Shown in pieces: positions 1 to 64,000 of a stretch of 64,000 bases of DNA. Location of the stretch: assembly GCF_018323885.1 (NCBI RefSeq), contig NZ_AP024585.1, forward strand, positions 2,604,001 to 2,668,000, read 5' to 3'. The DNA comes from Citrobacter amalonaticus (lineage in GTDB: Bacteria > Pseudomonadota > Gammaproteobacteria > Enterobacterales > Enterobacteriaceae). The notes under the pieces are model-generated. The model searched no databases. It was not told the origin of the DNA and was given only the letters and a program-made list of their open reading frames with translations. The translations under genes were made by a program, and so were the position numbers. The number at the start of each line of letters is the position of its first letter. Position 1 is the first letter of the stretch.

Positions 1-1430
1 TCAATCTGTCCCATCGCACTGTTGATTTGGGCAATCCCATCACTCTGCTCCCGACTCGCTTGTGCGATTTCCTCAATCAGTTGAGTCATGTTCTGAACGT
101 TGGAAACAATTCCCATCATGCCAGCATCTGCTTTTTCAACCAGATTGCGGCCAGAGGCAATACGGGAGACAGAATCATCGATCAATTCCTTAATTTCACG
201 GGCAGCTGACGCACTGCGTTGTGCCAGTGTTCGGACTTCTCCAGCCACCACAGCAAAACCACGTCCGGATTCACCCGCTCGCGCAGCTTCCACTGCTGCA
301 TTCAGCGCCAGAATATTGGTCTGGAAGGCTATACCATCAATAACCTGGATGATGTCCGCCATTTTTGATGAGGAATCGTAAATTTCCTGCATCCGGGAAG
401 ACACTTCACTCATAACGGCGCCATTCTGTTTCACGACAGAGGCTGTCTCACTCACGTAACGATGCGCCTGCGCCGTGTTTGCTGCAGTATTGTTAATAGT
501 TGCCGTCAGCTCTTCCAGCGTCGAGGCAGTCTCTTCTACCCCTGCCGCTTGCTCTTCCGTGCGAGAGGCCAGATCGGTGTTACCACTATTAATTTCAGCC
601 GCGGCTAACGCAATGCTGTCGGCCCCTTCACGAACCTTGCGTACCGTATTACGCAGACTCTCTGTCATTTCCCTCAGGGAGAGCATCAGTTGTCCAGGCT
701 GGTCTCGGGATTCCACTTTGACGTCGATACCCAGATTACCGGACGCCACTTCCCGAGCCACATTAACGGCTGACAGCAATGGGCGAGTTATCCCACGTGT
801 GATAAACCACGCTAACAGACTGCCGACGACAATAGCGATGACGCCAAGAACAATCAGAGCCTGAATTGCCGCCGAGCCATTCTCCTGAATGGACCCGCTG
901 GCTTCATCAATTTGTGCTTTATCGTAATTTTCCAGTGCTTTTACGCTGCCGGAATAGACCTCCATGGCGGGAATGAGTTTCTGGCGAATAAATGCATTGG
1001 TGGCATCACCATTCCCTTGTTCACTGATGCGAATCGCCTCATTGCGGATATCGATGTACAGCTTTCTTTTATCCCCCACGGTCGCCAGGAGTGACTTACC
1101 CGTATCAGAGACAATTAATTCTGCCAGTTCCTTCTGAATGGCACTCACCCGCTCTGACATTACCTTCATCTTTGACTGGGCAAATTTTTTAATTCCATCA
1201 TCAGAGGAAGTCAGTACAGATAGCCCCATCGCACCATTATAGTCAATTGCCGCCCCCCACGCCCCCGTGAGTCGCTCCAGCACCAGCAACCTGTCCGTAA
1301 TAGCATGGGTTTCTTTCAATATGCCATTTAATTTAACGATCCCCGTTACAGCCATAATAACGACAAGGGTGAGAACAATACTGAAGCCAACTCCCATTCG
1401 GGTACCAACACCAAAATCATTTATTTTCAT
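1..1430 (-). CDS. methyl-accepting chemotaxis protein (3' end outside window)
   Basis: The reverse strand is open from an ATG at 1430 to the window edge, giving 476 codons without a stop. The product is an inner-membrane chemoreceptor. Residues about 1-35 hold the first membrane helix, followed by a periplasmic helical region (four-helix-bundle type), a second membrane helix near residues 190-215 and a HAMP segment. The cytoplasmic signalling region includes the hairpin tip (IDGIAFQTNILALNAAVEAA), which contacts CheA and CheW. The missing end should carry the rest of the methylation helices. The ligand cannot be told from the sequence. No flagellar or che genes are nearby, so this is a stand-alone receptor gene. 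Family assignment is certain; specificity is unknown. Confidence 0.95.
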   Translation of the reverse strand, partial: MKINDFGVGTRMGVGFSIVLTLVVIMAVTGIVKLNGILKETHAITDRLLVLERLTGAWGAAIDYNGAMGLSVLTSSDDGIKKFAQSKMKVMSERVSAIQKELAELIVSDTGKSLLATVGDKRKLYIDIRNEAIRISEQGNGDATNAFIRQKLIPAMEVYSGSVKALENYDKAQIDEASGSIQENGSAAIQALIVLGVIAIVVGSLLAWFITRGITRPLLSAVNVAREVASGNLGIDVKVESRDQPGQLMLSLREMTESLRNTVRKVREGADSIALAAAEINSGNTDLASRTEEQAAGVEETASTLEELTATINNTAANTAQAHRYVSETASVVKQNGAVMSEVSSRMQEIYDSSSKMADIIQVIDGIAFQTNILALNAAVEAARAGESGRGFAVVAGEVRTLAQRSASAAREIKELIDDSVSRIASGRNLVEKADAGMMGIVSNVQNMTQLIEEIAQASREQSDGIAQINSAMGQI

Positions 1431-2317
1431 TTGCTATCTCATACAAAAAAAGTCACCTTTTCCCTGCCACCCGTTGAAAAAACCAGAACAATGCCGGGAG
1501 CGTTCGACTTAAGGGCGGAGTCAAGCTAACATATTGAAATTGATCATGTTTTAAACATGTGCCAGCGTATCTATCGGCAGAAAGGGAGAGGACTTTAACG
1601 TGACCATTCTCTTAGAAAAACATTGACATTGTGAAACGAGACAGGAAATCGCGTGTAAAACAAACCGTATCATGTTGTTTTTTAATTGAAAAAGACAACT
1701 CAATTTTTATCGCATAATTTCATACCGGAAACAAAAGAATAAAAAAACAACAACCGATTCCATATTAATCTAATGATACCCCCTCAACCCACTTCCATTA
1801 ATTGCATCGAAAATAGTTAACATTGATACTAACGTATTCCGATAAAAAGAAAACACCACTATTCTTAAACGACAGGCTTTAATCCATTGAAAGTTTCAGA
1901 AAGGATAGACTGATATTTTTACTCCAAAGACCTGAATTGATGATATTTTGCCCCCCTACGTATAGCGTACATTTGGTGTTATAAGTGAACGCAGATTCGG
2001 CGATATTGTTCAGGCAAAGAAAATCACCACTAAATATGAGTATGGCTATAACGAATACAAACCACGTTCAGCACTGATTTATCTGACGTCATCTGGGTTT
2101 ATAACAATGTTTAAAACAGGGTTTCACTCCTTTGGTTCGATAACATCGTTTCAGTGTCTGATTCTCTGGACTGAGATCCCAGGCTGTTCGTCTGGCATGT
2201 CAGGTCAAATGTTGACTGCTTCAAAAAAATTACCGTTTTTGTTATATTGATGCTTACTGATTATCCACCTCCGCGGTGCCAAAAAGAACAAGATTCACCG
2301 CAACCCAGGACAATAAA
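1431..2317. other. long AT-rich intergenic region
   Basis: About 890 bp lies between the chemoreceptor and oqxR start codons and should hold both promoters. The middle (about 1600-1900) is AT-rich with no credible ORF. From about 1990 to 2250 one forward frame stays open without a convincing start (it reads ...KKITTKYEYGYNEYKP...), which might be a decayed gene fragment. I see no RNA gene, insertion sequence or clear operator. Confidence 0.5.
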
Positions 2318-2797
2318 ATGTTAGATTACCGCTTCCCGACAGCTTTGCAGATGGTTCTCAGCGTAGCGATGGCGGAGCAATCGGGTGAACGTTCGACAAG
2401 TGCAATTCTGGCCTATGGTCTGGAAGCAAATCCGAGCTTTATTCGCAAATTAATGGTTCCGCTCACGCGTGACGGTATCATCGTCTCAACGCTTGGCCGC
2501 AACGGTTCTATTCATCTTGGTCGCCCGGCGGAAGAGATCACCCTGCGTGATATCTACCTTTCTGTTATCGAAGATAAAAAGCTATGGGCATCGCGTCCTG
2601 ACGTACCGGCTCGCTGCGTGGTCAGCGCCAACGCTTGCTGGTACTTCAAATCTATCGCCGATGAAGCGGAGCAAGCTTCGTTAGAGGTATTAGCTCGCCA
2701 TACCGTGGCAAGCGCGCTGGAGAAGGTCAAAAAAGCCGATACCAGCGGGTGCGATCCGGTCCCTGAGATTGATACCCAGTCTAAAAAAGCGCATTAA
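2318..2797 (+). CDS. oqxR: Rrf2-family repressor, OqxR-like
   Basis: A 159-residue Rrf2-type winged-helix protein starting MLDYRF. The HTH lies in about the first 60 residues. Further on are two Cys about eight residues apart (RCVVSANAC) and one near the C-terminus (SGCDP). Rrf2 proteins often use Cys to hold an Fe-S cluster, but the canonical three-Cys spacing is not clear here. The ATG at 2318 has AGGA six bases upstream; a GTG at 2276 in the same frame lacks a good site. The gene is convergent with oqxB. In Klebsiella an Rrf2-type gene at the same place next to oqxB, OqxR, represses oqxAB, and its loss causes pump overexpression. The same role is inferred here from family and position. Confidence 0.85.
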   Translation: MLDYRFPTALQMVLSVAMAEQSGERSTSAILAYGLEANPSFIRKLMVPLTRDGIIVSTLGRNGSIHLGRPAEEITLRDIYLSVIEDKKLWASRPDVPARCVVSANACWYFKSIADEAEQASLEVLARHTVASALEKVKKADTSGCDPVPEIDTQSKKAH

Positions 2798-2813
2798 TTA
2801 TTTCCTTAACTGC

Positions 2814-2847
2814 AAAAAAACCGCCTTAACGGTGAAGGCGGTTTTTT
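2814..2847. terminator. bidirectional terminator between oqxR and oqxB
   Basis: Stem CCGCCTT / AAGGCGG (2821-2827 and 2835-2841) with loop AACGGTG, an A-run before and a T-run after. It works for oqxR on the plus strand and for oqxB on the minus strand. Confidence 0.9.
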
Positions 2848-2862
2848 GTTATGTGCAATTCC

Positions 2863-5800
2863 TTAAGAAACCGGCAAAACATCCCTTATCGGTTTACCGC
2901 GCGTAACGAACTTACGCAGCGTCACGTAAAACACCGGCGTCAGGAACAGACCAAACAGCGTCACGCCCAGCATCCCGGAGAAGACCGTGATCCCGGTGAC
3001 GCCGCGCACTTCTGCGCCCGCGCCATGGCCAAGGATCAGCGGAATGGTCCCGGCAATAAAGGCGATAGAGGTCATCACAATCGGGCGTAAACGCAGGCGG
3101 CACGCTTCCAGCGCGGCTTCCATGATGCCTTTGCCCTGAATTTCCAGCTCGCGGGCAAACTCCACGATAAGAATCGCGTTTTTACAGGCCAGCCCCATCA
3201 GCACCACCAGCCCCACCTGCACGAACACGTTGTTATCGCCACCGGTCAGCCAGACGCCAAACAGCGCGGAGAGCATGGTCATCGGGACGATAAGGATCAC
3301 CGCCAGCGGCAGCGTCCAGCTTTCATACAGCGCCGCCAGGACCAGGAACGCCAGCAGCACCGCGACCGGGAAGACGATCAGCGCCGTGTTGCCCTGGGTG
3401 GCCTGCTGGAAGCTTAGATCCGTCCATTCAATGTTCATCCCGTTCGGCAGGATCTGCTTAGACATCGCGTCCAGCTGCGTCATCGCCTGCGCAGACGAGA
3501 GCACGCGCGGGTCGGCATCGCCAATCAGATCCGCCGCCGGGTAGCCGTTGTAGCGGATTACCGGATCCGGCCCGTAGGTGGTCGTGATTTTCACCATACT
3601 GCCAATTGGCACCATTTCGCCCTGGCTATTACGGGTGCGTAAATTGGCTATGTCTTCCACACTGTCGCGGAACTGCCCGTCAGCCTGCGCCATCACGCGC
3701 CAGGTACGGCCAAACTGGTTGAAGTCATTCACGTACGACGAGCCCAGATAGGTTTGCAGCGTACCGAAAAGGTCGGTCAGCAACACGCCCTGCGCTTTCG
3801 CCTTATCACGATCGACCTGTACATCCAGCTGCGGAACGTTAGCCTGATAAGTTGAGATCGGAAAATGCATTCCCGGCGTCTGCATAATCGCCCCGGACAT
3901 GGTATTCACCGCGTTTTGCAGCGCGCCATAACCCAGACCTGCGCGATCCTGGATATACAGCGAATACCCGGAGCCCTGCCCCAACCCTAATATCGGCGGC
4001 GGCAGAATGGAGAAGCCAAAACCTTCCTGAATTTGCGCAATTTTCGCGTTGATCTCCGCGTTAATTTCCGCCGCGGAATGTTTACGCTGATCGAACGGCT
4101 TCAGGCCGAAGAAGACCGTCCCGGTATTCGGCGTGTTGGTGAACTGCAGCGCGTTCAGCCCCGGGAACGCAACCGCATAGTCCACGCCTTCGGTATTCAT
4201 CCCGATTTCGCTCATTTTGCGGATCACCGCGTCGGTGCGCGCCAGCGACGAACCTTCCGGCATTTTCACGCCGCCAATCAGATACAGCTTATCCTGCGTC
4301 GGGATAAACCCGCCGGGCACCGCTTTAAACATGACGCCTGCGGCACAAAGCAGCAGCAGATACACCGCAAATACCGCGCCGCGTCGTCCCAGCGTTTTAC
4401 CCACCAGCCCCTGATAGCCGTTCGAGCTGCGGTGGAAAAAGCGGTTAAACGGACGGAAAATCCAGCCGAACAGACGATCGATTAGCCGGGTCGGGAAATC
4501 TTTCGGCGCGCCGTGCGGTTTTAACAGCAGTGCCGCCAGTGCCGGAGAGAGCGTCAGCGAGTTAATGGCAGAGATGACCGTGGAAATCGCGATCGTCACC
4601 GCAAACTGCTTGTAGAACTGCCCGGTGACGCCCGAGAGAAACGCCATCGGCACAAACACCGCACACAGCACCAGCGCAATCGCGATAATCGGCCCGGACA
4701 CTTCTCGCATCGCCTGGTGCGCTGCCGCAAGCGGCGCAAGCCCCTCTTCAATGTTTCGCTCGACGTTTTCCACCACCACGATGGCGTCGTCCACCACGAT
4801 ACCGATGGCTAATACCAACCCGAACAAACTCAGGGTATTCAGCGAGAAGCCCAGCAGGTAGAGAATGCTGAAAGTACCCACCACCGACACCGGCACCGCG
4901 ATCAGCGGAATAATCGACGCGCGCCAGGTTTGCAGGAACAGGATCACCACCAGCACCACCAGCACCACCGCTTCCAGTAGCGTTTGCACCACCGCACGGA
5001 TCGAATCACGCACAAAGACCGTCGGATCGTAAGGTGCCGCCCACTTCATATCTGCCGGGAAGCGCGTGGACAGTTCGTCCATTTTCGCGCGTACCGCGTT
5101 AGACAAATCAATGGCGTTCGCCCCCGGCGACTGGAAGATACCAATCCCGACCGCGTCTTTATTGTTCAACTGGGAACGCAGCGCATAGCTGCCGGACCCC
5201 ATTTCGATACGCGCCACGTCGCGCAGGCGGACGACCGTACCGTCCTGCGTCGTTTTCAGGACAATATTGCCAAACTCTTCTTCCGTATGCAGACGGCCCT
5301 GGGCGTTAATGGAGATCAGAAAATCGCTCTCTTTCGGCAGCGGCTCGGCACCAAGCTGCCCGGCGGACACCTGTATGTTTTGCTCCTGCATCGCTGTCAC
5401 CACATCCGACGCGGTCAGCCCGCGCGCCGCCACCTTGTTGGGATCCAGCCAGATGCGCATCGCGTATTCACCCGAGCCGAAAATCTGGATCTGGCCGACG
5501 CCCGGCAGGCGCGCCAGCTCGTCCTTCACCTTCAGTGTGGCGTAGTTACGCATATACAGGGAGTCGTACTTACCGTTGGGCGAAAACAGATGCACCACCA
5601 GCGTCAGCGTCGGGGACTGTTTCTGGGTGGTAATGCCCAAACGCCGCACGTCTTCCGGCAGACGCGCTTCGGCCTGCGCAACGCGGTTTTGCACCTGCAC
5701 TTGCGCCTGATCCGGGTCGGTTCCCGGACGGAAGGTGACGGTGGTCACCAGCACGCCGTCGGAGCCCGCGACGGACTTCATGTACATCATGTTCTCAACG

Positions 5801-6018
5801 CCGTTAATCGCCTCTTCCAGCGGCGTCGCCACGGTCTCGGCAATCACTTTCGGGTTGGCGCCGGGGTATTCCGCGCGCACCTGCACGCTTGGCGGCACGA
5901 CGTCAGGATATTCGCTCACCGGCAGCAGCGGGATGGCGATTAACCCGGTGATAAAAATCAGAATCGACAGGACGGCGGCAAAAATCGGCCTGTCGATGAA
6001 AAAGCGGGAAAAGTCCAT
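2863..6018 (-). CDS. oqxB: RND multidrug efflux transporter OqxB
   Basis: A 1051-residue inner-membrane resistance-nodulation-division pump. It starts MDFSRFFIDRPIFA and is near identical to remembered Klebsiella OqxB. There are twelve membrane helices: one N-terminal, then a large periplasmic loop, five helices from about residue 340 that include the proton-relay Asp pair (VVDDAIVVVENVE), then the second half with the same plan. OqxB works as a trimer with OqxA and an outer-membrane channel, normally TolC, and exports quinoxalines, quinolones, chloramphenicol and detergents. The gene follows oqxA after 24 bp, so the two form one operon. No truncation is seen. Expression should depend on OqxR and RarA, both encoded alongside. 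Confidence 0.95.
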   Translation of the reverse strand: MDFSRFFIDRPIFAAVLSILIFITGLIAIPLLPVSEYPDVVPPSVQVRAEYPGANPKVIAETVATPLEEAINGVENMMYMKSVAGSDGVLVTTVTFRPGTDPDQAQVQVQNRVAQAEARLPEDVRRLGITTQKQSPTLTLVVHLFSPNGKYDSLYMRNYATLKVKDELARLPGVGQIQIFGSGEYAMRIWLDPNKVAARGLTASDVVTAMQEQNIQVSAGQLGAEPLPKESDFLISINAQGRLHTEEEFGNIVLKTTQDGTVVRLRDVARIEMGSGSYALRSQLNNKDAVGIGIFQSPGANAIDLSNAVRAKMDELSTRFPADMKWAAPYDPTVFVRDSIRAVVQTLLEAVVLVVLVVILFLQTWRASIIPLIAVPVSVVGTFSILYLLGFSLNTLSLFGLVLAIGIVVDDAIVVVENVERNIEEGLAPLAAAHQAMREVSGPIIAIALVLCAVFVPMAFLSGVTGQFYKQFAVTIAISTVISAINSLTLSPALAALLLKPHGAPKDFPTRLIDRLFGWIFRPFNRFFHRSSNGYQGLVGKTLGRRGAVFAVYLLLLCAAGVMFKAVPGGFIPTQDKLYLIGGVKMPEGSSLARTDAVIRKMSEIGMNTEGVDYAVAFPGLNALQFTNTPNTGTVFFGLKPFDQRKHSAAEINAEINAKIAQIQEGFGFSILPPPILGLGQGSGYSLYIQDRAGLGYGALQNAVNTMSGAIMQTPGMHFPISTYQANVPQLDVQVDRDKAKAQGVLLTDLFGTLQTYLGSSYVNDFNQFGRTWRVMAQADGQFRDSVEDIANLRTRNSQGEMVPIGSMVKITTTYGPDPVIRYNGYPAADLIGDADPRVLSSAQAMTQLDAMSKQILPNGMNIEWTDLSFQQATQGNTALIVFPVAVLLAFLVLAALYESWTLPLAVILIVPMTMLSALFGVWLTGGDNNVFVQVGLVVLMGLACKNAILIVEFARELEIQGKGIMEAALEACRLRLRPIVMTSIAFIAGTIPLILGHGAGAEVRGVTGITVFSGMLGVTLFGLFLTPVFYVTLRKFVTRGKPIRDVLPVS

Positions 6019-6042
6019 GGGTTGGATTCTCAGGTCAAGGGA

Positions 6043-7218
6043 TCAGTTGAGGGCGCTGCTGGCGGTCATGGCAACGGTTTTGGCGTTAACCGGCATACCC
6101 GGCATAAACACTTTTTGTAAGCCCTCGACGATGACTCTGTCGCCAGGGTTCAGTCCCTGCTGCACGATGCGTAAGCCGGCGGCGAGACGCCCCGGCGTAA
6201 TATCACGACGCTGTGCTTTACCCTCTTTATCCACGATATACACGTACTTACGATCCTGATCGGTCAGCACCGCTTTGTCGTCGATCAGCGTGGCTTTGAA
6301 TTCCGCGCTACCCGGCAGGCGTACGCGGGCAAAAAGTCCCGGTGTGAACTGACGCTGCGCGTTATCCAGCAGCGCGCGCATACGGATGGTGCCGGTACTC
6401 GGCGTCAGCTGATTATCCAGGAAGTCCACTTTGCCCTGATGGGGATAGCCCTCCTCGCCCGTCAGGCCAATCTCAACCGGCAGCGCCGTGTGATGGCTGG
6501 ATGCCCCCTGCCCGCTGCGGGCCAGATTTTGATAGTGGAGATAGGTTGACTCGTCCACGTCAAAATAGACGTAAACCGTCTTCTGCGAGACCACCGTAGT
6601 GAGGACGCTGGCGCTGTCGCCCGCAGTCACCAGGTTCCCGCTGGTGATCAGCGCCCGGCTGGCGCGACCGTCAATAGGCGCGGTGACTTTGGTGAAGTCA
6701 AGGTTGAGCTGCGCGGCGTCAACCGCCGCCTGCGCGGCGCGAATATCGGCCTGCGCCTGAGTGGCGGCCGAACGGCGCTGCTCCCACTCTTCGCGGGATA
6801 CCACATTCGTGTTGACCAGTTTATCGGTGCGGTTTGCCTCACTTCGCGCCAGGCTTGCCTGCGTTTTAGCTCTTGCCAGGTTCGCCTGCGCCTGTTCCAG
6901 CGCCGCGCGATAGGTTCGGTCATCAATCGTGAACAGCACCTCGCCCTTTTTCACTTCCTGACCGTCGGTGTAATTCACTTTATCAATGTAACCAGAGACG
7001 CGGGGGCGTAGCTGGACGCTCTCCACCGCTTCAATCCGACCGTTAAAGCTATCCCACTGGCTAATGGATTTTACGACCACGTCAGCAGCACTGACGGCGG
7101 GCGCAGGCGGCGCGGCGTTTTGCGCGACGCTGTTATCACATCCGACAAGCAACATAGAGAGCAACATCGCCCCCAGCGCGCTCGGATAAACGTTACCCCA
7201 GGTTTTTTGCAGGCTCAT
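6043..7218 (-). CDS. oqxA: periplasmic membrane-fusion lipoprotein OqxA
   Basis: A 391-residue adaptor subunit of the OqxAB pump. The start MSLQKTWG at 7218 matches Klebsiella OqxA; the frame runs further upstream to 7308 but lacks homology there. The lipobox LLVGC places the lipidated Cys at residue 27. Next come the first biotinyl-lipoyl half (VQLRPRVSGYI), a long alpha-helical hairpin at about residues 95-170 rich in Ala and Gln, the second lipoyl half (FTKVTAPIDGR) and a beta-barrel domain. OqxA bridges OqxB and the outer-membrane channel across the periplasm. It is the first gene of the operon, with a 336-bp regulatory gap to the divergent rarA. Confidence 0.95.
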   Translation of the reverse strand: MSLQKTWGNVYPSALGAMLLSMLLVGCDNSVAQNAAPPAPAVSAADVVVKSISQWDSFNGRIEAVESVQLRPRVSGYIDKVNYTDGQEVKKGEVLFTIDDRTYRAALEQAQANLARAKTQASLARSEANRTDKLVNTNVVSREEWEQRRSAATQAQADIRAAQAAVDAAQLNLDFTKVTAPIDGRASRALITSGNLVTAGDSASVLTTVVSQKTVYVYFDVDESTYLHYQNLARSGQGASSHHTALPVEIGLTGEEGYPHQGKVDFLDNQLTPSTGTIRMRALLDNAQRQFTPGLFARVRLPGSAEFKATLIDDKAVLTDQDRKYVYIVDKEGKAQRRDITPGRLAAGLRIVQQGLNPGDRVIVEGLQKVFMPGMPVNAKTVAMTASSALN

Positions 7219-7554
7219 TATTTTTATTCCGGTATTGGTAGCCGCCGGGCAAGACGCTGCGGGAGACGCCGCGCCACCTCCTTTGTCCGGTAGCTGACTT
7301 AAGGCCATTTGTGTCGTTCATCGCCACAAAACTGTAACAGTTGCAAATACACTATCGCGGCGATTGTAGGAAGGCGCTTAACTAAGTGCAAGAATAATTG
7401 TTGCACTTTATGTGCTATTTGAGCGGATGTGAAAAGACCTGTTTCAGGCAGGGATTTAAATGTAACAATAAAACTTGCAATTATTTTCAAAACGAGCCAC
7501 CTTTAAATGCAACAGATAAAGATGCTTTTTGATACGCAGCCCGGGGGAAGCGAG
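7219..7554. promoter_or_regulatory. divergent oqxA / rarA control region with a perfect inverted repeat
   Basis: This 336-bp gap must hold the promoters of oqxAB (leftward) and rarA (rightward). It contains a perfect inverted repeat: AAGTGCAA at 7384-7391 and TTGCACTT at 7401-7408, separated by 9 bp. A further GTGC at 7412-7415 adds a partial half-site. A 25-bp dyad fits a dimeric repressor such as OqxR, but no binding data are known to me for this motif. I could not find a convincing MarA-type box for RarA by eye. Confidence 0.6.
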
Positions 7555-7908
7555 ATGAACACTGGCGCATTTATTCACGATTTACTCGACTGGATCAATA
7601 ACAACCTTGATAACCGCCTGGACATCGACACCGTTTCCAGACGAGCCGGTTATTCGAAATGGCACCTTCAGCGCATCTTCAAAGAACATACGGGTTATCC
7701 CATCGCCGGGTATATTCGCGCGCAAAAGCTGCGAAAATCGGTTGAACGCTTAACCCACAGCGACGAACCGATTTTGAACGTGGCGATCGCGTTGGGCTTT
7801 GACTCTCAGCAGTCATTCAACCGCAGCTTCAAGCGTCAGTATGGTCAGGCCCCCGGCGCATGGCGCCGCAATGCCGGTTGCCCGTTGAGTAAACGCCAAT
7901 GTCAGTAA
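7555..7908 (+). CDS. rarA: AraC/XylS-family activator RarA
   Basis: A 117-residue protein consisting almost only of the two-HTH DNA-binding domain, as in MarA, SoxS and RamA. Diagnostic segments are the first recognition helix SKWHLQRIFKEHTGYP and the second SQQSFNRSFKRQYGQAP. The start MNTGAF at 7555 is preceded by GGGGGAAGCGAG; the frame extends to 7507 without support. RarA activates oqxAB in Klebsiella and raises multidrug resistance when overproduced. It is divergent from oqxA here, in the same arrangement. There is no sensor domain, so activity should be set by the amount made. Confidence 0.92.
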   Translation: MNTGAFIHDLLDWINNNLDNRLDIDTVSRRAGYSKWHLQRIFKEHTGYPIAGYIRAQKLRKSVERLTHSDEPILNVAIALGFDSQQSFNRSFKRQYGQAPGAWRRNAGCPLSKRQCQ

Positions 7909-8113
7909 TGCCTCTGTCGGGGGTCAGGACCACCGCGAATGCCTCTACGCCAGCCTGATGAATTGATTGACCCTCTCTTCGCCGCTTATTGTCACGATTC
8001 ACCGCCCGTTTACTGGCGGTCAGAGGCGGGACAGTCTCTGCGGCAGGGATAAGACCGCTTCCATCTGCGTCTGTGCTGTTGACTTATTCTGTAAAAAGAT
8101 TACTTTTCAGGAC

Positions 8114-9094
8114 ATGAAGAAGATACTCATCATTGTCCCCGATGGCGGTATGCTGTTTGAATCCGCTGGTATTGCCGACATTCTGATGCAGGCCAATCGC
8201 CTGCATCCGGAAGGTGCTACGGACATCTGTTACCAGGTGCAATTAGCAACAACTCAACCGCATCAGGTGATCCATGGTCAGTCTGGTTTAAATTTACTGG
8301 CAGATCATCGCCTGCATGAAATTGACCCTCGTGAGCCTCTGGATACCATCATTATCACCGGCAGAGGTCAAAATCCGCAGGAAGGGATTGCAGTGGTTGA
8401 CTGGCTGCGCCTTGCCGCTCCCCATGCCCGCCGCATTGCATCCATTTGCGGCGGCGCGATGCTGCTGGCGCAAACCGGACTGCTGGACGGCAGACGAGCC
8501 ACCACCCACTGGAAGCTACTGGAAACTATGCAGGCAGAATTCCCTCAGGTGCGCGTCGAAGGCGGTCCGCTTTATATTCAGGACGAACACATCTGGACGT
8601 CAGGCGGAGTCAGTTCCGGCTTTGACCTGACGCTTGCCCTGGTTGAAGAGGACTACGGCTTCAGTCTGGCACGCGACATCGCTCAGGACTTCGTCATGTA
8701 CCTGCGCCGACCCGGAGGCCAGTTGCAGTTTAGCCGCTACAACCTTCAGCAGAGCAGTACCCAGGGCCCCATTAGCGATCTACAGGCCTGGCTGCTCGAA
8801 AACCTTACCGCCGACCTCAGTGTGGATAAACTGGCGACAAAAGTCGCCATGAGCCCGCGTAATTTCACCCGCGTGTTTACCCGGGAAACCGGCGCTTCGC
8901 CGGCCCGTTACGTCGCCGAAGCCCGTCTGGCTGCTGCACGACAGCGTCTGGAGCAGACCAACGAGACGCTGGATCGTATCGCTGAACAAACGGGATTTGG
9001 CAGCAGCATTAACCTACGGCGACTGTTTGAGAAACAGCTCCAGCTCACGCCGGGAGAATATCGTCAGCGCTTTCACTGTCGTAAAATGGCGTAA
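8114..9094 (+). CDS. GlxA-family transcriptional regulator (DJ-1/PfpI + AraC)
   Basis: A 326-residue regulator. Residues about 1-180 form a class I amidotransferase-like (DJ-1/PfpI) domain with the nucleophile-elbow sequence SICGGAMLLA. Residues about 220-320 form an AraC-type two-HTH domain (MSPRNFTRVFTRETGASPAR, then GFGSSINLRRLFEK). Family members sense small metabolites and activate neighbouring catabolic or dehydrogenase genes. The start at 8114 (MKKILIIVPDGG) begins the conserved domain; the open frame upstream to 7967 has no homology. It lies 78 bp before a GAPDH gene in the same direction, so it probably controls that gene. The inducer is unknown. Confidence 0.85.
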   Translation: MKKILIIVPDGGMLFESAGIADILMQANRLHPEGATDICYQVQLATTQPHQVIHGQSGLNLLADHRLHEIDPREPLDTIIITGRGQNPQEGIAVVDWLRLAAPHARRIASICGGAMLLAQTGLLDGRRATTHWKLLETMQAEFPQVRVEGGPLYIQDEHIWTSGGVSSGFDLTLALVEEDYGFSLARDIAQDFVMYLRRPGGQLQFSRYNLQQSSTQGPISDLQAWLLENLTADLSVDKLATKVAMSPRNFTRVFTRETGASPARYVAEARLAAARQRLEQTNETLDRIAEQTGFGSSINLRRLFEKQLQLTPGEYRQRFHCRKMA

Positions 9095-9172
9095 AGTGAT
9101 CCTTTTTTGTCATTTACGCCAACTGATGACCGACCTACATTACCTTCAGAGACAACAGATAAGGAGTTGATC

Positions 9173-10183
9173 ATGGTAAAGGTCGGTATTAACGGTTTTG
9201 GCCGTATCGGACGCAACGTACTGCGTGCAGCGCTGGGTAACCCGGATATTCAGATTGTGGCAATCAACGATCTGACAGACAGTAAGACACTGGCGCATCT
9301 GCTGACATACGATTCGCTGCTCGGAAAACTCGATGCCGACGTCACCGCCGGTGAAGGGCAGCTTGTCGTTGACGGTAAACCCATTACCGTGTTCAGCGAA
9401 CGCGACCCCGCCAACATCCCATGGCGTCAAAGCGAAGTTGATATTGTTATTGAAGCAACCGGCTTCTTCACTGACCGTGACAAAGCAGCGGTGCATATCC
9501 ACAGCGGTGGCGCAAAGCGCGTGATTATCTCCGCCCCCGGTAAAAACGAAGATTTAACCATCGTGATGGGCGTTAACGATGGCCTCTACTCCCCGGATAA
9601 ACACGTCGTGGTCAGCAACGGTAGTTGCACCACTAACGGTCTGGCACCTGCCGCGCAGGTTCTGCACCAGCATTTCGGTATTAAGCATGGTCTGATGAAC
9701 ACCACCCACGCCTATACCAACAGTCAGGCGCTGCATGACCAGCCGGAAAAAGACCTTCGTGGCGCTCGCGCTGCCGCATTGTCGATTGTGCCTTACTCCA
9801 GCGGTGCCGCGAAGGCGCTTGGCAAAGTCATTCCTGAGCTGGATGGTCGTTTGACCGGTTACTCGCTGCGCGTACCGGTTCCGGTGGTTTCCATTGTCGA
9901 TCTAACCGTAACGCTTGAGCGGGATGTGACGACGGAAGAGGTCAATAATGCGTTTCGTGAAGCCGCCGCAGCGGGACCACTGAAAGGGATCCTCGGTTAC
10001 AGCGATGAACCACTCGTCTCAAGCGACTACCAGGGCGACCCGCGTTCTTCCATTATCGACGGCCTGTCGACGCTGGTGATTGGCGGAAATATGGTCAAAA
10101 TTCTGGCGTGGTATGACAATGAATGGGGATTCTCCAACCGCCTCGTCGACCTGGCGCTGTTGATGGCAAGGCGTGAACGCTAA
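9173..10183 (+). CDS. type I glyceraldehyde-3-phosphate dehydrogenase paralogue
   Basis: A 336-residue GAPDH-family enzyme that would oxidise glyceraldehyde 3-phosphate with NAD and phosphate. The Rossmann motif is GINGFGRIGR. An Asp follows the second strand (VAINDLTD), which favours NAD. The catalytic Cys sits in SNGSCTTNG, and the downstream TTHAYT carries the catalytic His. The usual family motif is SCTTNC; here the second Cys is Gly and the preceding Ala is Gly, so this is a divergent paralogue rather than the housekeeping GapA. The start at 9173 has AAGGAG seven bases upstream. The GlxA-type regulator upstream suggests induced expression for a particular substrate. An erythrose-4-phosphate or other aldehyde substrate is possible. 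Confidence 0.85.
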   Translation: MVKVGINGFGRIGRNVLRAALGNPDIQIVAINDLTDSKTLAHLLTYDSLLGKLDADVTAGEGQLVVDGKPITVFSERDPANIPWRQSEVDIVIEATGFFTDRDKAAVHIHSGGAKRVIISAPGKNEDLTIVMGVNDGLYSPDKHVVVSNGSCTTNGLAPAAQVLHQHFGIKHGLMNTTHAYTNSQALHDQPEKDLRGARAAALSIVPYSSGAAKALGKVIPELDGRLTGYSLRVPVPVVSIVDLTVTLERDVTTEEVNNAFREAAAAGPLKGILGYSDEPLVSSDYQGDPRSSIIDGLSTLVIGGNMVKILAWYDNEWGFSNRLVDLALLMARRER

Positions 10184-10208
10184 TCCCCTGCTCTCGCATT
10201 CCCTCTAA

Positions 10209-10232
10209 ATCCACGCCTGGCGTGGATTTTTA
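10209..10232 (+). terminator. terminator after the GAPDH gene
   Basis: Stem ATCCACGC / GCGTGGAT (10209-10216 and 10220-10227), loop CTG, then TTTTTAATTT. It closes the regulator-GAPDH unit. Confidence 0.85.
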
Positions 10233-10838
10233 ATTTCTGCTCAGCGAGAATTATCATGAAATCGGTAGGTTTAACCGACAGGTGCGCCCCTTACTGAATA
10301 GTCGCAGCGTCCCCCTTGATTAAGGATAGCGTTGCATCGACCCGTTGAACTCACAGCTCATAGCAGACCTGAGAACCAGCCAACCTATCCTCTGCGAGCT
10401 TACAGCAGACGTGAACGTGTTATATAAAAGGCGAAGGCAGTACTTGCATGAATACCATTCGAAATGGCAACCTCCTGAATCCGATCTCACCTGTGGCATG
10501 CACAATGCCAAATCCAGCATTTTTGATAGCTGTTTAGTTAATACTGTATCGAAAGCCTTTAAAAAGGTATTTTGCCTGATTCATCACTTTTGTTTCTCTT
10601 GTCTTATGTATTATTGCTGTGGTTCAGCCATTAAGAATAAAAAAGAGCCAGATGACATTTCAGATATAGCTTATCCATAATATTAACAATTGATAGTATT
10701 GAAATAGCACTCTAGGAAATGGACTATTTTTATTTCTCATAGACGAGAATTTACATATCATGATATAATGTACGAGGAAAAGCACGCAGGTTATTAACCT
10801 GTATGCTTTGTGATTAAATTTTCGAGGGGACTATTCCA
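10233..10838. other. AT-rich non-coding gap before yeeN
   Basis: About 600 bp with falling GC content and no credible gene. A 111-codon frame at 10345-10680 is Cys-rich, has no ribosome site and resembles nothing I know. The gap holds the first of two direct repeats (10324-10369) and should hold the yeeN promoter near its right end. Confidence 0.5.
10324..10369. repeat. imperfect direct repeat, copy A (left of yeeN)
   Basis: This 46-bp stretch, with the invariant core CATCGACCCGTTG and then ACTCAC, recurs at 11640-11684 with roughly 80% identity by eye. The two copies flank yeeN in the same orientation. They could be duplicated insertion junctions or remains of a repeat family. I do not recognise the sequence. 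Confidence 0.6.
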
Positions 10839-11555
10839 GTGGGACGTAAATGGGCCAATATTGTTGCTAAAAAAACGGCTAAAGACGGTGCAACATCTAA
10901 CGTATATGCAAAGTTCGGTGTAGAAATTTATGCCGCGGCTAAACAAGGTGAACCAGACCCTGAATTAAACACATCTTTAAAGTTCGTTATTGAACGTGCA
11001 AAACAAGCACAGGTCCCAAAACACGTTATTGATAAAGCCATTGATAAAGCCAAAGGTGGCGGAGATGAAACGTTCGTGCCAGGGCGTTATGAAGGCTTTG
11101 GCCCCAATGGTGCAATGGTTATCGCTGAAACGTTAACGTCGAATGTTAACCGTACGATTGCTAATGTCCGCACAATTTTCAATAAAAAAGGCGGCAATAT
11201 CGGCGCGGCAGGTTCTGTAAGCTATATGTTTGACAATACTGGCGTGATTGTATTTAAAGGAACAGACCCTGACCATATTTTTGAAATTTTGCTTGAGGCT
11301 GAAGTTGATGTTCGCGATGTAACCGAAGAAGAAGGAAACATCGTTATTTATACTGAACCTACGGACCTTCACAAAGGAATTGCAGCGCTAAAAGCAGCAG
11401 GTATTACTGAATTCTCAACAACAGAATTAGAAATGATTGCTCAATCTGAAGTTGAACTTTCACCAGAAGATTTAGAAATCTTTGAAGGTCTTGTTAATGC
11501 CCTTGAAGATGACGATGATGTTCAAAAAGTCTATCATAACGTTGCAAATCTCTAA
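10839..11555 (+). CDS. yeeN: YebC/PmpR-family protein YeeN
   Basis: A 238-residue protein near identical to E. coli YeeN, starting [18 protein letters not shown]. The family has three domains: an N-terminal helical segment with the MGRKW/AK motif and two alpha/beta domains, the last acidic ([14 protein letters not shown]). It was long annotated as a transcription regulator; recent work on YebC and TACO1 relatives points to a ribosome-associated factor that relieves stalling at proline-rich stretches. The start is GTG at 10839 with CGAGGGGA about 12 bases upstream. The gene is much richer in A and T, with different codon use (AAA, GAA, ATT), than its neighbours, and is flanked by direct repeats. 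Both suggest acquisition, with the closest look-alikes in Firmicutes. Confidence 0.93.
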
Positions 11556-11572
11556 TTAAGAATGAAAGGAAT

Positions 11573-11593
11573 CTGCCATTATGGCAGGTTTTT
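11573..11593 (+). terminator. terminator after yeeN
   Basis: Stem CTGCCA / TGGCAG (11573-11578 and 11582-11587), loop TTA, followed by GTTTTT. Confidence 0.85.
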
Positions 11594-11639
11594 AACCTTA
11601 TCACGTTGTTATAACGAAGCATATTTAGCCGGGTATCAG

Positions 11640-11684
11640 GGATAGTGTCCATCGACCCGTTGGACTCACCGTTCAGAACAGACC
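11640..11684. repeat. imperfect direct repeat, copy B (right of yeeN)
   Basis: Second copy of the repeat described at 10324-10369, in the same orientation. Both share GGATAG, CATCGACCCGTTG, ACTCAC and CAGACC. The distance between copies is about 1.3 kb, with yeeN as the only gene between them. Confidence 0.6.
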
Positions 11685-11713
11685 CGTCTCCCTGGTACCA
11701 GACTGCAGATCGC

Positions 11714-11743
11714 ACAAAGGGCACCCGTGATGGGTACCCTTTG
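11714..11743. other. strong stem-loop without U-tract
   Basis: ACAAAGGGCACCC pairs with GGGTACCCTTTGT around the loop GTGAT, with one mismatch. No T-run follows on either strand, so it is not an obvious intrinsic terminator. It could be the end of a small RNA or a structured repeat remnant. Confidence 0.5.
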
Positions 11744-11821
11744 TAGCAACTTTCAACATCATTCTGGATGACATGGCTCTACGGATAATTGCAGCACATC
11801 GCAAACCGAGCTTTCCGCAAG

Positions 11822-12046
11822 TCAGCGAGGAATATGCGCCAGAATCGTGTCCAGCGTTTGTTCATCAAACATCAACTCCTCGATGCCCCGATGCGACTGA
11901 GCACGTACCTGCTGCGGCGCGGTCATCCGCACCATTTGTCTCGCAACATGCTTTGTGGTTGCCTGATTCACTTTTACCGCAATTTCAAAGTCATGCTCGG
12001 CCAGCGTCTCATCGGTAAAGACATGGATGTTCGTATTGTTACTCAT
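11822..12046 (-). CDS. unrecognised 74-residue protein
   Basis: The ORF starts MSNNTNIHVFTDETLAEHDF and ends ILAHIPR. AGAGGTAG stands about seven bases before the ATG, a good ribosome site. Composition looks protein-like: mixed charge, a probable beta strand at the start and helices after it, no membrane segment and no signal peptide. Its ATG overlaps the TGA of an upstream 35-38 codon ORF (ATGA), which suggests translational coupling. A 489-residue orphan gene diverges from this pair 210 bp away. I do not recognise the family. A DNA-binding or antitoxin-like role is possible but only a guess. Confidence 0.55.
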   Translation of the reverse strand: MSNNTNIHVFTDETLAEHDFEIAVKVNQATTKHVARQMVRMTAPQQVRAQSHRGIEELMFDEQTLDTILAHIPR

Positions 12047-12159
12047 TGATTACTACCTCTTTTTACTCGTTCACGTTTAAAACGCAGCGATGCTGTAAGA
12101 CCTCGGGCCAGGGCATTCTGCGCTTCCCGGAGGAAAATATACCCATTCATTTTTCGCAA
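12043..12159 (-). CDS. candidate small basic protein, 35-38 residues, coupled to the 74-residue gene
   Basis: The reverse strand reads MNGYIFLREAQNALARGLTA from an ATG at 12150 and ends in the basic tail RFKRERVKRGSNQ. A TTG at 12159 in the same frame has GAGGA about five bases upstream, adding three residues. The TGA stop at 12043-12045 overlaps the ATG of the next gene by two bases (ATGA). The last third is strongly basic, which would suit nucleic-acid or ribosome binding, or a leader peptide. Coupling and the ribosome site favour a real gene; the short length leaves doubt. Confidence 0.4.
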   Translation of the reverse strand: MRKMNGYIFLREAQNALARGLTASLRFKRERVKRGSNQ

Positions 12160-12256
12160 TAAATCCTCATTTAACCGATAAAATAGCGCCTGTTATTGCA
12201 TAATTACTTACGCTACATTTTGCGGTTTAGGGCAGCGAGAACAGAGTGAGTATCAA

Positions 12257-13726
12257 ATGGGAAAAATACTGGAAAACAACAGAAAGAATGCGCTCTCTGC
12301 CATCCGGGATCTTCTGGCAAAGGAGGTCTATAAGCTGGCGGTGATCAAACAGTTCCCGGAGGAGTTCACACGTATCATCGAGATTTACGCGGACATCTCG
12401 CGTACATTCCAGTTTCTTAGTGATTACACAGATAGCGAGACCCTCAATCGGTTCAAAGAAGAAATTTTTGACTGTGTGGTCGTCCGCCCACCGATGGCTG
12501 CACTCAAAACCCGTATGCAAAACGGCGTAGACTACCTTAAGCGTTCAATAGAAGAGCCAGACGATAAATTGAGCACTCAGCTAAAGAAAGGGGTTAACGG
12601 CATCTTTAATAACTATAAAACCTTTCAGTCCAGCATCCCCTATCGCTATCCCCCCGCGTTACTGATCCACTGGCATGACTATATTTCCCTCTATCGTGAG
12701 CTACAACGATGGGAGGAAAAGAGTGGTTTTGACAGAGTATGGGACGATTTTTTTGACGGCGGGTATATTACTCAAATCACATCTCCCGTATCCGTTACCG
12801 ACCATATCCGCTCTTATGACAGCTATTTGCCCATCTCTTTTCATTACGCGACTGAGCAAGTTGACATCCCTGAAAATGCTTATTACCGCCATGCCGTCCC
12901 CTTTTCGCCTGATATCTCAAAAGCGGAAATGGAAGAGGTCATGATGATGCAATTCCAGGACAATTATTCACCCCAACGTCATGTTGAAATTAAAAACGAA
13001 CTTAATTTTTCTATACGTCTTAATCCGGACATGACACAAGCGCATGTCGATGAAATCGTGGAACATGTCCGCTATCAGTTAAGCCGGGGACATAACGCGA
13101 ATCTCGAAGCTGAAAAACAGTTAGCCTGTGACCAGAGCACATTTATGCGGATCTCATCGGCATCAAAACTTAACGAGCCCGACTTTGCGGACCTTCGACT
13201 GCTCCAGAGTGCACGCCTGATAAAAATTGATAACCTGGCCCAGGGAATTAAATATGTTTATGGGCTGGCGCTTCTGCAAGAAGCTTATCTTGAATGGCAC
13301 CAGGAAAAATCGTGCGAACTCTCCTGGTACCGCTGGAAAAGGCGCACTGGCCAGAGGCTGGAGATCCTGGCGGAGAAAGTCGCCGAGAAAATAGAAACCG
13401 CCGTATTACGTAATAACCGTGATAAAAAATACCGGCACGACATCAGGCTACCAACCGCCTCCATGATTAAAAACAGCTACGATGAAGTCAGTGTGGAAAT
13501 ACAAAAGCACATTGACCAATTTCAGTTCGGACGTCTTCAGATGCAGAAACGCTTGAATCCTGTGCAAATGCGAAAGCTCATGGATACGCCTGAAATTCTG
13601 CTCAGCCAACTGCATGAAGAGGATAGTGACATCGCCAGACAGCGTATCGCTGAACTGACACGTAAAGGCAAAACGGCTTCGATTCGACGCCGCGAAAATG
13701 GCAGTTTTGTCATTGTCTGGTTTTAA
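12257..13726 (+). CDS. unrecognised 489-residue protein
   Basis: A long ORF, MGKILENNRKNALSAIRDLL to SFVIVWF, on its own strand between the small coupled pair and dhaR. It has no signal peptide or membrane helix, is rich in charged and aromatic residues, and looks mainly helical. It ends with a short basic segment (RIAELTRKGKTASIRRR). I see no Walker, nuclease, methylase or HTH motif that I would defend. The start ATG at 12257 has only a weak site (GAGTGAG). Codon use is intermediate, less GC-biased than the dha genes. It occupies the place beside dhaR where E. coli K-12 carries ycgV, an autotransporter, and it is not that protein. Function unknown. Confidence 0.8.
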   Translation: MGKILENNRKNALSAIRDLLAKEVYKLAVIKQFPEEFTRIIEIYADISRTFQFLSDYTDSETLNRFKEEIFDCVVVRPPMAALKTRMQNGVDYLKRSIEEPDDKLSTQLKKGVNGIFNNYKTFQSSIPYRYPPALLIHWHDYISLYRELQRWEEKSGFDRVWDDFFDGGYITQITSPVSVTDHIRSYDSYLPISFHYATEQVDIPENAYYRHAVPFSPDISKAEMEEVMMMQFQDNYSPQRHVEIKNELNFSIRLNPDMTQAHVDEIVEHVRYQLSRGHNANLEAEKQLACDQSTFMRISSASKLNEPDFADLRLLQSARLIKIDNLAQGIKYVYGLALLQEAYLEWHQEKSCELSWYRWKRRTGQRLEILAEKVAEKIETAVLRNNRDKKYRHDIRLPTASMIKNSYDEVSVEIQKHIDQFQFGRLQMQKRLNPVQMRKLMDTPEILLSQLHEEDSDIARQRIAELTRKGKTASIRRRENGSFVIVWF

Positions 13727-13775
13727 CCGACGCCTGACGGGAATCGCTTAAAATTCCTGGCAACAATCCCGCGTA

Positions 13776-15692
13776 TCAGGAGCTCAACTTAAAATGAGCC
13801 GCGTTGATATGGTACAATTTCATTTTTCGCCACAAGGTGGTGCGGCCAATTTTCAGCAGGCTGGCCATCTCCTGAATCCGCCCACCGGTCACCCTTGCCA
13901 CATGAATAATGGCGTCTTTCTCAATATCACTGAAAGCGACGCTGGCAGAGAAACGATCGGTCGCGGGTTCTGAGGCACGGTGCTCGTTAAAGAGATATTC
14001 CGGCAGATGGTTCAGGTGAATACGCCCGTTGTCACTTCTCAGCGCCGTATTTTCAATGACACTGTTGAGCTCGAAGTCATTCCCCGGCCAGTCGCAGGCA
14101 ATCAGCGGAGTCAGCACATCGTCATCCATAAACAGGCGGGTCGAAAAGCGTTTTTCCAGGCGACGCAGGCGGTGATTCACCAGCGAAGGAATGCTGTTAC
14201 GCCGCTGTCGCAGCGGTGGAATCATTATTTCAAAGGCGTGCAACGCGTAATAGAGCTGGCGGCTAAAGCGGTTTTGTTCCACCAGCCGCGCCAGATCCAC
14301 CGTTGTGGCGGCAATCACTTTCACGTCAACTGGCACCACCCGCCGCGCGTCCAGGCGAGTGATCACCCCTTGTTTAATCACCTGTAACAACGCCGACTGC
14401 AGTTCTGGCGCCAGATACTCAATTTTTTCCAGGTACAGCGTACCGCCGTGCGCCAGTTCCAGGCGGCTCAACCGCCCTTCGCTGTCGTCATCCGCCGTAC
14501 TGGCGATAAAATCCCGTACCTGATCGGCATACAGCTGACAGTTCACCGCAATATACGGGCCTTCTGCCCGTTCGCTGGCATTATGAATAGCCTGACTCAG
14601 CAACTCTTTACCCACGCCCTCTTCGCCGCATAACAACACCGGAAAACTGCCCCGCGCCGCCTGACGGCCAAAATGAACGATACGCTGGGTCTGCGGATCG
14701 TCCTGCGCCATCTGCGCGAAGGTATGGCTTACTTTACCCAATTGACTGGTCATCAACTGACGCATCTTCTCCACCGGATGCAGCAGCAGAATAAAACTGG
14801 TGCCCTGCGTTTCGACAATCGGTTTGAGAGTAATCACGGTATCAATGAACTGATGCTGGCTTTCAAATGTCGCCTCAACATGATGCAGCGGACGCTGATG
14901 GCGGATCGCACGCACCAGCAGGCTGGGCAGCGTCAGGAGTTCATTGAGGTTTTTGCCATGGGCAGCCGTCACATCAAGATGCAGTAGCCGTGCCGCCTGA
15001 GCATTGATGAATTGCAGACTGCCCTGCGCGTTCCAGGTCATCACGCCGTCATCCATGCTCTCCAGCAAACCGTACAGTTGATTGAGATGACGGTTTGATT
15101 CGGCAAGAAGACTGTCGGTGAGCAGCGAGTTTCCCACTTCACGCGCAATCGCCAGGGTTAATGGCAGATCGGCAGGCGATGCGTGATCTGCCGGACAGCC
15201 CAGCGCAATGGATCCTAAGAGGCGTCCATGGTTGTCGAAAACAGGCGTTGAGCAAAAACACCACGCACCGAGCGCATGTTTAAAATGGTGATCGGGCAGC
15301 GTTTTTACCGGTTGCCCTACGACAGAGGCCAGCGACAGCGCGCAACTGCCAATGATGCTTTCGGCACAATAGGTGCCGTCGACAAAACCGAGTTCCGCCA
15401 GTTGCCCGAGCGTTTTTGGATCGCCACAGCGGCTCAGCACACACGCACTCTCATCCAGAATGAACAGCGCACACTTTCGCGGCGCCATGTATTCCCATGC
15501 GTCCTCCAGCGCCGCCTGTCCAAGCGTGAGCATCGCCGTCTTACGCCGACAAATCGAATCAAACGTCAGTCCCTGTGCCTGGTGCGGTTGCGCCCAGAAA
15601 TCACGCTGCATTATTTTGCCGCAGCGTAGCCACGAGTCGCGAATAAATTCAGGAATATTCGATTCATCGCTTATGTTCACGCTGTTATTCAT
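13776..15692 (-). CDS. dhaR: dihydroxyacetone kinase operon regulator DhaR
   Basis: A 638-residue enhancer-binding-type regulator: an N-terminal sensor with GAF and PAS segments (about 1-310), a central AAA+ region and a C-terminal Fis-type HTH (IQEMASLLKIGRTTLWRKMK). In E. coli, DhaR binds DhaL-ADP to become active and is switched off by DhaK, so the kinase subunits report substrate. The AAA+ part is degenerate: Walker A is GEEGVGKE (356-363), the Walker B region reads GGTLYLEKIE (416-425) instead of the usual DEI, and the GAFTGA loop that touches sigma-54 is missing. This agrees with the known sigma-70 dependence of E. coli DhaR. It is divergent from dhaK. Confidence 0.95.
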   Translation of the reverse strand: MNNSVNISDESNIPEFIRDSWLRCGKIMQRDFWAQPHQAQGLTFDSICRRKTAMLTLGQAALEDAWEYMAPRKCALFILDESACVLSRCGDPKTLGQLAELGFVDGTYCAESIIGSCALSLASVVGQPVKTLPDHHFKHALGAWCFCSTPVFDNHGRLLGSIALGCPADHASPADLPLTLAIAREVGNSLLTDSLLAESNRHLNQLYGLLESMDDGVMTWNAQGSLQFINAQAARLLHLDVTAAHGKNLNELLTLPSLLVRAIRHQRPLHHVEATFESQHQFIDTVITLKPIVETQGTSFILLLHPVEKMRQLMTSQLGKVSHTFAQMAQDDPQTQRIVHFGRQAARGSFPVLLCGEEGVGKELLSQAIHNASERAEGPYIAVNCQLYADQVRDFIASTADDDSEGRLSRLELAHGGTLYLEKIEYLAPELQSALLQVIKQGVITRLDARRVVPVDVKVIAATTVDLARLVEQNRFSRQLYYALHAFEIMIPPLRQRRNSIPSLVNHRLRRLEKRFSTRLFMDDDVLTPLIACDWPGNDFELNSVIENTALRSDNGRIHLNHLPEYLFNEHRASEPATDRFSASVAFSDIEKDAIIHVARVTGGRIQEMASLLKIGRTTLWRKMKLYHINAAHFKLSS

Positions 15693-15755
15693 TGTCTGTT
15701 TTCCCTCATTTCAGGGTGCGGTCGCTCGCAATTCTGCGGTATCTCGCGCTTTTAC

Positions 15756-15803
15756 GTTCCGTTATGGAACATTCATCAAAATAAATGTTCTCTTTTGGAA
15801 CAT
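15756..15803. promoter_or_regulatory. paired palindromes between dhaR and dhaK (candidate DhaR operators)
   Basis: GTTCC-GTTAT-GGAAC at 15756-15770 and ATGTTC-TCTTTTG-GAACAT at 15785-15803 are two dyads that share TGGAACAT. The shared blocks start at 15765 and 15796, 31 bp or about three helical turns apart. Position between the divergent genes makes DhaR the likely ligand. This is inferred, not demonstrated. Confidence 0.55.
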
Positions 15804-15920
15804 AACATCGATGAATTTTCTTTTTCGCGCGCTGGGGCACAATTACGTTATCGGCAGCGAGCGGTCGCCGTGGCGTTGTACACCATCGATCCCCTGGAGC
15901 CTAAGACCCGGAGTAAGAAA

Positions 15921-16991
15921 ATGAAAAAGCTGATTAACCGTGTGGAAGACGTACTGAGTGAACAACTGGCTGGCCTCGCAAAAGCGCACCCGTCGCTGAC
16001 CCTGCATCAGGATCCGGTGTATGTGACCCGTGCAGATGCCCCCGTTCAGGGCAAAGTCGCGCTGCTTTCCGGCGGTGGCAGCGGGCATGAACCCATGCAC
16101 TGCGGCTATATTGGTCAGGGCATGCTGTCTGGCGCCTGCCCCGGCGAAATTTTTACCTCCCCAACGCCCGACAAAATGTTTGAATGCGCCATGCAGATTG
16201 ACGGCGGCGAAGGCGTGCTGCTGATCGTGAAAAACTACACCGGCGATATTCTTAACTTCGAAACCGCCACTGAACTGCTGCACGAAAGTGGCGTGAAAGT
16301 CACCACTGTGGTGGTGGATGACGACGTGGCCGTCAAAGACAGTCTCTATACCGCCGGACGACGCGGCGTCGCCAACACCGTGCTGATTGAAAAACTGGTC
16401 GGGGCGGCGGCAGAGCGCGGCGATTCCCTGGAAGCGTGTGCGAAACTTGGCCGTAAACTTAATAATCACGGCCATTCGATCGGTATCGCCCTCGCTGCCT
16501 GTACGGTTCCGGCCGCCGGTCAGCCCTCTTTCACCCTTGCCGACAATGAAATGGAGTTCGGAGTCGGGATCCACGGCGAGCCCGGCATCGACCGTCGCGC
16601 TTTCGTCTCCCTCGATCAGACCGTTGACGAGATGTTCGATACCCTGCTGGAAAACGGCACCTATAGCCGCACGCTGCGCCACTGGGATCCCGCTCAGGGC
16701 GTCTGGCAGGAGGATAAGCAAGGCAAACAGCCTTTGCAGCGTGGCGATCGCGTCATCGCGCTGGTCAATAACCTCGGCGCCACGCCGCTTTCTGAACTGT
16801 ATGGCGTCTATAACCGCCTTGACGAACGCTGCCAGCAGGCGGGTATCGTTATCGAACGTAATTTGATTGGTTCGTACTGTACGTCACTGGATATGACCGG
16901 CTTTTCCATCACCCTGTTAAAAGTGGATGACGAGACGCTGGCACTCTGGGACGCACCGGTTCATACCCCAGGCCTGAACTGGGGCAACTAA
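15921..16991 (+). CDS. dhaK: PTS-dependent dihydroxyacetone kinase, substrate subunit DhaK
   Basis: A 356-residue cytoplasmic subunit that binds dihydroxyacetone covalently through a His and passes it the phosphate held on ADP in DhaL. The substrate His is at residue 218 in MEFGVGIHGEPG, the same number as in E. coli. The GGGSGHEP loop near residue 51 is also conserved. The start MKKLINRVEDVL at 15921 was chosen by homology; the frame is open upstream to 15795 without support. It is the first gene of dhaKLM, with 10 bp to dhaL. DhaK also acts as corepressor of DhaR. Confidence 0.96.
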   Translation: MKKLINRVEDVLSEQLAGLAKAHPSLTLHQDPVYVTRADAPVQGKVALLSGGGSGHEPMHCGYIGQGMLSGACPGEIFTSPTPDKMFECAMQIDGGEGVLLIVKNYTGDILNFETATELLHESGVKVTTVVVDDDVAVKDSLYTAGRRGVANTVLIEKLVGAAAERGDSLEACAKLGRKLNNHGHSIGIALAACTVPAAGQPSFTLADNEMEFGVGIHGEPGIDRRAFVSLDQTVDEMFDTLLENGTYSRTLRHWDPAQGVWQEDKQGKQPLQRGDRVIALVNNLGATPLSELYGVYNRLDERCQQAGIVIERNLIGSYCTSLDMTGFSITLLKVDDETLALWDAPVHTPGLNWGN

Positions 16992-17001
16992 GGAGAGCGT
17001 C

Positions 17002-17634
17002 ATGTCACTGAACAGAGAACAAATTGTGAGTTGGCTTTATCGCTGCGGGGAGATTTTCAGCAAAGAGAGTGATTATCTCACCGGGCTGGATCGCGAGATT
17101 GGCGATGCCGACCACGGTTTGAATATGCATCGCGGCTTTAGCAAAGTGGTCGAAAAATTACCGTCCATTGCGGATAAAGATATTGGGTTCATTTTAAAAA
17201 ATACCGGGATGACGCTGCTGTCAAACGTCGGGGGAGCCAGCGGCCCGCTGTTCGGCACCTTTTTTATCCGCGCCGCGCAGGTCACTCAGGCGCACCAGAG
17301 TTTGTCGCTAAATGAACTCTATCAAATGATGCGTGAAGGCGCCGATGGCGTGATCAGCCGGGGTAAAGCCGAGCCGGGTGATAAAACGATGTGTGATGTC
17401 TGGGTGCCGGTGGCGGAGTCACTGCGCCAGTCGAGCGCACAGAACCTCTCCGTCACCGCTGCGCTGGACGCCGCCGCCGTTCAGGCTGAAGCCGCCGCGC
17501 AAAGCACAATTACGATGCAAGCCCGCAAAGGTCGCGCCAGCTATCTGGGCGAGCGCAGCATCGGGCATCAGGATCCGGGCGCAACCTCGGTGATGTTTAT
17601 GATCCAGATGCTGGCAGCCGCAGCAAAAGAGTAA
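17002..17634 (+). CDS. dhaL: dihydroxyacetone kinase ADP-binding subunit DhaL
   Basis: A 210-residue all-helical subunit that keeps a tightly bound nucleotide as a phosphate carrier between DhaM and DhaK. Metal- and nucleotide-binding Asp residues lie in DREIGDADHGLNMHRG near residues 28-40, and the conserved GGASGPLFGT follows. The ribosome site is AAGGAGAG. Spacing to dhaK and dhaM is 10 bp on each side, so the three are one transcript. DhaL-ADP is also the coactivator of DhaR in E. coli. Confidence 0.96.
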   Translation: MSLNREQIVSWLYRCGEIFSKESDYLTGLDREIGDADHGLNMHRGFSKVVEKLPSIADKDIGFILKNTGMTLLSNVGGASGPLFGTFFIRAAQVTQAHQSLSLNELYQMMREGADGVISRGKAEPGDKTMCDVWVPVAESLRQSSAQNLSVTAALDAAAVQAEAAAQSTITMQARKGRASYLGERSIGHQDPGATSVMFMIQMLAAAAKE

Positions 17635-17644
17635 GGACAGTAAG

Positions 17645-19078
17645 ATGGTAAACCTGGTGATAGTCTCTCACAGCGCCCGCCTCGGTGAGGGGGTGGGCGA
17701 ACTGGCGCAACAGATGTTAATGGGCGGCGACTGTAAAATCGCCGTTGCCGCCGGTATCGACGATCCGCAAAACCCCATCGGTACCGACCCTATCAAGGTG
17801 ATGGAGGCGATCGAGTCTGTTGCTGATACCGACCACGTGCTGGTGATGATGGACATCGGCAGTGCCCTGCTCAGTGCGGAAACGGCGCTGGATCTTCTCG
17901 ACCCGAGCATTGCCGGGAAAGTGCGGCTTTGCGCCGCGCCACTGGTTGAAGGGACGCTGGCGGCAACGGTGAGCGCCGCCGCGGGCGCGGATATCGAAAA
18001 GGTCATCGCCGATGCGACGAACGCCCTTGAAGCTAAGCGCGAGCAACTGGGTTTACCCTCTTCTGCTGATGAGCGCCGCATGACTCCGGTTTTTAGCACA
18101 CCGGACGCAGCGGCAAAATCAGTGTCCGTGGTGATCAAAAACCCTAACGGTTTGCACATTCGTCCGGCGTCCCGGCTTGTGGCAACGCTGTCAGCCTTTG
18201 ACGCGGATCTGCTGCTGGAAAAAAACGGCAAGTGCGTCACGCCGGATAGCCTTAATCAGATATCGCTGTTGCAGGTTCGCTGTAATGACACGATCCGTCT
18301 GCTGGCAAGCGGAGCGCAGGCGGATGACGCGCTCGCCGCATTTAGCCAACTGGCTGCGGAGAACTTCGGTGAATCGCTGGACGATGTCGAAATTACCGCA
18401 TCGTCGACGGAGAAGATTACGGGCAGCGCGTTCTGTTACACCCCAACGCTGCCGCCGGTTCGACAAGCCTCGGATCTCAGTCCCGTTGCAGAACAGGCGC
18501 GACTGCGTAACGCGCTGGATCTCACCCTGCTCGATCTGATGACGCTGCTCACCCGCATGGAAGAACACTGGCCTGGTGACCTGGCGGCCATTTTCTCTGG
18601 TCACCATATGTTGCTGGACGATCCAGAGCTGTTTGATACCGCCTGCGGGATCCTGCGTAGCGAACACTGTACGGCGGAATATGCCTGGCAGCAGGTGCTG
18701 AGCAGCCTCAGCATGCAGTATCGGCAACTGGATGATGCCTATCTGCAGGCGCGCTACATCGATATCGACGATCTCCTGCATCGCACGCTACGTCATTTGC
18801 TGCAAAGCCCGCTGACGTTGCCTGATTTCACCGCGCCTGCCATCCTGGTCGCCGACAATCTGTTTCCCTCAACGGTGCCGGAATTCGACCCGAACGTGGT
18901 GAAAGGCATTTGCCTGCGTGAAGGCAGTCCGCTCGCGCATGGCGCCTTGATCGCCCGCGAGATGGGCATCGCCTGGATATGCCAGCAGGGCGACGCACTT
19001 GACGATGTGCAGACGGGTGAGCGGTTGACCCTTGATGTGGCGCAAAATCGCGTCGTCAGGGAAAGGAAAACCCTGTAA
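17645..19078 (+). CDS. dhaM: dihydroxyacetone kinase phosphotransferase subunit DhaM
   Basis: A 477-residue three-domain protein that relays phosphate from the phosphotransferase system to DhaL. The EIIA-mannose-like domain has its active His at residue 9 (IVSHSARLGEG). The HPr-like domain begins near residue 158 with the active His at 171 (NPNGLHIRPAS). The C-terminal enzyme-I-like domain starts near residue 265 and holds a third His (GSPLAHGALIAREMG). Phosphate comes from enzyme I and HPr of the cell. Length agrees with the E. coli protein (about 472). It is the last gene of the operon; no strong terminator is visible before treA, about 100 bp on. Confidence 0.96.
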   Translation: MVNLVIVSHSARLGEGVGELAQQMLMGGDCKIAVAAGIDDPQNPIGTDPIKVMEAIESVADTDHVLVMMDIGSALLSAETALDLLDPSIAGKVRLCAAPLVEGTLAATVSAAAGADIEKVIADATNALEAKREQLGLPSSADERRMTPVFSTPDAAAKSVSVVIKNPNGLHIRPASRLVATLSAFDADLLLEKNGKCVTPDSLNQISLLQVRCNDTIRLLASGAQADDALAAFSQLAAENFGESLDDVEITASSTEKITGSAFCYTPTLPPVRQASDLSPVAEQARLRNALDLTLLDLMTLLTRMEEHWPGDLAAIFSGHHMLLDDPELFDTACGILRSEHCTAEYAWQQVLSSLSMQYRQLDDAYLQARYIDIDDLLHRTLRHLLQSPLTLPDFTAPAILVADNLFPSTVPEFDPNVVKGICLREGSPLAHGALIAREMGIAWICQQGDALDDVQTGERLTLDVAQNRVVRERKTL

Positions 19079-19180
19079 CGTCGCAAAAAAAGGAGGGTAA
19101 CAACGCGCCGGGGGCGATCCTGGACTACGATTTTCTCATGGTAGATACCGTTTTTCGGTACACACTAAGGAGATGAATCA

Positions 19181-20887
19181 ATGCATACCCCTGCTTTTTG
19201 CACGTCTGGTTCGCTGTCGTGGGTCATAAAATTAGCGGTTTCCGGCACCCTTCTGTCCTTCTCTTCACTGTCTGTGCACGCAGAAGAGATGCCGGTTACC
19301 CCGCCGCAACCGCCGGATATTTTGCTCGGCCCGCTGTTTAACGATGTGCAGAATGCCAGACTGTTCCCCGATCAAAAGACCTTTGCTGATGCCGTGCCAA
19401 ACAGCGATCCGCTGATGATCCTTGCGGATTACCGGATGCAAAAAAATCAATCCAGTTTCGATTTACGCCACTTTGTGAGCGTCAACTTCACGTTGCCAAA
19501 AGAGGGAGAAAAATATGTTCCGCCGGAAGGACAATCGCTGCGCGAACATATCGACGGGCTGTGGCCAGTATTAACACGCTCTACCGAAAGCGCGGGAAAA
19601 TGGGATTCGTTGCTGCCGCTGCCTGAACCTTACGTGGTACCCGGCGGGCGCTTCCGGGAAGTCTATTACTGGGACAGCTACTTCACCATGTTGGGACTTG
19701 CCGAAAGCGATCACTGGGACAAAATTGCCGATATGGTGGCGAACTTTGCCTGGGAGATTGATGCCTTCGGTCATATCCCCAATGGCAACCGCACCTACTA
19801 TCTGAGCCGTTCCCAGCCCCCCTTCTTCTCCCTGATGGTGGAACTGCTGGCGCAGCATGACGGCGACGATACGCTGACAAAATACCTGCCGCAACTGCAA
19901 AAAGAGTATCTCTACTGGATGGAAGGCGTCGAAACGCTGCAGGCAGGTCAACAGAACAAACGGGTGGTGAAACTGGATGATGGCACCATTTTGAACCGCT
20001 ACTGGGATGAGCGGGATACGCCACGACCGGAATCCTGGGTTGAGGATATCGCCACGGCAAAAAGCAATCCAAACCGTCCGGCCACCGACATTTATCGCGA
20101 TCTGCGCGCTGCGGCGGCATCCGGCTGGGATTTCAGTTCGCGCTGGATGGATAACCCACAGCAGCTCGGCACGCTGCGGACCACCAGCATCGTTCCGGTG
20201 GATCTTAACGCGCTGCTGTACAAGATGGAAAAAATCCTCGCGCGCGCCAGCAAAGCCGCGGGGGATGAAGCAAAAGCCAACCAGTACGATTCGCTGGCGA
20301 ACGCCAGACAGAAAGCGATTGAGCACTACCTGTGGAATGACAAAGAAGGCTGGTATGCGGATTACGATCTGAAGAGCAAGCAGGTGCGTAATCAACTGAC
20401 CGCTGCCGCCCTGTTCCCACTGTATGTCAACGCGGCCTCGAAAGATCGCGCCAGCAAAATGGCCGTGGCCACTCGCGCGCATCTGCTGCAGCCGGGCGGG
20501 CTTGCCACCACCTCGGTGAAAAGCGGACAGCAATGGGATGCGCCAAACGGCTGGGCGCCGTTGCAGTGGGTCGCCACCGAGGGCTTACAGAACTATGGAC
20601 AGAGTGAGGTGGCAATGGAGGTAAGCTGGCGTTTTCTGACCAACGTGCAGCACACCTACAATCGCGAGCAAAAGCTGGTGGAAAAATATGACGTCAGCAG
20701 CACCGGAACCGGCGGTGGCGGCGGTGAATATCCGTTACAGGATGGTTTTGGCTGGAGCAACGGCGTCACGCTGAAGATGCTCGACCTGATCTGTCCGAAG
20801 GAAAATCCATGCGACAACGTGCCGGAAAAACGTCCTGTGACTCGCCAGACCTCCACCGAACCGACACAAAAACAGGCAACGCCGTAA
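19181..20887 (+). CDS. treA: periplasmic trehalase TreA
   Basis: A 568-residue glycoside hydrolase family 37 enzyme that splits trehalose to two glucose molecules in the periplasm. A signal peptide covers about residues 1-35 ([13 protein letters not shown]). Both trehalase signatures are present: [15 protein letters not shown] near residue 150 and [13 protein letters not shown] near residue 450, as is the glycine-rich [17 protein letters not shown] near the end. TAAGGAG lies nine bases before the ATG. In E. coli treA also follows dhaKLM; there it is induced by high osmolarity and RpoS. Confidence 0.96.
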
Positions 20888-20901
20888 TAGCCAACGCCTG
20901 A

Positions 20902-20928
20902 CCGGCCTGGAAATACCAGGCCGGTTTT
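20902..20928 (+). terminator. terminator after treA
   Basis: Stem CCGGCCTGG / CCAGGCCGG (20902-20910 and 20916-20924) with loop AAATA and then TTTT. It separates treA from the convergent receptor gene. Confidence 0.9.
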
Positions 20929-20940
20929 CGCTTCACGCGA

Positions 20941-23052
20941 TCAGAAACGGTAGCTTGCCCCGACCTGAACGGTACGATCACGACCAATCCAGCAATTGGT
21001 GCTGTCGTAGCAACTGAAGGTTTCTTTGTTGGTGATATTCTGCGCGCTGGCTTTTAACGTCACGCCGCGCAATGAAGGCAGCGCCTCGCCTAACTGATAC
21101 GACACGGCGAGATCGTACTGCGTTGTGCCTCCGAGCTTACCGCTCTTGTTATCCGGCGCAATTTCCATCGGCCCGGTATAGCGCGCCCCTGCGCCCATTG
21201 TTAGCCCGCGCAGTACGGTCGCATCGAAGGTGTAATCGCCCCACAGATTAAACGCATTCTCCGGCACCTGTGTCGGGCGTTTGCCTTCGTATGTTTCGTC
21301 TTCAGTATTGATCGCATGAGTATAGGCGTAGTTGGCAATCAACGTGACGTTGTCACCTGGTCGGCTAATCACCGACAGTTCCGCGCCTTTTGATTCGATC
21401 TCCCCGGTCTGCCGATAATCCCAGGTTGGCGTGGCGGAAAGAACATTCTTCTGACGGATGTTAAACACGGATGCCGTCAGCGTAGTCGCGTAATCGGCCA
21501 GCAGGTATTTCACCCCGCCTTCCAGTTGTTTGCTGGTTGTCGGCTTCACCTCTTTTGACGTCAGCGTGCCCTGCGGTGAAATCGGTTTGAAGCCTTCGGA
21601 ATAACTGATAAACGGTGAAATACCGTTTTCAAAGGCATAAAGCGCGCCAAAACGTTTGGTCACCCGGTCCTGGGCGATCCAGGTTTTCTCATCATTTTGC
21701 AGCGCGTCGGTCGTCGTTGACCGATAGTCGTCGTAACGCAGACTGGCCAACAGATTTAAGCCGCCAAACGCCACCTGATCCTGCAAGTAGTAGCCATTTT
21801 GCTGATAAGAAAGGCGGTTTTTCTGTGCGGTGTACAACCCCAGATCGGCAGTATGCACCTGATGGAAATCCGGGTCGCGCATGTCGATTCCCGGCGTGGC
21901 GCTGGCGTAACGGTAGAAGTAATGGCTGTCGAGTTTCTGATAATCAAAACCGGCCAGAATATGGTGCTGCCAGTCGCCCAGCGTGACCGTTTTCGTTACC
22001 TGGCTGTCAATGTTGAAACTTTTCAGATCTTCATCGGTGGTATAGGCAAAGCGGTTCAGCATCCAGACCGGGTTTGTGCCATTGCCGGTTGAATAGACGC
22101 TGCGCTGGTGCGTATCAACATCAAAATAGCGCGCCCGCTGACTGAATCCCCAACCGCTGTCAAATTCATGTTCGAAATGATAACCCACCATCCACTGACG
22201 CTGCTTAAAGCCACTCCACTCATCACCGGCGTAATCACGGCGATCGGCATACCCCGAGCGCAAATAGGCAATGGGTAACGGGTTTGACGGCGACAACGAC
22301 GGTGTATTTTGCACCAGCGCATCCAGCGTCAGGCGCGTTTTGCTGTCTGGTTGCCAGGTGACGGAGGGCGCCAACAGATAGTCTTCATAACGGGTGGTGC
22401 GCGGTTGATCGTCGCCCTCCGTCGCCTTGCCCAGCAGACGGTAATTCCAGTCGCTGTCGCTGATTTTGCCGGTGGAATCCAGATAGCCTTCTTTCAGATT
22501 TCGTGTACCGGTATTAAAGCCGATCTCCGTTTTTTGTTCAGCCTGCGGTTTTTTGCCCTGAATATTCACCAGTCCTCCTGGCGAACCGCTGCCATACAGC
22601 ACAGAGGCGGGCCCTTTCAGAATATCGACGCTTTCCACCAGCAGCGGGTCGATACGTGCTTTGGTGTTGCCAGTGACGTTGTACGGCAACTGCAGGCCGT
22701 TGTAGTACTCCTGATCGACAGAGAAACCGCGAATCTTGTACTCGCTCAGGTAGGAGGTATTGCCGCGCATTTCTGTCGACACCCCCGGCGCATAGCGCAG
22801 GATCTCGTTGACGGAATTCGCATGACGTAACGCGATCTCGTGATTATCGATGGTATTAATCACCTGCGGCGTTTTACTTTCCGGGACAGCAGATTTGGTG
22901 GCGCTGTTAGTCCAGGCAGGCAGCAGGCTCTCCTGACCTGTCGCTGAAACGACAATAGTCGATTCGTTGGTGTCCGCCGCATATGACAATGTGGTCAGAG
23001 CCAGTGAGATACAGCCAGAAAGCGCGCAAAGTCGAAAACAAGAAGTTGTCAT
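20941..23052 (-). CDS. foxA: TonB-dependent ferrisiderophore receptor, FoxA-like
   Basis: A 703-residue outer-membrane receptor: a signal peptide (about residues 1-26), a TonB box region near ESTIVVSA, a plug domain (TPQVINTIDNHEI to GSPGGLVNIQGKKP) and a 22-strand barrel ending in VGASYRF with the terminal Phe typical of such barrels. Sequence and length fit the ferrioxamine receptor FoxA of Salmonella and Yersinia; another hydroxamate siderophore is possible. The start MTTSCF at 23052 leaves a proper signal peptide, and two Fur boxes stand just upstream. E. coli has the small gene ycgY here between treA and ymgE, so the receptor is a local replacement or insertion. Confidence 0.8.
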   Translation of the reverse strand: MTTSCFRLCALSGCISLALTTLSYAADTNESTIVVSATGQESLLPAWTNSATKSAVPESKTPQVINTIDNHEIALRHANSVNEILRYAPGVSTEMRGNTSYLSEYKIRGFSVDQEYYNGLQLPYNVTGNTKARIDPLLVESVDILKGPASVLYGSGSPGGLVNIQGKKPQAEQKTEIGFNTGTRNLKEGYLDSTGKISDSDWNYRLLGKATEGDDQPRTTRYEDYLLAPSVTWQPDSKTRLTLDALVQNTPSLSPSNPLPIAYLRSGYADRRDYAGDEWSGFKQRQWMVGYHFEHEFDSGWGFSQRARYFDVDTHQRSVYSTGNGTNPVWMLNRFAYTTDEDLKSFNIDSQVTKTVTLGDWQHHILAGFDYQKLDSHYFYRYASATPGIDMRDPDFHQVHTADLGLYTAQKNRLSYQQNGYYLQDQVAFGGLNLLASLRYDDYRSTTTDALQNDEKTWIAQDRVTKRFGALYAFENGISPFISYSEGFKPISPQGTLTSKEVKPTTSKQLEGGVKYLLADYATTLTASVFNIRQKNVLSATPTWDYRQTGEIESKGAELSVISRPGDNVTLIANYAYTHAINTEDETYEGKRPTQVPENAFNLWGDYTFDATVLRGLTMGAGARYTGPMEIAPDNKSGKLGGTTQYDLAVSYQLGEALPSLRGVTLKASAQNITNKETFSCYDSTNCWIGRDRTVQVGASYRF

Positions 23053-23054
23053 AG

Positions 23055-23097
23055 TGAGAATAATTATCAGTTTAAATTGGAATGCCAATTATTCTCA
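23055..23097. promoter_or_regulatory. two Fur boxes upstream of the siderophore receptor
   Basis: TGAGAATAATTATCA at 23055-23069 matches the 7-1-7 Fur motif TGATAATnATTATCA with one change. TGCCAATTATTCTCA at 23083-23097 is a weaker second site. The first lies two bases before the start codon, so Fur would block both transcription and initiation when iron is plentiful. Confidence 0.85.
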
Positions 23098-23141
23098 TTT
23101 CAAAGGGTAAATCAAGAGAGGAATTGAAGGGGAATACCATT

Positions 23142-23167
23142 AAAAACACGGCTCCCGCAGGAGCCGT
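23142..23167 (-). terminator. terminator after ymgE
   Basis: Stem ACGGCTCC / GGAGCCGT (23148-23155 and 23160-23167). Read on the minus strand it is followed by GTTTTTA. Confidence 0.85.
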
Positions 23168-23174
23168 ATTGTTA

Positions 23175-23429
23175 TTAATCGCGGCGTACGAGCCGGTATA
23201 CCACCAGCACCACAATGGCGCCCACCACAGCGACCAGGAAACTGTGAAGGTTAAAACCACTGATCGTGCCGCCAATACCAAACATGGTCGCCAGCCATCC
23301 GCCCACTACAGCACCGACGATGCCGAGTATACAGGTCAGGATGAATCCGCCGCCGTCACGTCCCGGCATGATCAATTTGGCGATAACACCGGCAATCAAA
23401 CCAAATACAATCCAGGCAATAATTCCCAT
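23175..23429 (-). CDS. ymgE: GlsB/YeaQ/YmgE-family membrane protein YmgE
   Basis: An 84-residue inner-membrane protein with three hydrophobic segments and the family motif GLIAGVIAKLIMPG at residues 10-23, followed by the Gly-rich ILGIVGAVVGGWLA. It is nearly identical to E. coli YmgE. The family is called transglycosylase-associated, but no enzymatic role is proven; members are general-stress genes. The start ATG at 23429 is preceded by GAGGG. Confidence 0.93.
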   Translation of the reverse strand: MGIIAWIVFGLIAGVIAKLIMPGRDGGGFILTCILGIVGAVVGGWLATMFGIGGTISGFNLHSFLVAVVGAIVVLVVYRLVRRD

Positions 23430-23632
23430 GTTCAGACCCTCTTTTCAGGGAAACCACACGCAACCGTTTCTTGCGCTTGTCCGTTAAGTATAGGCAACCC
23501 CTTGATCCCCGTTGTTTCTGCGAGGCTGAATTATTTGTCTTTGGTAAAAAAAATCACGCGTTTGTATTAAGTTCTCCTGCGTCTTGCCGATAACCGTTCG
23601 ATAGACTGTCAGGCAGCCAGGAGGCATTCCGC

Positions 23633-24367
23633 GTGAGTCATTACAATGAGCAGTTCCTGAAGCAAAATCCGTTGGCGGTGTTGGGGGTTCTTCGCGACTT
23701 AAACAGCAACCAGGTGCCTTTGCGCGTCTCCTGGTCCGGCGGACAATTCATCAGCAAGATCCTTGACGTCTCGGCCGAAAGACTGGTGATGGATTTTGGC
23801 AGTCAGCAAAAAGAAAATCTCGCCGTGCAAAAAGCGCGCAATATTACCTTTACCGCCGAAACCCAGGGCGCGAAGGTCGAGTTTACTCTTGAGCAGTTGC
23901 AGAGCGGTGAGTATCAGCAGCTTCCCGCCTTTATCACCCCGCTCCCTCCGGCGCTGTGGTTTGTGCAACGACGGGAATACTTCCGCATCTGCGCGCCGCT
24001 CCATCCTCCCTACGGTTGTACGGCACAGATGCCGGATAACAGCACCCTACGTTTTCGTCTATACGATCTTTCCCTCGGCGGAATGGGTGCTCTGCTGGAA
24101 GGCCCGAAACCGTCAGGTCTCACCGAAGGGATGCGTTTTTCGCAGGTGGCATTGGATATGGGGGAATGGGGGATGTTTCACTTTGACGCACAGCTGATTT
24201 CCGTCACCGAACGCAAAGTGATTGACGGCAAAAACGAGACCATTTCCACTCCCCGCCTGAGCTTTCGTTTTCTCAACGTCGGCCCGGCGGTGGAGCGGGA
24301 ACTTCAGCGGATTATCTTTTCCCTTGAGCGCGAAGCGCGCGAAAAATCAAATAAAGTCCGCGACTAA
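23633..24367 (+). CDS. ycgR: flagellar brake protein YcgR (c-di-GMP receptor)
   Basis: A 244-residue protein with an N-terminal YcgR domain and a C-terminal PilZ domain. The PilZ c-di-GMP motifs are visible: RREYFR near residue 113 and DLSLGGMG near residue 147. With c-di-GMP bound, YcgR contacts the flagellar motor and slows swimming. The start is GTG at 23633 with CCAGGAGG about ten bases upstream; the length equals E. coli YcgR. It abuts the convergent emtA with no gap between the two stop codons. In E. coli it belongs to the FliA-dependent motility regulon. Confidence 0.95.
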   Translation: MSHYNEQFLKQNPLAVLGVLRDLNSNQVPLRVSWSGGQFISKILDVSAERLVMDFGSQQKENLAVQKARNITFTAETQGAKVEFTLEQLQSGEYQQLPAFITPLPPALWFVQRREYFRICAPLHPPYGCTAQMPDNSTLRFRLYDLSLGGMGALLEGPKPSGLTEGMRFSQVALDMGEWGMFHFDAQLISVTERKVIDGKNETISTPRLSFRFLNVGPAVERELQRIIFSLEREAREKSNKVRD

Positions 24368-25009
<642 letters not shown>

Positions 25010-25117
25010 TTACTAAAACCACCGTTATAAACCGGATAAGCAAAGCACCCTCCGGCAAAACGTTCTACTATAAGCGGCATGATATACATTTGGTTTCTGT
25101 TGTAGCAAGGAATTGCC

Positions 25118-26032
25118 ATGTCCCGGTTTCACTTAATTGCCCCCTCGGGCTACTGCATCAATCAGCACGCGGCTTTACTTGGTATCCAGCGCCTTAAAGA
25201 GGCCGGGCATCAGGTCGATAATACGGCGGTGGTCAGTCGTCGCCATCAACGCTTTGCGGGTACGGATTCGGAGCGTCTGGCGGACGTGAACGACCTTGTG
25301 CATCTCACCGCGCCGGACACCATCGTCATGCCGGTGCGCGGTGGCTATGGAGCGAGCCGTCTACTGCAACACATCGTCTGGCAGGCCCTTGCCGCCCGAC
25401 AACAGCGGGATCCGCTGCTTATTTGCGGACACAGTGATTTTACGGCGATCCAGTGCGGTCTGCTGGCGCTGGGCAATGTCATCACTTTCAGTGGTCCAAT
25501 GCTGGCGGCGAACGTTGGCGCGCCGGAGCTGAATACCTTTACGCAAACCCATTTCTGGCAGGCATTACGTCACGCGCAGTACACGGTGGAATGGCAAGGC
25601 GACGGTCCGGCCTGTCACACGCAAGGAACGCTGTGGGGCGGTAATCTGGCGATGCTGATTTCGCTCATCGGTACCCCGTGGATGCCCAAAATAGAAAACG
25701 GCATTCTGGTACTGGAAGACATTAACGAGCACCCTTTTCGCGTTGAGCGCATGTTATTGCAGTTGGTTGACGCCGGTATATTGAACCGGCAGAGCGCCAT
25801 TGTGCTGGGCAGTTTCAGCGGTAGCACCCCGAATGAGTATGATGCCGGTTACGATCTTAACACCGTGTATGCGTTTTTACGTGAACGCCTCTCTATTCCC
25901 CTGATAACCGGACTCGATTTTGGTCATGAGCCGCGAACCGTTACGCTGGCGTTGGGCGCGCATGCCGTATTGCAAAACAGTCAAAACGGTACACAACTGA
26001 CGATCTCGGGTCATCCCTTTCTGAAATCATAA
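25118..26032 (+). CDS. ldcA: murein tetrapeptide L,D-carboxypeptidase LdcA
   Basis: A 304-residue serine peptidase of family S66. It removes the terminal D-Ala from cytoplasmic murein tetrapeptides during cell-wall recycling. The nucleophile is Ser106 in ICGHSDFTAI. The catalytic Glu and His are expected in the C-terminal half, with LEDINEHPFRVERML and TGLDFGHEPRT as the conserved blocks. AGCAAGGAA precedes the ATG. In E. coli loss of this enzyme causes lysis in stationary phase. It is divergent from emtA, another murein enzyme. Confidence 0.95.
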   Translation: MSRFHLIAPSGYCINQHAALLGIQRLKEAGHQVDNTAVVSRRHQRFAGTDSERLADVNDLVHLTAPDTIVMPVRGGYGASRLLQHIVWQALAARQQRDPLLICGHSDFTAIQCGLLALGNVITFSGPMLAANVGAPELNTFTQTHFWQALRHAQYTVEWQGDGPACHTQGTLWGGNLAMLISLIGTPWMPKIENGILVLEDINEHPFRVERMLLQLVDAGILNRQSAIVLGSFSGSTPNEYDAGYDLNTVYAFLRERLSIPLITGLDFGHEPRTVTLALGAHAVLQNSQNGTQLTISGHPFLKS

Positions 26033-26037
26033 AAAAA

Positions 26038-26076
26038 AACGGCTGCAGGACTAAGTAACGCCCGGATGTAGCCGTT
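26038..26076 (+). terminator. possible weak terminator between ldcA and cvrA
   Basis: AACGGCT (26038-26044) pairs with AGCCGTT (26070-26076) across a long loop, after a nine-A run that follows the ldcA stop. No T-run follows, so termination is doubtful on the plus strand. Confidence 0.35.
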
Positions 26077-26111
26077 AATATGATAATGTCAATGCACCAA
26101 AAAATTCCTGA

Positions 26112-27866
<1,755 letters not shown>

Positions 27867-27872
27867 TGACTC

Positions 27873-27962
27873 TGCCGGAAGGCGCTGCGCTTATCTGGCC
27901 TACTGAGACGCCGCGTAGCGTGTGCTGTAGGCCGGATCAGGCGCATCGCGCCGGCATCCGGC
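27873..27962. repeat. paired REP elements (BIME)
   Basis: Two inverted REP-like palindromes: GCCGGAAGGCGCTGCGCTTA onward at 27873-27903, and the mirror unit at 27928-27962 containing GTAGGCCGGATCAGGCGCAT. Such pairs lie in 3' untranslated regions and can bind gyrase or IHF and protect mRNA ends. Here the pair separates the convergent cvrA and dadX. Confidence 0.85.
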
Positions 27963-27975
27963 AATACCAGAAAAG

Positions 27976-29046
27976 TTACACCGTCACAACAGGAACGCGC
28001 AACGCCAGCGAACACATCAGCTCATAACCCACCGTTCCAGCTGATTGCGCCACGTCGTCAATTTTGATCTCTTTGCCCCACAGCTCCACCGGCGTTCCGA
28101 TGCCCGCCTGCGGGCATGGCGTCAAATCCACCGCCAACATATCCATTGACACTGTCCCCACCGTCGTGGTCCGGACACCGTCCACCAGCACCGGCGTGCC
28201 GCTAGGCGCATGGCGCGGATAGCCATCCGCATAGCCAGCCGCCACGATGCCAATGCGTTGCTCGCCTCTGGCGGTATAACGTCCGCCATAGCCGACGCGG
28301 TCTCCCGCTTTTAGTGTCTGTACACCAATGATTTCGCTGCTTAGCGTCATCACTGGCTTCAGTCCGGTATTGGCGATATCGCGCCACTGGCCTGACGGCG
28401 AAGCGCCATAGAGAATAATGCCCGGGCGTACCCAGTCAAAATGTGCATCAGGATGCCACAGCGTGGCCGCGGAGTTTGACAGCGAACGCCGGCAATCCAG
28501 CCCTTCCGCAGCCTGCTCGATGCGCGCCATTGCATTGTGGATCCCGTCAGGGTGCTCAGCGTCGGAAAAATGCGACATCAGCGTCATTTCACCGACGTTC
28601 GGCATCGCGCGCAGTTGCTGCCAGACGGTTTGCAGCCGTTCCGGCTGGAATCCCAGGCGGTTCATGCCGCTGTTAACCTTCACATAGACATCCAGCGGCG
28701 CCTTAAGCTTCGCATTCTGGATCGCTTTGAGCTGCCAGTTGCTGTGCACGCAGGTGGTCAGACGCCAGGTGTCATACCGTTCCAGATCTTCAGCGTGGAA
28801 AAAACCTTCCAGCATCAGGATCGGCCCTTTCCAGCCGCGCTCACGCAGGGTGACCGCCTCTTCCAGATTCAACAGGGCAAAACCGTCGGTGTTGCCCAGC
28901 GCACTCCAGATACGTTCTATGCCGTGTCCATAAGCATTGGCTTTCACCACTGACCAGACGCGGGCGTCCGGTGCGGCCTGACGCACAATGCTCAGGTTTT
29001 GTTTCATCGCCTGCAGGTCAAGGCTGGCCAGTATAGGGCGGGTCAT
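27976..29046 (-). CDS. dadX: catabolic alanine racemase DadX
   Basis: A 356-residue PLP enzyme that interconverts L- and D-alanine for catabolism. The PLP Lys is residue 35 in VVKANAYGHG. The second catalytic base, a Tyr, lies in GDRVGYGGRYTA near residue 255. It is in the cytoplasm as a dimer. It follows dadA by 12 bp, and the pair forms the alanine-inducible, Lrp-controlled dad operon known from E. coli. Confidence 0.95.
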   Translation of the reverse strand: MTRPILASLDLQAMKQNLSIVRQAAPDARVWSVVKANAYGHGIERIWSALGNTDGFALLNLEEAVTLRERGWKGPILMLEGFFHAEDLERYDTWRLTTCVHSNWQLKAIQNAKLKAPLDVYVKVNSGMNRLGFQPERLQTVWQQLRAMPNVGEMTLMSHFSDAEHPDGIHNAMARIEQAAEGLDCRRSLSNSAATLWHPDAHFDWVRPGIILYGASPSGQWRDIANTGLKPVMTLSSEIIGVQTLKAGDRVGYGGRYTARGEQRIGIVAAGYADGYPRHAPSGTPVLVDGVRTTTVGTVSMDMLAVDLTPCPQAGIGTPVELWGKEIKIDDVAQSAGTVGYELMCSLALRVPVVTV

Positions 29047-29058
29047 CTCTCGTCCTTC

Positions 29059-30685
<1,627 letters not shown>

Positions 30686-32218
30686 ATGGCTACGATTGAT
30701 TCCATGAACAAGGACACCACACGCTTGAGCGATGGACCCGACTGGACGTTTGATCTGCTGGATGTCTACCTGGCGGAAATAGATCGGGTGGCGAAACTCT
30801 ACAGACTGGATACCTACCCGCACCAGATTGAGGTCATCACCTCCGAGCAGATGATGGATGCATATTCCAGCGTCGGAATGCCGATTAACTATCCTCACTG
30901 GTCGTTTGGTAAAAAATTCATCGAGACCGAACGACTGTACAAGCACGGTCAGCAAGGGCTGGCCTATGAGATTGTGATCAACTCCAACCCGTGTATTGCA
31001 TACCTGATGGAGGAGAACACCATTACCATGCAGGCGCTGGTGATGGCGCACGCCTGTTACGGACATAACTCGTTCTTCAAAAATAACTATCTGTTCCGCA
31101 GCTGGACTGATGCCAGCTCCATTGTTGATTACCTGATCTTCGCGCGTAATTACATCACTCAGTGCGAAGAGCGATACGGCGTGGACGAGGTTGAGCGATT
31201 GCTCGACTCCTGCCACGCGCTGATGAACTACGGCGTTGATCGCTATAAACGCCCGCAGAAAATCTCCCTCCAGGAGGAGAAGGCCCGCCAGCAGAGTCGT
31301 GAAGAGTATCTGCAAAGCCAGGTGAACATGCTGTGGCGTACCCTGCCGAAAAAAGAGGAAGAGAAGACGATTGCCGAAGCGCGGCGCTATCCCTCAGAAC
31401 CGCAGGAAAATCTGCTCTACTTTATGGAAAAAAAAGCCCCGCTGCTGGAGTCATGGCAGCGCGAGATCCTGCGCATTGTGCGCAAAGTCAGTCAGTATTT
31501 TTATCCGCAAAAACAGACGCAGGTGATGAATGAGGGCTGGGCCACGTTCTGGCATTACACCATCCTGAACCACCTGTATGACGAGGGGAAAGTCACTGAA
31601 CGTTTTATGCTGGAGTTTTTACACAGCCATACCAACGTGGTGTTCCAGCCGCCTTATAACAGCCCGTGGTACAGCGGCATAAACCCTTACGCACTGGGTT
31701 TCGCTATGTTCCAGGACATCAAGCGCATCTGCCAGTCGCCGACGGAAGAAGATAAGTACTGGTTCCCGGATATCGCCGGTTCCGACTGGCTGGAAACGCT
31801 GCATTTTGCCATGCGCGACTTCAAAGATGAGAGCTTCATCAGCCAGTTTCTGTCGCCGAAGGTGATGCGCGATTTTCGCCTCTTTACGGTGCTGGATGAC
31901 GATCGGCATAACTATCTGGAAATCTCTGCCATTCATAACGAAGAAGGCTACCGCGAAATCCGCAACCGCCTCTCGTCGCAATATAATCTGAGCAACGTAG
32001 AGCCGAATATTCAGGTCTGGAACGTGGATCTGCGGGGCGATCGTTCGCTCACCCTGCGTTATATTCCGCATAATCGCGCGCCGCTGGATAAAGGCCGCAA
32101 AGAGGTGCTCAAGCATGTGCATCGGCTGTGGGGATTTGATGTGTTGCTGGAACAGCAAAACGAGGACGGAAGCGTGGAACTGCTGGAGCGCTGTCCCCCC
32201 AGAATGAACAGCCTGTAA
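30686..32218 (+). CDS. ycgB: SpoVR-family protein YcgB
   Basis: A 510-residue cytoplasmic protein almost identical to E. coli YcgB and related to Bacillus SpoVR. The conserved block HACYGHNSFFKNNYLF contains His residues that could hold a metal, and MNEGWATFWHYTILNHL is a second block with a His near an Asn-Glu pair. Function is unsettled; in E. coli the gene belongs to the RpoS stationary-phase response with yeaG and yeaH. The start MATIDSMNK at 30686 has GAGGG upstream; the frame extends to 30644 without homology. Confidence 0.93.
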   Translation: MATIDSMNKDTTRLSDGPDWTFDLLDVYLAEIDRVAKLYRLDTYPHQIEVITSEQMMDAYSSVGMPINYPHWSFGKKFIETERLYKHGQQGLAYEIVINSNPCIAYLMEENTITMQALVMAHACYGHNSFFKNNYLFRSWTDASSIVDYLIFARNYITQCEERYGVDEVERLLDSCHALMNYGVDRYKRPQKISLQEEKARQQSREEYLQSQVNMLWRTLPKKEEEKTIAEARRYPSEPQENLLYFMEKKAPLLESWQREILRIVRKVSQYFYPQKQTQVMNEGWATFWHYTILNHLYDEGKVTERFMLEFLHSHTNVVFQPPYNSPWYSGINPYALGFAMFQDIKRICQSPTEEDKYWFPDIAGSDWLETLHFAMRDFKDESFISQFLSPKVMRDFRLFTVLDDDRHNYLEISAIHNEEGYREIRNRLSSQYNLSNVEPNIQVWNVDLRGDRSLTLRYIPHNRAPLDKGRKEVLKHVHRLWGFDVLLEQQNEDGSVELLERCPPRMNSL

Positions 32219-32223
32219 ACAAA

Positions 32224-32250
32224 AACCCCCTCATCGTGAGGGGGTTCGTT
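32224..32250. terminator. bidirectional terminator between ycgB and fadR
   Basis: Stem AACCCCCTCA / TGAGGGGGTT (32224-32233 and 32237-32246), loop TCG. A-run before and T-rich sequence after allow use on both strands. Confidence 0.9.
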
Positions 32251-32251
32251 T

Positions 32252-32971
32252 TTAGCGGCCCTGAATGGCTAAATCGCCGGGCAGGTTTTTCTGCATCCGG
32301 TGCCAGATCTCGCCGCTGTCGTGACCGTAACGACGCACCGTTTCGTACACCTGATCGTGCGCGCCCTGCAGGCACAGTTGCGACAGCTTATGGTAGAAAC
32401 CCAGCGCCAGGCTGCGCGCTTCCGGATTGGCAAAATAGTGACGACCAATGCGGGTATACAACCCTTTCATGCCGTTCAGGATCAGACCATAAATCGGGTT
32501 GCCGGAGGCAAATGCCAGACCACGGAAAATGTTGTAATCGAGATCGGCAAACGCATCGGCGTGATCGGCCACTTCCTGCGCGGTCGCCAGCACTTCCTGC
32601 GCTTTGTCAGGATGCTGACGAAACGCGGTACGAATGAAAATAGTGGAGATGTTGGTCCGCACCGACAGCAGATTGTCGATCAACTGCGGGACGCTTTCGT
32701 GATCGAGACGCGCCAGCGTTTCAAGAATATTCAGTCCGGAGGTTTCCCAGAAATTATTCACCTTCGTCGGTTTGCCATGCTGAATGGTCAACCAACCGTC
32801 TCGCGCCAGGCGCTGCAGCACTTCACGTAAAGTGGTACGTGTCACCCCAATCAGTTCGGAGAGTTCTCGTTCTGCAGGCAAGATAGTGCCAGGAGGGAAG
32901 CGGTTATTCCAGATACTTTCAATGATGTACTCTTCCGCGAAACCCGCCGGGCTCTGCGCCTTAATGACCAT
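32252..32971 (-). CDS. fadR: fatty acid metabolism regulator FadR
   Basis: A 239-residue GntR-family regulator. The N-terminal winged helix ([20 protein letters not shown]) recognises operator DNA; the C-terminal all-helical domain binds long-chain acyl-CoA, which releases the DNA. FadR represses beta-oxidation genes such as fadD and activates fabA and fabB. A FadR-type operator is visible before fadD at 58001-58020 in this window. The start [14 protein letters not shown] at 32971 matches E. coli exactly; eight upstream codons are open but lack homology. Confidence 0.96.
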
Positions 32972-33193
32972 AGTGAGATTTCCATTACACAGCAAAACAT
33001 AGTTACACTCATCATACCAGACGGGTTACATGCCCGATAGGAGACACAACGAAGAAAAAGTGGATCAAGGCTTCATTTTCTTGATAACGCTGGCTGTCTG
33101 GGGTGAAAGGCTTGCCTGCATTCAGACTGACCGTTACTCTTTGTCGCTAACCATAAAAACATCATTTCAATAAATAAGGTAAGGGAAACCATA

Positions 33194-34738
33194 ATGGAAC
33201 TCTCATGGGGCCGCGCGCTCTGGCGCAACTTTTTAGGCCAGTCGCCAGACTGGTACAAGCTTGCGCTACTGATCTTCCTGATAGTTAATCCACTGATTTT
33301 CATCATCAACCCGTTTGTTGCGGGCTGGTTGTTGGTGGCGGAATTCATCTTCACGCTGGCGATGGCGCTGAAGTGTTATCCACTGCTACCGGGCGGTTTG
33401 TTAGCCATTGAAGCAGTTATCATCGGGATGACCAGCGCCGCGCATGTTCGCGAAGAGGTGGCAAACAATCTGGAAGTTTTACTGCTGCTGATGTTCATGG
33501 TCGCGGGCATCTATTTTATGAAGCAGCTGTTGCTGTTTATTTTTACCCGGCTGCTGCTGAGCATTCGTTCTAAAATGCTGCTGTCGCTGGCGTTTTGTGT
33601 GGCGGCGGCCTTCCTTTCCGCCTTCCTTGACGCACTGACCGTGGTAGCGGTAGTGATCAGCGTCGCCGTCGGGTTCTACGGCATTTATCACCGCGTGGCC
33701 TCTTCCCGCGGCGATGATAGCGACATCCTGGATGACAGTCACATTGATCAACACTACAAAACAGTGCTTGAGCAATTCCGCGGCTTTTTGCGCAGTCTGA
33801 TGATGCATGCCGGGGTGGGTACCGCTCTGGGCGGCGTGATGACGATGGTGGGCGAGCCGCAGAACCTGATCATCGCCAAAGCCGCTGGCTGGCACTTTGG
33901 CGACTTCTTCCTGCGGATGTCGCCTGTTACCGTTCCGGTACTGATTTGCGGCCTGCTCACCTGTGTACTGGTTGAGAAACTGCGCTGGTTTGGCTATGGC
34001 GAAACACTGCCGGAAAAAGTGCGTGACGTCTTGCAGCAGTTTGACGATCAGAGCCGCCATCAGCGTTCACGTCAGGACAGAGTAAAACTGATTGTGCAGG
34101 CGATTATCGGCGTCTGGCTGGTGATTGCCCTGGCGCTGCATCTGGCGGAAGTGGGACTGATTGGCCTCTCCGTGATTATCCTCGCAACGTCGCTGACCGG
34201 CGTGACGGATGAACATGCCATTGGCAAGGCGTTCACCGAATCTCTGCCTTTCACCGCGCTGCTGACGGTCTTTTTCTCCATTGTCGCGGTGATTATCGAC
34301 CAGCATCTCTTTTCGCCGATTATTCAGTACGTATTGCAAGCCTCAGAGCACGCGCAACTGACGCTGTTCTATCTCTTCAACGGCCTGCTCTCGTCGATCT
34401 CGGATAATGTTTTCGTCGGTACTATCTACATTAACGAGGCCAAAGCGGCCATGGAAAGTGGTGCGATCTCCCTGCAGCAATACGAGCTGTTAGCCGTTGC
34501 GATCAACACCGGGACAAACCTGCCATCCGTGGCGACGCCGAACGGTCAGGCGGCATTCCTGTTCCTGCTCACCTCCGCACTGGCACCGCTGATTCGCCTC
34601 TCCTATGGTCGGATGGTCTGGATGGCGCTGCCCTATACCATCGTGCTGACGCTGGTCGGCCTGCTGTGCGTCGAGTTTACCCTGACGCCAATGACCGAGT
34701 GGATGATGCAAACCGGTTGGTTAGCTACACTTTCATAA
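33194..34738 (+). CDS. nhaB: Na+/H+ antiporter NhaB
   Basis: A 514-residue inner-membrane antiporter with about twelve hydrophobic helices. Residues conserved for ion exchange lie in the segments [20 protein letters not shown] and [16 protein letters not shown]. It expels sodium in exchange for protons and matters at neutral to alkaline pH. The start [10 protein letters not shown] at 33194 has AAGGTAAGGG upstream. It is divergent from fadR, as in E. coli. Confidence 0.96.
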
Positions 34739-34744
34739 CAACTG

Positions 34745-34778
34745 ACCGGGCATTTCACTGCCCGGTTTGCCTTTTTGC
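34745..34778 (+). terminator. terminator after nhaB
   Basis: Stem ACCGGGCA / TGCCCGGT (34745-34752 and 34759-34766), followed by TTGCCTTTTTG, a somewhat interrupted U-tract. Confidence 0.75.
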
Positions 34779-34879
34779 GTGATATTTCTCCAATTACACA
34801 ATATTTGAGTTTCTCCTGGTGGCGCGGTAATCGAATTGGTTTACACTGCCGTGTCTACGCATGTTGCAGGGAAATTATT

Positions 34880-35410
34880 ATGTTGCGATATTTGAACCAG
34901 TGCTCACGGGGTCGGGGCGCGTGGTTATTGATGGCTTTTACTGCCTTAGCGCTTGAACTGGTCGCGCTGTGGTTTCAGCACGTTATGCTGCTTAAGCCGT
35001 GCGTACTGTGCATCTACGAACGCTGTGCGCTGTTTGGCGTCATGGGGGCCGGTCTGGTTGGGGCTATTGCGCCTAAAACACCGTTGCGCTATGTGGCGTT
35101 GATTATCTGGATCTACAGTGCCTGGCGTGGGGTTCAACTGACATGGGAACATACCATGATCCAGTTACACCCTTCCCCGTTCATGACCTGTGATTTCATG
35201 GCTCGCTTCCCTGCCTGGTTGCCACTGGACAAATGGTTACCACAGGTGTTTGTCGCCTCTGGTGATTGCGCCGAGCGTCAGTGGGAATTTTTATCTCTGG
35301 AAATGCCGCAATGGCTATTAGGCATTTTCGTTGCCTATCTGGTCGTCGCGGTTCTGGTGCTGATTGCTCAGCCGCTTAAACCGAAAAGACGCGATCTGTT
35401 CGGTCGTTAA
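34880..35410 (+). CDS. dsbB: disulfide bond formation protein DsbB
   Basis: A 176-residue inner-membrane protein with four helices. It reoxidises periplasmic DsbA and passes electrons to quinone. The two redox pairs are Cys41-Cys44 ([10 protein letters not shown]) and Cys104-Cys130 (MTCDF, SGDCAER), at the same numbers as in E. coli. The start MLRYLNQCS at 34880 is set by homology; the ribosome site is GCAGGGAAA. The gene is followed by an unusual duplicated terminator with a 141-bp insert (35417-35604). Confidence 0.96.
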
Positions 35411-35416
35411 TCTCAG

Positions 35417-35604
35417 ACGCTCCCAGCCGGGAGCGTGAGAGTGATGACAAACATCATCCCGATACCGGACAAGCAAAGATCACCTCATTAAAAACCCGGA
35501 AAATTAATTCATTGATTTTCGGCTGATAACCACAAAGAAGGAAAAACCACGTTTTTTCCTTCTTTGTCAGCAGTCTGACGCTCCCAACCGGGAGCGTTTT
35601 TTTT
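35417..35604 (+). repeat. 141-bp element, copy 1, flanked by duplicated terminator hairpins
   Basis: After dsbB there is hairpin ACGCTCCC-AGCC-GGGAGCGT (35417-35436), a 141-bp core (35437-35577), then hairpin ACGCTCCC-AACC-GGGAGCGT (35578-35597) with eight T. The core recurs in reverse orientation at 56064-56204 with 14 differences by eye (about 90% identity), where it sits between two copies of a different hairpin. The core begins GAGAGTGAT, contains CCGATACCGGACAAGC, and ends with its own 15-bp stem (ACAAAGAAGGAAAAA, 35532-35546, with 35553-35567). In both copies the orientation relative to the upstream gene is the same. It encodes no protein. I know no named family with these features. Confidence 0.85.
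35578..35604 (+). terminator. functional dsbB terminator (distal hairpin copy)
   Basis: Stem ACGCTCCC / GGGAGCGT with loop AACC and a run of eight T (35597-35604). The proximal copy at 35417-35436 has the same stem but no T-run, so transcripts should end here. Confidence 0.9.
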
Positions 35605-35633
35605 GCCGTTAGCCTGAAATCAGACCAGGCGGT

Positions 35634-36095
35634 TTAGTCCGCCCATGACGGTTTGTTGAGAATATGGTCCTGCCAGTCATGGACTTCTGACTCTCTTACC
35701 GCAATGTGACGCACCGAAATTCGCTCGCCGTGCATTGCCGCTTTCGACCCCGTCAGCAGCGGGTGCCATTCAGGCAGTCCTTTCCCTTCCGCCAGCAGAC
35801 GATAGGCGCAGGTCATCGGCAACCATTCAAAGGTGGGCAGGTTATCACGCGTTAGCTTGATACAGTCAGGCTCGTACTCGAACCGACGTTCGTAATTGCG
35901 ACACTGGCAGGTTTTGATGTTGAGCTGGCGGCAGGCGACGTTGGTGAAATAAATCTCGTCGGTATCCTCGTCCATCAGCTTATGCAGGCAGCACTGACCG
36001 CAGCCATCACATAACGACTCCCATTCGGCATCGGTCATTTCATCCAGGGTTTTACGTTGCCAGAAAGGTAAATCGCTCATCAGGGTATCCGCCAT
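35634..36095 (-). CDS. ycgN: UPF0260 cysteine-cluster protein YcgN
   Basis: A 153-residue protein of the CxxCxxCC family (PF03692). The cluster [11 protein letters not shown] is near residues 35-45, and further Cys follow in [18 protein letters not shown]. The family probably binds iron-sulfur or zinc, but no function is established. The start [12 protein letters not shown] at 36095 gives the E. coli length; the open frame to 36173 overlaps the end of ycgM. It follows ycgM by 77 bp in the same direction, so the two may be co-transcribed. Confidence 0.93.
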
Positions 36096-36172
36096 TGCTA
36101 TAAAGCTGCACCTTATAACCAGTCTGGCACGTTGATGCAAGTTTTGCCGCCTAAAAAGGCGGCAAGCAGGCA

Positions 36173-36832
36173 TTACAGGACACGGGTTGTCAGGGAGTGA
36201 CCGTTAAAATTGACCACCAGCTCGTCGCCGCTGGCGAGCGGTCCGACGCCTTCCGGGGTGCCGGTCAGCACGACGTCACCCGCTTTGAGGGTAAAGAATT
36301 TGCTCATGTAGGCGATTAAGGGGACGATTTTATGGATCATATCCGCCGTTGTACCCTGCTGGCGAACTACGCCATTGACCGTCAGCCCCAGTGGCGTCGC
36401 CTGCGGATCGCCGTTAAATTCTGCGACCGGAATGAATCCGGATAACGGGCATGAATTATCAAATCCTTTTGCCTTCTCCCAGGGCTGCCCGGCCTTCTTC
36501 ATTTTGCCCTGGATATCACGCAGCGTCAGATCGAGCGCCACGCCATATCCAGCGATAGCCTTACGAACATGCTCTTCGGTCGCCTGACGCAGCGTCGCGC
36601 CGATCAATACCGCCAGTTCGACTTCATGGTGCACCGAGCCCATATCCGTCGGAATGACCAGCGGCTGGCGCAAATCACACAGGGCGGTTTCCGGCTTGAT
36701 AAACAGCACCGGCTCATCCGGCGTGACGCTGCCCATTTCCTTGATGTGGTTGGCGTAGTTGCTCCCCACGCACACCACTTTGCTTACCGGGTAGTCAAGC
36801 AGCGCACCCTGCCAGTTATGATGTTGATACAT
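36173..36832 (-). CDS. ycgM: fumarylacetoacetate hydrolase-family protein YcgM
   Basis: A 219-residue FAH-fold enzyme almost identical to E. coli YcgM. Metal-binding acidic residues lie in [11 protein letters not shown] (the E-x-E pair) and in the Asp of [10 protein letters not shown]. Related proteins hydrolyse acylpyruvates or act as oxaloacetate tautomerases. The exact substrate here is not shown by the sequence. The closing motif [13 protein letters not shown] is typical for the family. Confidence 0.93.
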
Positions 36833-36900
36833 TCATTTTCCCCTAATTTGTCATCGTTGACTTCAGGAATGGCACCGACAGGTATGACGCCGGGTACCGT

Positions 36901-37194
36901 TTATTTATCGGTTTCTGGATTGTTTTGTGAGGCGTTGAAACGATGTTGCTTCAATAAATCTTCGGGTGGCGGAGGCAGTTGTAAATAATATCCCTGCTCC
37001 GTTAAGGCTTGTTTTACTTTATCCAGCGAGGCGTTGACTAACTTTTTGCTACCATCTAACGGCAATATCATTGCCAGCTGTGGTTGACCAAATCCTTTCA
37101 TCAGTTCTTCAGGCACACGTGAGAAATCGTCTTTTTTTTCGACATACAAATAGGTCTGGTCACGCTTAGCACTTCTGTAGATCACACAAAACAT
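36901..37194 (-). CDS. ycgL: YcgL-domain protein
   Basis: A 97-residue protein of the YcgL family ([18 protein letters not shown]...) found throughout gamma-proteobacteria, usually next to minC or rnd. It has a small alpha/beta fold with conserved LPPPPEDLL near the C-terminus. A link to RNA metabolism or division has been suggested for relatives but is not proven. It is divergent from minC, 126 bp away. Confidence 0.92.
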
Positions 37195-37320
37195 ACATTT
37201 TACTCTGAATTAAACGGATGGCGACTTGCCTCAATATAATAGTGACTATAACATGCCTTCTGGACTTCGGAATATCACTCCACATCGGGGATGATAAATA
37301 GCAAATTGAGTAAGGCCAGG

Positions 37321-38028
37321 ATGTCAAACACGCTCATCGAACTTAAAGGCAGTAGCTTCACCTTATCAGTGGTTCATTTACATGAAGCAGAACCCGAGGT
37401 TATTCGTCAGGCGTTAGAAGACAAAATCGCTCAGGCTCCTGCTTTTTTAAAACATGCTCCTGTGGTAGTGAATGTCAGTAGCCTTGATGCGCCGGTAAAC
37501 TGGCCGCAGTTGCAGAAGGTGGTGGCGTCGACGGGATTGCGTATTGTTGGCGTCAGCGGTTGTAAAGATGCCCGGCTCAAAGCTGAAATCGACAAAATGG
37601 GCCTTCCTTTACTCACTGAAGGTAAAGAGAAAATGGCGCGTTCCGCTCCGGCTGACCCCGTTGCTCCCGCCGCTGTAGTGCAAAACGCTACTCCCGTCAC
37701 AAAAACGCGATTTATTGATATACCCGTTCGTTCCGGTCAACGCATTTATGCACCACAATGTGATCTGATTGTTACAAGTCACGTCAGTGCTGGCGCTGAG
37801 CTGATCGCCGATGGCAATATTCATGTCTATGGCATGATGAGAGGCCGCGCGCTGGCAGGGGCAAGTGGTGACCGGGATGCGCAAATTTTTTGTACCCATC
37901 TGACGGCAGAACTGGTGTCTATCGCAGGTGTTTACTGGCTGAGTGATAAAATCCCAGCAGAATTTTATGGCAAAGCGGCACGTCTGCAGTTAGCAGATAA
38001 CGCTTTGACAGTTCAACCGTTGAATTGA
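37321..38028 (+). CDS. minC: septum site-determining protein MinC
   Basis: A 235-residue inhibitor of FtsZ ring assembly. The N-terminal domain (about 1-115) blocks FtsZ polymers. A Pro/Ala-rich linker ([16 protein letters not shown]) leads to the C-terminal beta-helix domain ([20 protein letters not shown]), which dimerises and binds MinD. The start [10 protein letters not shown] at 37321 follows AAGGCCAGG; ten upstream codons lack homology. It is the first gene of minCDE. The linker is slightly longer than in E. coli (231 residues). Confidence 0.96.
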
Positions 38029-38051
38029 TCCCTTTTTAACAAGGAATTTCT

Positions 38052-38864
38052 ATGGCACGCATTATTGTAGTTACTTCGGGTAAAGGGGGCGTTGGCAAGA
38101 CCACCTCCAGCGCGGCCATCGCTACTGGTTTGGCCCAGAAGGGAAAGAAAACTGTCGTTATTGATTTTGATATCGGCCTGCGTAACCTCGATCTGATCAT
38201 GGGGTGTGAGCGTCGGGTTGTTTATGATTTCGTCAACGTCATTCAGGGTGATGCTTCACTCAATCAGGCGCTCATCAAGGACAAGCGCACTGAGAATCTC
38301 TTTATTCTTCCGGCCTCTCAGACGCGCGATAAAGACGCATTAACCCGTGAAGGCGTGGCAAAGGTTCTCGACGATCTGAAAGCAATGGATTTCGAGTTTA
38401 TCGTTTGCGACTCCCCTGCGGGGATTGAAACTGGCGCGCTGATGGCGCTCTATTTCGCTGACGAAGCGATTATCACCACCAACCCGGAAGTCTCCTCGGT
38501 ACGCGACTCTGACCGTATCCTGGGTATCCTGGCGTCTAAATCGCGCCGTGCCGAAAACGGTGAAGATCCGATTAAAGAACATCTGCTGTTGACGCGCTAC
38601 AACCCAGGCCGTGTTAACCGTGGCGACATGCTCAGTATGGAAGATGTGCTGGAGATCCTGCGCATTAAACTCGTCGGAGTTATCCCGGAAGATCAGTCTG
38701 TTCTGCGCGCCTCTAACCAGGGCGAACCGGTCATTCTGGACATCAATGCAGACGCAGGTAAAGCGTATGCCGATACGGTAGATCGTCTGTTGGGAGAAGA
38801 ACGTCCTTTCCGCTTCATTGACGAAGAGAAGAAAGGTTTCCTCAAACGCCTGTTCGGAGGATAA
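38052..38864 (+). CDS. minD: septum site-determining ATPase MinD
   Basis: A 270-residue membrane-cycling ATPase of the ParA/MinD family. The deviant Walker A motif SGKGGVGKTT has signature Lys11 and catalytic Lys16. Switch I and II regions (VIDFDIGLRNLD, VCDSPAGIE) are intact. The C-terminal amphipathic helix GFLKRLFGG is the membrane anchor. It recruits MinC to the poles and oscillates under MinE. It starts 23 bp after minC and ends 3 bp before minE. Confidence 0.97.
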   Translation: MARIIVVTSGKGGVGKTTSSAAIATGLAQKGKKTVVIDFDIGLRNLDLIMGCERRVVYDFVNVIQGDASLNQALIKDKRTENLFILPASQTRDKDALTREGVAKVLDDLKAMDFEFIVCDSPAGIETGALMALYFADEAIITTNPEVSSVRDSDRILGILASKSRRAENGEDPIKEHLLLTRYNPGRVNRGDMLSMEDVLEILRIKLVGVIPEDQSVLRASNQGEPVILDINADAGKAYADTVDRLLGEERPFRFIDEEKKGFLKRLFGG

Positions 38865-38867
38865 GTT

Positions 38868-39134
38868 ATGGCATTACTGGATTTTTTTCTCTCGCGGAAA
38901 AAGAGTACAGCGAACATCGCGAAAGAGCGATTGCAGATTATCGTTGCTGAGCGTCGTCGTAGTGACGCTGAGCCGCATTATTTACCGCAGTTGCGTAAAG
39001 ATATTCTTGAGGTCATTTGTAAGTATGTACAAATTGATCCGGAAATGGTCACCGTTCAGCTTGAACAAAAGGACGGCGATATTTCCATTCTCGAACTTAA
39101 CGTTACATTGCCGGAAGCTGAAGAGTTGAAATAA
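38868..39134 (+). CDS. minE: cell division topological specificity factor MinE
   Basis: An 88-residue protein. The N-terminal membrane-contact helix ([12 protein letters not shown]) and the MinD-binding segment (about residues 12-31) precede the dimerisation domain. It stimulates MinD ATPase and drives the pole-to-pole oscillation that leaves mid-cell free for FtsZ. It is the last gene of the operon. Confidence 0.97.
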
Positions 39135-39160
39135 ACGCTCTTCTCAGATAATTTCTGATA

Positions 39161-39188
39161 AAAAAAGGCAGAGCAATCTGCCTTTTTT
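39161..39188. terminator. bidirectional terminator after minE
   Basis: Stem AAAAAAGGCAGA / TCTGCCTTTTTT with loop GCAA. It ends the min operon and could also serve the leftward aadA-like gene. Confidence 0.92.
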
Positions 39189-39237
39189 ATTATCAGCCAT
39201 TTTTCTGTTGCGGCAACACGATGCCTGAAATATGGCA

Positions 39238-40038
39238 TCACTTATCCACGAGCGATAACTGTTCGGCTATTTTTGCTTTTGCATAGCAGACAAAGCGCGA
39301 AACAGCGGGCATTATCGCTGCCCAGTCAACACTTACCTGTCCCAGATAGTCGAGCCGCGCGGCTGCAAGTAGAGAAGCGTGCTCGTCCGGGAGATAAGGC
39401 ATTAACCAGTCTGCCGCGCTGTCTTTCGCGGTAAAACCGCCTGTCGCCACGCTGTACCAGATGCGCGCCAGGGTCAACACGATATTGCGCTCGTCGCCCT
39501 GTAAATCACCATTGTCCTGCCAGAGCGTCAGCGTCTGACGGAATGTCTCCCGAATGTCGTTTTCCGGGACCGGCTCAAAAAGCAAATCCGCACGCTCGCC
39601 GGTTAAAGCCATGCTGGCACTACGCGCCTGAGTCAATAAAATCGCCAGATCGCTATCCTGCTGTGCGGGTTCATACTTCCCGGCGTGAATATCCTCGCGC
39701 AACCACTCGCCAAACTGCATTTCCCGTCGGGGAGGAAAACGCCAGGGCACCACATCGGTATGCACCACAACCGTCACCTCAAGCGCCCGCCAGAGCGTCG
39801 ACGTACCAGGCCAGGCTGACACCGACAGGAGTTCCTGCATCAGCGCTTCTCGCTGTGCCGTCGTCAGCGGCACACGCGTGGTGACCAGCAAATCAATGTC
39901 GCTGTAAGGTTTTAACCCACCTTCAACGGCAGATCCGTACAGGTGAATGGCCAACAGATCCTCTTCAAAGATCCGTTCAATGATGGCCGTCGCCTTTTCC
40001 AGTTGTTTCCGAAGGGTATCCGGAATCTTCAATGTCAT
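39238..40038 (-). CDS. aadA: AadA-family aminoglycoside nucleotidyltransferase
   Basis: A 266-residue ANT(3'')(9)-type enzyme that would adenylylate streptomycin and spectinomycin. The nucleotidyltransferase motif LYGSAVEGGLKPYSDIDLLV holds the two metal Asp residues, and the catalytic Glu is expected in RALEVTVVVH. The C-terminal helical domain (DERNIVLTLARIWYSVATG) is typical. It resembles the chromosomal aadA of Salmonella, which is usually silent, rather than integron cassettes. No attC site or integrase is nearby, so it is a resident gene. Activity against drugs is not shown by sequence. Confidence 0.88.
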   Translation of the reverse strand: MTLKIPDTLRKQLEKATAIIERIFEEDLLAIHLYGSAVEGGLKPYSDIDLLVTTRVPLTTAQREALMQELLSVSAWPGTSTLWRALEVTVVVHTDVVPWRFPPRREMQFGEWLREDIHAGKYEPAQQDSDLAILLTQARSASMALTGERADLLFEPVPENDIRETFRQTLTLWQDNGDLQGDERNIVLTLARIWYSVATGGFTAKDSAADWLMPYLPDEHASLLAAARLDYLGQVSVDWAAIMPAVSRFVCYAKAKIAEQLSLVDK

Positions 40039-40115
40039 CGCCTCACCGTCATCATGTCAGGTGCCACCTTAGCGCGACAGGAAGCCCGCTGACAAGCAAC
40101 GGGCTGAGCCTGAAT

Positions 40116-40766
40116 TTAGTGGTGCAGCATTTCGTCTACCACGGCCTGCGCCTTGAGTTGATAAGGATAGTAGGTTGGCCAGTTATCCATCTCTTCCAGT
40201 AGCGCCTGCTGTGAGGTATTGCCCATAAAAATATGGAAGTGGTTCGACGCCCGCGGCGCAATAATATGATCGCTGAACTGCACAAACTTCGGCGCTTTAC
40301 TGTTTGCGTCTTTGCATTCAAACAGATAACGCACCCCTTTTTTACCTGAGGTGTAGGTCAGGATCTTGTACCCGGCATAGTCATACTGACAGGAGGCCAC
40401 CTGCTTACCGGTATGAAACTCCATCACGCCATTTTCGATACCAATGGTGTCGACTTCCGTCGCATAGCCTTTCCGGTAATAGGCTTTCACCTCTTCCGCC
40501 GTTTTCCCCTTATCCTTTGCCGCCTTCTGTTTGAAAACCGGATCCAGCTCACCGCTGACCAGATAAGGATAAACGGATTGCCACATGCCATCCCAGTCGG
40601 TAAGCGCCCTGTCCTTAACATTGCTATCCGCAAATTCGCCTTCCGCTGCTTTCTGTTCCATCTCCGTCAACGGCACACCATGCGCGTGATCGCCATGGGC
40701 GAAGGCATAACTGCTGAACCACAACATTCCCAGAGAAACAGATAATTTTTTCCAATGAATAGCCAA
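40116..40766 (-). CDS. zinT: periplasmic zinc/cadmium-binding protein ZinT
   Basis: A 216-residue secreted protein with a signal peptide (about residues 1-23), a His-rich start (HGDHAHG) and a lipocalin-like domain with metal His residues in [19 protein letters not shown]. It binds zinc in the periplasm and hands it to ZnuA. The start is TTG at 40766, as GAGGG stands about seven bases upstream and the length equals E. coli ZinT; the frame is open to 40868 without homology. A Zur box lies upstream. Confidence 0.94.
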
Positions 40767-40795
40767 CGTCGTACCCTCAATCAAATGAACAAGAT

Positions 40796-40814
40796 GAAAT
40801 GTTATATTATAACA
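40796..40814. promoter_or_regulatory. Zur box upstream of zinT
   Basis: GAAATGTTATATTATAACA matches the E. coli Zur consensus GAAATGTTATAnTATAACA. It sits about 30 bp before the zinT start, so zinT should be expressed only when zinc is scarce. Confidence 0.88.
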
Positions 40815-40931
40815 ATAAAATTTATTCAACACTGTTGCGCGTAAATGAAGGAAACTTGATCTGGTCACTTTTTATGCAAAAACCAGATTCGATATACTGA
40901 AACCGGAGACAAAAAACAGGAGGTAATGACT

Positions 40932-41360
40932 ATGTATCGTTCTGTTCTGGTGCCCATTGATATCTCAGAAGCCGATCTCACCCGGCAGCTTATTCCTCAG
41001 GTCAAAATCCACGCCAAAACGGCAAAAGTCCATTTTCTGTCAGTCATTCCCTCAGTCCCCTTTTATGCATCCCTGGGGCTCGCCTACTCTGGCGAACTCC
41101 CGGATAAAAATGGACTGCAGACGAAGGCATTACAAAAACTCAACGAGATTGTGAAGCAATTCGATATCCCTGAAGGACGGGTACAGACGCATGTGGTATA
41201 CGGCCCCCCGAAGGATCAGATCCTGAAGCTGGCGGATACCGTCAGTGCTGACCTGGTGATCATCGCGTCACACCAGCCCGGTATTTCAACATATCTGTTA
41301 GGTTCTACCGCCGCCGCCGTTGTGCGTCACGCGCACTGTCCGGTGCTGGTCGTTCGCTGA
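40932..41360 (+). CDS. uspF: universal stress protein, UspF-like
   Basis: A 142-residue USP-fold protein close to E. coli UspF (YnaF). The nucleotide-binding motif is in the last third ([19 protein letters not shown]), with the strand [10 protein letters not shown] at the start. It dimerises in the cytoplasm and is linked to adhesion and stress survival in E. coli. The second ATG (40932) is chosen, eight bases after AGGAGG; the first, at 40926, is too close. It may be a paralogue rather than the strict uspF orthologue, since E. coli has uspF elsewhere. Confidence 0.85.
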
Positions 41361-41365
41361 GCCGC

Positions 41366-41391
41366 AAACGGGAGCCTGCGGGCTCCCGTTT
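41366..41391. terminator. terminator between the usp gene and the ampR-like gene
   Basis: Stem AAACGGGAGCC / GGCTCCCGTTT with loop TGCG. It overlaps the last two bases of the convergent LysR gene. Confidence 0.8.
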
Positions 41392-42250
41392 ATGCCATTT
41401 TAACGATCCAGTCGCGGAAGATTTCCATCGCGGGCGTCATCGGTTTCGACTTCAGATGGGTGAGCCAGTAACCGCCCATTTGGATCTCAATGTCAAAGGG
41501 GCGAACGAGTTGTCCGGCCGCCAGTTCTCTGGCAAACATCACTGCCGGAACCAGTGCCGCACCGCCGGTATGGATAACCGTTTCAACCATCAGACGTGAG
41601 GAGTCAAAAACGGCACCATTGATCCGCTCTGCCGTCACGCCTGCTGCAGCAAACCAGTTATCCCACTCATCTACCCGATATGAACGCAGAAGATTCTCTT
41701 GCAAGAGATCGGCTGGCCGCCTGAGCCGTTGGGCCGTTTCTGGCGTGCACAGGACAGTCAGCGGAGCCTCAAACAGCATTTCGTTATGGGTGGCGGGCCA
41801 CAAGCCATTGCCAAAGCGGATGGCAAAATCCAGTCCCTCAGCCGCCAGATTCACAACGTTATTATTTGTACGCAGGCGTAACTCAACGAACGGATGCGCC
41901 TGCCGGAATTGTTCAATGCGCGGCAGTAACCAGCCAACGGCAAAGGTACCGACTGCAGCAACCGTGAGCACTTCACGATATTCCCCACCCTCAAACTGAC
42001 GAAAAATGGTGTCGATTTGACCAAAGGCGTCGGTCAGGACGGCAAACAGTGCCTGCGCCTCATCCGTCATCTCCAGCCCTCTGGGCAGACGTTTAAACAG
42101 CACTCTGTTCAGGCGATCTTCCAGGATACGTACCTGCTGGCTGACGGCGGCCTGCGTGACACAAAGTTCCAGTGCCGCACGAGTAAAACTCAAATGGCGA
42201 GCCGAAGCCTCAAAGGCCCGTAGGGCATTAAGCGGAAGATTAGAGCGCAT
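41390..42250 (-). CDS. ampR: LysR-type beta-lactamase regulator, AmpR-like
   Basis: A 286-residue LysR regulator starting MRSNLPLNALRAFEASARHL, the typical AmpR N-terminus. The winged HTH covers LSFTRAALELCVTQAAVSQQ. The effector domain binds muropeptides in AmpR: UDP-MurNAc-pentapeptide for repression and anhydro-muropeptides for activation. It diverges from the class A beta-lactamase gene, with 191 bp between, the arrangement known in C. sedlakii (SED-1/SedR), C. koseri and Proteus vulgaris. Beta-lactamase expression is therefore likely inducible and tied to cell-wall recycling. Confidence 0.9.
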   Translation of the reverse strand: MRSNLPLNALRAFEASARHLSFTRAALELCVTQAAVSQQVRILEDRLNRVLFKRLPRGLEMTDEAQALFAVLTDAFGQIDTIFRQFEGGEYREVLTVAAVGTFAVGWLLPRIEQFRQAHPFVELRLRTNNNVVNLAAEGLDFAIRFGNGLWPATHNEMLFEAPLTVLCTPETAQRLRRPADLLQENLLRSYRVDEWDNWFAAAGVTAERINGAVFDSSRLMVETVIHTGGAALVPAVMFARELAAGQLVRPFDIEIQMGGYWLTHLKSKPMTPAMEIFRDWIVKMA

Positions 42251-42441
42251 AATAAAGACTCATAAGATTTTCTTTATCCCAGGGTAAATTCTTCTCGCTT
42301 GTTAAGCAAGCGCAGAGAGCGGATAGTTCTGGCATCGCAAACACATCATGCGCCTTTAATTCTCTTTCTTCTTTTGTCTGTTTGAGCGGAAAAATAAAGT
42401 GCGTGCATTGATCAATTTACTGATTATCAAGGATGTTATTT

Positions 42442-43326
42442 ATGTTTAAAAAACGAGGTCATCAGACGGTACTTATTGCCGCCGTGCTCGCTTTCTTTAC
42501 TGCCAGTTCACCGCTTTTGGCTCGCACGCAGGGGGATCCCGCACAGGTCCAAGAAAAGCTGGCAGCATTAGAAAAACAATCGGGTGGTCGACTGGGCGTT
42601 GCGCTGATTAATACCGCCGATCGTTCGCAAATTCTTTATCGCGGTGATGAGCGCTTTGCCATGTGCAGCACCAGTAAGACGATGGTCGCTGCCGCGGTAT
42701 TAAAACAGAGTGAAACTCAGCACGATATTTTGCAGCAGAAAATGGTCATCAAAAAAGCCGATCTGACAAACTGGAATCCGGTGACGGAAAAATATGTCGA
42801 TAAAGAGATGACATTAGCGGAGCTAAGCGCTGCCACGCTGCAATACAGCGATAATACGGCAATGAATAAATTACTTGAGCACCTGGGCGGTACCAGTAAC
42901 GTCACGGCTTTTGCCCGCTCAATTGGCGACACGACGTTTCGTCTGGACCGGAAAGAACCCGAGCTGAACACCGCCATCCCTGGCGATGAGCGCGACACGA
43001 CCTCGCCGCTAGCGATGGCGAAAAGCCTGCACAAACTGACGCTGGGCGATGCGCTGGCTGGCGCACAGCGTGCACAGCTTGTCGAATGGTTGAAAGGCAA
43101 TACGACCGGCGGTCAGAGCATTCGTGCCGGACTCCCTGAAGGGTGGGTGGTTGGCGATAAAACCGGAGGCGGTGATTACGGCACAACCAATGATATCGCG
43201 GTGATCTGGCCCGAAGATCGTGCGCCGCTGATCCTCGTCACCTACTTTACACAGCCACAGCAGGACGCCAAAGGGCGTAAAGATATTCTGGCCGCCGCTG
43301 CAAAGATTGTGACGGAAGGGCTTTGA
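42442..43326 (+). CDS. bla: chromosomal class A beta-lactamase, CdiA/SED/CTX-M-related
   Basis: A 294-residue secreted serine beta-lactamase with a signal peptide (about 1-28). The active Ser is residue 76 in CSTSK (Ambler 70), the SDN triad is at 136-138 (130-132), the omega-loop Glu is residue 172 in EPELN (166) and KTG is at 240-242 (234-236). A Cys precedes the active Ser, as in the CTX-M, SED and CdiA branch. Position 237 is Gly where CTX-M enzymes have Ser, which may narrow cefotaxime turnover. CAAGGATG precedes the ATG at 42442. No insertion sequence or cassette borders it, so it is a resident Citrobacter gene. Inhibitor response cannot be read from sequence. Confidence 0.94.
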
Positions 43327-43350
43327 GCCCGGCGGGTAAGCGAAGAAAGC

Positions 43351-43379
43351 AAAAAGGCCCAGACAGATGTCTGGGCCTT
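43351..43379 (-). terminator. terminator of the minus-strand tRNA-like gene (also a hairpin after bla)
   Basis: Stem AAGGCCCAGAC / GTCTGGGCCTT (43354-43364 and 43369-43379). On the minus strand it is followed by TTTTTGC, a proper U-tract; on the plus strand there is none. Confidence 0.8.
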
Positions 43380-43385
43380 CAAATT

Positions 43386-43460
43386 TGGGCCGCCATCGAG
43401 GCCTCGAACCCCGTTCCCTACAACAAAAGTCGTTCGCTCTTCCAGATGAGCTAATGGCGG
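43386..43460 (-). tRNA. tRNA-like gene with an abnormal anticodon arm
   Basis: The minus strand reads like a 75-nt tRNA: acceptor CCGCCAT pairs fully with ATGGCGG and is followed by C and CCA; D arm GCTC...GAGC with GG in the loop; T arm CGGGG-TTCGAGG-CCTCG. Between the D and T arms the sequence around CTTTTGT does not give a 5-bp anticodon stem; a 4-nt loop (ACGAC-TTTT-GTTGT) pairs better. An intrinsic terminator follows directly. It could be a decayed tRNA (Lys UUU or Gln UUG by position), a tRNA mimic or a structured RNA. Such genes often mark integration sites. It lies between bla and a metabolic operon. Confidence 0.55.
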
Positions 43461-43638
43461 TCTGCCGGTTTTTATTTCCGATTGAGAATCTACTCATTAT
43501 CAGAACCGGGCGAGATAATACATAACTCAAATTACCCCTGCAATAGGTGTGGATGACTTTCCCTTATTATTACCGTTCGTTTGCTCATTATTCATGCTGG
43601 GCAATATATAAGAGATGATATATCGCACACCGGCGAAT

Positions 43639-44268
43639 TCACCCGGACTGGCGCGCATAGAGGTAGGCTGTCGCCCGTGACACCCCTAAATGCTGTGCCA
43701 CCGTATCCATGGATTTACGCACATTCAGCAATCCCTCTTTGCGTAACTGTTGGATCAGAACCTTTCTGTCTTCCGTTTTAAGCGCGCGCGCCGTGGTGGC
43801 GCGTTTCGCGGCAAAGTCATCGATGCGCTGGCGAATGACTTCAGTGCTCCCGGGGTCAAGATGTTCACGCACCGGTGAACTCTCTGTTTCGGTAAAACGC
43901 GCCAGCGCGCTTTGCATCCCCCGGAAAAGCGTCATATCGACATTAAGGCATAATGCGGCGACGTAATTACCCTTTTCATCCTTAATGCCAATAGACGTAC
44001 TCTTTACCGGACGGCCATCAGCAAACTGATTGCCGTAGTTCGCAATAATTTCAGGAAAATCCGGAGAGGCAATCCTTGCCAGCCCGAGTTCCGTCGCCGG
44101 TTGTCCCGCCTCACGACCGGATAAATTATTATGTATCGACATAATCGCATGCTCAGGATCCTTGAGGTCATGAACAACCACTTCGCAAAAAGGAGAAAAC
44201 GTTTCGCTTAATCCCTTCGCGATAGTGTCAAGTTGGCTGAGAAGCGAATTCTCGTCGTTTTTTGGCAT
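43639..44268 (-). CDS. YheO/DauR-type PAS-HTH regulator
   Basis: A 209-residue regulator: an N-terminal YheO-like PAS domain (about 10-120; FCEVVVHDLKDPEHAIMSIH) and a C-terminal HTH (about 165-205; MDTVAQHLGVSRATAYLYAR). DauR of Pseudomonas, from the same family, represses a D-arginine catabolic operon. It is the last gene of a three-gene leftward set with a PLP dehydratase and a RidA protein, so it likely autoregulates that set. The effector is probably the amino acid degraded. Confidence 0.85.
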   Translation of the reverse strand: MPKNDENSLLSQLDTIAKGLSETFSPFCEVVVHDLKDPEHAIMSIHNNLSGREAGQPATELGLARIASPDFPEIIANYGNQFADGRPVKSTSIGIKDEKGNYVAALCLNVDMTLFRGMQSALARFTETESSPVREHLDPGSTEVIRQRIDDFAAKRATTARALKTEDRKVLIQQLRKEGLLNVRKSMDTVAQHLGVSRATAYLYARQSG

Positions 44269-44320
44269 GCCGGTCTCCCACAGTGATGCCCGTTGTCATT
44301 ATTGCTATCCGTTTACAGCC

Positions 44321-45301
44321 TCACGAAACGGATTTCCCGGCCAGAAACTCACCGTAGCGCGCGATATCCACATTGCCGCCGCTGATGATAATGCCGACTT
44401 TTTTCCCGCTGAGTTCTGCTTTTCTCGCCCTTGCCGCTGCAAAGCCAAGACAGCCCGTGGGTTCTGCGACGACTTTCATACGCTCGGCCATAAACCTCAT
44501 CGAAGCAATTAATTCATCGTCTGAAACGGTCAGAATATCATTGACGTATTTTTGAATCAGAGGGAACGTATAGTGCCCCAGATGTTGCGTCTGTGCACCA
44601 TCAGCAATCGTTTTTGGCGTATCGATGTGAACGATTTTTCCGCTTCGAAAAGACTGCTGTCCGTCGTTACCGGCTTCAGGCTCCACGCCATAAATTATGC
44701 AATCTGGCGAAAGTTGCCGGGCGGCCAGTGCTGAACCTGAAAGTAAACCACCGCCCCCCAGACAGACAAAAAGAACATCCAGCGGACCAACCTCTTCAAT
44801 TAACTCTTTGGTGGCCGTGCCCTGACCGGCGATAACATGCGGATGATCGTAGGGAGGGATGAGCGTCAGTCCCTGTTTCTCAGCCAGTTCACGGCCAATC
44901 TGTTCACGATCTTCCGTATAGCGATCGTACATAACAACATTGCCACCATACCCTTTGGTTGCCGCTACTTTCGCGGCTGGCGCATCATGAGGCATGATGA
45001 TTGTCGCCGGAATACCCAGCAATTTAGCTGACAGCGCTATCGCCTGAGCATGGTTTCCGGAAGAAAATGTCACCACGCCAGCAGCACGTTGTTCCGGCGT
45101 AAACTGGCGTAATGCATTCATCGCCCCACGAAACTTAAAGGCTCCCATACGCTGTAGGTTTTCACATTTAAAGAAAACGTCAGCGCCAAATTCCGCATTG
45201 ACGGTCCGGGAGGTCATCACCGGCGTCTTGTTTGCATATCCTTCAATACGCCCTGCGGCGGCGGCAACCTCAGCATATTCCGGGAGTGTAATCTCAACCA
45301 T
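44321..45301 (-). CDS. PLP-dependent threonine/serine or hydroxyaspartate dehydratase
   Basis: A 326-residue fold-type II PLP enzyme. The PLP Lys is in AFKFRGAMNA, the substrate loop in SSGNHAQAIAL, and the phosphate-binding loop is GGGGLLSG. A Ser/Thr/Gly position near the C-terminus (IISGGNVD) has Gly. Length and motifs fit threo-3-hydroxyaspartate ammonia-lyase, serine racemase or catabolic threonine dehydratase without the ACT domain. It removes ammonia from a beta-hydroxy amino acid by way of an enamine. The RidA protein encoded just upstream would hydrolyse that enamine or imine. The true substrate is unknown. Confidence 0.88.
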   Translation of the reverse strand: MVEITLPEYAEVAAAAGRIEGYANKTPVMTSRTVNAEFGADVFFKCENLQRMGAFKFRGAMNALRQFTPEQRAAGVVTFSSGNHAQAIALSAKLLGIPATIIMPHDAPAAKVAATKGYGGNVVMYDRYTEDREQIGRELAEKQGLTLIPPYDHPHVIAGQGTATKELIEEVGPLDVLFVCLGGGGLLSGSALAARQLSPDCIIYGVEPEAGNDGQQSFRSGKIVHIDTPKTIADGAQTQHLGHYTFPLIQKYVNDILTVSDDELIASMRFMAERMKVVAEPTGCLGFAAARARKAELSGKKVGIIISGGNVDIARYGEFLAGKSVS

Positions 45302-45332
45302 TTTTTCACCTGTATAGCGTTAAGCGTCGGGC

Positions 45333-45722
45333 TTATTGCGCCAGCGCGAGTGCTTCTACTTCTAAGGCAGAACCATAATGCAGTTCTGCCACCCCAGCAA
45401 CGACACGAGATGGACGGAAATCGCCAATCCATTCGGCGTAAATGTCGTTAAACGTCGGCCATTGGTTGATATCTGTCACATAGACACGTACGGAAACCAG
45501 ATGCTGACGGGAGACACCGGCCCCCTTCAGACAGGCATCGACATTTTCCAGAACTTGTCTGGTCTGTTCCTCAAAAGACGCCCCCGCCTTTTTCTCACCA
45601 TGCGGGGTGATTGGCAGTTGCCCTGAGATAAAAACAAATCCCCCTGCTGTCACGCTCGCCGAGTAGTGTCCAGCGGGAGGAAGCCCATGGGATGTTGTGT
45701 TCAATGTGATATCCGGGTGCAT
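45333..45722 (-). CDS. RidA-family enamine/imine deaminase
   Basis: A 129-residue Rid-family protein (YjgF/YER057c/UK114). Conserved parts are GFVFISGQLPITP and VSVRVYVTDINQW, with the catalytic Arg expected in the second. The usual C-terminal Glu of RidA is represented in VAELHYGSALEVEALA. It would hydrolyse 2-aminoacrylate-type products made by the dehydratase encoded 31 bp downstream. The second ATG (45722) is preferred because AGGAG then stands eight bases upstream. It is the first gene of a three-gene operon. Confidence 0.87.
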   Translation of the reverse strand: MHPDITLNTTSHGLPPAGHYSASVTAGGFVFISGQLPITPHGEKKAGASFEEQTRQVLENVDACLKGAGVSRQHLVSVRVYVTDINQWPTFNDIYAEWIGDFRPSRVVAGVAELHYGSALEVEALALAQ

Positions 45723-45950
45723 GTGCATCTCTCCTGCGTTCCATAGCTAATACATAATGTATTAATTTATACTTTTTGTATAGGTCGTTTATACACCACA
45801 TTGCGCTGTGCGACTACCCCTTGTTTTGACGTCCGCCGTTTCCGCTCCTCGCTTATGTGACAGAGATCGCGGTTATGATTTGCGTCAGAAAATCAAAAGG
45901 TTCGATAATGGCCTCAATCGATATAGTGAATCCGAATGGGATGCAGAGTG

Positions 45951-46787
45951 ATGAAATTAACCATACTGGTAGATAACAATACTTACATTGACAGGTATTT
46001 GACCGGAGAACCTGGCGTTTGCTATTACATTGAATGCTCAGGCTTAAAACTTCTTTTTGACGTTGGCTATTCTGATATTTTTTTAAAAAATGCACAGATC
46101 CTGGATATCGATCTTACGCACATTGATAAAATTGTATTATCACATGGACATAACGATCACACCTGGGGGTTAAACCATTTATTCCAGCATTACGACAGAC
46201 TTCCATCATCTCCAGCAAAGAAAGTCGATATCATCGCCCACCCCGCCGCATTTACGCCTAAATTTTATGAGTCGAAACCCATTGGGATGAACCATAATGC
46301 CCTTTGTTTTGATTACTTCTTTAATATCGTCAGTTCCACACAACCCCTGAAATTATCCGAAGACATCACTTTTTTAGGGCAAATCCCCCGCCTTAACCAT
46401 TTTGAAGCGCAAAATCCGGTAGGCCACACACATAATCATGATGGTGAGTTAACGGCTGATTACGTGATTGATGATAGTGCAATGGCAATTAAGACAAAGG
46501 ATGGACTGGTGATTGTCACCGGATGTTCTCACGCCGGGATTTGTAATATTATTGAGCACGCAAAATCAGTCACTGGAGAATCGAAAATTGCTTCCGTTAT
46601 AGGCGGCTTTCATCTCCTTAATGCTGATGAATCCTTACTCTCGGAAACCGGGAAATATCTTAGCGCATTGTCGGCTACTACGCTTTATCCCAGCCATTGC
46701 ACCGATCTTGCCGCAAAAATCCATCTGTCCCGTTATGTGGATCTCAAAGAAACGGGCGTGGGACTCACGCTGACTTTCCCCATGTAG
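45951..46787 (+). CDS. MBL-fold metallohydrolase, methanopterin-synthase-like family
   Basis: A 278-residue metallo-beta-lactamase-fold protein. The metal motif LSHGHNDHTWG carries His65, His67, Asp69 and His70; further ligands are expected in VTGCSHAGICN and YPSHCTD. The set with GCSHAG is typical of the family near 7,8-dihydropterin-6-methyl-4-aminobenzene-phosphate synthases, whose bacterial members are mostly uncharacterised. It is not an antibiotic-hydrolysing type by motif. The gene is rich in A and T compared with its neighbours, which points to transfer. The start MKLTIL at 45951 follows GGGATG. It is convergent with umuC. Confidence 0.82.
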   Translation: MKLTILVDNNTYIDRYLTGEPGVCYYIECSGLKLLFDVGYSDIFLKNAQILDIDLTHIDKIVLSHGHNDHTWGLNHLFQHYDRLPSSPAKKVDIIAHPAAFTPKFYESKPIGMNHNALCFDYFFNIVSSTQPLKLSEDITFLGQIPRLNHFEAQNPVGHTHNHDGELTADYVIDDSAMAIKTKDGLVIVTGCSHAGICNIIEHAKSVTGESKIASVIGGFHLLNADESLLSETGKYLSALSATTLYPSHCTDLAAKIHLSRYVDLKETGVGLTLTFPM

Positions 46788-46851
46788 GAGCAGATTATGT
46801 GAAGGGAGACCGTGTTTTCTGTCTCCCGATGATTCATACCTGCAGCGACGA

Positions 46852-48117
46852 TCACCTGACCACCAGCAGATCGGAAAAACGCGTGGTGTAGCGCGGAGAA
46901 AGCATCTGCCGTCTTAACTGCCATGGTGGCTGAATCCCCTGCCCGACAAAGTACAGCGTTCCTCTTCCCTGTTTGGCATTGAGCGTATCCAGAACTTCCA
47001 TCAACTTCTCGCTGCCGGGACGCGGTGCGTTATCATCGAACAGATTGAGTTGCGCCACGCCCTGACTGAAAAAATCACCGAGCATGACTCCAGCCTTCTG
47101 ATAACGATGCCCCTCTTTCCAGATAGCGTCCAGGCATCGCGTGGCTGCGCTGATGATGTCCCGGCTGTCCTGCGTCGGTGTCAGCAGTTTTACGGACGCG
47201 CTATTGCCGTACCAGGTTTCATTCGGCGCAAACGGCGACGTTTTCACAAATGTCGAAATGAACCGGCAATACTGATGCTCACTCCGGAGCTTCTCCGCCG
47301 CGCGCGTCGCATAAGCACAAATCGCCTGGCGCATCTGTTCGTATTCCGTAATGCGCTCGCCGAATGAGCGACTAAAAACGATCTCCTGCTTCGCGGGCGC
47401 AAACTCCTCAAGCGCCAGGCAAGGCTCACCGCGTAACTCTCGCACGGTTCTTTCCAGTACGACATTGAAGTGCTTTCGTATCACCGCGATGTGCGTATCC
47501 GCCAGATCGAGTACCGTTTCTATGCCCATCGCGGTCAGCTTTTTACTGATACGACGACCAACGCCCCACACCTCATCAACCGGCAGAGCCGCCATCAGTT
47601 TTCGCTGCCGTTCGAGATTCGACAGATCCACAACGCCACCCGTCTGCTGCGGCCACTTCTTCGCCGCGTGGTTGGCCAGCTTGGCCAGCGTTTTTGTCTG
47701 TGCAATCCCCACGCCGAGCGTCAGATGTGTCCGCTTTAAGACCGTGTCGCGGATCTCTTTGCCAAAATCCGTGAGATCCCGACAGTTTCGGACTCCCGTC
47801 AAATCGCAAAAGGCCTCATCGATACTGTAAATTTCAACGCGTGGTGATAGCGCTTCGAGCGTCGACATGACCCGATTGCTCATGTCACCGTAGAGTTCAT
47901 AATTCGAACTGAAACACACCACCCCATGACGCCGGAACGCCTCTTTTTGCTTGAAATAGGGCGCTCCCATGACCACCCACGGTTTCGCTTCGGGACTACG
48001 GGAAATCACGCAACCATCGTTATTTGACAGCACAACAACCGGTTTGCCTTTCAGATCGGGCCGAAACACCGTCTCACAGGACGCATAAAATGAATTCACA
48101 TCGCATAACGCAAACAC
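46852..48117 (-). CDS. umuC: DNA polymerase V catalytic subunit UmuC
   Basis: A 421-residue Y-family translesion polymerase. Catalytic acidic residues are in CDVNSFYAS at the start and [10 protein letters not shown] near residue 100. The clamp-binding motif QLNLF is near residue 357. The GTG at 48117 is taken as start: it gives the E. coli N-terminus (MFALCDVN) and GGGGTGTGAC fits as ribosome site; the ATG at 48129 would lie too close to the LexA box. Unlike in E. coli, umuC is not joined to umuD: a LexA box lies 18 bp before the start and umuD is 389 bp away. In the fingers loop, E. coli EAKALGVKMG is replaced by EAKPWVVMG, one residue shorter. Confidence 0.93.
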
Positions 48118-48134
48118 GTCACACCCCATAGAAA

Positions 48135-48150
48135 CTGTATTTATATACAG
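48135..48150. promoter_or_regulatory. LexA box of umuC
   Basis: CTGTATTTATATACAG fits CTG-N10-CAG with an AT-rich middle. It gives umuC its own SOS control, separate from umuD. Confidence 0.88.
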
Positions 48151-48376
48151 TATTATTTAAGATATTTTTTAACTTGCAAACAAAATTCTGGCGCTTTTTT
48201 AGTGGATTGTTCTGCCTGAAAACGTGGTCGGTTATCCACAGAAACGGTGCATAACCCTGTGGGTGAGTGACATGACGTTGTTAATCAGGTTTGTTCGCAT
48301 GCCGTATCCCTACGTCAGCCGGATATCTCCGTTCCTCTCCGTAACAACGTAAACCGAAGTGGGTATGTCTGCTCAC

Positions 48377-48411
48377 AAAACAGGCAGGTTAATGAGTAAT
48401 TAACCTGCCTG
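48377..48411 (-). terminator. terminator after umuD
   Basis: A 13-bp perfect stem (CAGGCAGGTTAAT, 48381-48393, with 48399-48411) and a 5-nt loop. On the minus strand it is followed by TTTTG. It should stop umuD transcription before umuC. Confidence 0.82.
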
Positions 48412-48506
48412 CCATTGGGATACCACTTAAGGCCACCGGGGAATCACAAGGAAACCAGCCGTGTACGGTTTGCAACGCTAGGGGGACGAACAATACGCAG
48501 CAATAG

Positions 48507-48926
48507 TTAACTCACTGCCTTTACAATAAATGTCACGACGCCAAAAATCGCCAGGGCGTCCTCACTGCCGATGATGATGGGAGAATAGGCGCTGTTCATA
48601 GGGTTAAGCTGAACGGTAGGTCGTAACTGCAACCGCTTCACCGTGAATTCCCTCTCCACCGCCGCAATCACGATATCTCCGTGGCTGGCAGTACGTGAAC
48701 TGTCCACCACCAGCAGATCGCCGTCGCCGATCCCCGCATCGATCATCGAGTCGCCAGCAGCCCTGACGAAATAAGTCGAACTGGGATGCTGAACAAGTAA
48801 TTTGTTGAGATCGATACTCTGCTCAACGTAATCGGCCGCCGGACTGGGGAATCCGCACGGAACCCGATCGCTGAAAAGTGGAAAGGTAATGACTTCATGC
48901 CATTCCGCAGGTCTGTACAACGTCAT
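48507..48926 (-). CDS. umuD: DNA polymerase V regulatory subunit UmuD
   Basis: A 139-residue LexA-like protein. RecA-stimulated self-cleavage between Cys24 and Gly25 (VPCGFP) gives active UmuD'. The catalytic Ser60 (GDSMID) and Lys97 (FTVKRL) are intact. Two copies of UmuD' join UmuC to form polymerase V. The start [10 protein letters not shown] at 48926 gives exactly the E. coli length. A consensus LexA box lies upstream, and a strong terminator, not umuC, follows downstream. Confidence 0.95.
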
Positions 48927-48941
48927 AATGCACACCTTTAA

Positions 48942-48961
48942 TACTGTTTTTATATACAGTA
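48942..48961. promoter_or_regulatory. LexA box of umuD
   Basis: On the minus strand TACTGTATATAAAAACAGTA, which to my memory is identical to the E. coli umuDC operator, a tight LexA site. Confidence 0.93.
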
Positions 48962-49131
48962 ATTTCAACTCCGACAGGGATCAAGTCATTGGCAACACGC
49001 CGCTGCGCAAAGCGTCGCCACATTGTGCGTAACCATTTATTGATCCTACAAATATACGGTTTGTAAATTTTTGCGCTGAGTGACGACGTCCGCCGTTTCA
49101 GGACTGGTATAAGGGAGCATTTCCGGAAAGC

Positions 49132-49159
49132 AAAAAAAAACCGGCGATGACAGCCGGTT
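49132..49159 (-). terminator. terminator after yoaG
   Basis: Stem AACCGGC / GCCGGTT (49139-49145 and 49153-49159). On the minus strand a run of nine T follows. Confidence 0.85.
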
Positions 49160-49179
49160 TCCTCTCTGCATAGCGTGAC

Positions 49180-49362
49180 TTACCAGCCGCAGACGTCGTG
49201 CTCATTTTCCGTATCGTAGGAACGCACGGTATTGACGAGATCTTTCACCACTTCAGCGGCGACGTCAGGCACCAGTAAAGTCATTGGCGCTTCGGTTTCG
49301 TAATCGACAGAGACGCCATTACTGTTGTTCGTCACAGTGACGGTATAGGTTGCTTTGCCCAT
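49180..49362 (-). CDS. yoaG: DUF1869 protein YoaG
   Basis: A 60-residue protein almost identical to E. coli YoaG (MGKATYTVTVTNNSNGVSVD...). The E. coli protein forms a small dimer; no biochemical role is known. It follows yeaR by 2 bp, forming the nitrate- and nitric-oxide-responsive yeaR-yoaG operon. Confidence 0.94.
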   Translation of the reverse strand: MGKATYTVTVTNNSNGVSVDYETEAPMTLLVPDVAAEVVKDLVNTVRSYDTENEHDVCGW

Positions 49363-49364
49363 GA

Positions 49365-49727
49365 TTATTTCTTCCCGGTATGAATGACTTTTCGTTGATT
49401 CGCGCTTTCCATCAGTACCTCTGGCGCGACGAAAAAGTCGATATTGAAATAGGTGTCATCGCTCATCACTTCGATGTTGTGCCACTTTTCCGGTGGGAAC
49501 ACACCAAACTGGCCCGCTTCAATGATCATCACTGTTTCGGCTTCTGGACTGTGTTCATCCGCATATCCGAGATATTTGACCGCCCCCTGCATCACCGACA
49601 AACGGGGATAAACGCCCGGTCGGGTTCCTTTATCAAGGTGGCGTTCGAAAATTCCGGCAGGTGCCGTTTCTTTGTTCCAGAACGGCGTGGCACGTGTGTG
49701 AATATGATTTTGTGGAATCTGAAGCAT
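49365..49727 (-). CDS. yeaR: DUF1971 cupin-like protein YeaR
   Basis: A 120-residue single-domain protein of the family fused to TehB in some bacteria (tellurite-resistance related). Conserved blocks are TAPAGIFERHLDKGTR and FPPEKWHNIEV. In E. coli the operon is induced by nitrate through NarL and by nitric oxide through NsrR. Function is unproven. The ribosome site is GAGGGAAGGACATG on the minus strand, with AGGA close to the start. Confidence 0.93.
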   Translation of the reverse strand: MLQIPQNHIHTRATPFWNKETAPAGIFERHLDKGTRPGVYPRLSVMQGAVKYLGYADEHSPEAETVMIIEAGQFGVFPPEKWHNIEVMSDDTYFNIDFFVAPEVLMESANQRKVIHTGKK

Positions 49728-49800
49728 GTCCTTCCCTCTTCCAGTCGGTAGGATGCGATTGTGAGTAAACCGCTGTTCCAGAAAGGTTACGCCTCATAAC

Positions 49801-49817
49801 TGGCATTTTAAATACAC
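49801..49817. promoter_or_regulatory. probable NsrR site upstream of yeaR
   Basis: On the minus strand GTGTATTTAAAATGCCA resembles the NsrR half-site pair ATGyATTTnAAATGCAT. Its place about 75 bp before yeaR agrees with NsrR repression known for the E. coli operon. Confidence 0.6.
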
Positions 49818-49894
49818 CAAAAGGGGCAAGTGACATTCATCACTGGTTTTGTCTGAGAGAGGAAAGCCTGCCTCCAGGCTCTCCTCCTGCTATA

Positions 49895-51871
49895 TTATCG
49901 ACCAGGTGTTTTTAATGGATTGCCAAATTGCTCCAGATACACCTCCCCCAACGCTTTCGTGGCGTAATCATTTAAATGACCGACGTCACGATACAGCGGT
50001 ATGCCCTCAATTTCCGTCCTGCACAGCCCGTCAGGACATTGCACATTTTTGGGATCGACAATAATCAACGATGGGAAGCGGGCCTGTAACGTGGCAAAAA
50101 ACGGTTCCGTCCAGACACTTTTATTAATCTGTGGATTCGGGTTGCATGCCTGAGGCTCATACTCTCCCCGCGTCTTAAAATGTTCATAAAAACAGGTCAG
50201 GAAGTTCTTCGGCATCGGGAACATCGTTTTCACCAGTACCGGCTGCGCCCCGGCATCAATAATGTCCTGTATTGCCTGTTCCGTGGCTCGGGTGAGAATA
50301 TTGATAGATTCCGCAGGCGATGGGGAATCCTCAATCTGCGATCTGACCCTGAATGCCGCATAGTTTTCCCAGACCTGAGAAATGATCACATATTTATATT
50401 TATGGTTTCGGATCGCTTCATAGTATTTTTTGACATTCTCATGACAGGCCCGGTAATAATCGCCTTTATAAGTATAGAGATCGTCGTGATACACACGGGG
50501 AATCGCCAGGCACAGTGAAGTCGCTTTCATATCAACAGCAACATGCGCATTTTTTCCCATAATATCGAAGAAATTCCAGTACTGATTAGAGTGCGAATCG
50601 CCCATCAGGAGCGCTTTCTCAGAAGCTGTTTTATCCCCCACCACACAAGCCATATCGGTTCCTGTGACGTTTTCGTTCATACAATCCTGACGCTGCTTTA
50701 TCTTCGTCTCTTTGAGCACATGGTTGATATGACTTAACGACTCGCCGAATCGTAGATAGCTAAATCCGTCAAAACGCTTACTGACCGACATCAGGGTAAT
50801 AATGGCAATCAGTGGGATAACCACCAGCAGAATCAGCGTTTTTTTCAACGACTGACGAGGCTTCCGGTAGGGTTTCTCGATGAAATAATATGATCCCATC
50901 GCCAGCAACACAGCCAGACCCAGACCAGCCATTCTGGCATAGACACTGGTAATACCGATGTAGTGCAGTGTCGCGAAAATCGGCCAATGAAAGAGATAAA
51001 GCGAATAGGAGATCGTGCCAAGCCAGACCAACGGCGGGAATGACAGCAATTTACAGGTCAGAATATTTTGCTGGCTACCGGTGAAAATTAACACCGCGGT
51101 ACTGACACAAACGATCAGGGTGTAAGCATTGGGATAACCCAGAATGACATCACTTCTGACGCTAACAAACAATATTGCCGCCACCGCAATGAACGAAAGG
51201 CTATTAAGCGCGATCTTGTTTATTTTTTGTGCCATCGGGAGATAAATACAGGCACAGACACCGAGCATGAACTCAAAGAGTCGGGAGGCGAAGAAATAAT
51301 ACGTTTTCGTCGGATGCGCACCTGAGTAGTGCCAGGCGATATAGATGCCTGCAATCGTCAGCAATGGCGCCAGATAGTTAAGCGCCCGTTCGTGCGTTTT
51401 TTTACGGATGACGTAATAGATTACCGGAAAAAAGACATACCATTGCCACTCGATGGATAAAGACCAGGTGTGAAGCAACAGCATGGCGTTTGAATCAGGC
51501 GCTGCATAGGCGGTTGTTTCATCGCCAAAATAGCGGTTTGAGACAATCAGCAGTGTCTGCTTTATGCTTTTGAGAAAAGAGGCATAATCTTCAGGCAACC
51601 AGAATAGCGACGCAATGACAACGCACAGCAGCATCATTGTCAGCATTGCTGGCTGCAATCGCCATATTCTACGCAAATAAAAATCGCTAAAGCTGAAATG
51701 CCCCGCATCCATTCGGTCTTTTATTATCGATGCGATGAGAAAGCCTGAAATGACGAAGAAAATATCGACCCCGATGAAACCGGATGCAAATAGCGAAAAT
51801 CCGGCGTGAAATAACACCACCAGCAATACGGCAATCGCCCTTATGCCGTCAATATCAGAACGATACTTCAT
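49895..51871 (-). CDS. OafA-type membrane acyltransferase with SGNH domain
   Basis: A 658-residue protein. Residues about 1-350 form an acyltransferase-3 domain of ten or so membrane helices, with conserved His22 (LFHAGFSLF) and the arginine-rich LRRIWRLQPA. Residues about 390-655 form a periplasmic SGNH esterase-like domain with MGDSHSNQYW and the closing DVGHLNDYATKALG (Asp-x-x-His dyad). Such two-part enzymes move acetyl groups from the cytoplasm onto surface sugars (LPS O-antigen, lipo-oligosaccharide or peptidoglycan). The acceptor is unknown. No sugar-polymer genes are adjacent. It sits between yeaR and leuE, which are neighbours in E. coli, so it is an insertion; base composition is a little AT-rich. 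Confidence 0.88.
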   Translation of the reverse strand: MKYRSDIDGIRAIAVLLVVLFHAGFSLFASGFIGVDIFFVISGFLIASIIKDRMDAGHFSFSDFYLRRIWRLQPAMLTMMLLCVVIASLFWLPEDYASFLKSIKQTLLIVSNRYFGDETTAYAAPDSNAMLLLHTWSLSIEWQWYVFFPVIYYVIRKKTHERALNYLAPLLTIAGIYIAWHYSGAHPTKTYYFFASRLFEFMLGVCACIYLPMAQKINKIALNSLSFIAVAAILFVSVRSDVILGYPNAYTLIVCVSTAVLIFTGSQQNILTCKLLSFPPLVWLGTISYSLYLFHWPIFATLHYIGITSVYARMAGLGLAVLLAMGSYYFIEKPYRKPRQSLKKTLILLVVIPLIAIITLMSVSKRFDGFSYLRFGESLSHINHVLKETKIKQRQDCMNENVTGTDMACVVGDKTASEKALLMGDSHSNQYWNFFDIMGKNAHVAVDMKATSLCLAIPRVYHDDLYTYKGDYYRACHENVKKYYEAIRNHKYKYVIISQVWENYAAFRVRSQIEDSPSPAESINILTRATEQAIQDIIDAGAQPVLVKTMFPMPKNFLTCFYEHFKTRGEYEPQACNPNPQINKSVWTEPFFATLQARFPSLIIVDPKNVQCPDGLCRTEIEGIPLYRDVGHLNDYATKALGEVYLEQFGNPLKTPGR

Positions 51872-51970
51872 CGATTATCCTGCGAACGAAATATAAAGTG
51901 CGGATTTTACATGAGATTATTCAAAAGTGAACCGCCAATGACACGCTGTTTTGTTGTCGTTTACCTCAAT

Positions 51971-51991
51971 AAAAAACCCGCCGATGGCGGG
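51971..51991 (-). terminator. terminator after leuE
   Basis: Stem CCCGCC / GGCGGG (51977-51982 and 51986-51991), loop GAT; on the minus strand a six-T run follows. Confidence 0.85.
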
Positions 51992-52000
51992 CTCCATGGC

Positions 52001-52639
52001 TTACGACTGTAGGGTCGCCAGCCGTGCGGCGAAACCGACAAAAATCAGGCCAATCAGCGAGTTTCCGATCTTCGCCAGTTTCTTTTTAGTACGAATGTAC
52101 TGGGTGACAAAGGCGCCCGAGATAATCAGGAAGCTCAGGTAGCAGAAGCTCACCACTTCAAGCGTGATCGCTAAAATAAAGAATGACAGTCCCGCGTGCG
52201 GCGCATTCACATCAATAAACTGCACAAAAAAGGAGACGTAGAACAGAATGGCTTTTGGGTTCGTCAGGCTCAATACCAGCGCACGTTTAAAAATGGCGCC
52301 AAAGGGAACCGCGTCTTCAGTTGTCTCACCGCTTTTTGCTTTAAGCGTGGCATAGAGGATTTTTGCGCCCAGATAAAGCAGGTAAAAGGCACCGAGATAG
52401 CGGACGATATTAAACAGCACTGGCGTCGTTTTAATCAGCGTCGCCACCCCGGCATACGCCAGAAACATGAGCACCGCGTCACCAATAAATACCCCGCTTG
52501 CCGCAAGGTAACCGCCCTTCATTCCACGTCCGACGCTGTTTTTCAGCACAAATATCGTGTTCGGTCCCGGAACCAGGACAATAAAAATAGCCCCGACCAG
52601 ATAAGTCCAATAATTCAGTACACCATACTCTGCAAACAC
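52001..52639 (-). CDS. leuE: leucine exporter LeuE
   Basis: A 212-residue inner-membrane exporter of the LysE/RhtB superfamily with six helices. The family block [13 protein letters not shown] is near the N-terminus. In E. coli it exports leucine and some related amino acids and is activated by Lrp. It is essentially identical in length to the E. coli protein and keeps its place near dmlR. Confidence 0.94.
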
Positions 52640-52733
52640 GTTAACCTCTTCTTCCTGAAACCACTTTTTCGCTTAACTGCGAAACAATATGCTAACGGAT
52701 GCACCAGTCCAAGGGAAGCGCTTATCCCCCGCT

Positions 52734-53651
52734 TTATTTCAGTGAGAATGCCGGATAGCGCTCGGCAAAATAGTGGCGTAAGAATTCCACCGTAATACGC
52801 ACTTTGGCTGACGTCGCCAGTCGTGAAACATACACCGCCCAGATATTGGCCGGTTGGTAATACTCCGGCAGGACATGCACCAGATGACCGCTGGCAATGT
52901 TATCGCAGACATCCCACCAGGAGCGCAGCGCAATCCCCTGTCCGTCCAGACACCACTGATGCACAATCTCACCATGATTCGATGACAGCGGCCCGGTCAC
53001 CTTAATGGCGTGCTCCCCCTCTTTATTCTGCAATTGCCAGATCCCAAAGGGATGGTCACGCTCTTTGATCACTAAGCAGGAACAGGTAGCAAGATCGGCA
53101 AGCTGTTTTGGCGTACCGTGCTGTGCCAGGAACGACGGCGATGCACAAAGGATTCGGTAGTTCGTTCCCAGCTTGCGGGCGATCAAATTTGGCGCAATGT
53201 CGTCGCCAATACGGATATCGAGATCGACACCTTCATTAGCCAAATCCACCAGCCGGTCTTCCACATCAAAGCGCAACTCCAGTTGCGGATACTGTCTTGC
53301 CAGGGCGGACAGCGCAGGAGCCACCACCTGTCGACCAAAACCAAAACTACTGATGATGCGCAGCATCCCTTGCGGAACCTGCCGGACATCAGAGAGTTCA
53401 TCCATCATCTGATCGACATCATGCAGAATACGCTGCGCCCATTCATAGATGCGCTCACCCTCTTCCGTAATGGTGACGCGACGCGTGGTGCGGTGCAGCA
53501 GAACCACATTCAGGTTCTGTTCAAGCAGCGCAATGCGTTTACTGACATAGGCGGGTGAGACCCCCAGTTCCTGGGCGACGGCAGCGAATCCCGCCCGACG
53601 GGCGACCAGCATAAAGACGCGTAAATCAGTCAGCAGAGGAGGATTATTCAT
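52734..53651 (-). CDS. dmlR: LysR-type activator DmlR
   Basis: A 305-residue LysR regulator. The HTH covers GFAAVAQELGVSPAYVSKRI. In E. coli DmlR activates the divergent dmlA in the presence of D- or L-malate under aerobic conditions, and the same layout is kept here with about 100 bp between. The start MNNPPLLTDLRVFM at 53651 matches the E. coli N-terminus better than the open frame to 53672. Confidence 0.93.
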   Translation of the reverse strand: MNNPPLLTDLRVFMLVARRAGFAAVAQELGVSPAYVSKRIALLEQNLNVVLLHRTTRRVTITEEGERIYEWAQRILHDVDQMMDELSDVRQVPQGMLRIISSFGFGRQVVAPALSALARQYPQLELRFDVEDRLVDLANEGVDLDIRIGDDIAPNLIARKLGTNYRILCASPSFLAQHGTPKQLADLATCSCLVIKERDHPFGIWQLQNKEGEHAIKVTGPLSSNHGEIVHQWCLDGQGIALRSWWDVCDNIASGHLVHVLPEYYQPANIWAVYVSRLATSAKVRITVEFLRHYFAERYPAFSLK

Positions 53652-53754
53652 GATCTGTGTTTTATGTTTCACCAGTTAGGGAGATTAACTGTGGATCAGT
53701 CAATTATAGGATAAGGAGGAAGTCAATTTTGCTACCCTACAAGTGAGAACTGGT

Positions 53755-54840
53755 ATGAAAAAAACCTGTCGTATTGCCGCCATTGCTGGTGATGGCATCG
53801 GTAAGGAAGTGCTGCCAGAAGGCATTCGCGTTTTGCAGGCCGCCGCCAGACGTTGGGATCTGTCGCTCAGCGTTGAGACGTTCGAATGGGCCAGTTGCGA
53901 TTATTACCTTGAGCACGGGAAAATGATGCCGGATGACTGGCGCGAACAGTTATCCTCCTTTGACGCGATTTACTTTGGCGCCGTCGGCTGGCCGGAGACG
54001 GTTCCGGACCATATTTCCCTGTGGGGGTCGCTGCTGAAATTCCGTCGGGAATTCGATCAGTATGTGAACCTGCGCCCGGTTCGCCTCTTCCCCGGCGTGC
54101 CCTGCCCGCTGGCCGGCAAGAAGCCTGGCGATATTGATTTCTACGTCGTGCGTGAAAACACTGAAGGGGAATACTCTTCACTGGGCGGACATATCAACCC
54201 AGGCACTGAGCATGAAGTGGTCATCCAGGAGTCCGTTTTCACCCGTCGGGGCGTGGATCGTATTCTGCGCTATGCGTTTGAATTAGCCCAAAGCCGCCCG
54301 CGTAAGACGCTGACGTCGGCGACCAAATCCAATGGTCTGGCAATCAGTATGCCGTTCTGGGATACACGCGTAGAAGCCATGGCGCAGCACTACCCCGATA
54401 TCCGCTGGGACAAGCAGCACATTGATATTCTTTGCGCCCGTTTTGTGATGCAGCCGGAGCGCTTCGATGTGGTGGTCGCCTCGAATCTGTTTGGCGACAT
54501 TCTTTCCGATCTCGGTCCGGCCTGTACCGGCACCATTGGCATTGCCCCCTCGGCTAACCTGAACCCTGAGCGTAACTTCCCCTCGTTGTTCGAACCGGTA
54601 CATGGTTCCGCACCGGATATTTATGGCAAAAACCTCGCCAATCCGATTGCGACCATCTGGGCGGGGGCGATGATGCTGGATTTCCTCGGTGCAGGAGAAG
54701 CGAAGTACACCGCCGCGCATGACGGAATTCTGGCAGCGATTGAGCACGTCATTGCCACTGGCCCTAAAACGCCGGATCTGAAAGGTAGCGCATCGACGCA
54801 GCAGGTCGGTGATGCCATTTGTAAGGTGTTAGAGTCGTAA
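53755..54840 (+). CDS. dmlA: D-malate dehydrogenase (decarboxylating) DmlA
   Basis: A 361-residue enzyme of the isocitrate/isopropylmalate dehydrogenase family. It converts D-malate to pyruvate and CO2 with NAD. The substrate and metal motifs are conserved: RREFDQYVNLRPVR, VVRENTEGEYS and the Asp-rich NLFGDILSDLG. The start ATG at 53755 gives the E. coli length; a GTG four codons earlier is possible. The ribosome site is weak: AAGGAGG lies about 35 bases upstream and may belong to another start. Confidence 0.95.
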   Translation: MKKTCRIAAIAGDGIGKEVLPEGIRVLQAAARRWDLSLSVETFEWASCDYYLEHGKMMPDDWREQLSSFDAIYFGAVGWPETVPDHISLWGSLLKFRREFDQYVNLRPVRLFPGVPCPLAGKKPGDIDFYVVRENTEGEYSSLGGHINPGTEHEVVIQESVFTRRGVDRILRYAFELAQSRPRKTLTSATKSNGLAISMPFWDTRVEAMAQHYPDIRWDKQHIDILCARFVMQPERFDVVVASNLFGDILSDLGPACTGTIGIAPSANLNPERNFPSLFEPVHGSAPDIYGKNLANPIATIWAGAMMLDFLGAGEAKYTAAHDGILAAIEHVIATGPKTPDLKGSASTQQVGDAICKVLES

Positions 54841-54848
54841 AACCATCG

Positions 54849-54876
54849 TGCCGGATGCCGCTAATGACATCCGGCA
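54849..54876. repeat. REP-like palindrome between dmlA and rnd
   Basis: TGCCGGATG and CATCCGGCA (54849-54857 and 54868-54876) form a REP-type hairpin in the 44-bp gap between two convergent stops. It lacks a T-run. Confidence 0.7.
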
Positions 54877-54884
54877 ACAGCCGC

Positions 54885-56012
54885 TTATTGCGGGTATTCC
54901 TGCAGTAGCATATTGAGCTTCGTCGCCATTAACGCCGCACGCCAGCCGGAAATGAGTTCAGGTTCCGTTGTCTGCGGCTTTAACTTCCAGTGCCAGTTGA
55001 GCAGTTGGTTGATCTGACGACGTGACGCCAGCAGCTCTGCGCTGACGTGATGTTCCGTACTCACTTCCGTCACCAGCGCCTTGATCGCCTTAAACGCTTT
55101 GCGATAACCCGGCATATCCATCAGATTCAGCAGCGGTTCCGGCAGCGCCTCTTCCGGCAACGCCTGCGCTTTGGCAACCAGCGAGAGCAGCGTTTTGCCG
55201 TGGAAGCGAATTTCACTGCCAGAAAGCCCCAGGCTGTCGAGTTCGCCCATGCTGCCGGGCATATAGCGCGCCACGGACCACAGGTGCTCTTCGCGAACCA
55301 CGAAGTTAACAGCCAGATCGCGCTCACGCGCTTTACGCAGACGCCAGTCGGCAAGCAGTTGCAGGCAGGCCAGTTGACGCGTGCGTAGCTGCCAGGCGTT
55401 GGTGATCTCGCGCCAGGCATCTTCCGGTGCCAGGATCTCCTGACGACGGGTTTGCATCAGACGACACTCATCCAGCACCGCAGGCAACCAGCCCGCCGCC
55501 TCGGTTTCCGCCATCAGTTTCCCGGCAATCGGTAACAGATACCAGACGTCGGCTGCCGCGTATTCGCACTGGCGCTCAGTCAGTGGACGCGCCAGCCAGT
55601 CGGTACGTGACTCGCTCTTATCCAGCGCCACGCCGGTGAACTCTTCCACCATTGATGCAAAACCCCACGACAGGGGACGACCACAAAATGCCGCCAGGAT
55701 TTGGGTATCGATCAGCGGCTGCGGCAGTTCGCCAAACGCATTCAGAAAGACTTCCAGATCTTCACTGCCCGCGTGCAAAAACTTGGTGATGGCGGTATCG
55801 CGCAGAATCGCTTTCAGCGGCGACCAGTCGCTAATGCCATGCGGATCAATCAGCGCGACATGTTCGCCGTCAAACAGCTGAATCAGGCCCAGTTGCGGAT
55901 AATAGGTGCGGGTACGAACAAATTCGGTATCCAGGGCAATCGCAGGAAACGCACGGACCGCTTCGCACAGGGTCGCCAGCGCGTCGTCAGTGGTGATCAT
56001 TTGGTAATTCAA
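54885..56012 (-). CDS. rnd: ribonuclease D
   Basis: A 375-residue 3'-to-5' exoribonuclease that trims tRNA precursors and other small RNAs. The DEDD exonuclease motifs are Asp28 and Glu30 (ALDTEFVR), an Asp in LHAGSEDLEVF and the Tyr/Asp of CEYAAADVWYL; two HRDC domains follow. The start is TTG at 56012, as in E. coli, where rnd is known for its UUG start. A GC hairpin with eight U stands in the leader, also as in E. coli. Confidence 0.95.
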   Translation of the reverse strand: MNYQMITTDDALATLCEAVRAFPAIALDTEFVRTRTYYPQLGLIQLFDGEHVALIDPHGISDWSPLKAILRDTAITKFLHAGSEDLEVFLNAFGELPQPLIDTQILAAFCGRPLSWGFASMVEEFTGVALDKSESRTDWLARPLTERQCEYAAADVWYLLPIAGKLMAETEAAGWLPAVLDECRLMQTRRQEILAPEDAWREITNAWQLRTRQLACLQLLADWRLRKARERDLAVNFVVREEHLWSVARYMPGSMGELDSLGLSGSEIRFHGKTLLSLVAKAQALPEEALPEPLLNLMDMPGYRKAFKAIKALVTEVSTEHHVSAELLASRRQINQLLNWHWKLKPQTTEPELISGWRAALMATKLNMLLQEYPQ

Positions 56013-56036
56013 ATTGCATTCTCTTCGGTTTACGCC

Positions 56037-56063
56037 AAAAAAAACGCCGGATTCACCCGGCGT
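56037..56063 (-). terminator. hairpin plus U8: fadD terminator and rnd leader
   Basis: On the minus strand ACGCCGGGTGAATCCGGCGT is followed by eight T and then the rnd start 25 bp on. It would end fadD transcripts. In E. coli a hairpin with eight U in this place is reported to be needed for rnd translation. It is one of two copies flanking the 141-bp element. Confidence 0.8.
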
Positions 56064-56224
56064 CAGATTGCTGACAAAGAAGAAAAAAGCGTGGTTTTTC
56101 CTTCTTTGTGGTTATCAGCCGAAAATCAATAAATTGATTTTCCTGGTTTTTAATAAGGTGATCTCGGCTTGTCCGGTATCGGCATAAGGTTTGCGATCAC
56201 TCTCACGCCGGATTCACCCGGCGT
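56044..56224 (-). repeat. 141-bp element, copy 2, flanked by duplicated terminator hairpins
   Basis: Reading leftward from the fadD stop: hairpin ACGCCGGGTGAATCCGGCGT (56205-56224) without a T-run, a 141-bp core (56064-56204), then the same hairpin (56044-56063) with eight T. The core is about 90% identical to that at 35437-35577 and is exactly as long. It keeps the same orientation relative to the upstream gene and the terminal ACAAAGAAGGAAAAA stem. Outside the core the two loci share no sequence beyond the ACGC...GCGT form of the hairpins. Confidence 0.85.
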
Positions 56225-56243
56225 TTGACGTGTTGCTTAACGC

Positions 56244-57929
56244 TCAGCCCTTATTGTCCACTTTGGCACGGGCTTCGTCACGCAATTCTCGACGTAAAAT
56301 TTTGCCGACGTTTGATTTCGGCAGTTCATCGCGGAATTCAACCAGTTTCGGGACTTTATAGCCCGTGAGCTGACGGCGGCAGAAAGTGACCAGCGCCTCT
56401 TCGGTGAGTGAAGCCTCTTTTTTCACCACAAAAATCTTCACCGCTTCGCCGCTGCTGCCGGACGGAACACCGACGGCAGCCACTTCCAGCACGCCCGGAT
56501 GCTGCATCACCACATCTTCGATCTCGTTCGGATAAACGTTAAATCCGGAGACCAGAATCATATCTTTCTTACGATCGACAATGCGCAGGAAGCCTTCATC
56601 GTCCATGACTGCGATATCACCGGTGTGTAGCCAGCCGTCTTTGATGATTTCATCGGTCGCATCAGGACGCTGCCAGTAGCCCAGCATCACCTGCGGCCCT
56701 TTCACGCACAGTTCACCCGGCTGATCCGGCGACACTTCGTTGTCGTCATCGTCCACCAGTTTGGCTTCGGTCGATGGCACTGGCAGGCCGATGCTGCCGC
56801 TGTGATAATCAATATCGTGCGGGTTAACGCTGACCAGCGGCGCGCATTCGGTCAGGCCATACCCTTCAAGCAGATACTGTCCTGTCAGTTTTACCCAGCG
56901 TTCTGCCACCGCCTGTTGCACTGGCATGCCGCCGCCCGCAGAAAGATGCAACGAAGAGAAATCCAGTTGCTGGAACTCTTTATTGTTCAGCAAGGCGTTA
57001 AACAAAGTGTTCACGCCGGTCATCGCGGTAAACGGATACTTCGCCAGCTCTTTAACCAGCCCCGGAATGTCGCGCGGGTTGGTGATCAGCAGGTTCTGCC
57101 CTCCCAGCTCGATAAACAGCAGGCAGTTCATGGTCAGGGCAAAAATGTGGTACAGCGGCAACGCGGTCACCACCAGTTCTTTACCCGGATGCAAAAGCGG
57201 TCCGTAAGTGGCTTTCACCTGCTCCAGGTTAGCCAGCATATTGCGATGCGTCAGCATCGCCCCTTTCGCCACTCCGGTCGTTCCGCCGGTGTACTGTAAA
57301 AACGCCAGGTCCTCAGAAACCACTTCCGGTTTAACATACTGCATACGGTACCCGGCGTGCAGCGCACTGCGAAAAGAGATCGCATCCGGCAGATGATATT
57401 TCGGCACCAGTCGTTTGATGTACTTCACTACGAAGTTCACCAGCGTGCCTTTAGCCGTGGAAAGCTGGTCGCCCATACGGGTCAGAATGACGTGCTTAAC
57501 GCTGGTTTTATCAACCACTTTTTCCAGGGTATGGGCGAAGTTGGAGACAATCACAATCGCCGCCGCGCCGCTGTCGTTTAACTGATGCTCCAGTTCACGC
57601 GGGGTATAAAGCGGGTTGACGTTCACCACAATCATCCCGGCACGCAAAATGCCAAACAGCGCCACCGGATATTGCAGCAGGTTTGGCATCATCAGCGCGA
57701 CGCGGTCGCCCTTTTTCAGCCCCAGCCCCTGTTGCAGGTAAGCTGAGAAGGCGCGGCTACGCTCCTCCAGCTTGCGGAAGGTCATTACCTCCCCCATGTT
57801 CATAAACGCGGGCTGATCGGCATAACGCGCGACAGCATGTTCAAACAGTTCCACCAGGGATTGATAACGGTCAGGATTGATCTCCGCAGGCACATCTGCG
57901 GGGTAACGGTTTAACCAAACCTTCTTCAC
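56244..57929 (-). CDS. fadD: long-chain fatty acid-CoA ligase FadD
   Basis: A 561-residue AMP-forming acyl-CoA synthetase at the inner face of the membrane. It activates imported fatty acids for beta-oxidation. The ATP motif [13 protein letters not shown] lies near residue 213 and the second (YGLTECAP) near residue 360; the FACS signature NGWLHTGDI is seen here as [20 protein letters not shown]. The GTG at 57929 is taken as start: GAGGTGA lies just before it and the length equals E. coli, which uses TTG. The frame is open to 57995. A FadR operator lies upstream. Confidence 0.95.
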
Positions 57930-58000
57930 TGCATCACCTCTAAAATGAGTGTTCGTCGTCATCTCAACCCCAGATAATAAACAAGTCGTTAACATAATAT

Positions 58001-58020
58001 TAACTCAGCGTACCAGTTTA
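58001..58020. promoter_or_regulatory. FadR operator upstream of fadD
   Basis: On the minus strand TAAACTGGTACGCTGAGTTA fits the FadR pattern (AnCTGGTnnGAnnnGTTA) and aligns with the known E. coli fadD operator. FadR itself is encoded at 32252-32971. Confidence 0.78.
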
Positions 58021-58084
58021 TTAATTACTCAACTGAAAGGTTGCGAAGCGCGTCACTATTTATTTTTGTTATGACGTTAATAAA

Positions 58085-58112
58085 ACAGAAACAGCGGACC
58101 AGCCGCTGTTTC
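58085..58112 (-). terminator. terminator after yeaY
   Basis: Stem GAAACAGCGG / CCGCTGTTTC (58088-58097 and 58103-58112), loop ACCAG; TGTTTTA follows on the minus strand. Confidence 0.8.
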
Positions 58113-58133
58113 TTTTACTGATAATACAACGCG

Positions 58134-58715
58134 TTACTCTGTGACGATCGTTTGAACCTGTGCAGGACCAGGGTTGTACCATCCCCAACCGCCATAGCCA
58201 TACGGCCAGCCTCTCCCGCCGTAGAACCACGGGTCGATCGGTTGTGGTGGCATCACCACCTGCTGAGCAAGCCGCCAGCGTTTGTAGCCCGTCACGTCCA
58301 TGGTCATGAATTTGTACGGCGTGCTACCCACTTTACCTTCAACGGTACCCGTAATCGGCCCAACGACGGTCACCAGTTGCCCCCGGAAATCAACCGGGTC
58401 GAGGAAGCCATTCACATTGGCGTATATACGACCACGCGACGGTTCGCCCAGAATCGGCCGCGCCCCGCTATCGAGCGGAACAGTGGCAATTTCCAGACGG
58501 GTTTTTCCCTGCTGGTTTTGAATCTCCACCACTTTACCGCCAAAGCGCGCTTCCTGTCCGACATACAGCTGCGGGGCATTCATCACCCGCACCAGATCGT
58601 CCTGCGGCGTGGGGCTGGAGCCCTTAATCGCCTCCGGAACCGTGACGCACCCGCTTAACATGAGGGCGATGGCGCCCGCGAGCAGGCCTTTCACAACTTG
58701 TTTTTGAACCGCCAT
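58134..58715 (-). CDS. yeaY: Slp-family outer-membrane lipoprotein YeaY
   Basis: A 193-residue lipoprotein; the lipobox LSGC puts the lipidated Cys at residue 23. The Slp domain fills most of the protein, and the tail is rich in Gly, Tyr and Trp ([20 protein letters not shown]). Function is unknown. In E. coli yeaY is under sigma-E control. It lies between tsaB and fadD in the same direction. Confidence 0.93.
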
Positions 58716-58774
58716 ACTGCGACTCCTTTTCTCAAACGGCTAACCCGATGTTTTACGGGTCATACTACTGAGAT

Positions 58775-59470
58775 TCACTCTTTTCCGGGAAGTTTCTTCC
58801 AGGCCACGTTGTTACGTAAATAAACCGGTTCCGCGTGTTCGACCGCCACGGTTTTACCGTCAGCCAACATCTGGCAGGCGATCGGCAACATATCTTCCGC
58901 GGCGGGCAGCAGGACGTCACCGTCGCGCAGCGCCAGTCCGCTCTCTTTGCCAAGTTCAGGCCAGGCAGGCCAGCCCGTCCCGACAGTCACCCATTCGCCG
59001 GAAAGCTGTTGTAAGCGCTCGGTGACCTGCTCAGGCTTCAACACGGCCTCGGTTTCTTCACCGTGCCAGACGCCCTTTTCATCACGCTGATACTCGGCCC
59101 AGTAGACCTCGCCCATTCGCGCATCAATGGCCGCCAGAACGCGAGTCGCGCCGGTTTTACGCCATGCGCCCTGCGCCATTGTCGCCAGCGTGGAGACGCC
59201 AATCATCGGCAGGTCAGCACCTAACGCCAGCCCCTGGGCGATGCCAATTCCGATGCGCACGCCAGTAAAACTGCCCGGCCCGCGCCCGTAGGCCAGCGCA
59301 TTGAGTTCAGTCAGAGAGGTGCCGTTAGCGGCAAGGATATCCTGCACCATCGGCAGGATGCGTTGAGTATGTTCTCGTGGGCAAAGCTCAAAATGAGCAG
59401 AGTGAGTACCGTCGTTCCACAGCGCCACAGAACAGGCTTCTGTGGCGGTATCGATAGCCAGAATTCGCAT
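58775..59470 (-). CDS. tsaB: tRNA t6A synthesis protein TsaB
   Basis: A 231-residue ASKHA-fold protein (also YeaZ). It dimerises with TsaD and, with TsaE, completes threonylcarbamoylation of adenosine 37 in tRNAs that read ANN codons. The segment [17 protein letters not shown] near residue 60 is diagnostic. In E. coli it is essential. It follows yoaA by 57 bp and precedes yeaY. Confidence 0.95.
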
Positions 59471-59527
59471 GAGTCTTCGTGCTTAGATCAATAAAATGGC
59501 CCGCATCTTACCATACTCCGTAACAAA

Positions 59528-61438
59528 TTACTCGGAGGATGGTATTGCGAGGAATCGCACAGCACGGGCGATATCCCGGGTGCGCGGCGCCGGCGGCAGA
59601 CTGGCAAGAAACGTCGCGCCGTAAGGTCGCATCACCAGTCGATTGTCACAAATCACCAACACGCCACGGTCATCGGCATCACGGATCAAACGACCGACGC
59701 CCTGCTTCAGCGTAATCACCGCGTCGGGCAGTTGCACCTCATCAAACGGATCGCCGCCACGTAAACGACAGTCTTCCATCCGTGCCTTCAGTAGCGGATC
59801 GTCTGGCGATGTAAACGGCAGTTTGTCGATGATCACCAGCGACAGCGTATCGCCGCGCACGTCCACCCCTTCCCAGAAGCTGCTGGTCGCCACCAGCAAC
59901 GCGTTACCCGCGCTGACGAACTGTTGCAGCAGTTGGCCTTTGCTGGTTTCACCCTGCAACAGCACCGGAAGCGTCATGGTAGCGCGGAACTGCTCCGCCA
60001 GATCGCGCATCATCGCATGCGAGGTACAGAGCATAAAGCAGCGCCCGTTGTTCGCTTCGATGATCGGTCTTAACATTGCCGCCAGCTGTCGCGCCGCGCC
60101 CGGTTGATTGGTTTGTGGCAGATTACGCGGCACACAGAGCAGGGCTTGGCGGGTGTAATCAAACGGACTCGGCAACAGCATTGATTCCGCTTCTTCAATC
60201 CCCAGACGCGCCGTAAAGTGATGCAGGTCATCATTCACCGACAGCGTTGCCGAGGTGAAAATCCAGCTTCCTGGCTTCTGCGCCATCACCTCTTTGAACT
60301 TGTCCGCCACCGTCAGCGGGGTCAGCGCGAGGGTAAAATTGCGCGAGGTACATTCGTACCAGTAGCTATAACCGGGCTGGTTGATCTCTTTCAACCGTTT
60401 GAGACGTGCGCGATACAACGTAGCGCGCTCAAACGCGGCATCAAGCAACGCCGAACGTCCAAGGGATAATTTCGCCACGTCGTAACACAGCTCCAGCGTA
60501 TCATCGAGCAGTAAAAACGCGCGCTGCACCCGCTGATCGGCCAGCAGTTCACGCAGGTTGCCGCGATATCCCGGCTCACCCAGTTGCAAGCGGAAATCCT
60601 GCGCGCTTTGCGCCAGACGGTCGGCGCATTTCTGTAACTGCTGGGTGTCTTTCAGCTCGGTACGATAGGCAATGGTGATGTCCTTCGCCAGATCCATCAG
60701 CTGACGACTGGAGAGCGACTGGCCAAAATACTGGCTGGCGATGTCCGGTAGCTGATGAGCTTCATCGAAAATCATCACCTCCGCCTCCGGGATCAGCTCA
60801 CCGAAACCGCTCTCTTTGACCACCATATCGGCCAGAAACAGGTGATGGTTCACCACTACCACGTCCGCGTCCATCGCCTTTTTACGTGCTTTCACCACAA
60901 AACAGTCTTTATACAACGGGCAGTCGCTGCCGAGGCAGTTGTCGTTGGTGCTAGTGACCAGCGGCCAGGCCTGAGAATCCTCGGCTACGCTGACACAGGT
61001 ACTGATGTCGCCATCTTCGGTCTGATTCGACCACGAGCGCAGCAGGATCACATCGCTTAAGGTCTGAACAGGCAGATCGCCACCCGCAAGCGCCTGCTGT
61101 TCAAGGCGCTCCAGGCATAAATAGTTTGAACGTCCTTTCAACAGGGCCAGCCTTCCGGTGTACTTCAGCGCTTTAGCCACCGTTGGCAGATCGCGGCTAT
61201 ATAGCTGATCCTGCAACGCCTTCGAACCGGTCGAGATAATCACTTTCTTTTTTGCGCGCAGCGCCGGTGCCAGATAGGCGTAGGTTTTCCCTGTCCCCGT
61301 TCCGGCTTCTACCACCAGAGGCTGTGATTTTTGGATGGACTGAGCGACGGCCATCGCCATCTGCCGCTGTGGTTCGCGCGGTTTGAAACCCGGTATCGCT
61401 TTAGCCAGTTGACCTTCTGGTGCAAAATCGTCCGTCAC
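59528..61438 (-). CDS. yoaA: DinG-family ATP-dependent helicase YoaA
   Basis: A 636-residue XPD/DinG-type superfamily 2 helicase. Walker A is EAGTGTGKTYAYLA near residue 45, the DEAH box is IFDEAHQLPD near residue 225, and the C-terminal motif VI is GRLIRDADDRG. Cys residues between the first two motifs (CLERLE, NCLGSDCPLYKDC) can hold a 4Fe-4S cluster. In E. coli YoaA works with the HolC (chi) subunit of DNA polymerase III to repair stalled forks. A perfect dyad of LexA-like form lies six bases upstream. Confidence 0.94.
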   Translation of the reverse strand: MTDDFAPEGQLAKAIPGFKPREPQRQMAMAVAQSIQKSQPLVVEAGTGTGKTYAYLAPALRAKKKVIISTGSKALQDQLYSRDLPTVAKALKYTGRLALLKGRSNYLCLERLEQQALAGGDLPVQTLSDVILLRSWSNQTEDGDISTCVSVAEDSQAWPLVTSTNDNCLGSDCPLYKDCFVVKARKKAMDADVVVVNHHLFLADMVVKESGFGELIPEAEVMIFDEAHQLPDIASQYFGQSLSSRQLMDLAKDITIAYRTELKDTQQLQKCADRLAQSAQDFRLQLGEPGYRGNLRELLADQRVQRAFLLLDDTLELCYDVAKLSLGRSALLDAAFERATLYRARLKRLKEINQPGYSYWYECTSRNFTLALTPLTVADKFKEVMAQKPGSWIFTSATLSVNDDLHHFTARLGIEEAESMLLPSPFDYTRQALLCVPRNLPQTNQPGAARQLAAMLRPIIEANNGRCFMLCTSHAMMRDLAEQFRATMTLPVLLQGETSKGQLLQQFVSAGNALLVATSSFWEGVDVRGDTLSLVIIDKLPFTSPDDPLLKARMEDCRLRGGDPFDEVQLPDAVITLKQGVGRLIRDADDRGVLVICDNRLVMRPYGATFLASLPPAPRTRDIARAVRFLAIPSSE

Positions 61439-61444
61439 ACTACC

Positions 61445-61464
61445 CCCTGTTGATTTGAACAGGG
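61445..61464. promoter_or_regulatory. perfect dyad upstream of yoaA, LexA-like
   Basis: CCCTGTT-GATTTG-AACAGGG at 61445-61464 contains CTG-N10-CAG. The inner ten bases are less AT-alternating than strong LexA sites. YoaA is a repair helicase related to the SOS gene dinG, so LexA control is plausible but not shown. Confidence 0.4.
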
Positions 61465-61567
61465 ATTATGTCAGGCCGCAGCGGCTTACGCCAGTTGAAG
61501 AGGTGACGCCGCCCTGACAATATGGCAGTCTTGCCATTTTATGCAGAACGTAAAAGAGGAAGGCTTT

Positions 61568-61912
61568 ATGACTATCATCCGTATTGATGCCGAAGATCGT
61601 TGGTCTGACGTGGTGATCCACAACAACACGCTCTACTACACTGGCGTACCGGCAAACCTTGATGCCGATGCCTTCGAGCAGACCGCCAACACGCTGGCAC
61701 AGATTGACGCCGCGCTGGAACAGCAAGGCAGCAACAAGTCACGCATTCTTGATGCCACCATTTTCCTTGCCGATAAGCATGATTTCGCAGCGATGAACAA
61801 AGCCTGGGACGCCTGGGTTGTGGCCGGTCATGCGCCGGTACGCTGCACGGTTCAGGCTGGATTAATGAACCCGAAATATAAAGTTGAGATTAAAATCGTC
61901 GCCGCGGTGTAA
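61568..61912 (+). CDS. yoaB: RidA-family protein YoaB
   Basis: A 114-residue Rid-family protein near identical to E. coli YoaB. It has the family fold, but the catalytic Arg/Glu pattern differs from RidA itself, and the substrate is unknown. The conserved C-terminal half reads APVRCTVQAGLMNPKYKVEI. The start MTIIRIDAED at 61568 follows GAGGAAGGC; nine upstream codons lack homology. It is divergent from yoaA. Confidence 0.93.
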   Translation: MTIIRIDAEDRWSDVVIHNNTLYYTGVPANLDADAFEQTANTLAQIDAALEQQGSNKSRILDATIFLADKHDFAAMNKAWDAWVVAGHAPVRCTVQAGLMNPKYKVEIKIVAAV

Positions 61913-61919
61913 GCCGGGG

Positions 61920-62099
61920 CTACTCGTCTTCGTCTTCAAAACGCGCCACAATCCGCTCACCGGTATGGGTGGCGCGCAGCTCTTCGGCCACCAGCGCAAT
62001 CGCCTGACCGCTGCTCATACCCTGTGACATCAGTTCCTGAATACGCTCAACCGCTTTCTGTTGCTGTTCGTGACTGAGTGAAGGTAAACCTGCAAACAT
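61920..62099 (-). CDS. yoaH: UPF0181 small protein YoaH
   Basis: A 59-residue protein ([20 protein letters not shown]..., ending in EDEDE), matching E. coli YoaH. It is helical and acidic at the end, with the conserved [19 protein letters not shown]. Function is unknown. It lies between yoaB and pabB on the opposite strand, as in E. coli; AGGAGTTAACG precedes the start. Confidence 0.93.
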
Positions 62100-62172
62100 C
62101 GTTAACTCCTGCTAAATTGTCTGCGCTAATTATTTCATGCAACCCGGAACATAGCCAGTACAGTCAGGATCA

Positions 62173-63534
62173 ATGAAGACGTTATCTCCCGCTATTATCA
62201 CGCTCCCCTGGCGTCAGGACGCCGCCGAACAGTATTTCGCGCCAATAAGCCATCTGCCGTGGGCAATGCTGCTGCATTCCGGTCACGCGGATCACCCACA
62301 TAGCCGTTTTGACATTGTGGTAGCCGATCCGCTTTGCACCGTGAAAACGCACGGCGAAACCACGCAGATTCGCGATGCGCAAGGCTGTCGTCTTACTCAT
62401 GACGATCCGCTGGCCGTACTGCAAAGCACACTGACCGCGCTGAATCTTCAGCCGCCAGTGAACGCCGATTTACCGTTCCAGGGTGGCGCGCTGGGGTTAT
62501 TTGGCTACGATCTGGGACGCCGCTTCGAATCTTTGCCCAGCTATGCCCGGCAGGATATCGCGCTGGCGGACATGGCGATAGGCCTCTACGACTGGGCGCT
62601 GATTGTCGATCATCAGCGCCAGACCGTGAGCTTACTCAGCCACACGGACGCCCACGCCAGACTCGCCTGGCTGGAAAGCCAGCAACCTCCTGCGCGTGTG
62701 CCGTTCAGGTTAACCACCGACTGGCAATCGAACATGACGCGTGAGCAATACGGCGAAAAATTCCGCCAGGTGCAGGCGTATCTGCACAGTGGCGACTGCT
62801 ATCAGGTCAATCTGGCCCAGCGTTTTCAGGCGTCTTATCAGGGCGATGAGTGGCTGGCCTTCGCGCGGCTCAATCAGGCGAACCGCGCCCCGTTCAGCGC
62901 GTTTTTACGCCTGGATGACGGCGCCATTCTGAGCCTGTCGCCTGAACGGTTTATTCTTCTGGCTGATGGCGACATTCAGACCCGCCCCATTAAGGGCACC
63001 CTGCCGCGATTGCCGCAGGAAGAGGCAGACCGGAAACAGGCGCAGAAACTGGCGAACTCAGCAAAGGATCGGGCGGAAAACGTAATGATTGTCGATCTGA
63101 TGCGCAACGACATTGGTCGCGTGGCGGTACCGGGCTCGGTGAAGGTGCCGGAACTGTTCGTGGTTGAACCCTTCCCGGCGGTGCATCATCTGGTCAGCAC
63201 CGTGATCGCGCGGTTACCCCCCACGCGGCATGCCAGTGACCTGCTCCGCGCCGCGTTTCCGGGCGGCTCGATTACCGGGGCACCGAAAGTGCGCGCCATG
63301 GAAATTATTGATGAGCTGGAACCCCACCGCCGTAACGCCTGGTGCGGCAGCATCGGTTATCTGAGCGTCTGCGGCAATATGGATACCAGCATTACCATCC
63401 GCACCCTGACCGCCGTGAACGGTCAACTGTACTGTTCCGCTGGCGGCGGTATTGTCGCCGATAGCGAGGAACAGGCGGAATATCAGGAAACCTTTGATAA
63501 AGTGAATCGTATCCTGCAACAACTGGAGAACTGA
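62173..63534 (+). CDS. pabB: aminodeoxychorismate synthase component I PabB
   Basis: A 453-residue chorismate-binding enzyme. With PabA it makes 4-amino-4-deoxychorismate for p-aminobenzoate and folate. Conserved parts are SPERFILLADGDIQTRPIKG, with the catalytic Lys in PIKGT, and AENVMIVDLMRNDIGRV near residue 305; FPGGSITGAPKVRAMEII follows. The length equals E. coli PabB. The stop is 3 bp before the nudL start. Confidence 0.95.
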   Translation: MKTLSPAIITLPWRQDAAEQYFAPISHLPWAMLLHSGHADHPHSRFDIVVADPLCTVKTHGETTQIRDAQGCRLTHDDPLAVLQSTLTALNLQPPVNADLPFQGGALGLFGYDLGRRFESLPSYARQDIALADMAIGLYDWALIVDHQRQTVSLLSHTDAHARLAWLESQQPPARVPFRLTTDWQSNMTREQYGEKFRQVQAYLHSGDCYQVNLAQRFQASYQGDEWLAFARLNQANRAPFSAFLRLDDGAILSLSPERFILLADGDIQTRPIKGTLPRLPQEEADRKQAQKLANSAKDRAENVMIVDLMRNDIGRVAVPGSVKVPELFVVEPFPAVHHLVSTVIARLPPTRHASDLLRAAFPGGSITGAPKVRAMEIIDELEPHRRNAWCGSIGYLSVCGNMDTSITIRTLTAVNGQLYCSAGGGIVADSEEQAEYQETFDKVNRILQQLEN

Positions 63535-63537
63535 GAC

Positions 63538-64000
63538 ATGGAGAACAAGAGCCTGACGCTGGATGATTTTCTATCGCGCTTCCAACTTTTGCGCCCGCAG
63601 ATTAATCGCGAGTCGCTGAACCTGCGCCAGGCCGCCGTGCTCATTCCCGTGGTTCGCCGCCCCCAGCCAGGGCTGCTGTTGACCCAGCGTTCGGTGCATT
63701 TACGCAAACACGCCGGGCAGGTGGCCTTCCCCGGCGGCGCGGTTGACAGCACCGACGCCTCTCTCATCGCCGCCGCGCTGCGTGAAGCCGAAGAAGAAGT
63801 GGCAATCCCGCCTGAAGCCGTTGATGTGATCGGCGTGCTGCCGCCGGTGGACAGCGTGACCGGCTTCCAGGTCACGCCGGTAGTGGGCATTATTCCGCCT
63901 AATCTGCCTTACCGCGCCAGCGAAGACGAGGTTTCCGCCGTCTTTGAAATGCCGCTGGCGCAGGCGCTGCATTTAGGCCGCTATCACCCGCTGGATGTCT
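63538..64000 (+). CDS. nudL: Nudix CoA pyrophosphatase NudL (3' end outside window)
   Basis: The first 154 codons of a Nudix hydrolase of the CoA-diphosphatase type, expected length about 192. The Nudix box is visible from [12 protein letters not shown] to [10 protein letters not shown], with the metal Glu residues in REAEEE. It likely splits CoA or its derivatives to 3',5'-ADP and phosphopantetheine. The start follows the pabB stop by 3 bp, so the two are co-transcribed as in E. coli. Confidence 0.93.

Follow-up and report, generated by a model that had tools for sequence, protein, structure and literature searches.

The terminators downstream of dsbB and fadD raise the question of how one and the same short sequence came to lie, in two places, between two copies of a hairpin that differs from one place to the other. 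Within the window (the whole stretch of Citrobacter amalonaticus DNA analyzed here, 64,000 nucleotides in length), a 141-bp core occurs at 35437-35577 on the plus strand and, reversed, at 56064-56204 on the minus strand. Direct comparison of both coordinates gave the same length and 14 differing positions, just as a reading of this DNA from its letters alone (the sequence-only reading) had reported. In the explanation that we favor, and that we consider very probably correct, this non-coding element is a MITE that depends for its movement on a hairpin-targeting transposase of an IS1182 subclade, supplied in trans, and the terminator hairpin is duplicated on insertion.

Insertions into the dsbB and fadD terminators

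The features of the two sites are as follows.

34880..35410, plus strand: dsbB, the gene with the entered terminator (PF02600 / NF002485; start codon assumed, the listed ORF running from 34775)
35417..35436, plus strand: proximal dsbB terminator hairpin, without T-run (from the window sequence and the empty orthologous sites)
35436..35578, plus strand: mini-element (MITE), 143 bp, TGAG to TCTGA; the earlier core is 35437-35577
35436..35451, plus strand: terminal inverted repeat, B end, TGAGAGTGATGACAAA
35499..35520, plus strand: helix 1, an AT-rich internal hairpin, almost invariant
35532..35567, plus strand: helix 2, a subterminal hairpin extending into the A-end repeat
35563..35578, minus strand: terminal inverted repeat, A end, TCAGACTGCTGACAAA, the same sequence as in IS1182-clade and YPAL ends
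35578..35597, plus strand: distal dsbB terminator hairpin; the T-run after it extends to 35604
56044..56063, minus strand: distal fadD terminator hairpin, with a T-run at 56037-56043 on the minus strand
56063..56205, minus strand: second copy of the mini-element, 143 bp, with its core at 56064-56204
56199..56285, minus strand: sroD small RNA with the entered terminator (Rfam RF00370, 69 bits)
56205..56224, minus strand: proximal fadD terminator hairpin, without T-run, within the sroD match
56244..57995, minus strand: fadD, longest ORF (NF006523; the FadD model match begins at residue 24)

At dsbB, the hairpin ACGCTCCC..CC..GGGAGCGT stands at 35417-35436 and again at 35578-35597, with one loop base unlike, and at fadD the hairpin ACGCCGGATTCACCCGGCGT stands at 56044-56063 and 56205-56224. 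Seen from the upstream gene, a T-run follows only the distal hairpin at both sites, which bears out at dsbB and fadD the earlier description of a core between duplicated local hairpins of which the distal one alone keeps its T-run. Copies at other sites reveal imperfect terminal inverted repeats and a length of 143 bp (TGAG...TCTGA), from which it follows that the outer T and A of the window copies are common to the feet of the hairpins. The dsbB target duplication is 18-20 bp long, the outer A/T being assignable either to the element or to the hairpin. Searched against Rfam at gathering thresholds, the window yielded sroD and one tRNA only, and no family for the mini-element.

At dsbB, all seven other genomes of the genus carry one hairpin with its T-run and no insert. 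At fadD, three of the seven are filled and four are empty, with one hairpin. Since the empty orthologous sites have a single hairpin and T-run, the second hairpin is a target-site duplication, and the element entered a pre-existing terminator, doubling it. The comparison with strains lacking the insert, which the sequence-only reading had proposed for both loci, thus turned up empty sites and not an ancestry in which every genome is filled. Among the eight genomes compared, the dsbB insertion is confined to the genome of the window and the fadD insertion is common to four; the latter appears to be the older of the two. One could argue instead that the element brings its own hairpins, or that the flanks arose by later slippage or convergence around an RNA module, given that both flanks fold and would share one transcript. 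However, the dsbB and fadD hairpins equal the single hairpin of the respective empty orthologous site, and we regard this explanation as extremely unlikely.

Target stems of many different sequences have been used, and the target form ACGC...GCGT suggested earlier is abandoned on this ground. In another genome (G009), the 3' region of fadD (L165) contains a stretch that resembles, by eye, the AT-rich hairpin of the element; this fadD terminator may have been entered independently.

Copies across genomes and their flanking repeats

The C. amalonaticus genome holds 10 copies of the mini-element (7 further rows of the search were the palindrome matching itself and stand outside this count), with duplicated hairpins at 8 of them and none at L005 and L010. 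A core match at E 0.001 or better was obtained in 10 of 59 genomes (58 relatives plus the genome of the window). These 10 genomes provided a first set of 60 distinct sites, with 69 non-redundant copies among them; matches shorter than 50 bases (hence L062 and L063) were left out, as were repeat hits on one stretch. Measured against a control of 3540 mismatched-flank pairs, the flank duplication lay above the control 99th percentile at 47 of the 60 sites and above the control maximum at 45. The 13 sites that did not exceed the 99th percentile comprise seven partial matches (L010, L032, L034, L035, L060, L077, and L081) and six complete or nearly complete copies (L005, L043, L052, L064, L069, and L087).

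When named genomes were scanned for the pattern, 44 loci turned up in Citrobacter, Cedecea, Serratia, Buttiauxella, Entomohabitans, Enterobacter, and others. The second set drawn from it left out four of the 44 loci (Entomohabitans, genome G009) and four of 41 hits without full flanks, and just 1 of its 37 matches is complete under the completeness rule used. Here, flank duplication exceeded the set's own 99th percentile at 26 of the 37 sites and fell short of it at 11; the control maximum of 24.0 exceeds most of the true scores, which is caused by orthologous pairs such as L233 and L242, which look like one orthologous site. The two sets are not wholly independent because Citrobacter occurs in both. 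Together with the empty sites, the excess over control in the first set upholds the earlier proposal of a small non-coding mobile element that enters terminators and duplicates their stem-loop. Copies without hairpin duplication, which had been named as evidence that would speak against this proposal, do exist, but they form a minority in both sets (13 of 60 and 11 of 37 sites).

A search of 20,395 E. coli records at E 1e-5 did not find the core. The pattern scan also located the enterobacterial element on a contig titled Chryseobacterium (L252), probably from a contaminated, mixed, or mislabelled isolate.

A filter for hairpins on both sides was passed by 49 copies, orthologous copies included; L005, L010, and L059 have unlike left and right hairpins. 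In 12 of the 49, the TCTGA side alone has the T-run, and in 19 the TGAG side alone; 8 have one on each side, and 10 have none. The sequence-only reading had remarked that the core keeps one orientation relative to the upstream gene; this is true of both window copies and fails for the others (12 versus 19 of 49). A fixed orientation relative to transcription is therefore unsupported, and the concordance of the two window copies is a coincidence.

These orientations also bear on the suggestion that the element is of a retro type, copying itself via RNA into terminators, with the stem-loop duplicated by target-primed synthesis. Group IIC mobile introns prefer terminators, and the targets of the mini-element are terminators, too. 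Nevertheless, the element enters terminators in either orientation, which argues against such a route, as do the terminal inverted repeats, which are common to an IS with a DDE transposase; we have dropped the retro-type nature and consider it very unlikely.

IS1182-family elements with the same ends

The pattern TSAGACTGMTGACAAA is present in 12 of 295 genomes sampled from the order. One of the 12, a Vibrio-like genome with two large replicons and probably one of the Vibrionaceae, carries 19 intact copies of a 1595-bp IS with the end TCAGACTGCTGACAAA, whose transposase belongs to the IS1182 family (NF033551, E 8.5e-148; this model also gave a match at E 3.7e-154). All 19 copies, a count that leaves out the interrupted copy L134/L135, are flanked by exact direct repeats of 14-24 bp, every one of them a hairpin, and next to each of the 19 lies a flank rich in A or T (at least 5 of 8), as in terminators. 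The same flanks are seen at the interrupted copy. The length of the duplication tracks the hairpin, with no fixed stagger. Within each site the hairpins are identical, and between sites they differ except for a tandem pair, which again argues against hairpins brought along by the element itself. In this tandem arrangement (L104), two copies of the IS share one hairpin between them; the second IS seems to have entered the hairpin made by the first.

Hairpin direct repeats were likewise found at 13 of 18 IS1182 loci, which were chosen among the matches listed and judged without a mismatched control, a script taking the best-scoring pair of ends. The 13 loci come from Klebsiella (2), Providencia (2), Salinivibrio, Vibrio, Rhizobium (2), Acinetobacter, ISBspe1, Bacillus, Sutcliffiella, and Staphylococcus simulans; the plasmid relatives in Klebsiella and Providencia thus also lie between hairpin repeats. 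One Salmonella and one Providencia copy of the IS have no hairpin repeats and carry unlike hairpins on the left and right (L139 and L140), suggesting that they are recombined copies. ISEfa7 has a hairpin with a T-run after it on its right side only, and a Sinorhizobium member and ISCfr1, at about 30% identity, have neither these ends nor hairpin repeats. On the Salmonella plasmid CP053580.1 (L138), two transposase genes of this type of IS lie side by side.

A close transposase (E 1e-60) occurs in just 8 of 295 sampled family genomes, and several are broken. Ten places in these eight genomes were inspected by eye: equal hairpins are seen at three (L169, L170, and L175) and unequal ones at five (L171, L172, L173, L177, and L178), and two were not judged (L174 and L176). 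Equal hairpins are the rule in one fresh expansion and in most plasmid copies, not in the older or broken chromosomal ones. It is tempting to guess that recombination between copies made the hairpins unequal at the chromosomal places.

The A end of the MITE agrees at 17 of 17 bases with an end of L136, the IS on a Klebsiella plasmid, the best match inside the body of that IS being 10 of 17. The B end agrees with the other IS end at 15 of 18 bases as the family consensus and at 14 of 18 as the window copy; because ends crossed between MITE and IS still give 13 of 17 and 13 of 18, the B-end match is weak when taken alone. The MITE and the IS1182-clade elements have only their ends in common, about the terminal 17 bp. 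The mini-element thus resembles this IS1182 subclade (named relative ISBspe1) in its ends, in its hairpin or terminator target, and in the duplication of that hairpin, whereas the ISs code for a transposase and measure 1515-1609 bp in the copies with these ends, with no internal similarity noticed.

From the agreement in ends and target habit, we infer that the MITE is moved in trans by this subclade. The element is non-coding, and the partner in trans that the sequence-only reading expected would, we propose, be an IS1182-clade transposase. No transposase of this IS1182 clade was found in the genome of the window; a partner in that same genome is not strictly required, because partners lie on plasmids. 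The missing resident partner and the mere 17 or so terminal bp in common would also fit a MITE served by a different, unrelated transposase with the same ends by chance. This is quite unlikely, however, since autonomous IS1182 elements combine the same ends with the same unusual hairpin duplication and the distant IS1182 member ISCfr1 has neither.

The end motif is also found elsewhere. One small genome of another family (G192) has 49 hits and two more (G302 and G235) have fewer; all three are probably Pasteurellaceae. In several stretches (L092, L094, L095-L099, and L100), a hairpin borders the end motif and the interior differs, suggesting that further mini-elements or ISs carry this end.

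Known repeats, transcripts, and a proposed mechanism

The sequence-only reading knew of no described family with such behavior, but YPAL/RU-2 had been described. These palindromic sequences of Yersinia are about 168 bp long (sequence from PMC2759123, Table 1b) and, according to PMC2229807, make duplications of 3-26 bp at targets that span or adjoin dyad symmetry. YPAL/RU-2 is the closest known kind to the mini-element: the A ends agree at 16 of 16 bases and the B ends at 12 of 16, both are non-coding mini-elements, and both duplicate a dyad-symmetric target over a variable length. In contrast, the interior is unlike that of the 168-bp YPAL, the alignment score being equalled by 177 of 1000 and 602 of 1000 shuffles in the two orientations. 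The hosts differ as well, with Citrobacter, Cedecea, Serratia, Buttiauxella, Entomohabitans, and others on one side and Yersinia on the other; the comparison covers the 168-bp YPAL, not the 130-bp variant. YPAL-like matches occur in 14 of 295 family genomes (two candidates at most scored per genome), and their flank signal is weaker than that of the mini-element: repeats exceed the control 99th percentile at 8 of 23 such loci and the control maximum, which an orthologous pair inflates, at 2 of 23.

Two IS1182-family elements of Staphylococcus, IS1272 and TnSha1, target hairpins, several of which are terminators, with little preference for primary sequence (PMC4923244 and PMC5678879). For IS1272, the hairpin is reported to be replaced with no target duplication (PMC5678879), and PMC4923244 likewise describes hairpin targeting with blunt deletion; the legend to Fig. 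13 of PMC5678879 has hairpin duplication drawn as outcome 6b of the IS1272 model. The mini-element thus duplicates the target hairpin that stem-loop replacement of the IS1272 type deletes. ERIC (127 bp) is similar in being enterobacterial and intergenic and in forming transcribed hairpins, and is set apart by its termini, 5'-TA (PMC2229807, Table 1) versus TGAG/TCAG in the mini-element. Among the papers listed in searches of a part of the CC-licensed PubMed Central literature, which dealt with YPAL, IS1272, and MITEs, we found neither a published link between YPAL and IS1182 nor ISs with terminator duplication, and the assignment of an IS1182 partner to YPAL-type repeats seems to be new.

The region of the dsbB insert folds at -76.5 kcal/mol (z -7.9). 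In helix 2, six pairs are changed on both sides, in 13 such cells, a number that none of 500 shuffles reached and that compares with 2-4 cells in slid controls; because shuffles ignore relatedness and the alignment contains orthologous copies, this covariation is support rather than proof, and it can equally serve an RNA or a DNA hairpin. The strong fold and the paired changes would suit copies kept as useful 3' UTR modules for termination or mRNA stability, with selection explaining their placement at terminators. However, 19 near-identical IS copies are placed in the same way, which suggests that targeting alone is enough, and the covariation is explained equally well by a DNA hairpin needed in transposition, leaving such selection an unlikely explanation. 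YPAL itself reportedly overlaps terminators, and YPAL-bearing transcripts are said to be present at higher levels (work of De Gregorio from 2006).

Returning to the MITE moved by an IS1182-subclade transposase, we agree with the sequence-only reading that its insertion would give the transcript a structured 3' UTR. A promoter scan of 35350-35700 found none, and a terminator scan of the same interval scored the distal dsbB hairpin alone on that strand, so a longer 3' UTR is expected. The transcript would pass the proximal hairpin without T-run and then about 141 nt of structured RNA to reach the distal terminator. The sroD match ends in the proximal hairpin that lacks a T-run, and where the site is filled, as in four genomes of the genus, sroD would be expected to end about 160 nt further, at the distal hairpin.

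As for the insertion itself, the transposase would recognize a DNA stem-loop, mostly an intrinsic terminator, and each foot of the hairpin would be joined to one end of the element, after which repair would copy the whole hairpin to both sides. The cuts may fall at the 5' feet of a hairpin or cruciform that is extruded in double-stranded DNA or forms in a replication setting, and joining of the element ends to both 5' feet of such a stem-loop would be the simplest account of a duplication as long as the hairpin. More broadly, we lean toward the view that the IS1182 subclade, from Vibrio to Bacillus, reads DNA shape, that the fold of the target sets the length of the duplication, and that YPAL and the mini-element are its parasites.

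The YPAL-type repeats, which would add structured 3' UTRs to transcripts, thereby gain a probable autonomous partner with which their movement can be tested. Because the distal copy keeps the terminator and its T-run, the element could spread at little cost, and because each insertion creates a second target, tandem copies are explained. That 19 of 19 IS copies have duplications of hairpin length argues strongly, at the level of sequence, for a DDE transposase that chooses its targets by their structure; the outcome for the hairpin is opposite to the deletion reported for IS1272. If true, the reading of DNA shape would place the YPAL type among the elements driven by IS1182.
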